From Deltaproteobacteria bacterium RBG_16_49_23 (GTDB lineage: Bacteria > Desulfobacterota > BSN033 > UBA1163): DNA of 37,510 nt. Made by a program: the position numbers and the translations under genes. Shown in pieces: positions 1 to 37,510 of this stretch; positions within the stretch are counted from its first letter, which is position 1, and every line of letters starts with the position of its first letter. A model generated the notes under the pieces. That model did no database searches. It saw nothing but the letters and a program-made list of their open reading frames with translations, and was not told where the DNA came from. The stretch spans positions 1-37,510 of the forward strand of contig MGQQ01000075.1 in NCBI GenBank assembly GCA_001798855.1, given 5' to 3'.

Positions 1-2
1 GA

Positions 3-155
3 TGGACAAGGGCCACCTTTATCCTGAGGAAGGATTATTTAGAAAAACTCAAAGCATCTGCATATTGGGAAAGAAAGAAGATAAAGGAAATGATAGATGA
101 AGCTTTGAGGTTGTACCTGAAAGGGAAAAAAACCAAGAAGAGGATAAATAGATAA
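3..155 (+). CDS. C-terminal part of a ribbon-helix-helix protein (5' end outside the window)
   Basis: The frame is open from the window edge to TAA at 153-155 and gives about 50 residues. It begins with the pattern RATFILRKDYLEKLK and continues with a lysine-rich helix containing WERKKIKEMIDEALRLYL. This looks like the strand-helix-helix of MetJ/Arc-type ribbon-helix-helix proteins, where a short strand is followed by two helices and where ERK.IKE..DEAL is a common motif. Such proteins are usually small DNA-binding repressors or antitoxins. No toxin-like gene follows in the 57 bp before the next gene, so a partner, if any, would lie upstream. The start codon is not visible. The fold assignment is by motif only. 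Confidence 0.6.
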   Translation, partial: WTRATFILRKDYLEKLKASAYWERKKIKEMIDEALRLYLKGKKTKKRINR

Positions 156-212
156 CGTTTTAAATTAAGGTGGGAGTAATTTTAATTTCACCATCATTGG
201 GACTTAAATGAG

Positions 213-995
213 ATGGTTAAGGTTCTAATAACAATTTTATTTACGACTTTATTATTCACTTTTTTTCCGGCAGGGTTCTTATCCGCCGGGGGATCACCCC
301 ATGTTCCCATTCTTCTTTATCATCGCTTTGGGCCTGCAGCCACCGACAGCATGACTGTGACAACACATACTTTCGAGGCTCATTTAAAATATCTCATGAC
401 CAACGGATACAGGGTGATACCCGTCAGAGAGCTTATAGACTATTATCTCGGAAAAAGACCGCCTCCTCATCCTAAGTCCGTCGTGATCACGGTTGATGAT
501 GGTCACAAATCCGTCCACACAGACATGTTCCCTCTCATCAAAAAATATCACATTCCAGTTACCATGTTTATCTACCCTTCTGCCATATCGAACGCATCCT
601 ACGCCATGACATGGGGCCAGCTCAGAGAAATGAAAGAAACTGGCCTTTTTGACTTCCAGTCTCATACCTTCTGGCATCCTAACTTCAAGAAAGAGAAAAC
701 GAAGTTAAAACCGGCTGAATACGAAAGTTTTGTAGGCATGCAATTAAAAAAATCGAAGGAGAAGCTGGAGGCGGAGCTGAAGGACAGAGTGGATATGCTG
801 GCGTGGCCCTTTGGTATTTATGATGACGACCTCATCCACAAGGCGGGAAAGGCAGGATATATGGCCACTTTCACTATGGAGCGGAATCCGGCAACCTCTT
901 CTCATAACGTTAGGGCCCTTCCCCGTTACCTGATGACGAACGGAGAAACCGGCAAGGCGTTTGTGATAATTCTGTCAGACTCACCAAGGGGGTAG
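213..995 (+). CDS. secreted polysaccharide deacetylase (NodB/CE4 domain)
   Basis: A 260-aa protein with an N-terminal hydrophobic signal segment (about residues 3-25) and a NodB-type metal-dependent deacetylase domain. Visible motifs are TVDDG at 93-97 (catalytic Asp and metal Asp), the metal-binding H-x3-H in SHTFWHPN (His151, His155) and WPFG near 198-201. The leading LLYHRFG and the domain order resemble the deacetylase half of PgaB/IcaB, which removes N-acetyl groups from exported or cell-wall aminosugar polymers. The stop codon lies 4 bp before the next gene, a glycosidase-like protein, so the two are probably co-translated. ATG 213 lacks a strong Shine-Dalgarno; a purine-rich GGTGGGAG lies about 35 bp upstream. 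Substrate is not determinable from sequence. Confidence 0.85.
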   Translation: MVKVLITILFTTLLFTFFPAGFLSAGGSPHVPILLYHRFGPAATDSMTVTTHTFEAHLKYLMTNGYRVIPVRELIDYYLGKRPPPHPKSVVITVDDGHKSVHTDMFPLIKKYHIPVTMFIYPSAISNASYAMTWGQLREMKETGLFDFQSHTFWHPNFKKEKTKLKPAEYESFVGMQLKKSKEKLEAELKDRVDMLAWPFGIYDDDLIHKAGKAGYMATFTMERNPATSSHNVRALPRYLMTNGETGKAFVIILSDSPRG

Positions 996-999
996 AAAT

Positions 1000-2259
1000 A
1001 TGCTTATCAAAAAAAGACACAGGGCATGCATTGGATTGTTTGTTATTCTCTTCCTATTGATTCCAGTCCACACCATGGCCTATACGGCTGGGAAAGTGGT
1101 TGATTTTTTTACGAAGAAACCGGTAACAGGGGCCTTTATCACCGTAAACCAATACGGAGTCTTGACGGGTGAAAATGGAAGCTTCACAGTGAATACCGAG
1201 CTGAATAAATTAGCGGTGAGAGCGCCTGGATACAGGAGAGATGAGCAGATCATCCGCGCCCCTTTAAATAGCCTATCTCATGTGATAAAACTCATCCCCT
1301 TTACGCCGAAAGGTCTTTATCTCTCCTTTTATGGAATAGGGGATAGAGGTTTGCGAGGGTCCGCAATCAACCTTATCCAGGAGACCGAGCTTAATACCTT
1401 GGTGATTGATGTAAAGGGAGATAAAGGCATGATCCCATACAAGAGCTCCATCCCCCTCGCCGCTGAAGTGGGCGCCCAGCGAATTACCACCGTAAGAGAG
1501 ATGGCCGATCTCATGGGATCTCTGAAGGAAAAGGGGATCTATACCATTGCCCGGATCGTTGTATTTAAAGATAATCCCCTGGCCTTGGCGCGGCCTGATT
1601 GGGCGGTGAAAACACAGAATGGTGAGATATGGCGCGATAGAGAAAACCTGTCTTGGGTGGATCCATTTAATAAAGAGGTATGGGATTATAATATCAATAT
1701 TGCCATCGAAGCAGCAAAATATGGATTTGATGAGATACAGTTCGATTATATCCGGTTTCCTGATGCCTTGGGCCTTCGATTTTCAACGCCTAATACGGAG
1801 GAGAACCGAGTAAAAGCCATTACCGGATTTCTTATGGAGGCGAGAAGGAGGCTCATCCCACATAATGTCTATCTTTCTGCGGACATCTTTGGTTATGTCT
1901 GCTGGAATCGCAATGATACCGATATTGGACAAAGGCTCGAAGACCTTGCCCCTCATCTTGACTATATCTGCCCCATGCTTTACCCATCTGGATTTCAATA
2001 CGGCATACCAGGTTACAGAAATCCAGTTGCAAACGCTTATGAAATCATCTATCTTTCCCTTAAACGAGCCCAAGAACGGACCGGTCTCCCATCCTATCGT
2101 TTCAGACCATGGCTACAGGCATTCAGAGATTATGCCTTTGACAGAAGATATTTCAATGATAAAGAGATATTGGGTGAGGTCAAGGCCGCTGAAGGATTTG
2201 GTTCTCATGGTTGGATGCTCTGGAATCCAAGGAACAATTATTCCTCTATTCCTCGGTAG
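1000..2259 (+). CDS. putative glycoside hydrolase, DUF4015 family, with N-terminal beta-sandwich domain
   Basis: A 419-aa exported protein. Residues 1-27 form a signal peptide. Residues about 28-100 look like a carboxypeptidase-regulatory-like beta-sandwich (KVVDFFTKKPVTGA, then GENGSFTV). From about 105 the sequence matches the DUF4015 putative glycosidase TIM barrel: LVIDVKGDKG near 134-143 and the family motif DEIQFDYIRFPD at 244-255, whose acidic residues are the likely active site. It starts 4 bp after the deacetylase stop, with an AAGGGGG ribosome site about 8 bp upstream. Deacetylase plus glycosidase is the same pairing found fused in PgaB, though the PgaB hydrolase domain belongs to a different family. 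No experimentally defined substrate is known to me for DUF4015. Confidence 0.8.
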   Translation: MLIKKRHRACIGLFVILFLLIPVHTMAYTAGKVVDFFTKKPVTGAFITVNQYGVLTGENGSFTVNTELNKLAVRAPGYRRDEQIIRAPLNSLSHVIKLIPFTPKGLYLSFYGIGDRGLRGSAINLIQETELNTLVIDVKGDKGMIPYKSSIPLAAEVGAQRITTVREMADLMGSLKEKGIYTIARIVVFKDNPLALARPDWAVKTQNGEIWRDRENLSWVDPFNKEVWDYNINIAIEAAKYGFDEIQFDYIRFPDALGLRFSTPNTEENRVKAITGFLMEARRRLIPHNVYLSADIFGYVCWNRNDTDIGQRLEDLAPHLDYICPMLYPSGFQYGIPGYRNPVANAYEIIYLSLKRAQERTGLPSYRFRPWLQAFRDYAFDRRYFNDKEILGEVKAAEGFGSHGWMLWNPRNNYSSIPR

Positions 2260-2348
2260 GTCTGAAAAAAGAAAAACCGTTGAGCTGAGATTCGTTCGAT
2301 TCATTCATCTAGAATTCAAAGATAATGGCATGAAAGGGGCAGACGACG

Positions 2349-4649
2349 GTGAAGCCCTGTAAGATTCTCCTTCCATTGATGCTCTCTGTTATGATGGCCG
2401 CCTCAGCATCCTCTCAGGGGTTTCGTAGAGAGCAAATGACGTCTATCTCAGAGTTGGCGAACAAAGCAATCCAAGCGGGTAATATTCCAGGAGCGGTTAT
2501 TCTCATCGGGAACCAGGGGAAGGTTGTTTACCGCCAGGCTTTTGGCCTTGGCTCACGAGAGCCGAAGAAGATGCTCATGGCAACAGACACCATCTTTGAT
2601 ATTGCCTCCCTGACTAAAGTGATCGCAACATCCACTGCAGTGATGCAGCTGGTGGAGAAAGGGAAATTGAATCTCGAAGACCCAGTGGGCAAATATTGGC
2701 CTGAGTTCAGAACAAACGGGAAAGAAGAAATTACGGTACGCGATCTCCTCACGCACTATTCCGGCCTGCGAGCAGCTTTGGATTCACAGCCAGGGTGGTC
2801 AAGTTACGGCACAGCTCTAAGAATGATTGAGGAGGAGAAAGCTGTTCGCCCTCTTAGGACACACTTCATCTATAGCGACATCAATTTTATCATTCTGGGT
2901 GAGCTTGTCTCGCGCATCTCCGGGGTGCCTCTTGACAGTTACTGCACTGAACATATTTTTAAGCCTTTGGGAATGAAGGACACTGCCTTCAAGCCCTCCT
3001 CTAACCTCCGATCTCGCATCGCCCCCACCCAGTACCTGCAGGGTGCCAGGGGAAAGATGCTCTGGGGAGAAGTCCATGACCCGACGGCCTACCGTATGGG
3101 TGGGGTAGCCGGTCACGCCGGGCTTTTCTCTACTGCCGATGATCTTGCAATCTTTGCCCAGATGCTCCTCGATGGGGGGAGTGGAAAAAATCTGCAGATT
3201 CTTAGCCCTCTCATGGTCGAGAAGATGATCGTCCCTCAATCCCCTCCCGACAAAATACCCCTGAGGGGATTGGGTTGGAATATTGATTCCCCTCTTGCCT
3301 CTGATCGCTCCTTTGGACACAAAGGCTATACCGGAACTGGAATCTGGATGGATCCGGCTTCCAATACCTACCTCATTATCCTGACCAATCGGGTTCACCC
3401 GAATGGCAAAGGGAATGCCGAACCCCTACGAACGAAGGTTTTATCCCTCATCAATGAGACGATGGCAATGACTCATCGACCTTTACTGAGTAGCTATAGT
3501 GAATCAGGAAAAAGCAACAGTGAAAAGGTACAAACAGGAATCGACATTCTAGTGGAGGAGAAGTTCAGCCCTCTGGCTGGATTGCGTATAGGGCTTATCA
3601 CCAACCATTCAGGCATCGATTCAATGGGAAGGCGCACGGTGGACCTTCTCCATCAAGCTCCAGGTGTAAAACTGGTATCGATTTTAAGCCCGGAGCATGG
3701 CTTTTCCGGTAATGCAGAGGGAAAGGTCCCCTCGATGAAAGAGCCTTTCACGGGTCTGCCTATATATAGTCTTTATGGAGATGTTTTGCGACCGACACAA
3801 AAGATGCTCATCGGTCTGGACGCTCTTGTCTTCGACATCCAGGACGCAGGCGCTCGTTTCTACACTTATATCACCACCATGGGTTATGCGATGGAGGGGT
3901 GCGCTAAGAAGGGAATTCCTTTTTATGTTCTTGATAGGCCAAATCCGATCAATGCTTCATTTGTCCAGGGATCACTCCTGGACAGTAACTTGAGATCATT
4001 CACCGGATATTTTCCTCTCCCTATCCGGCATGGTATGACTGTTGGCGAGCTGGCTAATATGTTTAATGGTGAGAAGAAGATTGGCGCCAAATTGCACGTC
4101 GTCAAGATGCGTGGTTACGAGCGCACCCACTGGTATGATGAAACCGGTTTGCTGTGGGTAAGCCCATCACCGAACTTGCGCACCTTAATAGAAGCTATCC
4201 TTTATCCAGGAGTGGCATTGGTTGAAGGTTCAAACGTGAGTGTGGGCCGAGGGACGATGACACCTTTTGAACTATTAGGCGCTCCTTGGATGAATGGAGA
4301 AGAACTTGCGTCATACCTGAATCATCGTAAAATTCAGGGTCTCCGGTTCATGCCGGCAGAATTTACACCAAACAGCAGTCGTTTTAAAGATCAATTGTGT
4401 TATGGCGTCCAGATTGTCCTTCTTGATCGACAAGTCCTGGACTCCCCTGCCCTTGGAATAGAAATCGCCAGCGCACTTTACCGGCTCTATCCCCGGAGTT
4501 TCCAGCTTGACAAGACCTTGGGGTTGATCGGTTCCCGTGAGGTTTTGGAAGCCATAAAGGATGCCCAGGACCCCGCCTCCATTGTGCAGAAATGGCAGGG
4601 GCCCTTGGAACAGTTCTGCAGGCTCCGGTCAAAATATTTACTCTATTAG
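2349..4649 (+). CDS. fusion of beta-lactamase-fold serine hydrolase (AmiE-like) and NamZ-type exo-muramidase (DUF1343)
   Basis: A 766-aa exported protein with two enzyme domains. After a signal peptide (about 1-22), residues 30-375 are a penicillin-binding/beta-lactamase-fold hydrolase: SxxK as SLTK (Ser87, Lys90), the second motif as YSD (175-177) and the HxG triad as HKG (324-326). Residues about 397-766 are DUF1343, the family of NamZ, an exo-beta-N-acetylmuramidase (GH171). In Bacillus subtilis the AmiE amidase (beta-lactamase fold) and NamZ are separate neighbouring genes for peptidoglycan fragment recovery, so the fusion suggests one polypeptide acting on MurNAc-peptides. The start is GTG 2349 with AAAGGGG upstream; 89 bp separate it from the preceding gene. 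Amidase activity of the first domain is inference; D-peptidase or esterase activity is also possible. Confidence 0.85.
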   Translation: MKPCKILLPLMLSVMMAASASSQGFRREQMTSISELANKAIQAGNIPGAVILIGNQGKVVYRQAFGLGSREPKKMLMATDTIFDIASLTKVIATSTAVMQLVEKGKLNLEDPVGKYWPEFRTNGKEEITVRDLLTHYSGLRAALDSQPGWSSYGTALRMIEEEKAVRPLRTHFIYSDINFIILGELVSRISGVPLDSYCTEHIFKPLGMKDTAFKPSSNLRSRIAPTQYLQGARGKMLWGEVHDPTAYRMGGVAGHAGLFSTADDLAIFAQMLLDGGSGKNLQILSPLMVEKMIVPQSPPDKIPLRGLGWNIDSPLASDRSFGHKGYTGTGIWMDPASNTYLIILTNRVHPNGKGNAEPLRTKVLSLINETMAMTHRPLLSSYSESGKSNSEKVQTGIDILVEEKFSPLAGLRIGLITNHSGIDSMGRRTVDLLHQAPGVKLVSILSPEHGFSGNAEGKVPSMKEPFTGLPIYSLYGDVLRPTQKMLIGLDALVFDIQDAGARFYTYITTMGYAMEGCAKKGIPFYVLDRPNPINASFVQGSLLDSNLRSFTGYFPLPIRHGMTVGELANMFNGEKKIGAKLHVVKMRGYERTHWYDETGLLWVSPSPNLRTLIEAILYPGVALVEGSNVSVGRGTMTPFELLGAPWMNGEELASYLNHRKIQGLRFMPAEFTPNSSRFKDQLCYGVQIVLLDRQVLDSPALGIEIASALYRLYPRSFQLDKTLGLIGSREVLEAIKDAQDPASIVQKWQGPLEQFCRLRSKYLLY

Positions 4650-4671
4650 CCCACTCGAAAGATACTGCCCC

Positions 4672-5355
4672 CTAAGAAATATTCTCTTTGTTCAATTCGA
4701 AAAAAGCATTCAAAGTGGAAAGAATACTTTTCACATTGACAAGGTAAGCCCTGCATTGGATGCCGCTCCCCCGATGGTATTTGCCAAAATCTTTTTCAAA
4801 AAATTTGTAGACATGGCAGGTCAAAAAAATGTTGACCGATGGATCCAAGAGTTGCTGGGGCGTATATCCATAGTCTTTTCCCCAATGTTCCCAATTGATC
4901 TGCCCTAAACCATAATCACCGGTTTCTTGATTGATGCTGTTCTCTTTGAAATTACTTTCAGCCATGATCAATGCAATGATTTCCAGAGGATTGATTCCAT
5001 ATTTTTGAGAAGCATGGGTGATCAATCCGGCATACCTCAACACCTTACCTTCAGAAAGCTGAGCATCGGTGATGAATCGGATCACATTGGCGAGATGTAA
5101 AACTTCTTTAACGCTGGGGTCACGGGTAGGTTTTGTGGAGACGAGCAATTCCCTCATGCTCACCGGGAAGTCCATTCCCGGACGCCTTTGGGAAAAAGGC
5201 GAAAAATATTCCAGGAATAAAAAGACAGCGATGGCAATGATGAAAATGAGTTTGGTGACTTCGAAGATGGCAGGGATCCTCATCTTTTTTTTGGATTCTA
5301 AGGTAAAGTCACTCCCTGAACTGCACGGAATCAACTTGATGTTGAAGAGTTTCAT
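4672..5355 (-). CDS. membrane-anchored lytic transglycosylase (SLT domain)
   Basis: A 227-aa protein with one membrane anchor at about 34-50 and a C-terminal soluble-lytic-transglycosylase domain from about 105. The catalytic glutamate is Glu133 in MAESNF, followed by the family motif GDYGLGQIN at 146-154. These enzymes cleave the MurNAc-GlcNAc bond of peptidoglycan to anhydro-muropeptides in the periplasm. The gene converges on the AmiE/NamZ-like fusion gene with only 22 bp between stops, so peptidoglycan-cleaving enzymes of two kinds sit together. ATG 5355 is supported by AGGGAGAGGAG about 9 bp upstream and by a sigma-70-like promoter about 125 bp upstream. The C-terminal tyrosine motif region (AYLVNVKSIL) is typical of the fold. 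Confidence 0.88.
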   Translation of the reverse strand: MKLFNIKLIPCSSGSDFTLESKKKMRIPAIFEVTKLIFIIAIAVFLFLEYFSPFSQRRPGMDFPVSMRELLVSTKPTRDPSVKEVLHLANVIRFITDAQLSEGKVLRYAGLITHASQKYGINPLEIIALIMAESNFKENSINQETGDYGLGQINWEHWGKDYGYTPQQLLDPSVNIFLTCHVYKFFEKDFGKYHRGSGIQCRAYLVNVKSILSTLNAFFELNKENIS

Positions 5356-5480
5356 ATTCGTGTTCTCCTCTCCCTAATATTTCGCCTCCACTCAACTTCA
5401 AAAATCGTACGAATGGTTTAAAAAACTGTGGGCGACCCTGAGTCGAAAAAAATTTTATGATTAACTTTTGTTTGTTATAT

Positions 5481-5509
5481 ATTTTACAGTATACCATGAA
5501 GGCGATCAA
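5481..5509 (-). promoter_or_regulatory. sigma-70-like promoter for the lytic transglycosylase gene
   Basis: Read on the minus strand: TTGATC (-35, at 5504-5509), 17-bp spacer, TAAAAT (-10, at 5481-5486). The predicted start of transcription is near 5474, leaving about 120 nt of leader before ATG 5355. Spacing and five of six -10 matches make this a good candidate; it has not been scored by computation. Confidence 0.5.
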
Positions 5510-5624
5510 AATAATACTATAAAAATTAACCTCGGACCATTCTCAAATTGAGGCAGCCTTTTTGTTTCTTGCTCTCTTATTTCAGAATGATCAGAATGAC
5601 ATTCATGTTACATACCATGGGGCA

Positions 5625-5650
5625 TAAAAAGGGGAGGCTAAAGCCTCCCC
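5625..5650 (-). terminator. rho-independent terminator downstream of glyS (GGCTAAAGCC-type palindrome)
   Basis: The palindrome GGGGAGGC-taaa-GCCTCCCC (5631-5650) is followed, on the minus strand, by TTTTTATG (complement of 5623-5630). This gives a GC-rich 8-bp stem and a U-tract about 170 bp after the glyS stop codon. The core GGCTAAAGCC also occurs at 7938-7953 and in inverted form at 22946-22961, so the terminator may derive from a dispersed palindrome. The rest of 5356-5819 holds the promoter noted above; I see no gene in it. Confidence 0.6.
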
Positions 5651-5819
5651 TACTATCACGAATCAGACGACATAGGGTTAGATCGATCACGGCGTCTCGC
5701 TAAATTTATTACTCATTTTCTTCCCCTTTTTGATATCTCCCAATAATTTCTTAGAGTAATGATTTTGACAGAGTGGAACCCCTTTAAGGCAAGGAGGTCT
5801 GAATCTCCTGCATGGATGG

Positions 5820-7883
5820 TCAGGTGAGTTTGGAGAAGTCGGCGAACCTGAGGAAGAGCTGGCCAATTTCATCTAAGAGGGCGAGGCGGTTATTCCGGAT
5901 TGCTTCATCTTCGACCATGACCATTACGCCATCGAAAAAGTCGTCTATTGGCTTCTTCATTTGGGTCATCTCCAGAAGCGCGGAAGGATAATCTCTTTTT
6001 CTGAGATGAAGACCAATCCTTTCCCCGGCCTTAAGAAACGATTGATAGAGATTCTTCTCGGCAGATTCGGAGAAGAGGGACGGATCGATTCCCTTCCCTG
6101 AAGGCGCTCCTTTCAGGATATTCATCGCCCGCTTAAAGCCGATCACAATCGATTCGAAGTCCTTCCATTCTTTTGCCTCCCTTAATGCGTCGATCCGGCG
6201 CTGGACATCCAACAATTGATCAAAGGAAGTTGACAGGACAGCCTCAATCACATCAAAAGGATATCCCTTGTCAAGAAGAAAGTTCTGGTAGCGGATGCGG
6301 AAAAAATCCAGAACCTCATTTTTAACTTCGTTTAAAGGCCGCTCCATCTTTCCCTGCAACTGACGCCCGCTTTCTTCGAGCAACTCGCCAAGGGAGAGGG
6401 AATATTCTTTTTCGAGAATGATCCGCAGGATTCCCAGCGCCTGACGCCTCAGGCCAAATGGGTCGGTGGTCCCGGTTGGAAGAAGGCCGACGCTGAAGCA
6501 GCCCACGATCGTATCCATCTTGTCAGCGATGCTAACAACATCCCCGACAGGGCCGGAAGGCAGTCGGTCCCCTGAAAAACCGGGCAGGTAGTGTTCGTAG
6601 ATCGCCTGGGAAACCTCTGGTTTTTCTCCGGACAGATGGGCGTATTCCCTGCCTACAATCCCCTGAAGTTTTGGAAACTCCCCAACCATTCCGGTCACCA
6701 GGTCGGCCTTGCACAGAAGGGCCGCCCTCTCCACTGACATCAGGAGTTTCGGATCGATGCGTTCCACAATCCAGGAGGCCAGGTTTTTAAACCGCATCAC
6801 CTTCTCATAAGACGTTCCCAACTTTGCCTGGAAAACCACCTTCTTCAATAGTTCCACCCTTTTTTCGAGGGTAATTTTCATATCATCTTTAAAGAAGAAA
6901 GCCGCATCGGAAAGCCTCGCCTTGAGCACACGCTCATTCCCCTTCACCACCACCTTCTCATCTCTCGGGACAATATTGCTGATGAAGATGAAATGGGGCA
7001 GCAATCTTCCATGATCGTCCATCAGAGGAAAGTATCTCTGATGCTCCTTCATCGAATGGATGACGACCTCCCGTGGCAGGTGGAGAAATTTTTCGTCGAA
7101 ACTTCCGCAGAGGGGAAGAGGATACTCGACCAGAAAGTTGACCTCGTTGAGAAGTTCCTCATCCTTTAAGACCTTCCCGGAAACCCTGGCCCCTTCCCGG
7201 ATCATCCCCTTTTCTATTCTTTTCTTCCTTTCGGCTGGATCGACAATGACAGAAGCCTCGCCCAACTTCTGTAAATAGGTTCTAAAATCCTTCACTGCAA
7301 TGGGATCAGGATGCATGAACCGATGACCATACGTGATATTTCCACTCCGGACATCTCCGATTTCGAAAGGAATGACCTCTCCCCCGAAGAGGCCGAGGAT
7401 CCAGTGAATGGGTCGGGCGAACCGGATCGACACCTCTGCCCATCTCATCGACTTCTGAAAGGGAATGGAAAGAATGACGCCGGGAAGCAGGGAAGAAAGA
7501 ATTTCAATCGTGGCTTTTCCAGTCTCCTTTTTTACAGCGCAAAGGTATTCCCCCTTCTCTGTCTGAATCACCTCAAGAGATTCAACGGGAACCGATTTAC
7601 CTTTTGCAAAACCGATCGCCGCCTTTGTGGGCTTGCCACTGGAATCGAAGGAAGCCGCTTTCGAAGGCCCTATCTTCTTAATCTCTTCATCTCTCTGTTT
7701 CTCTGAAACGGATTCGACATAGAGGACGATCCGCCTGGGTGTTCCCAGGGTTTGGATTCCCTTAAAATCGATCCGGTTGGCCTCAAACTCTTTCTGCACA
7801 AGTTCTTTCAGATCGGACAAAGCCTTCGGGATAAATCCGGCTGGTATCTCCTCTGTCCCGATCTCCAAAAGCAGTTCTTTCAT
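5820..7883 (-). CDS. glyS: glycyl-tRNA synthetase beta subunit
   Basis: A 687-aa protein, the usual length of the beta subunit of the bacterial alpha2beta2 glycyl-tRNA synthetase. It opens with LLLEIGTEEIPAGF, the family's N-terminal signature. It contains TLGTPRR, the conserved stretch around FARPIHWILGLFGG, and the HD-like and C-terminal DALR-type anticodon-binding region (INILKGAPSGKG, DFFDGVMVM). The beta subunit recognises tRNA-Gly and is required with GlyQ for charging. The gene lies 131 bp downstream of glyQ on the same strand; the gap contains a GGCTAAAGCC palindrome and a repeated CGTGTCCGTG. ATG 7883 has AAAGGAG 11 bp upstream. Confidence 0.97.
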   Translation of the reverse strand: MKELLLEIGTEEIPAGFIPKALSDLKELVQKEFEANRIDFKGIQTLGTPRRIVLYVESVSEKQRDEEIKKIGPSKAASFDSSGKPTKAAIGFAKGKSVPVESLEVIQTEKGEYLCAVKKETGKATIEILSSLLPGVILSIPFQKSMRWAEVSIRFARPIHWILGLFGGEVIPFEIGDVRSGNITYGHRFMHPDPIAVKDFRTYLQKLGEASVIVDPAERKKRIEKGMIREGARVSGKVLKDEELLNEVNFLVEYPLPLCGSFDEKFLHLPREVVIHSMKEHQRYFPLMDDHGRLLPHFIFISNIVPRDEKVVVKGNERVLKARLSDAAFFFKDDMKITLEKRVELLKKVVFQAKLGTSYEKVMRFKNLASWIVERIDPKLLMSVERAALLCKADLVTGMVGEFPKLQGIVGREYAHLSGEKPEVSQAIYEHYLPGFSGDRLPSGPVGDVVSIADKMDTIVGCFSVGLLPTGTTDPFGLRRQALGILRIILEKEYSLSLGELLEESGRQLQGKMERPLNEVKNEVLDFFRIRYQNFLLDKGYPFDVIEAVLSTSFDQLLDVQRRIDALREAKEWKDFESIVIGFKRAMNILKGAPSGKGIDPSLFSESAEKNLYQSFLKAGERIGLHLRKRDYPSALLEMTQMKKPIDDFFDGVMVMVEDEAIRNNRLALLDEIGQLFLRFADFSKLT

Positions 7884-7937
7884 GCTCAGAAAGTCTCCTT
7901 TAAAATATCGTGTCCGTGAACACCTTTCAAAAAGTAC

Positions 7938-7953
7938 GCAGGCTAAAGCCCGC
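7938..7953. repeat. GGCTAAAGCC-core palindrome between glyQ and glyS
   Basis: GCAGGC-taaa-GCCCGC forms a short hairpin followed by GGCTACC. The same core appears at 5631-5650 (terminator of glyS) and 22946-22961 (before birA). It is flanked by two copies of CGTGTCCGTG at 7909-7918 and 7982-7991, which may mark the edges of an inserted piece. Confidence 0.5.
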
Positions 7954-8014
7954 GGCTACCCACTCCTCATAAATAAAATGACGTGTCCGTGCAGGGAACG
8001 CATATATTCGTTTT

Positions 8015-8914
8015 TTACTCCGAACTCCGAACTCCGAACTCCGAACTCTTCTTTAACAACGGAAACCCCATCTCTTCTCTCTGCTTGAGATACCCTTCTG
8101 CGCATAATCCCGCCAGGGTCCTCACCCTCAGGATATAGCCCATCCTTTCGGTGACACTGATGGCGCCCCGGGCATCAAGAAGGTTGAAGGTGTGAGAGGT
8201 CTTCAAACAATAATCGTAGGCCGGAAAGACGATCCCCTTCTCAATCAATCTCTTTGCCTCTTTCTCATACATCTCAAAGAGGCGAAAGAGCATCTCCACA
8301 TCCGCTTCCTCGAAATTGTATGTTGAAAATTCCACCTCACCCCGATGATGGACATCGCCATATTTGATTCCTCTGGTCCATTCGAGGTCGTAGACATTAT
8401 CCACAGCCTGAAGATACATGGCGATCCGCTCAATGCCGTAGGTGATCTCTACGGGGATGGGGCTGAGTTCGATTCCGCCCGCCTGCTGGAAATAGGTGAA
8501 CTGGGTGATCTCCATTCCGTCGAGCCAGACTTCCCAGCCCAATCCCCATGCTCCCAGAGTGGGAGACTCCCAGTCGTCCTCCACGAAACGGATGTCATGG
8601 CTGATGGGATCGATGCCGAAAGACCTCAGGCTCTTGAGATAGATCTCCTGAATATCGATGGGAGAGGGTTTGATGATGACCTGATATTGATAATAGTGCT
8701 GGAGGCGATTGGGATTCTCCCCGTACCGGCCATCGGTGGGACGACGGGAAGGCTCCACATAAGCAACCCTCCAGGGTTCAGGACCCAGGACCCTGAGAAA
8801 GGTGGCAGGGTTAAAAGTCCCTGCCCCCACTTCGATATCATAGGGCTGTTGAATCACACATCCCTGACCCGCCCAGAACCTCTGCAGAGAGAAGATCAAT
8901 TCCTGAAAATCCAT
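8015..8914 (-). CDS. glyQ: glycyl-tRNA synthetase alpha subunit
   Basis: A 299-aa class II synthetase subunit that forms glycyl-adenylate and charges tRNA-Gly with GlyS. The N-terminal [24 protein letters not shown] and the blocks [31 protein letters not shown] and [13 protein letters not shown] are nearly invariant in the family. The ordinary domain ends at about residue 289; the last ten residues, [10 protein letters not shown], are encoded by a 7-bp tandem repeat that has invaded the 3' end and supplied a new stop. ATG 8914 has AAAGGAG 6 bp upstream and a TTGACA promoter further up. The gene is upstream of glyS as in most bacteria that use this enzyme type. Confidence 0.97.
8017..8050. repeat. 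7-bp tandem repeat overlapping the 3' end of glyQ
   Basis: Four complete copies of ACTCCGA and a partial fifth run from 8017. Read in glyQ they encode SSEFGVR, because 7 bp repeats three times per seven codons. A different 7-bp array overlaps the 3' end of coaX at about 20797-20860. Confidence 0.85.
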
Positions 8915-8945
8915 TCTTTCTCCTTTAATCCTCGTAACGGAGTAG

Positions 8946-8975
8946 GATGTATCACTTTCAACGTTTGGATGTCAA
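8946..8975 (-). promoter_or_regulatory. candidate promoter of glyQS
   Basis: Minus strand: TTGACA (8970-8975), 18-bp spacer, TACATC (8946-8951), which is a perfect -35 with a weak -10. It lies about 35-60 bp upstream of glyQ and just downstream of the composite repeat at 8991-9310, so glyQS can be transcribed independently of recO. Confidence 0.4.
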
Positions 8976-8990
8976 CCCCTGAGAAATTCG

Positions 8991-9310
8991 CAAATCCGAA
9001 ATCCGAATATCGAAACAAATCAAAATTTGGAATTTCGGTAACAATTTAGATGTTTTAAAAACTTGTAAAATCCCTCCCCACCTCCCCTGCCTACCCTGCC
9101 TGTGCGGTGCACGCAGACAGGCGGCAGGCAGGCTTTGCCCTCCGGGTCAGAGACACCGCCTACCGGCAGGCAGGCGCTCTGGGTCGGAGACCAAAGGGGG
9201 GAGTAACCCCCCTTTCTCCCCCCTTAAAATAAGGGGGGGATGGGGGGGGGTTATGACAAAGGGGGATTAGATATTTTTTTCAAAGCGCTAAAGTGATACC
9301 AATTTCGAAA
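8991..9310. mobile_element. composite MITE-like inverted-repeat element, copy A (glyQ-recO gap)
   Basis: The left end has degenerate 7-bp units (AAATCCG) and then TTTCGGTAACAATTTAG followed by TTTTAAAA. The right end, read in reverse complement, gives AAATTGGTATCACTTTAGC followed by GCTTTGAAAAA, the same sequence inverted. The core begins TAAAATCCCTCCCCACCTCCC and ends GGGGGATTAGATA. Nested in the core, at about 9087-9160, is a further palindromic block of the CCTGCCTG/CAGGCAGG type. No coding sequence is present, so movement would need a transposase in trans. The element abuts the recO stop codon. Confidence 0.6.
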
Positions 9311-10075
9311 TCATCTCTTAATTTCCCTTAGCACTTTGAGCGACTTCAACTCTTTTCCCAATTGGTGAGTGATAAATCTGGGAAGAATCTCCCGGCTTTC
9401 CGACAGGGCTTGAGGAGTAAATTTGAGCCTGTGGAGTTTCGCCAGTTCCATCTGTGAGACCTGATCGATGAGCCTGGCTGTTCCCACTGAGAGGGGAATG
9501 AGCCTCTCTCCATTCCTTGAACACCTGCCACAAACCAGCGTTCCTTTTTCAAGGGAGAAGAAGACGGAGGGAGCCTCCCTCATCTCCTCCCAGCCCCGTC
9601 TGCATAAACCGCACCGGATCAGATGGGGACGGTAACCGAAGAGAGAGAGCATCCGTATCTCAAACATCCTCAATCGCTCTTCTTCCGTATCCGCCGCATC
9701 AAGATCGACCAGGAAGGAGAGAAGAAGATCAAAAGCCTCCGGGTTCGCCTCCCTCTCTCCTGTCATCTCATTCGCCAATTCCAGATAGTAGCTCCCGTAG
9801 TAGATCTTTTTCAGGTCCTCCCTTATGTTCGGAAAAGCGTTAAGGAGGTCGCCACTCTCCGCCCTCACCAGCCCCATTCCTTCCCGATCGAAAAAGATGA
9901 GACGAAGATGGGAGAAGAGGCCAAGGACATTCTGAAACCGCTTTTTGCTCCTCCTCGCCCCCTTAGCAATCCCCTTCAGTTTTCCGAAATCCCTGGTGAA
10001 GAAAGTGAGGATCTTATCGGACTCTCCGTAATTGAGAGTGCGAGTTACAATGGCGTGGGTCGTGAAAAGTGGCAT
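9311..10075 (-). CDS. recO: DNA repair protein RecO
   Basis: A 254-aa protein of normal RecO length. The N-terminal OB fold carries the family pattern HAIVTRTLNYGESDKILTFFT and GKLKGIAKGARRSKKRF. The helical C-terminal part holds a zinc-finger pair, CGLCRR and CGRCSR. RecO loads RecA onto SSB-coated DNA with RecR in the RecF pathway. The ATG at 10075 has no clear Shine-Dalgarno, because repeat copy B begins within a few bases upstream; insertion may have replaced the original leader. The stop codon is immediately followed by repeat copy A, so the gene is bracketed by two copies of the same element. Confidence 0.93.
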   Translation of the reverse strand: MPLFTTHAIVTRTLNYGESDKILTFFTRDFGKLKGIAKGARRSKKRFQNVLGLFSHLRLIFFDREGMGLVRAESGDLLNAFPNIREDLKKIYYGSYYLELANEMTGEREANPEAFDLLLSFLVDLDAADTEEERLRMFEIRMLSLFGYRPHLIRCGLCRRGWEEMREAPSVFFSLEKGTLVCGRCSRNGERLIPLSVGTARLIDQVSQMELAKLHRLKFTPQALSESREILPRFITHQLGKELKSLKVLREIKR

Positions 10076-10079
10076 AAGA

Positions 10080-10284
10080 GAACCAAATCCGAAATTCGAA
10101 CTTCGAAATCCGAATCAATTTCAAAATTCGTATCAATTTAGTGGTTTGAAATAATCCTTTAAAATCCCTCCCCACCTCCCTTTGCCAAAGGGAGGAGAAA
10201 TTCTTTCCCCCTTTTGACAAAGGGGGATGAAGGGGGATTAGATAACTTTTTAAGAGCGAGTTTAAAGGACTCCATATTCTGATC
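10080..10284. mobile_element. composite MITE-like inverted-repeat element, copy B (recO-lolA gap)
   Basis: The left end has 7-bp units (AAATCCG, AAATTCG, AACTTCG) and then CGTATCAATTTAG followed by TGGTTTGAAA. The core is TAAAATCCCTCCCCACCTCCC, CTTTGCCAAAGGGAGGAG, then CCCCCTTTTGACAAAGGGGG and GGGGGATTAGATAA. The right end inverted gives CTTTAAACTCGCTCTTAAAAA, a degenerate version of the copy A terminus. It fills almost the whole space between the recO start and the lolA stop. The core orientation is the same as in copies A and C. Confidence 0.6.
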
Positions 10285-10287
10285 TAA

Positions 10288-10974
10288 CTACTTGGGTTTC
10301 TTTCCGCCTGTTGGTGACGATTCCTGCATCCTGATGATCTCTGTGCCGGGCGGGACTTTAAACTGGAAGAAGGAACTGGAGAGATTCATATTCGTTTTGA
10401 TATCGGTAAAGCGGGTCCGCGTCACATTTCCCAGACCGTCAAAAACATCCACTTGAATCACGAAATGGGTCTTCTTATCAACGGTCAATGACAACTTCGA
10501 TACAGCCGAATGGGATTCCTTTGGGGTGATTTCCATCACGATAGGGTCTTCCTTCTGGGAAGCGAACTCATTTATATTCAAAAGCTTGAAATCCCGTCTC
10601 AGATCCCCCTCCCCGACCAGAAATCCAAATTCTTTGATCATCTTTTCAGCGTGGGAGACGAGAACCTGGTTTTCCTCGGGCTGGTAAAACCAGAGGGTCT
10701 GGCCGTCCGAGATGAGCTTCTGATTAGGGGTTTTATAGTCCCAGCGCATCATCCCCTTCTTCTTAAAATAGACCTTCCCCTCCCCTTTCTGCGACTGCCG
10801 CATCACCTTGCCGATATATTCCTGGGAAAAATTGGCTTCAAAGTCACTTGTCTTTTCATATTGGTCCTGGATCTCGGTCAAAACGGCTTGAGTCGTCGCC
10901 CCGGAGGCTGCCCCATAAAAAAACAGCCCGGATAGAAAAAAAGAAAAGGAGATCAGAAAAGATTTTTTTTTCAC
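10288..10974 (-). CDS. lolA: outer-membrane lipoprotein carrier protein LolA
   Basis: A 228-aa periplasmic protein with signal peptide KKKSFLISFSFFLSGLFF. The mature part shows the LolA half-barrel pattern: a region near DFEANFSQEY, then GKVYFKKKGMMRWDYKTPNQKLISDGQTLWFYQPEENQV, followed by alternating strands. LolA shuttles lipoproteins from the inner-membrane LolCDE complex to the outer membrane. The start chosen is GTG 10974: AAGGAGG lies 5 bp upstream and the hydrophobic signal begins directly. A longer reading would run back into ftsK and place over 70 unrelated residues ahead of the signal. Only 10 bp separate it from the ftsK stop, indicating an operon; ftsK-lolA adjacency is common in proteobacteria. 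Confidence 0.9.
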   Translation of the reverse strand: MKKKSFLISFSFFLSGLFFYGAASGATTQAVLTEIQDQYEKTSDFEANFSQEYIGKVMRQSQKGEGKVYFKKKGMMRWDYKTPNQKLISDGQTLWFYQPEENQVLVSHAEKMIKEFGFLVGEGDLRRDFKLLNINEFASQKEDPIVMEITPKESHSAVSKLSLTVDKKTHFVIQVDVFDGLGNVTRTRFTDIKTNMNLSSSFFQFKVPPGTEIIRMQESSPTGGKKPK

Positions 10975-10984
10975 ACCATCCTCC

Positions 10985-13261
10985 TTAGGCTTCAATCTTT
11001 TTAACCAAGACCTCCCTTGGCTTAACCCCGTCAGAGGGGCCCACCACCCCTTCCTTTTCCATCTTTTCGATGATGCGGGCCGCCCGGTTATAACCGATTC
11101 GAAACCGTCTCTGGATGAGGGAGATCGAGGCCAGGCCTGTCTCTGCCACAAAGGCAAGAGCTTCATCATATTTCTCGTCATATTCATCCTCTTCCCCCGT
11201 TGCCCCTTTCTCCTTCTTCACCTCCATGAGGATCGAGGTTTCATAAGAAGGTTTCCCCTGCTTTTTCAGAAATTCGACGACGCGCTTGGTCTCCCCACTG
11301 GAGATAAAGGCGCCATGGATGCGTATCAATTTCGAGCTGCCCGGGGGGAGAAAGAGCATATCCCCTGATCCGAGGAGATGTTCCGCGCCAATGGTGTCCA
11401 GAATTGTCCTCGAATCGACTTTCGAAGTAACCTGGAAAGAGATCCGTGCAGGGAAATTGGCCTTGATGAGGCCGGTGAGCACATCGACCGAGGGTCTCTG
11501 GGTGGCCAGGATAAGATGGATGCCCACTGCCCTTGCCATCTGGGCAAGCCGGGTGATCGACTCTTCCACCTCCTTCGATGAAATCATCATCAGGTCAGCC
11601 AGCTCATCGATCACTACGACAATATAGGGGATCCTTTCCATCCTTTCTTCTGTCTTATTTTCATCTCCCTCCAGGGTATCCCCTTTTCGCTTGTAGACCC
11701 TTCCTTTCTCTTTCAGGTCCTTATCCATCTTCTGATGATAATGCTCAATATTTCTGACCGCTTTTTCTGCCAGCACCGTATATCTCCGCTCCATCTCTTC
11801 AACCAGCCACTTGAGGGCAATGGCCGCCTTCTTGGGGTTGGTGACGACAGGGAGGAGGAGATGGGGGATGCCTTCATAATCAGAGAGCTCCAGCATCTTC
11901 GGATCGATCATGAGGAACCGGACCTCTTCCGGAGTGGCCTTGAAGAGGATACTGCTGATCATTGAATTAACAGAGACGCTCTTCCCGGAACCGGTTGATC
12001 CGGCCACCAGAAGATGGGGCATTCTGGCCAGGTCGAAGACAAAGGGTTCCCCTGCAATATCTTTGCCGATTCCGAAGGAGAGTTTCGATTTCGAATTCCG
12101 GAACGAGTCGGAATCGATGATCTCTTTGAGATAGACCGTCTCCCTGACTGCATTGGGGACTTCGATGCCAACCACCGATTTCCCCGGTATGGGGGCGACG
12201 ATCCGTATGGTCACCGCGCTTAGAGCCAGAGCCAGATCATCAGCGAGATTGACGATCCGGCTGACCTTCACCCCGGGAGCGGGCTCGAACTCATAGACCG
12301 TGATGACGGGGCCGGGTCTCACCTCCACGACCCGCCCCTCAACCCCATAATCCAGAAGCTTTTTCTCCAGGATGCGGGAGTTCATCACCAGGCTGTCCCG
12401 GTCGATCTTCTGTCTCTTCTCTGTCTCAACATCGAGAAGGGAGATGGGCGGGAGTTGGAACTCCTTTCCGGACTCTGCAAATTCAAAGGCTCCCTGTTCG
12501 ACGATCTCATCCCGTTTCTTCGAGGGCGTTGCTCTGTCAACGACCACAACCGGAGGAGCCTCCCTCGGTTCCCCTCTTGCTTCCCCATTGACCTCCCCTT
12601 TAACCTCGGCCTTCTCCTGCTTCCGCTTCCCTAACTTTTTTGCCCTCTCCGTCTGCTCCCTTCTGACCATCTTCATCGTGCTCAACTTCTCCACGAGTCT
12701 GGCCATTCCACTGCCCAGGCGGCGGAGGACGGCAATAAAGGAGATCCCTGTGCCTAAAACGAAACCGAGGATCAAAAGCGCGGCACAGAGGATCGTGGCT
12801 CCGGGAAGGTTAAAATATCGGACCAGATTTCTGGATAGAATTTCCCCTATAAATCCTCCCACCAGGAGGTCCTGTGTGTAAATCCGGAGGGGCTTGATCC
12901 ATAAACTGAAGAGGGAGAAGAGGGAGGAGGTGGTCAGGAGGATGACCGCCCAGCCTCCTAATTTGATCAGCGGATACTTCCATTCCCAGTGAAGGATGAA
13001 GCTGAAGGCATAGAAGCCGAGGACGAACGAGATGAGAAAGGAAGGAAATCCGAACCCCTGGAAGAGAAAACCTGAAACATAGGCTCCGACAATCCCCATC
13101 CAGTTATGGATCTCTTTTCCCTTTTGGGAGGAGTAAGAGAAAAGGGATGGATCTGACGGATCGTATGAGATCAGGCTGAGAAAGAGGAAGATGGCGACGG
13201 CGATCAGTGCAATCCCGATGATTTCCCGTTTCAACTTTTCTTTGATGGAATCTTCAATCAC
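10985..13261 (-). CDS. ftsK: DNA translocase FtsK
   Basis: A 758-aa protein with four predicted membrane helices in the first 180 residues, a charged linker (about 195-290) and the translocase motor. Walker A is GSTGSGKS at 421-428 and Walker B is VVVIDELAD at about 547-555. The C-terminal gamma winged-helix domain (about 690-758, IQRRFRIGYNRAARIIEKME) reads KOPS sites and contacts XerD. The protein couples chromosome dimer resolution and segregation to division. The linker is short relative to that of E. coli FtsK, like SpoIIIE-sized members. The start is GTG 13261, one base after the plsC stop, with GGGGGATGAT upstream, so translation is probably coupled. Confidence 0.96.
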   Translation of the reverse strand: MIEDSIKEKLKREIIGIALIAVAIFLFLSLISYDPSDPSLFSYSSQKGKEIHNWMGIVGAYVSGFLFQGFGFPSFLISFVLGFYAFSFILHWEWKYPLIKLGGWAVILLTTSSLFSLFSLWIKPLRIYTQDLLVGGFIGEILSRNLVRYFNLPGATILCAALLILGFVLGTGISFIAVLRRLGSGMARLVEKLSTMKMVRREQTERAKKLGKRKQEKAEVKGEVNGEARGEPREAPPVVVVDRATPSKKRDEIVEQGAFEFAESGKEFQLPPISLLDVETEKRQKIDRDSLVMNSRILEKKLLDYGVEGRVVEVRPGPVITVYEFEPAPGVKVSRIVNLADDLALALSAVTIRIVAPIPGKSVVGIEVPNAVRETVYLKEIIDSDSFRNSKSKLSFGIGKDIAGEPFVFDLARMPHLLVAGSTGSGKSVSVNSMISSILFKATPEEVRFLMIDPKMLELSDYEGIPHLLLPVVTNPKKAAIALKWLVEEMERRYTVLAEKAVRNIEHYHQKMDKDLKEKGRVYKRKGDTLEGDENKTEERMERIPYIVVVIDELADLMMISSKEVEESITRLAQMARAVGIHLILATQRPSVDVLTGLIKANFPARISFQVTSKVDSRTILDTIGAEHLLGSGDMLFLPPGSSKLIRIHGAFISSGETKRVVEFLKKQGKPSYETSILMEVKKEKGATGEEDEYDEKYDEALAFVAETGLASISLIQRRFRIGYNRAARIIEKMEKEGVVGPSDGVKPREVLVKKIEA

Positions 13262-13262
13262 A

Positions 13263-13982
13263 TCATCCCCCGCTCTTGGTGATCAAGTCAAAATTTCTTG
13301 AAATCGTTTCGCTCACCCTCTCCATCAAGGCGGGTCTGTCTTTTAATGAATAAGGCTCTGTCTCAATGGGGTTCCCAATCTTTATCCGGATCTCTCCGGA
13401 GGAGGCTGTTAACCTGTCCTTTGCCATGATCTCCCGGCTTCCGGCAACCGAAATGGGGATGATGGGAACTTTCGATTTCATGGCCAGGGTAAACCCTCCC
13501 TTTTTGAAAGGTTGAATCGAACCGTCCGGGCTCCTCGACCCTTCCGGAAAGATGACGACCGACATCCCCTCCCTGATCCGTTGGGCGGCTTGATTCATCG
13601 CCTCCACGGTCTCCCGCGTCCCCTGGCGGTCGATGCTGATATAGCCCGCGGCGGCCATTGTCCACCCGAAGAAAGGGATGGAGAAAAGCTCTTTTTTCAC
13701 CAGCCATTTGAATTGAAAAGGAAGATGGCCGAGGAGGGCAAAGATATCGTAGCTTCCCTGGTGGTTCGACATAAAGACGAAAGGGCCTTTCCCTTCAATT
13801 TGCTCGAGCCCCTCGACTTTCACCTTTACCCCATTAGCAAGCAAGGCGCTCCTTCCCCAGAGTCGCGCACAATGGTGGCCTATCCTCCCTTTTCGGTCAA
13901 ACGGGTAGGTAAGCAGGGTCAAGATCCCCAGGACCAATGTAGCGATCACAATACAAGACCAAACAAAAATGGTTCGAACCAT
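13263..13982 (-). CDS. plsC: 1-acyl-sn-glycerol-3-phosphate acyltransferase (PlsC family)
   Basis: A 239-aa membrane-associated acyltransferase. An N-terminal hydrophobic helix (about 4-26) is followed by acyltransferase motif I, NHQGSYD (residues 73-79, catalytic His74 and Asp79), and motif III, FPEGSRS (145-151). It transfers an acyl chain to lysophosphatidic acid to make phosphatidic acid for phospholipids. The gene is first of a tight plsC-ftsK-lolA set. The start is ATG 13982; only a weak CAGGG precedes it. The region upstream is a field of 9-bp repeats rather than an ordinary promoter. Activity on another lysophospholipid cannot be excluded. Confidence 0.88.
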   Translation of the reverse strand: MVRTIFVWSCIVIATLVLGILTLLTYPFDRKGRIGHHCARLWGRSALLANGVKVKVEGLEQIEGKGPFVFMSNHQGSYDIFALLGHLPFQFKWLVKKELFSIPFFGWTMAAAGYISIDRQGTRETVEAMNQAAQRIREGMSVVIFPEGSRSPDGSIQPFKKGGFTLAMKSKVPIIPISVAGSREIMAKDRLTASSGEIRIKIGNPIETEPYSLKDRPALMERVSETISRNFDLITKSGG

Positions 13983-13992
13983 AAACTGAACC

Positions 13993-14165
13993 CTGGAATA
14001 ATGGAATAGTGGAACATTGGAACATTGGAATATTGGATAAGAAATGGAATATTGGAATATTGAGTTAAAGCCAAAAGAGGTTTTTCAACATTCCATCATT
14101 CCAGTTTTCCAGTGTTCCAAAGGATTTCTTCCATTATTCCATTATTCCATTATTCCATTATTCCG
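13993..14165. repeat. 9-bp degenerate tandem repeats in inverted orientation
   Basis: The left arm (13993-14062) consists of units such as GGAATATTG, GGAACATTG and GGAATAATG. The right arm (14087-14165) consists of the complement, ATTCCATTA. About 25 bp, including AAGCCAAAAGAGG, lie between the arms. The arms could pair into a long imperfect hairpin. The array fills the plsC-cooC gap; open frames through it are artefacts of the repeats. Confidence 0.75.
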
Positions 14166-14169
14166 GCTT

Positions 14170-14943
14170 TTAGATTCTCTTTTCCAGCTCCTGGAGGATA
14201 GCCTTTACCTCTTCTTTGATCCGATCGTCTATGTCATAGGGAGACTTCCCTTCCCTGTCTGCCTGGAGGACCTTCGGATTAAAACTCATATGGCCCAGGA
14301 CCGGAAAATCGGAAAGGCTCTCCTCGATCACCTTCCGGTCTTCTTCGGAATTGACCTTGTTGCCGACAATCATCGTATTCTTAATCTTCAGATCCTCTCC
14401 CAGCTTCTTAATCTGTCTGGCGGTATTGATGGCCCTCTGCCCGGGTTCGACGACGATGACCAGGGCATCCACATAACTCGTGCTTCCCCTTCCCAGATGC
14501 TCCAGGCCTGCTTCCATATCAATGATAAGCGCCTCGTCTCTCAGAACGAGAACATGGCGAACCAGGTTCTTCAGAAGCACATTTTCAGGGCAGAAACACC
14601 CTCCGCCTCCCTGGGGGATACATCCCAGGAGAAGAAGTTTCACCCCGTGGTAGGTGACTCCCAGCTCATCCGGTATATCGTCTACTTTGGGATTGAGTTT
14701 AAACATCGAGCCATAACTCCCTTTTTTCGACCCTGTTCTCTCTTCGATCAGCGAAGTCATCGAAGCAATGGGAGAGAGTTTTGCCAGAGCTTCTCTGGGC
14801 AGCCCAATGGCAGAGGCCAGGTTCGAATCCGGGTCGGCATCGATGGCGAGAACCTTTTTCCCCTTCTCGGCTAAGATGCGTGCCATCACTCCTGCAAGCG
14901 TTGTCTTCCCTACGCCACCCTTTCCTGAAATCGCAATCTTCAT
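14170..14943 (-). CDS. cooC: CooC-type nickel-insertion ATPase (CO dehydrogenase maturation)
   Basis: A 257-aa MinD/SIMIBI-class P-loop ATPase. The deviant Walker A is GKGGVGKTT (residues 7-15), and ADPDSN follows at 36-41. The metal-binding CxC of CooC/AcsF is present in GGGGCFCPEN (Cys116, Cys118), preceded by GCIPQGGGG. CooC dimers bind nickel at this motif and help assemble the C-cluster of Ni-CO dehydrogenase. Its presence suggests CO oxidation or the Wood-Ljungdahl pathway in this organism, but no CODH/ACS gene is nearby. ATG 14943 has GAGGAGGAT upstream. The upstream region has a dyad that may be an operator. Confidence 0.85.
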   Translation of the reverse strand: MKIAISGKGGVGKTTLAGVMARILAEKGKKVLAIDADPDSNLASAIGLPREALAKLSPIASMTSLIEERTGSKKGSYGSMFKLNPKVDDIPDELGVTYHGVKLLLLGCIPQGGGGCFCPENVLLKNLVRHVLVLRDEALIIDMEAGLEHLGRGSTSYVDALVIVVEPGQRAINTARQIKKLGEDLKIKNTMIVGNKVNSEEDRKVIEESLSDFPVLGHMSFNPKVLQADREGKSPYDIDDRIKEEVKAILQELEKRI

Positions 14944-14963
14944 CGGACCATCCTCCTCAAAGA

Positions 14964-15002
14964 GTTAGACAATCATAGCTAAAATTTCTTAAAATGTCTA
15001 AC
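14964..15002. promoter_or_regulatory. inverted repeat upstream of cooC, possible operator
   Basis: GTTAGACA (14964-14971) and its exact complement TGTCTAAC (14995-15002) are separated by 23 bp. On the minus strand the spacer contains TATGAT, a good -10 match. A dyad enclosing a -10 element about 20-60 bp before the start codon is the usual layout of a repressor or activator site; no known box is recognised. Confidence 0.35.
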
Positions 15003-15060
15003 CGAACCTATTTGAAGTTTACCAACTGAACTTCCTCCCCCTTTGCTAAACTGATCCTTC

Positions 15061-15203
15061 CCTATCCCCCATCCCCCTCCTGACCTCCCCCTTGAAGGGG
15101 GAGGAGTTACGCGAAGCACGTGACGATTCCCCTCCCCTTCAGCCTGCCTGCGCGAAGCCGCTTCGGCGAAGGCAGGGGGGAGGGACGGGGTGGGGGTGGG
15201 GTA
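15061..15203. repeat. GC-rich hairpin repeat D, with a nested palindrome
   Basis: The block CCCCATCCCCCTCCTGACC is followed by CTCCCCCTTGAAGGGGGAG and a second half ending CGGGGTGGGGGTGGGG. The same order of blocks is found at 26742-26835. Here the second hairpin is interrupted at about 15142-15175 by GCCTGCCTG ... GAAGGCAG, which the other copy lacks. It lies between the divergent cooC and MFS genes and contains no gene. Confidence 0.65.
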
Positions 15204-15327
15204 AGCCAAAGCCTCAATTGCAACAGTCGTATGTTCCTTCCTTGTGTTCAGCCCCCCGAGATAGGGGCACGGTTCCTTGAAATACCATTTGACAAATCGA
15301 ATTCCAATCAATAATGATAAGGACGTT

Positions 15328-16503
15328 ATGGTGAAGATGAACAAGAAGGCGCTGGGCCTCCTCAGCGCCGCCCATTTCGTCACCGACTTAAACCAGGGAG
15401 CCCTCCCTGCCCTGCTTCCCTTTTTCAAAGAGGCGCTCAACCTCTCCTATACGACGGCAGGCGCCATTCTTCTCTCTGCAAACCTGACCTCATCCATTAT
15501 TCAACCCGTATTCGGGCATCTCTCGGATAGAAAGCCCATCGGATGGCTCCTCCCTCTGGCTCCCCTTATTGCCTGCCTGGGTATCTCTGCCTCAGGCTTT
15601 ATCCCTCACTACTTCCTTCTTCTGGCCTGCATCATCGCGAGCGGCATCGGGATTGCGATTTTCCATCCGGAAGGGTTCAAAACAGCCTATTTTTTTACGG
15701 GTGAGAAAAAAGCAACGGGCATGTCCATCTTCGCTGTCGGCGGAAACCTGGGCATTGCCCTTGGTCCAATCTGGGCGCTTATTCTTGTCACTTCTCTGGG
15801 TCTTCGGGGAACTCTCGGTATGATCGTGCCCGGGATTCTCATCGGGGGCGTTTTGCTTTTCAACCTTTCAGAGATCACTTCTCCTGTGGAGACAGCCCAC
15901 AAGGAGGCTAAAAAGGAAGAGAGGAAACCTCTTACAAAAGATCAAAAGTGGACTTTCTTCCTCCTTGTAACCGTTGCCACGGTTCGAGCATGGATACAAT
16001 TCGGCATGGCGACCTACATCCCTTTCTACTATATCAATTACCTAAAAGGGAACCCCCTCTATGCAGGGAAACTTGTTTCCACCTTTCTCATCTCAGGAGC
16101 TGCAGGAACGCTGATCGGAGCGCCGCTGGCGGACCGGTGGGGCCACAAGAAATTTTTGCATATCACTTTGCTCCTTTCATTTCCTTTTCTCCTCCTCTTC
16201 TATTACAGCAGCGGCTTCATCTCTTTCATTCTCCTCGGAATCGCAGGAATGGTCTTAATCTCATCCTTTGCCCTCACAACGGTGATGGGCCAGGCTACCC
16301 TCCCCCAGCACCTGGGGATCGCTTCGGGAATGATGGTCGGATTTACCATGAGCGCAGGGGGAATTGGCGTCACCATACTGGGAGTCATTGCGGATGCCTG
16401 GGGTGTGCCCATGGCGATGAAGACGATCTTGATCCTGCCCCTGATCGCCTTTGGCATCTCCCTGATGGTGAAGTATCCTTTAAAGTTGAAAGGAGAGCGA
16501 TGA
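15328..16503 (+). CDS. MFS transporter, fosmidomycin-resistance (Fsr) type
   Basis: A 391-aa integral membrane protein with about 12 predicted helices. It begins LGLLSAAHFVTDLNQGALPALLPFF, which is characteristic of the Fsr branch of the major facilitator superfamily, and has FGHLSDRKPIGW in the loop 2-3 signature position. A lysine- and glutamate-rich loop (HKEAKKEERKPLTKDQ) separates the two six-helix halves. Members export drugs or small metabolites by proton exchange; the substrate is unknown here. ATG 15328 has AAGGA close upstream; an alternative is ATG 15337. Its TGA overlaps the ATG of the epimerase (ATGA), indicating translational coupling, perhaps by chance of packing rather than shared pathway. 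Confidence 0.85.
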   Translation: MVKMNKKALGLLSAAHFVTDLNQGALPALLPFFKEALNLSYTTAGAILLSANLTSSIIQPVFGHLSDRKPIGWLLPLAPLIACLGISASGFIPHYFLLLACIIASGIGIAIFHPEGFKTAYFFTGEKKATGMSIFAVGGNLGIALGPIWALILVTSLGLRGTLGMIVPGILIGGVLLFNLSEITSPVETAHKEAKKEERKPLTKDQKWTFFLLVTVATVRAWIQFGMATYIPFYYINYLKGNPLYAGKLVSTFLISGAAGTLIGAPLADRWGHKKFLHITLLLSFPFLLLFYYSSGFISFILLGIAGMVLISSFALTTVMGQATLPQHLGIASGMMVGFTMSAGGIGVTILGVIADAWGVPMAMKTILILPLIAFGISLMVKYPLKLKGER

Positions 16504-17480
16504 AAACGGTCCTGGTCACGGGTGGAGCGGGCTTCATCGGTTCCCACCTTTGCGAAAGGCTCCTTAGGGAAGGCCATTCTGTGATCTGCCTCGACAACTT
16601 CGACAGTTATTACGATCCCAACCTGAAAATCAGAAATGTGCAGAACCTGGGCCGGAAATATCCGGACCGGTTTGAGATCATTACAGGGGATATTCGCAAT
16701 GGACAGCATCTTCGTGGGCTTTTCGAAAAGAACCGGATTGATGCTGTCTTCCATCTTGCTGCAAGAGCCGGGGTAAGGCCTTCCATTGCTGATCCCCTCC
16801 TTTATGAGGATGTAAATTTAAAGGGAACGACCACACTCCTCGAGGCCTGCAAGGAATTTGGGATAAAAGACTTCATCTTTGCCTCATCGTCCTCGGTCTA
16901 TGGAGAAAATCAGAGGGTTCCTTTTTCAGAAACGGATCTCGATATTCAACCCATCTCACCCTATGGGGCCACCAAGCGGGCGGGCGAACTTCTCTGTTAT
17001 ACCTATCATCATCTTTATGAAATGAATATCGCCTGCCTCCGGATCTTCACGGCCTATGGGCCCCGGCAGAGGCCGGAGATGGCCATTCACAAATTTACTT
17101 CGTTGATGGACCAGGAAAAAGAGATTCAGATGTACGGAGATGGCTCTTCAAAAAGGGACTATACCTATATCGACGACCTGATCGACGGGATGATGGCTGT
17201 CCTTCAGCGTCATAAAGGCTTTGAGATTTACAATCTCGGAGAATCCCAAACCACTTCCTTGAAAGAACTTATCGGCTTGATTGAGTCAGCGCTTGGGAAA
17301 AAAGCAAAGATTAAAGTAATGGAACCCCAGCCTGGCGATGTTTCGATTACCTATGCGGACATCACCAAGGCCAAACGATTGCTGAACTATCAACCCAAAG
17401 TCAGCATGGACGAAGGCATTAGACGATTCGTTGAATGGTATAAAGAGAACAGGTACCCTTCCCGGGAACGTTCAGATTGA
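16500..17480 (+). CDS. NAD-dependent nucleotide-sugar epimerase (UDP-glucuronate 4-epimerase-like)
   Basis: A 326-aa extended short-chain dehydrogenase. The Rossmann motif is GGAGFIG (8-14). Catalysis uses Ser-Ser in FASSSSVYG and the YxxxK pair Tyr155/Lys159 in SPYGATKRAGE. The block FTAYGPRQRPEMAIHKF and the YGDGSSKRDYTYIDD stretch match UDP-glucuronate 4-epimerases and the close UDP-glucose 4-epimerase branch. The product would feed lipopolysaccharide or capsule synthesis. The start is ATG 16500, which overlaps the stop of the MFS gene by ATGA; a longer in-frame reading back to 15948 runs inside the MFS gene and is not real. Exact sugar specificity is uncertain. Confidence 0.9.
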   Translation: MKTVLVTGGAGFIGSHLCERLLREGHSVICLDNFDSYYDPNLKIRNVQNLGRKYPDRFEIITGDIRNGQHLRGLFEKNRIDAVFHLAARAGVRPSIADPLLYEDVNLKGTTTLLEACKEFGIKDFIFASSSSVYGENQRVPFSETDLDIQPISPYGATKRAGELLCYTYHHLYEMNIACLRIFTAYGPRQRPEMAIHKFTSLMDQEKEIQMYGDGSSKRDYTYIDDLIDGMMAVLQRHKGFEIYNLGESQTTSLKELIGLIESALGKKAKIKVMEPQPGDVSITYADITKAKRLLNYQPKVSMDEGIRRFVEWYKENRYPSRERSD

Positions 17481-17481
17481 A

Positions 17482-17530
17482 GGGGTGCCCCCCTCCCTTA
17501 GAAAAAGGGAAGTCGGGAGGGATTTTACAA
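17482..17530. repeat. GC-rich hairpin repeat E; possible terminator of the epimerase gene
   Basis: In reverse complement the block reads GTAAAATCCCTCCC, then CTTCCCTTTTTCTAAGGGAGG. This is the left half of the core seen in copies A-C, inverted. On the plus strand CCCTCCC pairs with GGGAGGG and is followed by ATTTT, so it may act as a weak terminator 10-50 bp after the epimerase stop. Confidence 0.5.
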
Positions 17531-17624
17531 ATCGATGTTGTTACTATTTTGAGACTATTAATCACTTCTTACAGCAGCGGGTGATATCCCGTCGAAGGTG
17601 AGAAATTATTTTGGGGAGGAAAGC

Positions 17625-19094
17625 ATGACAGCAACGGTGCCGCCCATTTTGATCGCAAAGGGAAAATATGATGTTTTATTATTGCCCAAAATGGCCAACC
17701 GCCACGGACTCATCGCAGGCGCTACGGGCACAGGAAAGACCGTCACCCTGCGAGTGCTGGCCGAGCAGTTTAGCAGAACCGGCGTCCCCGTTTTTATGGC
17801 CGATATCAAGGGCGATCTTTCTGGCTTGCCTCTGCCAGGGGGCGAAAATCCAAAAGTGGTCGAAAGGGTGAGCAAGCTCGGCCTTAAAGATTTCAGCTTC
17901 GAGAAATATCCGGTGACCTTCTGGGATGTTTGGGGGGAGCAGGGTCATCCTGTTCGCACCACTGTCTCGGAGATGGGTCCCCTGCTGTTGAGTCGTATTC
18001 TTCATCTGAACGAGATCCAGGGCAGTGTGCTCACCCTCGTCTTCAAAATAGCGGACGATCATGGCCTCTTACTCCTTGACTTAAAGGATTTAAGGGCTAT
18101 GGTCCAATTTGTGGGCGACCAGGCAGAACAGTTCAGGACCCAATACGGGAACATCTCCGCAGCCAGCATCGGCGCCATTCAGCGCAGCTTGGTGACCCTT
18201 GAAGAACAGGGAGGCGATAAATTTTTTGGCGAACCTGCCCTGAACATCCAGGATTTCATGCAGTCCGACTCGGGCGGCAAGGGAATGATAAACATCCTGA
18301 CGGCAGATAAACTGATGCAGTCGCCAGGGGTTTATGCCACCCTACTCCTCTGGCTCCTCTCAGAACTTTTTGAGCAACTCCCGGAGGTAGGCGATCCTCC
18401 AAAACCTAAACTCGTTTTCTTTTTTGATGAAGCCCACCTGCTTTTTGACGATGTTCCAAAGGTTCTTGAAGAGAAGATTGAACAGGTCGTTCGTCTCATC
18501 CGCTCAAAAGGGGTGGGGATTTACTTTGTGACACAGAATCCGCTCGATCTTCCCGAGACCGTGTTAGGGCAGTTGGGCAATCGTGTCCAGCATGCCCTCA
18601 GGGCGTTTACCCCAAAGGACCAGAAGAATATTAAAGCGGCTGCTGAAACCTTTCGTTCCAATCCTAAATTAAAGGTGGCAAAAGCGCTTACCGAACTGGC
18701 TGTTGGCGAAGCCCTGGTCTCTCTGCTCGATGACCAGGGATCTCCAACCATTGTGGAACGCGCTCTGGTCTGTCCCCCTCATAGCCGTCTCAGTCCCCTC
18801 ACTCCGGAAGAACGGGGCCAATTGATTCGGGGCTCCGTGCTATACGGACATTATGAGAAGGCAGTGGACCGGGAGTCTGCTTACGAAAAATTAAGGGAAA
18901 AAGCGGAATCGTCAGGAGTGGAACCTCAAGGAAAACTTCCCCAAACACGTCGAACCGCTGAGCCTAAATCCGAGACAACCCGGCTTATCCAGGCGATGGC
19001 GAAAAGCGCAGCCCACGCAGTGGGCAGTCAAATCGGCCGCCAGATCATCCGTGGTGTGCTCGGCTCAATATTCGGCAGCGCCCGGAAGCGGTAA
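17625..19094 (+). CDS. HerA/YjgR-like P-loop ATPase (DUF853 family)
   Basis: A 489-aa protein of the HerA-FtsK ATPase superfamily. Walker A is GATGTGKT (residues 32-39). [10 protein letters not shown] follows at about 59-68, a family signature. Walker B is [12 protein letters not shown], and the sensor-like stretch is [36 protein letters not shown]. The C-terminal basic tail ([20 protein letters not shown]) is also typical. Biochemical function of the YjgR group is unsettled; hexameric DNA translocation is assumed from homology. No NurA-type nuclease is adjacent. The start is ATG 17625 with GGGGAGGA 4-6 bp upstream; a GTG at 17598 in the same frame has no comparable ribosome site. Confidence 0.85.
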
Positions 19095-19154
19095 GTGGGA
19101 ATAATAGATGTTGCTACTCTTAAAGGGAGAAAGCACCCACACTTCGCAACCATT

Positions 19155-19254
19155 TTAATATCTGCTTTTCCAATAATCGGGATGCCGGCGCAGATGCATG
19201 ACTGCAAGGATGAAGATTTTGTCTTGCTTAATCCGGATGAAATAAGAAGGTCAT
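19155..19254 (-). pseudogene. internally deleted ParE/RelE-type toxin remnant
   Basis: On the minus strand an ATG overlaps the antitoxin stop (ATGA), the usual position for a toxin start. It encodes MTFLFHPD, a typical ParE/RelE beginning, then hits TAA. In another frame the DNA continues directly with RIKQDKIFILAV and MHLRRHPDYW, ending KSRY-stop at 19155-19157; this is the recognisable C-terminal strand and motif of ParE/RelE toxins. About 55-65 central residues are missing and the ends are joined out of frame. The toxin is therefore dead by internal deletion, while the antitoxin upstream is intact. The remnant lies convergent with the ATPase gene. Confidence 0.75.
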
Positions 19255-19478
19255 TTTTCGAAGCGCTCCCGGATCTTGGTAAGCACTTCACTTCCTGGTA
19301 TAGGCTTCACTGCGCCAGATCGTAACTCCGCAAGCCGACGTTTGGCAACATCAACCCATTCTCTGTCGATTTCCACGGAGATTGGATTAAGTGATCGGAG
19401 TAAAGAATCGATAACTATTGCCCTTTCCTCAACGGGAAGGGATTCGGCCTCTTCTATTATTTCTTTCATTCCATACAT
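19251..19478 (-). CDS. addiction-module antitoxin (TIGR02574 / unstable antitoxin family)
   Basis: A 75-aa protein with IIEEAESLPVEERAIVIDSLLRSL, the helical signature of the putative addiction-module component family, followed by WVDVAKRRLAELRSG and a C-terminal helix ending IRERFEK. Members neutralise ParE/RelE-type toxins encoded immediately downstream. The expected toxin is present only as a deletion remnant that starts at the overlapping ATGA. ATG 19478 is preceded by AAAGGGG 7 bp upstream; ATG 19469 is an alternative. It is likely co-transcribed with the 59-aa protein upstream from one strong promoter. Retention without a toxin could reflect recent loss or another role. Confidence 0.82.
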   Translation of the reverse strand: MYGMKEIIEEAESLPVEERAIVIDSLLRSLNPISVEIDREWVDVAKRRLAELRSGAVKPIPGSEVLTKIRERFEK

Positions 19479-19531
19479 AAATTCGCCCCTTTCAGGTCTA
19501 ATTTACCACCATTGAATTATTGATTTTATGG

Positions 19532-19711
19532 TTACGTGGATTTTCGTGCTCTGTCATTAATGGGTGATGGCTGTCTCTCAATGAGTGTTCCTTGTAATTT
19601 TTTTGCTTTGTCCCTAACAAATTTTATCTGTTCTTCTACTGAAAGATTCTTTGTCTCCTCATAGTGCTTGTCCCTGATCTTGCGAACTATTTCAATTGCC
19701 CAAACCGCCAT
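19532..19711 (-). CDS. 59-aa helical protein upstream of the antitoxin, unrecognised
   Basis: A complete 59-codon frame with its own ribosome site (AGGAAA about 9 bp before ATG 19711) and an excellent promoter. It reads MAVWAIEIVRKIRDKHYEET followed by KNLSVEEQIKFVRDKAKKLQ, and its charged, helical composition is that of a real protein. The pattern EIVRKIRD..YEETK..S.EEQI.F....A recalls small proteins often found near toxin-antitoxin or PIN-domain genes, but I cannot name the family. It ends 53 bp before the antitoxin and may be a second antitoxin-like member of the locus. It is short enough to be missed by usual length cut-offs. Confidence 0.65.
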   Translation of the reverse strand: MAVWAIEIVRKIRDKHYEETKNLSVEEQIKFVRDKAKKLQGTLIERQPSPINDRARKST

Positions 19712-19737
19712 CTGAGATTTTTTCCTGTTTTTTTAAC

Positions 19738-19766
19738 TTTATACGTCAACTTTAATGCGATGTCAA
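19738..19766 (-). promoter_or_regulatory. strong sigma-70 promoter for the 59-aa protein and antitoxin
   Basis: Minus strand: TTGACA (19761-19766), 17-bp spacer, TATAAA (19738-19743). This has a perfect -35, optimal spacing and five of six -10 matches. Transcription would start near 19731, about 20 nt before the ribosome site of the 59-aa gene. Confidence 0.7.
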
Positions 19767-19884
19767 TTGATACTCGGGGCGACTCAAAGCAGGCTATGCG
19801 TATTGTCAAAAGACCAAGAGGGGGTTGAGATGCTTCAATATTGAATTTACCATAGGTTTATTACTCAAAAAAGCGGAGTGTCCC

Positions 19885-19909
19885 TGCGTTTCTTCCATAT
19901 AGAAACGCA
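19885..19909 (-). terminator. hairpin after the NTF2-like gene, possible terminator
   Basis: TGCGTTTCT (19885-19893) pairs perfectly with AGAAACGCA (19901-19909). On the minus strand it lies 8 bp after the stop at 19917. The T-run (TTTTTT, complement of about 19867-19872) is some 12 nt further on, farther than in a standard terminator, so termination is likely but not certain. The remaining 19767-19884 shows no gene. Confidence 0.35.
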
Positions 19910-19916
19910 ATGCACA

Positions 19917-20360
19917 TTAATTAATTTTGTGTAACATCTTACCAATGACCTGCCAGACCCCATTTTGTTTCATTCGGACCTCTGTGAATCTACTATATAC
20001 ATTGCCACCCATCGTACTGTATTTACAAGTATACTGCACGATGGCAACATTTCCAAAAACCTTAATTGAAATGGGTTTCAATTCAGCAGAATAAAACTCA
20101 ATCGGACTAAGGAACTCTTTAAATTTTGCCAGGTTCAAAGGTTCTTCAGACCAGTAAGGCCAGAAGGCCCCATCCTCATGATGATATTTTACAAACCCTT
20201 CTAAATCTCGTTGAGTCAAAGCCTTCCATCTTGCTTCCTCAAGTTCCCAAATTTCCTTTTGAACTGCTGTCCATTCTTGTCCAAAAGCACAAATTTCGAA
20301 AAAAGCCATCACAATGATTGGAACAAGAATAACCAATACCTTTTTAAAAGTCTTTTTCAT
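19917..20360 (-). CDS. secreted NTF2-like protein (DUF4440/SnoaL type)
   Basis: A 147-aa protein with a signal peptide (KKVLVILVPIIVMAFFEICAFG) and a single NTF2-like cone fold. The pattern IWELEEARWKALTQRDLEGFVKYHHEDGAFWP, then FGNVAIVQYTCKY and FTEVRMKQNGVWQVIGKMLH, is that of DUF4440-like proteins, which have a pocket but no common reaction. Export suggests a periplasmic or surface role in ligand binding. ATG 20360 has GGGGGTGA about 5 bp upstream. A terminator-like hairpin lies 40-80 bp before the start, so the gene is probably its own transcription unit. The function is not predicted. Confidence 0.7.
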   Translation of the reverse strand: MKKTFKKVLVILVPIIVMAFFEICAFGQEWTAVQKEIWELEEARWKALTQRDLEGFVKYHHEDGAFWPYWSEEPLNLAKFKEFLSPIEFYSAELKPISIKVFGNVAIVQYTCKYSTMGGNVYSRFTEVRMKQNGVWQVIGKMLHKIN

Positions 20361-20400
20361 AAAATCACCCCCATTTTTTTATAAATAAGAGACGCATTGG

Positions 20401-20441
20401 AAAAAGCCTCCAAATGGTGAGAACACTATTCCATTGGAGGC
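20401..20441 (-). terminator. rho-independent terminator between coaX and the NTF2-like gene
   Basis: GCCTCCAAATGG (20406-20417) pairs with CCATTGGAGGC (20431-20441) with one bulge. On the minus strand the stem is followed by TTTTT (complement of 20401-20405). It would stop transcripts entering from coaX, whose stop codon is about 390 bp away, or from an unseen short RNA in between. Confidence 0.6.
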
Positions 20442-20796
20442 TCCACATTAAGACCTTCCGGAAAATCCTTCTCATACTTCGCTCCGCAAGGCTACGGGTC
20501 AGGTTGTGTGGTTAATAAGAACCAGGTGAGAAACGACGGTTAGAAAATACTTCCAATTTCGTGGAAAGTCAAGGGGATTATTGTTTCATTTTTCAAGCCG
20601 GGTTGTTCATTTCCATGTGAAATGCAGCATTCTTATGCGAAATCCCTAAAACAACATTACAGGAAGTACTTAATACCATATTTGACATTGTCTGTCAGGT
20701 AAAGCATCAACTTTTACGTCTGATTTAAGATTTTTCGATCCCTGCCTGCGGTAGACAGGCAAATCCATCCAAAATAAAACAAGAGAGCATCTATCT
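20442..20796. other. gene-poor interval between coaX and its presumed terminator
   Basis: No open frame with a ribosome site and protein-like composition is seen on either strand. At 20750-20760 a CCTGCCTGCGG ... CAGGCA palindrome of the type nested in repeats A and D occurs on its own. An untranslated RNA ending at the 20401-20441 terminator is possible but nothing identifies it. Confidence 0.4.
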
Positions 20797-20860
20797 TCTG
20801 CTTACTGCTTACTGATTACTGCCTCCTTCTTACCGCCTTCTGCCTCCTGCCTTCTTTCTT
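20797..20860. repeat. 7-bp degenerate tandem repeat overlapping the 3' end of coaX
   Basis: Units of seven bases (CTGCTTA, CTGCTTA, CTGATTA, CTGCCTC, and then variants such as CTGCCTT) run through the coaX stop codon. The last residues of CoaX (KKAGGRRR) are encoded by it. It has the same period and the same position relative to a gene as the array at the glyQ 3' end. Confidence 0.7.
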
Positions 20861-21624
20861 TTTTGATTCCTCTCATAGATGATTCTCAACCCATCGAGCG
20901 TTAAAAATTCGTTGACCTCTTCAATGGTCTCTGACTCTCCGGCGATCAGGCATGCCAATCCTCCGGTGGCGATCACCTTGGGATTGGATTTCGTCTCTTT
21001 CTTCATCCGTCTCACAATCTCATCGACCAGTCCCACGTATCCGAAAAAGATGCCCGACTGCATGCTTTGAATGGTATTTTTTCCGACAACCTTCCCGGGT
21101 TTGGTGATCTCAATCCTGGGCAGTTTTGAGGTCCGTTGAAAGAGGGCTTCTGCCGATATCCCAATTCCCGGAGCAATGGCGCCTCCCATATATTCCCCTC
21201 TGGATGAGACATAATCAAAAGTGGTGGCTGTTCCGAAATCAACCACGATACAACTCCTTCGGTACCTATCATAGGCCGCCACCGCATTGACGATCCGGTC
21301 TGCCCCCACCTCTGCGGGATGGTCATAGGAGATGACCATTCCCGTCTCAATATCTGCCCCTACGATCAGCGGTTTGACATGAAAATATTTTTCTGCCATT
21401 GCCTGCAACATGTCCAGAACCGGCGGGACAACGGAGGAGATGATCATTCCGTCGAAATCTTTCATGTCGATATGATCGAACAGAAAAAGGTCCCGGAACA
21501 GGATGCCCCATTCATCGGCCGTCTTTCCCCTCTCCGTGGCGATCCTCCAGTGGTCGACCAGGACCTTTCCGTCATAAACTCCCAACACCGTATTCGTATT
21601 CCCCACATCAATGACCAGCAGCAT
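20830..21624 (-). CDS. coaX: type III pantothenate kinase
   Basis: A 264-aa kinase of the ASKHA fold that makes 4'-phosphopantothenate, the first step of coenzyme A synthesis. Motifs are DVGNTNT (residues 6-12, phosphate binding), [26 protein letters not shown] and [11 protein letters not shown], all conserved in CoaX. The start is ATG 21624, with TAGGAGGT 4-5 bp upstream; a longer frame back to 21669 adds residues coded by a palindrome (CCCCCAGC-aca-GCTGGGGG) and is not credible. The C-terminal tail is derived from a 7-bp repeat. It lies downstream of birA on the same strand with repeat copy C between; birA-coaX adjacency is common. Confidence 0.95.
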
Positions 21625-21655
21625 AAGACCTCCTACCCCCAGCACAGCTGGGGGA

Positions 21656-21912
21656 AATCCAAATGTCAAAGTTCAAATTCCAAAGGAATGCCAAATTCCA
21701 AGATCGGTAACACTTTAGCGGTTTGAAAAGGGCTTCATAAAATCCCTCCCCACCTCCCTTTGCCAAAGGGAGGAGAAATACTTCCCCCTTTGCAAAAGGG
21801 GGATTGAGGGGGATTTGGATTCCGATATCGTGATCAGACCTCTTTTTCAAACAGCTAAATTGATACCAAAATCGAAATATTTAATATTTGAACTTTGGTT
21901 TTTGACATTTGG
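21656..21912. mobile_element. composite MITE-like inverted-repeat element, copy C (coaX-birA gap)
   Basis: This is the best preserved copy. The left end carries CCAAATGTCAAA, more 7-bp units, then GGTAACACTTTAGCGGTTTG. The right end in reverse complement carries CCAAATGTCAAA, similar units, then GGTATCAATTTAGCTGTTTG. The terminal inverted repeats are therefore about 65 bp. The core is AAAATCCCTCCCCACCTCCC, CTTTGCCAAAGGGAGGAG, CCCCCTTTGCAAAAGGGGG and GAGGGGGATTTG. It ends 4 bp from the birA stop and starts about 30 bp before the coaX start, leaving the coaX ribosome site intact. No open reading frame of its own. Confidence 0.65.
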
Positions 21913-21915
21913 GAT

Positions 21916-22887
21916 TTATCTTGTATATTCGATATCTCCTGCAACCACTCTTTTCCGTTCTCCTGACCTCGTTTCCAAGATCAAAGCCCCGTCTGAATCC
22001 ACATCCACGCCAGTGCCGGTAATCGACTCCCCAAATGAAGTGACCTTGAGGCGCTTTCCTTTTATTTGGGCCCGGCTTCTCCAAGCCCTTAGAATGGCCT
22101 CGCCCCCCTCCTTTAAGAAAACCGCATACCACTCTTCAAGCTTTTGTAAAAGAGATGAAAGAAGATCTCTTCTCGAAATGGTTCTTCCCAATTCTCTTTT
22201 TAAAGAAGTGGCTAAAGATCGAATCCCCTGCGGAAACATTTTTTCATCCATATTGAGATTCATACCGATGCCAAGGATGACAAAGTGGATCCGATCCGTT
22301 TCCGATTTGATCTCATTGAGAAGGCCTGCCACCTTTCGGCCCCTCAGAAGAATATCGTTCGGCCATTTGATCAACGGCCGGAGGCCAGTATTTTCTTCAA
22401 TAGCCTCTGCTGTCGCCACAGCCGCCATCAGGGTGATGAGCGGAGCCTGGTGAGGAGGGATTTTTGGACGGAGGATCACCGAAAGGTAGAGATTTAAATG
22501 AGGAGGCGAAAACCAGTTCCTCCCGAGCCTTCCCCTTCCCTTCTCCTGAGACTCTGAAATGACCACCTCTCCTTCTTCTGCGCCCCGGGTGGCCAGCTCA
22601 TAGGCTTTGGAGTTGGTTGAATCGAGACGGGTGAAATAATGGATCACTTTTCCCATCCATTCGGTCTTCAGAGAGGATTTGACTTCAGAGGGAGTGAGAA
22701 GGTCAGGAGACTGAATCAACCGGTAACCTGCGCGGGTCGAAGCCTCAATCTCATAGCCAAGGGATCTCAGATGCCTGATTCTCTTCCAGATGGCTGTCCG
22801 GCTGACCTGCAACCGTCGGCTTATCTCCTCGCCCGAATGAAAAGTAGAAGGGTGTTTTCTCAAGAGTTGAAGAATCTCTTCATCCAT
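21916..22887 (-). CDS. birA: biotin-protein ligase / biotin operon repressor BirA
   Basis: A 323-aa bifunctional type. Residues 1-60 form a winged helix (FHSGEEISRRLQVSRTAIWKRIRHLRSLGYEIE). Residues about 80-260 form the biotin-ligase core with GRGRLGRNWFSP (biotinyl-AMP loop) and KWPNDILL. The C-terminal SH3-like domain (KGKRLKVTSFGESITGTGVDVDSDGALIL) follows. It biotinylates acetyl-CoA carboxylase and can repress biotin genes. The start is ATG 22887 with GAAGGAT upstream; a TTG 15 bp further up falls in a palindrome. Its upstream 67-bp gap is made almost wholly of hairpin repeats. Confidence 0.93.
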   Translation of the reverse strand: MDEEILQLLRKHPSTFHSGEEISRRLQVSRTAIWKRIRHLRSLGYEIEASTRAGYRLIQSPDLLTPSEVKSSLKTEWMGKVIHYFTRLDSTNSKAYELATRGAEEGEVVISESQEKGRGRLGRNWFSPPHLNLYLSVILRPKIPPHQAPLITLMAAVATAEAIEENTGLRPLIKWPNDILLRGRKVAGLLNEIKSETDRIHFVILGIGMNLNMDEKMFPQGIRSLATSLKRELGRTISRRDLLSSLLQKLEEWYAVFLKEGGEAILRAWRSRAQIKGKRLKVTSFGESITGTGVDVDSDGALILETRSGERKRVVAGDIEYTR

Positions 22888-22898
22888 CCCATTATCCT

Positions 22899-22961
22899 TC
22901 AAGCCTAAAGGCTTGAGTTACATCCGTGCGTGGGCCTCTGTAACTCAGGGCTTTAGCCCTG
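22899..22961. repeat. three-hairpin palindrome cluster between fusA and birA
   Basis: TCAAGCC-taaa-GGCTTGA (22899-22916), GAGTTAC ... GTAACTC (22915-22921 with 22940-22946) and CAGGGC-ttta-GCCCTG (22946-22961) follow each other without a gap and could fold as a cloverleaf. The GGCTAAAGCC-like cores relate it to the palindromes at 5631 and 7938. It fills the space between the fusA stop and the birA ribosome site. Confidence 0.6.
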
Positions 22962-22969
22962 ACCCATTC

Positions 22970-25009
22970 TTAAGAAATCATCTTATCATATCGGGAGAAT
23001 TGCATCGAAAAGGTTCCCCGCCCCTGAGTCAGGGACCTTAGGTCCGTCGAGTAACCGAACATCCGGGTTAGGGAGGAGAGCGCTTTGATCAATGTGATCT
23101 TTCCTTTCGGGGTGATCGCCTCAACCGAACTTCTCCGCGCTTTCAAATCACCCACCACCTCTCCCATGAACTCTTCCGGGATGATGATGTTCACCTCCAT
23201 CATCGGCTCCATTAACACCGGTTGAGCCTTCCGGCAGCCTTCCCTTAAGGCATTCGATGAGGCGATCTTGAGGGCGAGAGGAGAGGGATGATTCGGGTCG
23301 GCATTGGCTTTTAACAGAGTAATACGAAGGTCTGTCAAAGGATAGCCCATGATCACCCCGACGGTGGAACCCTCTCTCACTCCTTCTTCAATGGAGAGAA
23401 GGCATTCCGCCGGCAGGGCGCCCTCGGGAACCTCGGAATGAAATTCGATCCCCCTCCCCCTGGCATTGGGCGAGATACGTAGGAAGACTTCCCCGAAAAG
23501 CTTGGCCTCTTCCAACTCCTTGGCAAATTTGAAGGAAGCCTCCGCCTCCTTCTCCACCGTCTCCCGGTAGACGACCTGCGGCCTCCCCACATTGACTTCG
23601 AGATGGTATTCGATCAGGAGACGGTTGACCAGAACATCGAGATGCAATTCCCCCATTCCAGAGATGATGGTCTGCCCCGTATCTTCGTCTAACTTGACCT
23701 GAAAGGTGGGATCTTCATCACTCAACTTTTCGAGGGCTTGAGCGAGTTTCTCCTGATCACGGCCTGTCTTGGGCTCCACAGCTACGGACATCACCGGCTT
23801 ATAAAAATCGATCGGTTCAAGGAGAATGGGATGATCTCGCTCACAAAGCGTATCCCCGGTGGTGGTCTCCTTCAAACCCATCACAGCCACAATCTCGCCT
23901 GTCTTTGCTTCTTCCACCCGGGTCCGCTGATTGGCGTGCATCTGGAAGATTCTCGAAATCTTTTCGCCCTTTTTCAATCTCGGGTTATAAACCTCTCCGC
24001 CCACTTTGAAAACGCCGGAGTAAATCCGGATATAGACCAGCTTCCTCCCCTCATCCATCAGCACCTTGAAGGCTAAGGCGCTGAAGGAGGCTTCCTCCTC
24101 CTGGGTTCTTTCCTCCCTCTCGCCGGTGATGGGATGGGTTCCTTCGGCAGGAGGGATATCGAGGGGAGAAGGAAGATAGTCCACAATGGCATCGATCAGG
24201 GGCTGGATCCCCTGATTCTTCAAGGCCGCTCCGCAGAGAACGGGAACAGCCTTCATCGAGATGGTCGCCTTTCTGAGAGCCCCTTTCATCTCCGGTTCGG
24301 AGATTTCCTCCCCATTGAGGTATTTTTCCATCAAATGGTCATCCAGCTCGGCAAGGGATTCGATCAATTTCGACCTGTGGAGCGCAACTTCCTCTTCCAT
24401 GTTTCCGGGGATGGTGATCTCCTTGAAGTCAATGCCCAGGCTGTGCTCGTCCCAGACAATCCCTTTTGAGCGGATGAGATCGACCACTCCGATAAACCGG
24501 TCTTCCATGCCGATGGGGATCTGGGTCACCAGCGGATGGGCTCCCAGCCGGTCAACCATCATCCTGACGGTTCCAAAAAAATTTGCGCCGAGCCGGTCCA
24601 TCTTATTGATGAAGGCCAATTTGGGCACATGATATTTGTCCGCCTGGTGCCAGACTGTCTCTGACTGGGGTTCCACTCCCTCCACCGCACTGAAAATGGC
24701 GATGGCTCCGTCGAGGACCCGGAGGGAGCGCTCTACTTCCATGGTGAAATCGACATGGCCCGGCGTATCGATGATGTGGATGGTGTTTCCTTTCCATTCC
24801 ACCTTCGTCACGGCAGAGGTGATCGTGATCCCCCTCTCCTGCTCCTGGACCATCCAGTCCATGACCGTTGTCCCTTCATCCACTTCGCCCATCCGGTGGA
24901 TCTTCCTTGTATAGAAGAGGACCCTTTCGGTGACGGTTGTCTTTCCGGCATCGATGTGAGCCATAAACCCGATATTTCTGGTTCGAGCGAGTCGCTTCTC
25001 TCCGGCCAT
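22970..25009 (-). CDS. fusA: elongation factor G, stand-alone copy
   Basis: A 679-aa translational GTPase with all EF-G domains. G1 is AHIDAGKTT, switch I includes ERGITITSA, G3 is DTPGHVDFT, G4 is NKMDR, and domain IV and V blocks follow (HLDVLVNRLL, EEFMGEVVGDLKARR). EF-G drives ribosomal translocation and, with RRF, recycling. The gene is not in an str operon (no rpsL, rpsG or tuf nearby), so it may be a second, divergent paralogue; the C-terminus FSRYDKMIS differs from the usual HYDEVP type. The start at 25009 gives the usual EF-G N-terminus; ATG 25018 is an alternative. A strong promoter lies 40-70 bp upstream. Confidence 0.93.
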   Translation of the reverse strand: MAGEKRLARTRNIGFMAHIDAGKTTVTERVLFYTRKIHRMGEVDEGTTVMDWMVQEQERGITITSAVTKVEWKGNTIHIIDTPGHVDFTMEVERSLRVLDGAIAIFSAVEGVEPQSETVWHQADKYHVPKLAFINKMDRLGANFFGTVRMMVDRLGAHPLVTQIPIGMEDRFIGVVDLIRSKGIVWDEHSLGIDFKEITIPGNMEEEVALHRSKLIESLAELDDHLMEKYLNGEEISEPEMKGALRKATISMKAVPVLCGAALKNQGIQPLIDAIVDYLPSPLDIPPAEGTHPITGEREERTQEEEASFSALAFKVLMDEGRKLVYIRIYSGVFKVGGEVYNPRLKKGEKISRIFQMHANQRTRVEEAKTGEIVAVMGLKETTTGDTLCERDHPILLEPIDFYKPVMSVAVEPKTGRDQEKLAQALEKLSDEDPTFQVKLDEDTGQTIISGMGELHLDVLVNRLLIEYHLEVNVGRPQVVYRETVEKEAEASFKFAKELEEAKLFGEVFLRISPNARGRGIEFHSEVPEGALPAECLLSIEEGVREGSTVGVIMGYPLTDLRITLLKANADPNHPSPLALKIASSNALREGCRKAQPVLMEPMMEVNIIIPEEFMGEVVGDLKARRSSVEAITPKGKITLIKALSSLTRMFGYSTDLRSLTQGRGTFSMQFSRYDKMIS

Positions 25010-25047
25010 CTTTCGCATCCACCATTCAGAAGAGATATATCTCGGTA

Positions 25048-25076
25048 ATATTAAAGGGATTTTTACGAAATGTCAA
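25048..25076 (-). promoter_or_regulatory. strong sigma-70 promoter of the EF-G gene
   Basis: Minus strand: TTGACA (25071-25076), 17-bp spacer, TAATAT (25048-25053). Transcription would start near 25041, about 25-30 nt before the start codon. The inverted-repeat element at 25092 begins 15 bp further upstream. Confidence 0.7.
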
Positions 25077-25091
25077 AGAGATTTAAGAAAA

Positions 25092-25219
25092 GAGATTTCT
25101 GAAAAATCATAGAAATCTCTGATTACACGGATTAGAAATCCATTGGTAAATAAAAGAAAATCTGTGGAATCATTTAAATCTGTGTAATCAGAGAGTGAAA
25201 AGTAGTTTTTCAGAACTCT
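25092..25219. mobile_element. inverted-repeat element between two divergent promoters
   Basis: The left arm reads GATTTCTGAAAAATC then CTCTGATTACACGGATTA. The right arm in reverse complement reads GAGTTCTGAAAAACT then CTCTGATTACACAGATTT. The arms are about 42 bp and the whole about 128 bp, without coding capacity. It sits exactly between the EF-G promoter on one side and the aminotransferase leader promoter on the other, and resembles a small MITE. Confidence 0.55.
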
Positions 25220-25231
25220 CTCAAATCTTGC

Positions 25232-25260
25232 TTGACAATTCCCGCCCGATATGTTTTAAA
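25232..25260 (+). promoter_or_regulatory. promoter of the aromatic attenuator/aminotransferase unit
   Basis: TTGACA (25232-25237) with a 17-bp spacer to TTTAAA (25255-25260), or 18 bp to TTAAAT. The -35 is perfect and the -10 matches four of six. Transcription would start near 25266, close to the leader-peptide ribosome site. Confidence 0.6.
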
Positions 25261-25280
25261 TTAAGTCAAAGGGAAAAGCT

Positions 25281-25355
25281 ATGGGAAATATTATTAATTT
25301 TTACTACTTTTATTTTTATTTTTATAAAGGTCACCTACAGAGGCTCTCCCGGTAG
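25281..25355 (+). CDS. Phe/Tyr leader peptide (attenuator)
   Basis: A 24-codon frame from ATG 25281 to TAG 25353, preceded by AAAGGGAAA at a spacing of about 7. After MGNIIN, residues 7-15 are FYYFYFYFY, nine aromatic residues in a row (four Phe, five Tyr), followed by KGHLQRLSR. Such runs of the regulated amino acid are the mark of attenuation leader peptides, for example the Phe run in the enteric pheA leader. Ribosome speed over codons 25299-25325 would report charged tRNA-Phe and tRNA-Tyr. The stop codon falls in the loop of the first downstream hairpin, as needed for coupling translation to RNA folding. Chance AT-rich sequence is the main alternative, but promoter, ribosome site, hairpins and terminator all fit. 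Confidence 0.8.
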   Translation: MGNIINFYYFYFYFYKGHLQRLSR

Positions 25356-25446
25356 TGGGATAGTGAGCCATGGGTGACCGGTTCGGCCCCATGGCTTTTC
25401 CATTTTTAAGCCATAGGGGCAACCTTATGGCTTTTTTATTTTTTAA
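25329..25446 (+). promoter_or_regulatory. transcription attenuator with alternative hairpins and U-tract terminator
   Basis: Segments: 1, GGTCACC (25329-25335) and GGCTCTCCC (25342-25350); 2, GGGA (25357-25360), GAGCC (25365-25369) and GGTGACC (25373-25379), all complementary to segment 1. A, AGCCATGGG (25366-25374, overlapping segment 2) pairs exactly with B, CCCATGGCT (25388-25396). B also pairs with C, AAGCCATAGGGG (25408-25419). C pairs with D, CCTTATGGCTT (25423-25433), which ends in a T-rich run to 25446, a terminator. Proposed logic: a ribosome stalled on the Phe/Tyr codons leaves 1:2 intact, B pairs C and transcription continues. A ribosome reaching the stop codon (in the 1:2 loop) breaks 1:2, A pairs B and C:D terminates. 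The pairings are seen; the logic is inference. Confidence 0.75.
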
Positions 25447-25478
25447 GATTGGGGGGATGAAGAAAGGAGATTTAAGGC

Positions 25479-26672
25479 ATGGCCATTTCAAGGAAAGTGA
25501 AAAACGCATTAAATGGCGCTTCCTGGGTGAGGCGGATGTTCGAGGAAGGGGAGGAATTGAAGAAACGTTATGGTGATGAGAATGTCTTCGACTTCTCCAT
25601 TGGAAATCCGAATCTCGAACCGCCTGCCTCTCTGAAGAAAGCCTTGAAGGAACTCGCTGACAATCCCATTACAGGGATGCACCGCTATATGTCCAACAGC
25701 GGTTACAGTGAGACAAGAAAGGCCATTGCCGAATATCTCAACGAAGAATCGGGGCTTACTTTCGGCGAGAATCATGTCGTCATGACGGTCGGGGCGGCCG
25801 GAGGACTCAATGTCGTTTTGAAAGCAATCCTGGATGAAGGGGATGAAGTGGTTGTCCCTTCTCCTTACTTTATGGAATTTAAATTCTACATTGAGAATTC
25901 TGGCGGGGTGATCCGTCTTGTGGATTCCCATGAGGACTTTTCTCTTAACCTGAAAGCCATCGAAAAGGCCATCCATGCCAAGACCAAAGCCGTTCTGATC
26001 AATTCTCCGAACAATCCCACGGGAGTTATCTACGATGAGGACTCCCTCAATAAGTTGGGAAAGTTACTGGAAGCAAAGAGTCAGGAGATAGGGAAAACCA
26101 TCCATCTTATTACCGATGAAGCCTATCGCCGGATCGTTTACGATAACATTAAGCTTCCCATCGCCTTTAAATATTATCCTCACACGATCCGGGTCACTTC
26201 CCATTCAAAAGATCTTTCTCTTCCCGGCGAGCGGATCGGCTATATTGCGGTCAATCCCGTTTGCGAAGAGATCGATGACATGATGGCGGCCATTGTCTTT
26301 GCCAACCGCACCCTCGGGTTCGTCAATGCTCCGGCATTGATGCAGAGGCTGGTTGCCCCCCTTCAGAGGAATTCGGTCAATATCAGGGAATACGGAGAAA
26401 AAAGAGACCTCTTTTACAACGCATTGAGGGAATTCGGTTACCAGGTGGTGAAACCCCAGGGAGCCTTCTATCTCTTTCCAAAGGCCCCGATCGAAGATGA
26501 CGTTCTCTTCGTAAAACAACTCCAGGCAAAGAGGATTCTCACCGTTCCGGGAAGAGGGTTTGGAAAACCCGGCCATTTCCGGATTGCCTATGCCGTTGAA
26601 AAAAAGACAATCGAGGGGGCCCTTCCGGGATTTAAAGAAATTGCAGATCAATACGGAATGAGAAAAGGATAG
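25479..26672 (+). CDS. class I/II aminotransferase, predicted aromatic amino acid aminotransferase
   Basis: A 397-aa fold-type I PLP enzyme. Motifs include FDFSIGNPNLEPP, the NSPNNPTGVIYD block, DEAYRRIVYD (PLP pyridine contact) and SHSKDLSLPGERIGY with the Schiff-base lysine. FRIAYA near the end holds the conserved substrate-carboxylate arginine. By sequence alone it would be called an aspartate- or aromatic-type aminotransferase. The Phe/Tyr attenuator directly upstream argues that it makes phenylalanine and tyrosine (from phenylpyruvate and hydroxyphenylpyruvate, or prephenate). It stands alone after the terminator, with AAGGAG about 11 bp before ATG 25479. Specificity is inferred from regulation, not from active-site analysis. 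Confidence 0.9.
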   Translation: MAISRKVKNALNGASWVRRMFEEGEELKKRYGDENVFDFSIGNPNLEPPASLKKALKELADNPITGMHRYMSNSGYSETRKAIAEYLNEESGLTFGENHVVMTVGAAGGLNVVLKAILDEGDEVVVPSPYFMEFKFYIENSGGVIRLVDSHEDFSLNLKAIEKAIHAKTKAVLINSPNNPTGVIYDEDSLNKLGKLLEAKSQEIGKTIHLITDEAYRRIVYDNIKLPIAFKYYPHTIRVTSHSKDLSLPGERIGYIAVNPVCEEIDDMMAAIVFANRTLGFVNAPALMQRLVAPLQRNSVNIREYGEKRDLFYNALREFGYQVVKPQGAFYLFPKAPIEDDVLFVKQLQAKRILTVPGRGFGKPGHFRIAYAVEKKTIEGALPGFKEIADQYGMRKG

Positions 26673-26741
26673 AACCATTTCCCACTTAAACTCAGTCCAT
26701 AATTGAGAAGATATATTAAGCAATGAACACTTTTCCTAAAG

Positions 26742-26835
26742 ACCCCATCCCCCTCCTAACCTCCCCCTTCAAGGGGGAGGAAGGTAGTAATTTCCCTCCC
26801 CTTCAGGGGGAGGGGCAGGGTGGGGGTGGGGGAAA
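26742..26835. repeat. GC-rich hairpin repeat F
   Basis: ACCCCATCCCCCTCCTAACC, CTCCCCCTTCAAGGGGGAGG, then CCCTCCCCTTCAGGGGGAGGG (with a GGGTGGGGGTGGGGG tail). Block order is the same as in repeat D (15061-15203) but without the nested palindrome. It occupies the gap between the aminotransferase and the lipoprotein genes; the remainder of 26673-26907 shows only a short leader with AGGAGGG before ATG 26908. Confidence 0.65.
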
Positions 26836-26907
26836 CCGCAAGGGTAAGATCAAAGATGAAACTCAATGTCTATACAATTATAGACCGATTAATAAAGAGG
26901 AGGGTGT

Positions 26908-27342
26908 ATGAAGCAGTCCTGGAGGTTTCCACTCCCGTTGATCGGAATCCTTGCCTTGATTCTTCTCCTTTCCAGCTGTGTGGTCGGACGGTATTACGAG
27001 GGGTCGCAGGTCCTCCCTGAAAAAGTCAAAGAGATCAAACCGGGCATCACGACGAAGGAAGAGATCATCAGCTGGTTTGGGCCGCCCCAGAACTACATCA
27101 GCCCCACGGTTTTCAACGAGATCCTTCGTGAACTGGACGTGACCCGGGAGCCTCTCACCAACTATCCTTTTGCCAATATCCTCTCCTACCAGTACAACCG
27201 GGGCAACATTCGTGCTATCGTCCTGGTCCTCTTCAACTTCGTTGAAGCCAAAGTGAAGTCAGATCATCTGGTCATCTTCCTCGATGAACAGGATAGGGTG
27301 AAATATTATGGATTCCACAGGGGGACGGATGAGTTACGGTAG
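26908..27342 (+). CDS. BamE/SmpA-like lipoprotein, first of a tandem pair
   Basis: A 144-aa lipoprotein. The signal peptide ends in a lipobox, LLSSC (Cys24), so the mature protein is lipid-anchored. The mature region shows the SmpA/OmlA pattern: VKEIKPGITTKEEIISWFGPPQNYIS, with the small helix-turn and FGPP that recur in BamE-like proteins, then alternating strands ending VIFLDEQDRVKYYGFH. BamE stabilises the outer-membrane assembly machine; this broad family also contains unrelated outer-membrane proteins. GAGGAGGGTGT precedes the ATG. It overlaps the start of a homologous second gene by 14 bp. Confidence 0.78.
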   Translation: MKQSWRFPLPLIGILALILLLSSCVVGRYYEGSQVLPEKVKEIKPGITTKEEIISWFGPPQNYISPTVFNEILRELDVTREPLTNYPFANILSYQYNRGNIRAIVLVLFNFVEAKVKSDHLVIFLDEQDRVKYYGFHRGTDELR

Positions 27343-27718
27343 AACCATCATCGCTCTTTTTCTTTTGCTGTGGATATGGGGATGCAGTATCGGAAGGATC
27401 TACGTGGGATCCGAACTCAAACACGACCCCGACGAAAAGATCAAAACAGGCGTCACAACCAAGAGTGAAATTCTCCAGGTCTTCGGCCCGCCGGACCGGA
27501 TTCAGAAACAGTATGATGGAGATATCTTTGTCTATGCCTATCTCCGGAAAAATTCCTCCAAGTTCACGATTGAAGAACCCTACATTACCAACCTCACCCT
27601 ATTTCAGTACACCCGGATTCAGCAGAAAAAGGATGGTCTTGTCATCCTCTTTGACAAGGATGGGGTGGTAAAAAGCTACGGGTTCCAGAAAAGCACCCCC
27701 GAACTCACCACGTTTTAG
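27329..27718 (+). CDS. BamE/SmpA-like lipoprotein, second of a tandem pair
   Basis: A 129-aa lipoprotein with lipobox IWGC and mature sequence IGRIYVGSELK..PDEKIKTGVTTKSEILQVFGPPDRI, closely parallel to the first gene (GVTTK.EI...FGPP) and ending VILFDKDGVVKSYGFQKSTPE, again parallel. The two thus arose by duplication. The start at ATG 27329 lies inside the 3' end of the first gene (14-bp overlap), giving translational coupling; the frame extends to 27308 without a better start. A fragment of the CCCCGTTA repeat begins right after the stop. Role in outer-membrane assembly is by family only. Confidence 0.75.
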   Translation: MSYGRTIIALFLLLWIWGCSIGRIYVGSELKHDPDEKIKTGVTTKSEILQVFGPPDRIQKQYDGDIFVYAYLRKNSSKFTIEEPYITNLTLFQYTRIQQKKDGLVILFDKDGVVKSYGFQKSTPELTTF

Positions 27719-27746
27719 ACCCCGTTAAAAATCCGAACGGAGTATT
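27719..27746. repeat. half copy of a CCCCGTTA repeat
   Basis: ACCCCGTTAAAAATCCGAAC and the following GGAGTATT align with 29105-29132 (ACCCCGTTAGAAATTCCAGC and GGGGCATT) in the same orientation. The two flank the MFS gene at 27913-29070. Only the left half is present here. Confidence 0.5.
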
Positions 27747-27782
27747 GTCCATACATTGATGTTATCGACAAGAGGATTCATA

Positions 27783-27872
27783 ACCCCACCTAACCTCCCC
27801 TTATCTCAAGGGGAGGAATAACTCATCTTCATCCCTCCTGAAATTAAGGGGGGACAAAGGGGGTTTACCCCT
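27783..27872. repeat. GC-rich hairpin repeat G
   Basis: ACCCCACCTAACCTCCCCTT, ATCTCAAGGGGAGGAATAAC, then CCCTCCTGAAATTAAGGGGG and GACAAAGGGGGTTTACCCC. It has the same plan as repeats F and D. It lies just downstream of the convergent ends of the lipoprotein pair and the MFS gene and may help end both transcripts. Confidence 0.6.
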
Positions 27873-27912
27873 CCACAAAGCAGTGACACATTATTCCTAA
27901 CCGGACAGGAAT

Positions 27913-29070
27913 CTATTCCTCCCTGAAAACAATTTTGAAGCTCAGAAGGGCGAAAAAGGTAATTCCGCTGATCACAAGAAAGAGTGTTGAAAGATTCGAG
28001 ACAGCCAGGATGGAGGTGGCCATCAGAGGGCCCAGGGCATTCCCCGTGAAACGCGCAGAATTAAGGAAGCCAATGGTGCTTCCCCTTAAATCGCTCACAA
28101 AGAGGGAGATCGCGAGTGGAAGGACGACCGCGATCAACCCTGTCTGTACCATCCGGATGACTGTAAAATCGACAATCCCCTTGCTGAATACAAGCAAGGC
28201 TTGAAAGAGGACCCCCAGGGACATTAGAAAAAGTATCATCCGGTAGAGTCCATATCTCCTGGCAACCCAGCTCCATAGATAAGTCCCGATCATCGCTGTC
28301 GTCGTGTAAATCATGACGACGGTCCCTGCCAGTTTTAGAGCCACCGGCCGTGCAATCTGAAACTTTTCGAAAACGTTAGGCAGGACACTGGGTAGAAACA
28401 TCAATTGAAGCTGGGAAGCAAAACAGAGGAGCCATCCAACGAGAAGACGTTTATTCAGGGAGAGACGGATATCTGATTTTTCTTTTTTGGGGAGGATTGG
28501 AACATCGGTGACATAGAAGATGCAGAAGATCATCGAAGCAAACAGGACAAGCGATGCGCTGATGAAAGCGCCTTTGAAACCGAACAGGGCGGCTGCAAGA
28601 GAGCCCAGAGGAGGACCCAGAAGCTGGCCTAAGGTCATGGAGGATTGGTAAACTCCCAGATAGGAGGAAACCTTCTCTTTGGGTGAAGAGGAGGAAACGA
28701 TGATTAACCCGATGGTGGACGTCCCTCCCACAAACCCTTGCAAAATCCTGAGCAGAAGCAGGAGATGGAGATCGGTCGTGAACCCCATCAGAAAGAAGAG
28801 AAGGGAATGGAGGAGGATCCCCTTGAGATAGAGGGACCGGGGGCGAAAATGATGGGTGAGTGTGCCCCAGAAGGTAGAAGTGAGGGCGGTCACAATACTG
28901 GTTGCGCCAATGATGGCTCCGACCCACAGAAGCGTCTGTGCAGGGGGATGGGGGCTTATTTTGAGAATAAAGAAAGGGATGAAAATATTGACGAAATTAA
29001 AGGAAAAAGCGACTCCGAATTGAGAAAAACAGAGAAAAATCAACTGCCGGCGATTCGCTTCCACGAGCAC
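27913..29070 (-). CDS. MFS transporter, multidrug-efflux type
   Basis: A 385-aa membrane protein with about 12 helices. Features are LGQLLGPPLGSLAAALFGFKGAF (motif C of drug-proton antiporters, in helix 5) and RILQGFVGGTSTIGLII in helix 4. The loop 2-3 signature is degenerate (WGTLTHHFRPRSL). This points to drug or metabolite export by proton antiport, substrate unknown. The start is GTG 29070, with AGGA about 10 bp upstream; GTG 29064 is an alternative. A 13-bp palindrome lies 36 bp before the start, and copies of that repeat flank the gene on both sides. It has no functional link to neighbouring genes that I can see. Confidence 0.82.
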   Translation of the reverse strand: MLVEANRRQLIFLCFSQFGVAFSFNFVNIFIPFFILKISPHPPAQTLLWVGAIIGATSIVTALTSTFWGTLTHHFRPRSLYLKGILLHSLLFFLMGFTTDLHLLLLLRILQGFVGGTSTIGLIIVSSSSPKEKVSSYLGVYQSSMTLGQLLGPPLGSLAAALFGFKGAFISASLVLFASMIFCIFYVTDVPILPKKEKSDIRLSLNKRLLVGWLLCFASQLQLMFLPSVLPNVFEKFQIARPVALKLAGTVVMIYTTTAMIGTYLWSWVARRYGLYRMILFLMSLGVLFQALLVFSKGIVDFTVIRMVQTGLIAVVLPLAISLFVSDLRGSTIGFLNSARFTGNALGPLMATSILAVSNLSTLFLVISGITFFALLSFKIVFREE

Positions 29071-29105
29071 CCATTCAATCCTGAAAGAGTAGAGAGAGAA
29101 GTGAA

Positions 29106-29145
29106 CCCCGTTAGAAATTCCAGCGGGGCATTATTTCTAACGGGG
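29106..29145. repeat. CCCCGTTAGAAAT inverted repeat upstream of the MFS gene
   Basis: CCCCGTTAGAAAT (29106-29118) and its exact complement ATTTCTAACGGGG (29133-29145) enclose a 14-base loop. No T-run follows on either side, so it is not an ordinary terminator. The remaining 29146-29351 shows no gene. Confidence 0.65.
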
Positions 29146-29351
29146 TAAAGTCATTGCCGATACTTGTAACATTTAACCTAAATCATGTAAATCCTATTCC
29201 TGCATTTGTTCAATCCATTTCAGGATATTGACTATTAAAGAGGCGACTTCATTTCATTCCATCCCTTGAAATCTGTAGCTCGAATGCCTACCTTAATAGT
29301 AAAGAGAGAAATTAATTGTATCTTTTCCAAAAGGAAAGGAGATGGGCAAAA

Positions 29352-30833
29352 ATGAAAAAGTCTTTTCTAACTTTTTTCTTTATTTTTAGCCTTTTTATTC
29401 TCCCTCAACGAGAGGTATCGGGGCAGATTGGAAGGGGAACTCCCCAATTTAGAGCCATTTCAGGGGTCTCTATGGGCGGTTATGGCGCCATGAATATCGG
29501 CTTGAGCCATCCCAACCTTTTTAAAACGATCGCAAGCCTCGGGGGACCGCTGGACATGGCCTACCTTTTTAAATATATTGATGTGGACCAGCTCGGCAAT
29601 TACGACAACCTTCCTCCCTATCCGGGACGGGACACCCGGGTCAAGATGCTCCAGGATCTTTCGATCAGCTTTGGAAACCCTGTTTTTTTCAACCCCGCTT
29701 CGACTTATTTTCCTCCGGGAATCACCGATGCAAATGCGAGAATCCCCACCGCTCTACTGAACTTCATTGACGGGGCGGTTAATCCTGATGGGAGATTGCG
29801 TGTCATCACCTATGAAGACCCGGCCCCGGGCGACTGGGTGGAGGTCTTGTTGGCAGCAGATCTGAATAACAACATGATAAGGGATTTTGGAGAGCCCGTT
29901 CTGAGACAGTTTCATGAGCCTTTTTCGGATATTAACGGAAACGGGATATTCGACCTTGGCGAGCCCTTTTTCGATACGGGACTGGATGGGGTTTTCGGCA
30001 CCAATGACTTCGGAGAAAGGGATGGGGTTTTCACCTACAATCCCCACCGGGAAAATTTCTTAGCCGAAGATCCGCTGTCCCATCTGCAAAATTTACCCAT
30101 CGATCTCCTTCAGGGGCTCAATCTCTATATTGATGCGGGGACCCTGGATGAATTTCAGTTCAACATCCATGCGGATAACTTTGCCCGGGCGCTTCAGGCC
30201 AGAGGGCTCGATATTGCGGTCTTGAATGGTTTCCCCAATAGCTTCCCGAACGTCTCTCATTTTGTCCAAAACAGGGTCCTGGTAAAGTATATCGGGGGAC
30301 ATGTCGGATTCAATAAAGAGGATATCGGCTTGAGCTTCCAGGGGGTGATTGCAGGAGCTCTGGGTGGCCTTCTGGTCGCGAACCGGTTCACGACCCTCTT
30401 TGCCTTTGTATCGGACAAGTTTCCCGGCGGGGAATTCGGGACAAACCCGATTGAGCTGCTTTTCTCTCCCAGCGCCATGAGGGTGTCATCTTTCTTCAGC
30501 CCTTCATTAAATCGAATCATGAATTTCGGAATTTATCTTCCCCCTGGCTATCGTGACAGCCCAGCCACCTTCTACCCCGTTCTCTACCTTCTGGGCGGAT
30601 ACAACATGTCCATTTCAAACCTTGCCGGCCCGGGGATCAAGGCGGCTCTGGATGCCTTGATCCTGAGCGGCGAGATGCAGAAGTTGGTTATTGTGATGCC
30701 CGACGGCATAAACTTCAAGAATGGACGGGGGCACTTTTTCGTCAACCAGATTGACCAGGTGCGGGGTGACAATTTCATGGATTCCTTTTTCGACCTTGTC
30801 ACTCACATCGATGCCAATTTCAGAACAAAATGA
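29352..30833 (+). CDS. secreted esterase-D-like alpha/beta hydrolase with apparent circular permutation
   Basis: A 493-aa exported protein (signal peptide about 1-24). Directly after the signal comes FRAISGVSMGGYGAMNIGLS (nucleophile Ser40), normally mid-domain. HPNLFKTIASLGG follows, then EF-hand-like calcium motifs (DLNNNMIRDFGEP, DINGNGIFDLGEP, DTGLDGVFG), then the C-terminal half of the fold with the catalytic-His region GGHVGF (His317). Residues about 380-493 are the normal N-terminal half: SPSLNRIMNFGIYLPPGY, YPVLYLLGGYN, LVIVMPDGINF, ending DLVTHIDANFRTK. In ordinary relatives that end is followed at once by the serine motif. The oxyanion-hole HG reads GG here. The start at 29352 fits the signal peptide and AAAGGAGAT upstream. 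Confidence 0.75.
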   Translation: MKKSFLTFFFIFSLFILPQREVSGQIGRGTPQFRAISGVSMGGYGAMNIGLSHPNLFKTIASLGGPLDMAYLFKYIDVDQLGNYDNLPPYPGRDTRVKMLQDLSISFGNPVFFNPASTYFPPGITDANARIPTALLNFIDGAVNPDGRLRVITYEDPAPGDWVEVLLAADLNNNMIRDFGEPVLRQFHEPFSDINGNGIFDLGEPFFDTGLDGVFGTNDFGERDGVFTYNPHRENFLAEDPLSHLQNLPIDLLQGLNLYIDAGTLDEFQFNIHADNFARALQARGLDIAVLNGFPNSFPNVSHFVQNRVLVKYIGGHVGFNKEDIGLSFQGVIAGALGGLLVANRFTTLFAFVSDKFPGGEFGTNPIELLFSPSAMRVSSFFSPSLNRIMNFGIYLPPGYRDSPATFYPVLYLLGGYNMSISNLAGPGIKAALDALILSGEMQKLVIVMPDGINFKNGRGHFFVNQIDQVRGDNFMDSFFDLVTHIDANFRTK

Positions 30834-30859
30834 ACCCCTCCCCTGAGAGACTGGGTCAC

Positions 30860-30904
30860 AATGATCCGTTCGCCCTGAGGTTCTCGAAGGGGGAACGGAT
30901 CATT
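30860..30904. repeat. REP-like palindrome after the esterase gene
   Basis: AATGATCCGTTC (30860-30871) pairs exactly with GAACGGATCATT (30893-30904). The loop holds CGCCCTGAGGTTCTCGAAGGG, of the kind widely repeated in bacterial genomes (CCCTGAG ... CTCGAAGGG). It lies about 25 bp after the stop; no T-run follows, so termination is possible but unproven. Confidence 0.6.
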
Positions 30905-30993
30905 ACTCCCTGAAACCCAAAATACTGTCTTTTAAAAAGTAAAATACCCTTTTTACCCTATTGTTCATTTCTCGACATGAGAGAAAATGAGAG

Positions 30994-31005
30994 ACGAATA
31001 TTCGT
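30994..31005. promoter_or_regulatory. perfect 12-bp palindrome upstream of the sulfite dehydrogenase genes
   Basis: ACGAATATTCGT is fully self-complementary and lies about 80 bp before the sorA-like start, within a region otherwise lacking a gene. It may be an operator; no regulator gene is adjacent. Confidence 0.25.
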
Positions 31006-31084
31006 AAATACTTGCAAGCATAGACATGGTGGTTCGCCAGATCCTGGAAGCAAGGAGGTCTATTCCTTTCTTAGAGGGGTGATC

Positions 31085-32272
31085 ATGACGAAAAATCTGA
31101 CAAGGCGGGACTTTATAAGGGCGGTCGGGGGAATAACGGCAATGGCGGTCTCCGGTGATTTAGGGCCGGATGTTTTCGCCGCTCAAAAGAGGATGTTTCA
31201 ATTTCCTGAAAAAGACGAATTGATCCTCTTAACTTCAAGGCCGCCAAACCTTGAGACCCCTCTCCACCATTTTAAAAAAAGAGTGACTCCCAACAAAAGC
31301 CTTTTCGTGCGATGGCATATCGCCAATATCCCGACCTCCATCGACTTAAAAGAGTGGAGGCTCAAGGTAGGCGGTCATACCGAAAAGGAGCTTCTTTTAT
31401 CGATGGATGAATTGAAAAAATTTGAAAGGGTGACCTATACGGCCGTGATCCAATGCGCTGGAAACGGGAGGAGTTTTTTTGAGCCAAAAATCCCTGGAGC
31501 GCAATGGGAACACGGCTCCATGGGAAATGTCACCTGGACGGGCGCCCGCCTGAGGGATATTCTGAACAGAGCCGGGATGAAATCAGGGGCCATCGATGTC
31601 TCGTTTAACGGCCTTGATACGGGCACGCTTCCCACGGTCCATGATTTTATCAGGAGCCTCCCTGCCGACAAAGCGATGGAAGAAGACGTCATGGTCGCTT
31701 ATGAGATGAACGGAGAGCCTCTTTTATTGCTCAATGGCTATCCCGCCCGCCTTGTCGTCCCCGGATGGTATGCGCCGTATTGGATTAAAGCCCTGAATGA
31801 AATCTCAGTCTGGCCGAAAAGATTTGAAGGGTTCTGGATGGACATCGCTTACAGGATTCCGGATAACCCCTGCGCCTGTGTGCCACCGGGGTCAACACCT
31901 CAAAAAACAATCCCCATTCGCAGGATGAATACGAGGTCTCTTATCCTTGAGCCCGAGGATGGCGCCCGCCTGAGCCTGAAGAAGCCCGTCAGGATGATGG
32001 GAATCGCCTTTTCCGGGGGGTTCAAGATCAAGGATGTGATCGTCTCCGTCGATGGAGGAAAAAACTGGAGAGAAGCAAAACTGGGCCGGGATGAGGGGCG
32101 CTATTCATGGATTCAATGGTTCCATACTTGGGTTCCTTCCAAGCCTGGAAGATATGGGCTCATGGCAAGGGCCATGAACGGCATCGGGGAGTCACAGCCC
32201 TTTGAAAGTCTGTGGAATCCGGCGGGCTACATGTGGAATAAGATTGAAAAGATTGGCATCACGGTCGAATAG
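31085..32272 (+). CDS. sorA: periplasmic sulfite dehydrogenase molybdenum subunit (SorA/SoxC-like)
   Basis: A 395-aa molybdopterin oxidoreductase of the sulfite oxidase family. The twin-arginine signal TRRDFIRAVGG (6-16) sends it folded to the periplasm. The molybdenum-ligand cysteine is Cys124 in VIQCAGNGRSFF, and the conserved surroundings include QWEHGSMGNVTWTGARL and NGYPARLVVPGWYAPYWIK. The C-terminal dimerisation domain (VIVSVDGGKNW, ESLWNPAGYMWN) is complete. It oxidises sulfite to sulfate, passing electrons to a cytochrome c; the next gene encodes one. The start is ATG 31085 after AGAGGGGTGATC; a longer frame to 30977 adds residues before the Tat motif and is unlikely. SoxC or a relative with another substrate is possible. 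Confidence 0.85.
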   Translation: MTKNLTRRDFIRAVGGITAMAVSGDLGPDVFAAQKRMFQFPEKDELILLTSRPPNLETPLHHFKKRVTPNKSLFVRWHIANIPTSIDLKEWRLKVGGHTEKELLLSMDELKKFERVTYTAVIQCAGNGRSFFEPKIPGAQWEHGSMGNVTWTGARLRDILNRAGMKSGAIDVSFNGLDTGTLPTVHDFIRSLPADKAMEEDVMVAYEMNGEPLLLLNGYPARLVVPGWYAPYWIKALNEISVWPKRFEGFWMDIAYRIPDNPCACVPPGSTPQKTIPIRRMNTRSLILEPEDGARLSLKKPVRMMGIAFSGGFKIKDVIVSVDGGKNWREAKLGRDEGRYSWIQWFHTWVPSKPGRYGLMARAMNGIGESQPFESLWNPAGYMWNKIEKIGITVE

Positions 32273-32274
32273 GA

Positions 32275-32607
32275 ATGAACATGAAGATCCTTCTCATTTT
32301 CACGGTTCTTTTTTCATCCGTTCTATTTGCCTTATCACAGGATCGCACCCCGAACGCCACGGTGCGTTCAATCCACCTTCCCGACATTCGCACGGATTTG
32401 AAGCCGGGGGAAGGGAGGGAGAAAGCGGAGTCTCTCTGTGTAATCTGTCACAGCCTTGACTACATCCCCATGCAGCCGGGATTTTCAAAGGCTCAGTGGG
32501 CGGCCATTGTGAATAAAATGATAAAAGTTTTTGGAGCGCCAATCAATGAGGCGGATGCAAATCTCATCATCAACTACCTTGCCGAAAAATATGGCTCAAA
32601 GGAATAA
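32275..32607 (+). CDS. sorB: monohaem cytochrome c, electron acceptor of the sulfite dehydrogenase (SorB-like)
   Basis: A 110-aa secreted protein with an N-terminal signal (ILLIFTVLFSSVLFALS) and one haem-binding CVICH motif (Cys55, Cys58, His59). A methionine in YIPMQPGF may be the sixth ligand. Gene order after the molybdenum subunit (2-bp gap) is the SorAB arrangement, in which sulfite electrons flow from molybdenum to the haem. ATG 32275 and ATG 32281 are both possible starts. The downstream partner in the electron chain is not visible. Confidence 0.85.
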   Translation: MNMKILLIFTVLFSSVLFALSQDRTPNATVRSIHLPDIRTDLKPGEGREKAESLCVICHSLDYIPMQPGFSKAQWAAIVNKMIKVFGAPINEADANLIINYLAEKYGSKE

Positions 32608-32689
32608 GGAGGTTCCACTCTCGAGGTCTCTGTTGTTCTTCGTTCTTTTGATTCTGCCGGCCCTTGCCTTTGCCTTCGATTTCTTATAA
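32591..32689 (+). other. short signal-peptide-like frame after sorB, possibly a truncated gene
   Basis: An ATG inside the end of sorB opens a 32-codon frame, MAQRNKEVPLSRSLLFFVLLIL then PALAFAFDFL and stop. It looks like a complete secretion signal (charged start, hydrophobic core, ALAFA) followed by four residues. AAGGAGG occurs just inside it at about 32607, as if a start had been here. It may be the remnant of a third sor operon gene cut off by the neighbouring minus-strand gene. Confidence 0.35.
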
Positions 32690-32869
32690 TTTCTCCGGGG
32701 CACAGAGGTTTCTTGCTTCAACTGCGACACGGCCACACTCTTTGCAAATGAATTTTCCGCCCTTCACCAGCTTCTTGTAATCGTCGAGGCTCACCCTCAA
32801 ATAGCCCACGTTTTCTAACAGACACAGGTGTTCCTCATGTCCCCAGTGGGGCATTTTAACATTCTCCAT
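32684..32869 (-). CDS. small zinc-ribbon-like protein, function unknown
   Basis: A 61-aa protein with likely metal ligands: CKEC (FICKECGRVAVEARNLCAP), a further Cys in NLC, and His/Cys near the N-terminus in HWGHEEHLC. The block C-x2-C-G-R-x-A...L-C-x-P is shared by small uncharacterised zinc-binding proteins of anaerobic bacteria and archaea, to my recollection. The start is ATG 32869, with AGAGGAGG 8 bp upstream, rather than GTG 32878. It converges on the sulfite dehydrogenase operon, with which it overlaps by a few bases of the truncated frame. No function can be proposed. Confidence 0.65.
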   Translation of the reverse strand: MENVKMPHWGHEEHLCLLENVGYLRVSLDDYKKLVKGGKFICKECGRVAVEARNLCAPEKL

Positions 32870-32948
32870 GATATCCACCTCCTCTCTATGTAGTGATCAA
32901 AGGATATCACCCATCCTTATTCCAGTTAATTACCAGATCCCAAATATG

Positions 32949-33857
32949 TCAACTTTTTTGAACTTTTTTTGAACCCGGGACGAAGGAAACGGCGCCGACA
33001 TGTTTATCGACAGGGATGTATTCATGGATATAATGCTTCGCATGATAAATGGTTATCAACTTTTCGATAAACAGAAGTATGGCCACAAAGAGAACGAAAC
33101 CCCACAATTCCATCCTTTCTAAAGCGCCCATTACATTGATGATAAGAATGATTAAGAGGAATCCTTCTGTGATTGCGTCCATGAGGCCCAATATCGGATG
33201 CCCGGCATAGAAGTAGCCGCCACCCGGAAATAATATGGACATCCATGTTGCGGTCTTCATATTTTTGAATTCAAGATGGCAATTGGAGCAGGAGTATACA
33301 TCTTTTTGAAGCGGGGTCATGCACTTAGGGCACAGGGAATGCCTTTCACTGATGTTAGAGGGCTGCCCTTTAATGAATCGAGGCTCCAAGGTTTTAAGTT
33401 TCCTAAACTCCCTTGATTTGATGTAATAAAATTTTTCTTTCCTCCCGCTTTTATATTCTATCTTCAGCAGCCGACCTAAAAATCCGCTCAGTTTGAATTC
33501 ATCCATATCCCCATATCGAATCTGTGAAACGGAATGCTTTGGCGTAAAATCATATTTTGTGGGGAAGTGTAGAATTCTTTTGTTTGTAAAGATAAGAACG
33601 CATCGTTTTAAATAATAAATGACCCATCCTGTCGTCCATTGTTCGAGAAATGACATGGGGGACGTTGCTTGCACGCACAGCAAAATTTCTTCCCCTGGTT
33701 CTAATAATGACTTCAGGAACGGAACGAATTTTTTGAGAATTTTAATCTGATCCTTCATAATCTTTTCTTTAAATTCTTCTTTTTGGTTTGAAAAACAGAT
33801 TTCCTTATTGATTGGTAAATTCAAATTATCAGGTTTTGTCATGTCATTGGGCTTCAT
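32949..33857 (-). CDS. membrane protein with PH-like, zinc-ribbon and TM2-like parts
   Basis: A 302-aa protein. Residues about 45-160 resemble a bacterial PH-like domain (GEEILLCVQA, CVLIFTNKRILHFPTKYD, IRYGDMDEFKL, LLKIEYKSGRKEKFYYI). Residues 176-193 form a double-CxxC zinc ribbon (CPKC, CSNC). From about 203 three or four hydrophobic segments follow, beginning with FPGGGYFYAGHPILGLMDA, similar to TM2-type repeats. The zinc ribbon thus joins a cytoplasmic lipid/protein-binding domain to the membrane. ATG 33857 has AAGGAG 5-6 bp upstream. I do not recognise a function. Confidence 0.6.
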   Translation of the reverse strand: MKPNDMTKPDNLNLPINKEICFSNQKEEFKEKIMKDQIKILKKFVPFLKSLLEPGEEILLCVQATSPMSFLEQWTTGWVIYYLKRCVLIFTNKRILHFPTKYDFTPKHSVSQIRYGDMDEFKLSGFLGRLLKIEYKSGRKEKFYYIKSREFRKLKTLEPRFIKGQPSNISERHSLCPKCMTPLQKDVYSCSNCHLEFKNMKTATWMSILFPGGGYFYAGHPILGLMDAITEGFLLIILIINVMGALERMELWGFVLFVAILLFIEKLITIYHAKHYIHEYIPVDKHVGAVSFVPGSKKVQKS

Positions 33858-34436
33858 CTTTTCTCCTTACTTCCCATACCAACAGATTAGAATGAGATGA
33901 GAAACAAAGAAAGTAAGCTGCTATATATCCTCTTCCAGCCTAAACACATTTTTCTGAATTAGAACCCTGTCACATAGAATAATAAAAGCAAATTCCTTGC
34001 CCAACAGGTAGAATTTCGATAAATTTGTATCCATTTGATATTATAAGCTTATTTTAAATGCCTTATATTTCTGAGTTTTTCACTTCATGGGTAAATAGGC
34101 ATTTTTGGACCAGTTGACCATTTTTGTTACGAGTTTTTATTGGGCCTGGTTAATTAGAGTCTGTACATAAACGGACGGTTTTCAAAAAAAGTCGTCATTC
34201 CGGCGAAAGCCAGAATCCAGTTCTTACAAGAATTTCTGGATGCCGGATCAAGTCCGGCATGACGGAAAAAAGGCATTTATAAACAGACACTAATTAGAAG
34301 ATTCTTGGGGGTAAAGAGAAAGAAGTCGGTAGGAAAAGTCTAAATTTAAGCGGTTATGAGGTCAACTTTTTTTAGATACATCTTCAGGTCTGTCACTTCA
34401 ACAGCAGTTTCTTAAAGATTGATATGATTTCCAGGC
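33858..34436. other. gene-free interval upstream of the PH-like gene
   Basis: The interval is 579 bp between two minus-strand genes. It contains the inverted-repeat element at 34152-34296 and otherwise AT-rich sequence with no convincing open frame on either strand. No clear terminator is seen for the glycosyltransferase, whose stop is at 34437. Confidence 0.5.
34152..34296. mobile_element. small inverted-repeat element (MITE-like)
   Basis: The left end is TAATTAGAGTCTGTACATAA; the right end in reverse complement is TAATTAGTGTCTGTTTATAA. Inside, GTCATTCCGGCGAAAGCC and its partner GGACTTGATCCGGCAT / CCGGCATGAC form a second, nested inverted repeat with ATCCAG ... CTGGAT. The GTCATTCCGG ... 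GAAAGCC block is a very widespread intergenic repeat. The whole is about 145 bp without coding capacity. Confidence 0.6.
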
Positions 34437-35546
34437 TCATAACTTCATTGCTTCTTCCGCAATCGCCCTGGCCGCATGCGGACGGGAAATGGCTTTGGCT
34501 CTCCTGGACATGTCCGCAAGCCTTTGGGGATCTTTTAGGAGCTGGCCAAGTTTATAAAGCAGGACGGGCAGGTTGCGGGCCTTCATTCCCGCACCCTGTT
34601 CAATCAAGTAATCCGCATTGGCTTCCTCTTGTCCTGGAATGGGCTCAATGAAAATCATCGGGACCCCCACGGCGATGCTCTCTGACACCGTGATGCCCCC
34701 GGGTTTCGTGATCAATAAATCGCTCAAAGCCATTAACTCATCCATAAAATCGACAAAGCCGAATACCCTCTTGAGCCTGGGCTCGGATTTCTGTTTTATC
34801 TCCAGGTCTTTTCTTAATTCAGTATTATTTCCGCAGACCACCATGATCTGAAACTCATCTTCGATGGCTCTAAAGTCAGCGATCACCTCTCCCAGAGGTG
34901 TTACTCCGAAACTCCCGGCCGAAATCAAGATGACCGGCGATCGGTTATTTAACCCGTACTTGGCGAGCAACTCTTTCCGGTCTTTTTCCTCGGAAAATTT
35001 TGGGTGAACCGGTATGCCGCTCGCAGCGATTTTCTCGGAAGGAACCCCATAAAACATTAAACTGCTCTTCACCTCTTCCGTGGCCGTGAAATACCGATCG
35101 ACGTTGGATACAAGCCAGACAGGATGAAATTCGTAATCCGTTAAGGTAACCGCAATTCTAAACCCTTTCTTCCTCTTTCTCCGGTAATTCTCCAAAACCG
35201 CCTCGGAAATGAAATGGGTTGCAACCACGATATCAGGCTCAAAATCCTCAACGAGTCTGAAAAAATCGCTGAAATTAAACCTGTCAATCAAGAACCGGGG
35301 CTTAACAAATCTCTTCGATGATCCATAATGCTTGTAGCTATAAGCATAGAGTTCTGGAACGGCCTTCACCACATCCAGATACATTTTCCCGTAGAGATAT
35401 TTGATGAGCTCGTTGGAATAATCTAAGAGATCTACGTTTTTGACATCTTCGCCCGGCTGATATTTCGCAAAGGCCGCTTCCACAGCCTCAGCAGCCTTCA
35501 GGTGTCCCGCCCCCGCCTTCACCGAAACCACAAGAATTTTTGTCAT
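34437..35546 (-). CDS. MGDG-synthase/MurG-like glycosyltransferase (GT28 family)
   Basis: A 369-aa GT-B enzyme. The N-terminal acceptor motif is VKAGAGHLKAAEAVEAAF (GAGH at about 12-15), as in monogalactosyldiacylglycerol synthases and processive diacylglycerol glucosyltransferases. The C-terminal nucleotide-sugar half has LISAGSFGVTPLG, DLLITKPGGITVSESIAVGVPMIFIEPIPGQEEANADYL, the conserved donor-binding block. It would transfer galactose or glucose from UDP-sugar to diacylglycerol on the inner membrane to make glycolipids. The frame start codon TTG is discounted in favour of ATG 35546; only a weak ribosome site precedes it. Other acceptors in the GT28 family remain possible. Confidence 0.8.
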   Translation of the reverse strand: MTKILVVSVKAGAGHLKAAEAVEAAFAKYQPGEDVKNVDLLDYSNELIKYLYGKMYLDVVKAVPELYAYSYKHYGSSKRFVKPRFLIDRFNFSDFFRLVEDFEPDIVVATHFISEAVLENYRRKRKKGFRIAVTLTDYEFHPVWLVSNVDRYFTATEEVKSSLMFYGVPSEKIAASGIPVHPKFSEEKDRKELLAKYGLNNRSPVILISAGSFGVTPLGEVIADFRAIEDEFQIMVVCGNNTELRKDLEIKQKSEPRLKRVFGFVDFMDELMALSDLLITKPGGITVSESIAVGVPMIFIEPIPGQEEANADYLIEQGAGMKARNLPVLLYKLGQLLKDPQRLADMSRRAKAISRPHAARAIAEEAMKL

Positions 35547-35590
35547 CAACTTATAAACCTATCCAAAGATATTTGACATTTTCTAAACAA

Positions 35591-35690
35591 TTCCCTCCCC
35601 CTTTGAAAAAGGGGGATTGAGGGGGATTTTCCTGAGTCTCAAATCCCCCCTCGCCCCCCTTTGCTAAAGGGGGGTAATCCGGTGGGGAAT
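35591..35690. repeat. GC-rich hairpin repeat H
   Basis: TTCCCTCCCCCTTTGAAAAA pairs with GGGGGATTGAGGGGGATTTT, and AAATCCCCCCTCGCCCCCCT pairs with TTGCTAAAGGGGGGTAATCC. Two hairpins of the same family as the cores of elements A-C fill much of the gap between the glycosyltransferase and the outer-membrane protein gene; the rest of 35547-35759 shows no gene. Confidence 0.65.
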
Positions 35691-35759
35691 GTAGTGACAA
35701 TTATTTGTCAATAACAATTCACTAAGCACTCAAAGGTAATAAGCAACTATTTTGAGGTT

Positions 35760-37283
35760 TTAAAATGTGATCGAAATCCCGGCGTTCGTCACCCACTCCC
35801 TTTTCAGTTCGTCGAACCTTTCAACCTGGATCATCTGGGGGAATGAATCCACCCTGTTTCCACTTAATTGGAGCTTACGGTAGCCAAACCCGAGAAATGG
35901 CTCCAGGGAGAACGACAGAAACTTTATCGTACTTCCAAGTGAAGTAGCCATCCCCCAGTGATGACCGTCCAAGGCTCTATCCTCCTGGACAACAGGGGAT
36001 TTGAACCTGAGTTCCTCGGATACCCATCCATAGAAAATATTCACTCCTGCCCTCACTGTAATCCCGGGAGACAGTTTCTTTTCACCTGTTAGACACAAGA
36101 AGGCCTGGTGCTCTTTATAGTAAGGGAAATTAGTGTTATTAGAAAAGCCCTGAGAGAAGCTTTGGTTGGTGCGTATAAATTTATAATAGATCCCGGCAGC
36201 AAACCTGTCCTCTTCATTAAACTTTTTATCGATACCTCCACCTGCTGTGAGATGGAATATTGTCTCCTTGTTTTCGTAGCTTAAAAAATCCTCATTAACA
36301 ACAAACGGAGCCTGGCTTCTTTCGAGTCCTTTTCCATCCCTTGACTTACGTTCATATTCCATGGCCAGGACAAACGGCAGATCAAGGTTTTTCAAGAAAG
36401 GAAATCTAAGCCAGAGATCGCCTCTGGCTTTCCAGCCTTTAACATCCCCTTTCAAATGAGAAGATCGAAAAGTTCCACCAAAGATATCTGTGGATCGAAG
36501 ATCATTATCGCCATTGAAAATAAAACCACCCTTCAGTGTTAAAGCGAGCTTTCCCTCACCTAAAGGCCCCTCCAGGGTTCCTTTGAAAAGAGCCTCCCAA
36601 AATCTGGAATCAAAGGGAATCATAACTAAAGAGGGATCATTCGTGTCTATTGACCTAAAAAAGAAGGAGGTTACATCGGATAAATTCTTTTTTTCCTCAG
36701 TCCGGTGTGCCAGTTCGATCGCGCCTCCGAGCCGCAGGTTGTCAACAGGGAGACCGTAAAAAAGGGATAGAGAAAATGAGTCCAGCTCCTCGTGATATCG
36801 GTTTAGGCCAGACGTCCCGCCAGGAAAAAGCACAGGATCTGGCAAGAATATTACAGAAAAAGAATTCATTTTGCCCCTGAAGTCTCCTCTTGTACCTGAA
36901 TAACGTAGAAATAATCCAGCTCTTCCTTTTCCCTGAGGCCAGGAGGTGCCAAGTAGTGCATCATGGTCTGCCTTGTGCCCTGAAATTCTGTTTGATGATC
37001 GCAATACCCGTGGATTTATAAAGAAGCCTGTTGGAAGAGAGAGCAGTTCGGATGTAAAATCCCAATCGGGCACATCAACGTATGTGAACTGATAATGACT
37101 GTAGTATTTGATTCCGCTTCCAATTGCTATTTTTGAGGGATGGATGAAGAAATCGGATTTGTCTTCCACGAGTCCGAAAGGGTCTCCCATCCCCGCCATT
37201 CTTCCCTGCCAACTGTAACTCAACGTAGAAAGTGATAGTAGAAAAAAAATAGATAACAGCGCAGAAAAGGCTTTCTTTTTCAC
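35760..37283 (-). CDS. outer-membrane beta-barrel protein, function unknown
   Basis: A 507-aa protein with signal peptide (AFSALLSIFFLLSLSTLSYSW) and about 20 alternating amphipathic segments ending in an aromatic residue (GISITF), as expected for a BAM-inserted barrel. The mature start WQGRMAGMGDPFGLVEDKSDFFIHPSKIA is a pattern I associate with large uncharacterised barrel proteins of deltaproteobacteria. No plug, TonB box or enzymatic motif is visible. The start chosen is GTG 37283, where the signal begins KKKAFSALL and GAGAGGAGG lies just upstream; the TTG at 37307 is an unsupported extension. A TTGACA promoter lies about 50-80 bp upstream. Confidence 0.75.
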   Translation of the reverse strand: MKKKAFSALLSIFFLLSLSTLSYSWQGRMAGMGDPFGLVEDKSDFFIHPSKIAIGSGIKYYSHYQFTYVDVPDWDFTSELLSLPTGFFINPRVLRSSNRISGHKADHDALLGTSWPQGKGRAGLFLRYSGTRGDFRGKMNSFSVIFLPDPVLFPGGTSGLNRYHEELDSFSLSLFYGLPVDNLRLGGAIELAHRTEEKKNLSDVTSFFFRSIDTNDPSLVMIPFDSRFWEALFKGTLEGPLGEGKLALTLKGGFIFNGDNDLRSTDIFGGTFRSSHLKGDVKGWKARGDLWLRFPFLKNLDLPFVLAMEYERKSRDGKGLERSQAPFVVNEDFLSYENKETIFHLTAGGGIDKKFNEEDRFAAGIYYKFIRTNQSFSQGFSNNTNFPYYKEHQAFLCLTGEKKLSPGITVRAGVNIFYGWVSEELRFKSPVVQEDRALDGHHWGMATSLGSTIKFLSFSLEPFLGFGYRKLQLSGNRVDSFPQMIQVERFDELKREWVTNAGISITF

Positions 37284-37333
37284 GGACCTCCTCTCAGTAA
37301 GCTTCAAGATGTCCGTACGCCAACAACGGCATC

Positions 37334-37363
37334 AAGATACTAAAACAGGAATAGATCTGTCAA
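37334..37363 (-). promoter_or_regulatory. promoter of the outer-membrane protein gene
   Basis: Minus strand: TTGACA (37358-37363), 18-bp spacer, TATCTT (37334-37339). It has a perfect -35 and four of six -10 matches; transcription would start near 37327. Beyond it, to 37510, only a frame beginning ATG 37438 and running off the window is open, without a good ribosome site. Confidence 0.5.
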
Positions 37364-37510
37364 GTGATGGACGAATCCCTGTCCTTTCTTCATGAGCCTT
37401 CCTTTGTTGAGACAAACATAGTAAAATTAGATTGGGTATGGCCATGGAAAATGTTGAATGCAAAGATCTCTTTCTTCGGACAGTGGCTGCGATATTTCTC
37501 AGGTCATTTC

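Follow-up and report, generated by a model that had tools for sequence, protein, structure and literature searches.

The trp, his, phe and TnaC leaders form the general background to regulation by a leader peptide. The enteric pheA leader has a regulatory codon run in its leader peptide, alternative hairpins and an intrinsic terminator before the gene, and its codons are for Phe only. In leaders of the trp/phe type, four segments give a single 3:4 terminator, with a 2:3 antiterminator when segment 1 is covered. The his operon leader has a longer chain of alternative pairings (segments A–F), with an even number of segments, one terminator and a stalled ribosome that covers the first segment. 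The leader described here resembles that of pheA in its codon run, alternative hairpins and intrinsic terminator, and that of his in having more than four segments. Unlike pheA, it has codons for both Phe and Tyr, five segments, two probable terminators and a lone aminotransferase gene, and it has no match at gathering score to Rfam amino-acid leader families. Unlike the his leader, it has an odd number of segments and a terminator-like A:B hairpin. As the number of segments is odd, a free first segment favours read-through.

Two further systems share single elements with this leader. The rimP leader has a second, upstream terminator in tandem and a potential antiterminator (PMC2965389), and is alike in combining these within one leader; no leader peptide with regulatory codons is described for rimP in the accessible part of that article. 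Attenuators have also been listed ahead of aromatic supraoperons, including one in Desulfovibrio vulgaris which begins with aroA' and aroB' (PMC1173090). The likeness there is in the predicted attenuation of aromatic genes, the alternative entry route and the deltaproteobacterial host, whereas the accessible part of the source gives no leader peptide, five-segment scheme or lone aminotransferase. Searches of the openly available literature, largely without subscription papers, found no description of this leader or of a five-segment twin-terminator leader-peptide attenuator. The locus would add a conserved alternative wiring to textbook attenuation, for which the searched literature shows no such leader in this group. 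It also raises the question of whether the first hairpin of a leader can be an antiterminator, so that blocking that hairpin, and not the release of its partner strand, stops transcription.

The window is the 37,510-nucleotide stretch of contig MGQQ01000075.1 from Deltaproteobacteria bacterium RBG_16_49_23 (GCA_001798855.1), and the features of the locus are collected in Table 1. Judged from sequence, the leader is very probably a ribosome-mediated attenuator responding to the charging of tRNA-Phe and tRNA-Tyr, with the aminotransferase gene under the control of its twin terminators and read-through when either amino acid is short.

Table 1. Features of the leader and the aminotransferase gene, in window positions
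Feature	Position	Strand	Description	Basis
Predicted promoter	25232..25260	+	TTGACA 25232-25237; TATGTTTTAAA 25250-25260, containing a TG-preceded TTTAAA-type -10	sequence and conservation
Leader ribosome site and start codon	25272..25285	+	14-bp pairing possible with B (25388-25401)	
Leader peptide ORF	25281..25355	+	24 codons, MGNIINFYYFYFYFYKGHLQRLSR, stop 25353-25355	aromatic leaders in relatives
Regulatory codon run FYYFYFYFY	25299..25325	+		sequence
Segment 1 (GGTCACCTA)	25329..25337	+	within leader ORF; pairs with segment 2	covariation in 49 loci
Segment A (GAGCCATGGG)	25365..25374	+	5' arm of putative terminator T1	
Putative terminator T1	25365..25407	+	A:B hairpin, then T-rich tail TTTTCCATTTTT	
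Segment 2 (TGGGTGACC)	25371..25379	+	overlaps end of A	covariation with segment 1
Segment B (GCCCCATGGCTT)	25386..25397	+	3' arm of T1; candidate antiterminator strand for T2	
Segment C (AAGCCATAGGGGC)	25408..25420	+	partner of B (bulged A) or of D	
Putative terminator T2	25408..25445	+	C:D hairpin and T-tract	
PLP-dependent aminotransferase	25479..26672	+	NCBIfam PRK06836; 397 aa	573.4 bits vs curated cut-off 376

The promoter, ribosome site, 24-codon aromatic frame, exclusive pairings and terminator proposed in an earlier note on this DNA are all found in place on direct reading. AAAGGG reads as the ribosome site of the leader ORF, which starts at the ATG at 25281. TTGACA and a TATGTTTTA-like block are kept upstream of relatives, supporting the predicted leader promoter, which a simple consensus promoter scan did not list (no site on the + strand in 25000–25520). 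The C:D stem (25408–25433) has 11 pairs and a 4-nt loop, with C at 25408–25418, the loop at 25419–25422 and D at 25423–25433, and the T-tract that follows ends at 25445, 33 bp before the aminotransferase ATG. A:B was likewise absent from the output of the promoter scan, its 13-nt loop being longer than the limit of 8. The 8 nt after the A:B stem contain at least five T in 48 of 49 copies, compared with 5.5% of 8-nt windows sampled from the same loci. From these sequence features, A:B very probably acts as a terminator itself (T1), with C:D as the second (T2), a character of A:B that the earlier reading missed. Since 25371–25374 are common to A and segment 2, the 1:2 and A:B pairings are mutually exclusive. 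The locus has two features of leader-peptide attenuators: a conserved short ORF with a regulatory codon run and, by sequence evidence, exclusive pairings and a predicted intrinsic terminator before the gene.

In the proposed mechanism, a shortage of Phe or Tyr would make the ribosome stall soon after it enters the aromatic run and before it reaches segment 1. That segment would then pair with segment 2, occupying the end of A and preventing T1. With T1 blocked, B would pair with C, T2 would not form and transcription would continue. As segment 2 overlaps the end of A, the 1:2 helix would both disable T1 and free B to disable T2. When Phe and Tyr are plentiful, the ribosome would reach the leader stop codon and cover segment 1, so that A:B and C:D form as two terminators in series and transcription stops. 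We infer promoter use, stalling, termination at T1 and T2, and the precedence of early-formed helices as steps of this attenuator model.

Region 25260–25480 folds at −76.2 kcal/mol compared with a shuffled mean of −53.3 (z −5.2), with 0 of 200 shuffles as good. RNAalifold on 21 copies returns A:B and C:D with both-side changes in 7 of 21 pairs, or in 8 of 24 when a minor helix is included. A covariance model trained on 21 copies was used to search 50 sources, which were chosen as already having a match adjoining the aminotransferase, with contig repeats reached by different routes counted once and L034, cut on its 5' side, left out. This yielded 53 matches at E 1e-8 (alignment A2), a threshold missed by L029. 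In A2 as a whole (53 rows, four of them antisense), pairing holds in 95.0% of cells, and 4 of 10 A:B pairs and 8 of 11 C:D pairs show changes in both partners. The whole-structure values are reached by 0 of 500 shuffles in an alignment that is fitted to the A:B and C:D stems it scores. Removal of the four antisense rows leaves the 49-copy set. Conservation of B:C is weak as independent evidence, since most of this pairing follows from the two hairpins being near-repeats of each other.

The 1:2 helix was tested separately in 49 loci by anchoring on CAC and GGG. Four flank positions taken jointly pair in 141 of 196 cases, while shuffles average 79 with a maximum of 111 (0 of 5000 reach the observed value). 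The copies are counted as independent here though they are related, and with a handful of clades the covariation events that are independent are few. The three flank positions beside the core pair in 45, 39 and 40 of the 49 loci (shuffles 24.2, 19.6 and 20.5), and recurring forms are GGT/ACC, TTG/CAA, GCT/AGC and CTG/CAG. The two outer flank positions show no covariation, with 17 of 49 and 9 of 49 paired (p 0.27 and 0.74). The misplaced anchor of one locus (L026) is kept in these counts and plays no part in the folding of shortened transcripts.

The 49-copy set includes 47 aromatic leaders found by script, with five to eight aromatic residues per stretch of eight, two of which (L093 and L162) also carry Trp. 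Another (L184) fell outside the limits of the script and was found by eye, and L010 is cut by its contig. Comparison with relatives supports the earlier note's reading of a leader-peptide attenuator with mixed Phe and Tyr codons, and the check which that note proposed on homologous loci finds the aromatic run and covarying stems (1:2, A:B and C:D) kept.

Evidence for the direction of the switch comes from folding leaders with a modelled ribosome, in which the covered nucleotides are removed. The ribosome was assumed to cover 13 nt, counted from where the A-site codon begins. Folding was tested on whole leaders (n=20) and shortened transcripts (n=47). With an early stall and C made, B:C exceeds A:B in 43 of 47 shortened transcripts. 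With the ribosome at the stop or last aromatic codon, 1:2 exceeds A:B in 0 of 47 at the end of T1, and C:D exceeds B:C in all 20 whole leaders. In the window, an early stall gives 8.8 expected pairs for 1:2 against 0.1 for A:B, and 10.9 for B:C.

Other folding results run against the model. A stall at the last aromatic codon folds into the terminating form in whole and shortened transcripts alike. When the transcript reaches just to the end of T1, an early stall leaves 1:2 ahead of A:B in no more than 19 of 47, and with a stall at the first Phe codon whole leaders have C:D ahead of B:C in 14 of 20 and A:B ahead of 1:2 in 9 of 20. The window's whole leader is similar, with C:D ahead of B:C under an early stall (6.8 vs 4.3 pairs). 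With the ribosome at the stop and C made, B:C exceeds A:B in 18 of 47 transcripts, the window among them (7.1 vs 3.0 expected pairs); in these, T1 would have to terminate ahead of the synthesis of C, unless D displaces B. Folding of whole leaders at equilibrium was rejected as the sole basis of the switch, as C:D exceeds B:C in 14 of 20 leaders after an early stall and in 18 of 20 with no ribosome. Given these mixed results, the scheme depends on each helix forming as soon as its strands have been transcribed, and on T1 acting ahead of C; the modelled folding supports the direction of the switch only if the first helices to form prevail. The earlier note had also given the 1:2 hairpin a pro-antitermination sign, which comparison with relatives supports and folding alone does not settle.

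A textbook four-segment attenuator of the usual sign, in which the stalled ribosome covers segment 1 and A:B is the induced state, is an unlikely alternative reading of these data, even though the aromatic run immediately precedes segment 1, which in the model is covered by a ribosome stalled at the last aromatic codon. A:B leaves C free to form T2 and has its own T-rich tail in 48 of the 49 loci. Further, covering segment 1 gives A:B and C:D in 20 of 20 whole leaders, so that under the four-segment scheme starvation would switch the gene off. The single 3:4 terminator of the trp/phe type, with a 2:3 antiterminator on covering of segment 1, is not what is found at this locus.

Two remaining alternatives both appear very improbable. 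The peptide itself might arrest its ribosome when it senses Phe or Tyr in free form, much as TnaC does with Trp, and a G-H-P-stop ending is indeed frequent in close relatives. However, the window's peptide ends in GHLQRLSR, that of L018 in GHL and that of L016 in GRP, and many distant relatives have extra codons after HP. The conserved HP is explained by the pairing of CACCC with GGGUG, and loci with other gene contexts retain a pairing with different peptides. It is just as hard to credit that two ordinary tandem terminators insulate the aminotransferase next to a chance reading frame. The hairpin cores are near-repeats and the covariance model also matches the opposite strand of many loci, but relatives conserve the aromatic frame together with its spacing, most codon changes exchange Phe and Tyr codons among themselves, and 1:2 covaries. 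Both terminators also lie downstream of a conserved promoter-like sequence, though it is one unlisted by the consensus scan. The ribosome-mediated attenuator with twin terminators is the reading preferred here.

No Rfam family matches the window at gathering score. Among the four matches up to E 10 in 25220–25480, the best is the 'pan' motif, with 19 bits of the 36.2 needed. The T-box family is matched neither at gathering score in the window nor up to E 10 in 25220–25480. The covariance model finds no further copy in the window's genome below E 0.3, the best other hit having E 0.33.

A run of seven TWY (Phe/Tyr) codons occurs at one place in the window's genome, as three overlapping matches, and no second Phe/Tyr run of such length was found there. 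The reversed pattern has nine matches, so the uniqueness of the run alone is no test of significance. Pairwise comparison of 16 near copies, the window's among them, gives 320 codon differences over the final six codons of the run, the pairs not being mutually independent. Of these differences 292 remain within Phe/Tyr, and first positions do not change. The last F/Y codon lies 9 nt from the CAC core of segment 1 in 43 of 47 copies, or 44 of 47 with the L026 anchor corrected. In the window this distance is 6 nt, since it has a Tyr codon where most near relatives encode Asp, Gly or Asn. Most near relatives also have the leader stop directly after segment 1. It is missing there in the window, which has CTACAG where L018 has CTATAG, and the leader runs on for five codons.

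The ribosome site of the window's leader could also pair with B, at −25.6 kcal/mol; of 25 other ORF starts in the window, the best reaches −17.3. When the leader is untranslated, such modelled pairing could favour T2 in the window. Sequestration of the start site by B was rejected as a general feature, being significant in only 7 of 47 loci where ~2 are expected by chance, and is retained as a trait of the window and a few other loci.

Relatives of the aminotransferase are encoded at 36 loci in named records, mostly from Syntrophaceae and other deltaproteobacterial metagenome-assembled genomes (MAGs). A close homologue (E 1e-120) is present in 93 of the 148 genomes searched, including the window's own. 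In the window's family, 16 of 17 genomes have the gene and 15 of these 16 have an aromatic leader at the corresponding place. In the sixteenth (G001) the contig begins inside segment 1 (L010), and another contig end of that genome, with the same core (L175), shows the leader. Upstream regions of ~500 nt at most were examined in 85 of the 93 genomes, and at least 24 of these have the attenuator leader before the aminotransferase, including clades more distant than the window's family. The other 61 show the element by neither the aromatic-frame scan nor the covariance model. Four genomes (G045, G082, G116, G143) have two adjacent aminotransferase genes, with the attenuator preceding the first, and named Syntrophorhabdus-like loci are arranged likewise. 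One further homologue (L139, in G073) has a Tyr-rich short frame (YYYY) upstream without a covariance model match.

The best match of the aminotransferase among solved structures is 3ele, and the name of its family, PRK06836, gives no substrate. The earlier note took it for the terminal aromatic aminotransferase, a role that is not secured, as neither chorismate synthase nor prephenate dehydratase was found in the window's genome. Of the 17 family genomes, 11 gave no chorismate synthase and 10 no prephenate dehydratase, the window's genome being among both, while each was found in 14 of 14 controls. Four genomes reported as 97–98% complete (G004, G007, G008, G013) yielded neither. Prephenate dehydrogenase is above cut-off in none of the 17, including those with an aro operon. 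The window's family looks split between members with and without this operon, although binning losses in MAGs could mimic an absence of shikimate genes. The missing genes make a simple end-of-shikimate role for the aminotransferase doubtful in the window's organism. Aminotransferase and leader are both retained in 10 of the 11 family genomes without detected chorismate synthase, pointing to a possible non-shikimate source of Phe and Tyr.

Salvage of aryl acids or arylpyruvates to make Phe and Tyr would be in keeping with a gene induced when these two run short. Indolepyruvate ferredoxin oxidoreductase alpha is above cut-off in all 17 family genomes compared with 2 of 14 controls; this enzyme can instead serve amino-acid breakdown. 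A literature search on aryl-acid assimilation, judged by titles and the start of abstracts, found nothing on this salvage. Elsewhere in the window's genome (G000:C125:2569-5672, L002 in part), a second aminotransferase gene lies just upstream of an indolepyruvate oxidoreductase alpha-like gene (below cut-off) on the same strand. In the window itself, C-rich and G-rich stretches resembling an inverted repeat are seen by eye 3' of the aminotransferase, at 26745–26830.

Similar wiring, which the earlier note did not raise, is found before other genes. At E 0.01 the covariance model has matches in 152 of 395 genomes of the phylum, which is deltaproteobacterial and Thermodesulfobacteriota-like as judged by named records. 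Of 37 matches inspected, some of them repeats of loci already known, 16 precede the aminotransferase, one is at a contig end and 20 precede something else. The latter include DAHP synthases above curated cut-offs (L166, L168, L169, L172, L183, L189, L190, L194) with Phe/Tyr/Trp leaders or, in L168 and L190, Trp leaders. Both trpE (L170) and a TrpB-like gene (L181) are above cut-offs and have Trp leaders, leuA (L185) has a Leu-rich frame and ilvB (L182) an Ile/Leu/Val-rich frame, these two also being above cut-off. In G006, of the window's own genus, an ADTH synthase (L193, above cut-off) heads an aro operon (L215, G006:C292:15700-28500) which continues with DHQ synthase II, aroD, aroE, aroA, aroC and pheA, together with a shikimate kinase-like gene below cut-offs. 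This operon, which has the ADTH synthase/DHQ synthase II entry route, is itself headed by a Phe/Tyr/Trp leader attenuator of similar design; in the window's genome its ADTH synthase is matched only by a relative at 31% identity. Some assignments are looser: the genes at L186, L188 and L191 are named from N-terminal likeness only, L173 is an acyl-CoA dehydrogenase-like locus named without a family scan and lacking a clear leader, and L192 is another such locus, below family cut-offs, with an Ile-rich frame.

At the 20 other-gene loci, the best pairing of a stretch 5' of A with the 3' side of A beats single-base shuffles (p < 0.05) in 17, the exceptions being L181 (0.124), L182 (0.064) and L173 (0.06). 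At most of these loci the pairing strand falls late in the leader frame, and at L181, L188 and L185 it starts at or just past the leader stop. This test indicates similar wiring common to operons whose segments 1 and 2 differ.

A broader proposal, possible though somewhat doubtful as a whole, is that five-segment twin-terminator attenuators form a phylum-wide class in which the arrival of the ribosome triggers both terminators. The first hairpin would be the antiterminator, with its 5' strand in or just after the end of the leader frame, so that arrival at this hairpin, and not stalling, would trigger two terminators at once. The class would be re-used ahead of aromatic, Trp, Leu and Ile/Val genes, with regulatory codons that differ between them. 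In the window's organism, the attenuator would guard an aminotransferase that outlasted the shikimate pathway and converts scavenged aryl acids into Phe and Tyr, for example through arylacetyl-CoA and indolepyruvate oxidoreductase acting in reverse.

Leader codons may also serve as a clue to function, linking amino acids to otherwise unassigned aminotransferases, transporters and CoA ligases. At L187, a PaaK-like gene, only part of which lies in the stretch analysed (592.7 bits; cut-off 646.3), follows a Phe-rich leader and twin hairpins, hinting at regulated aryl-acid assimilation. A Phe/Tyr leader with twin hairpins at L176 precedes a gene without a family match at the limit used; its N-terminus suggests an ABC transporter substrate-binding protein, possibly of an aromatic amino-acid importer.
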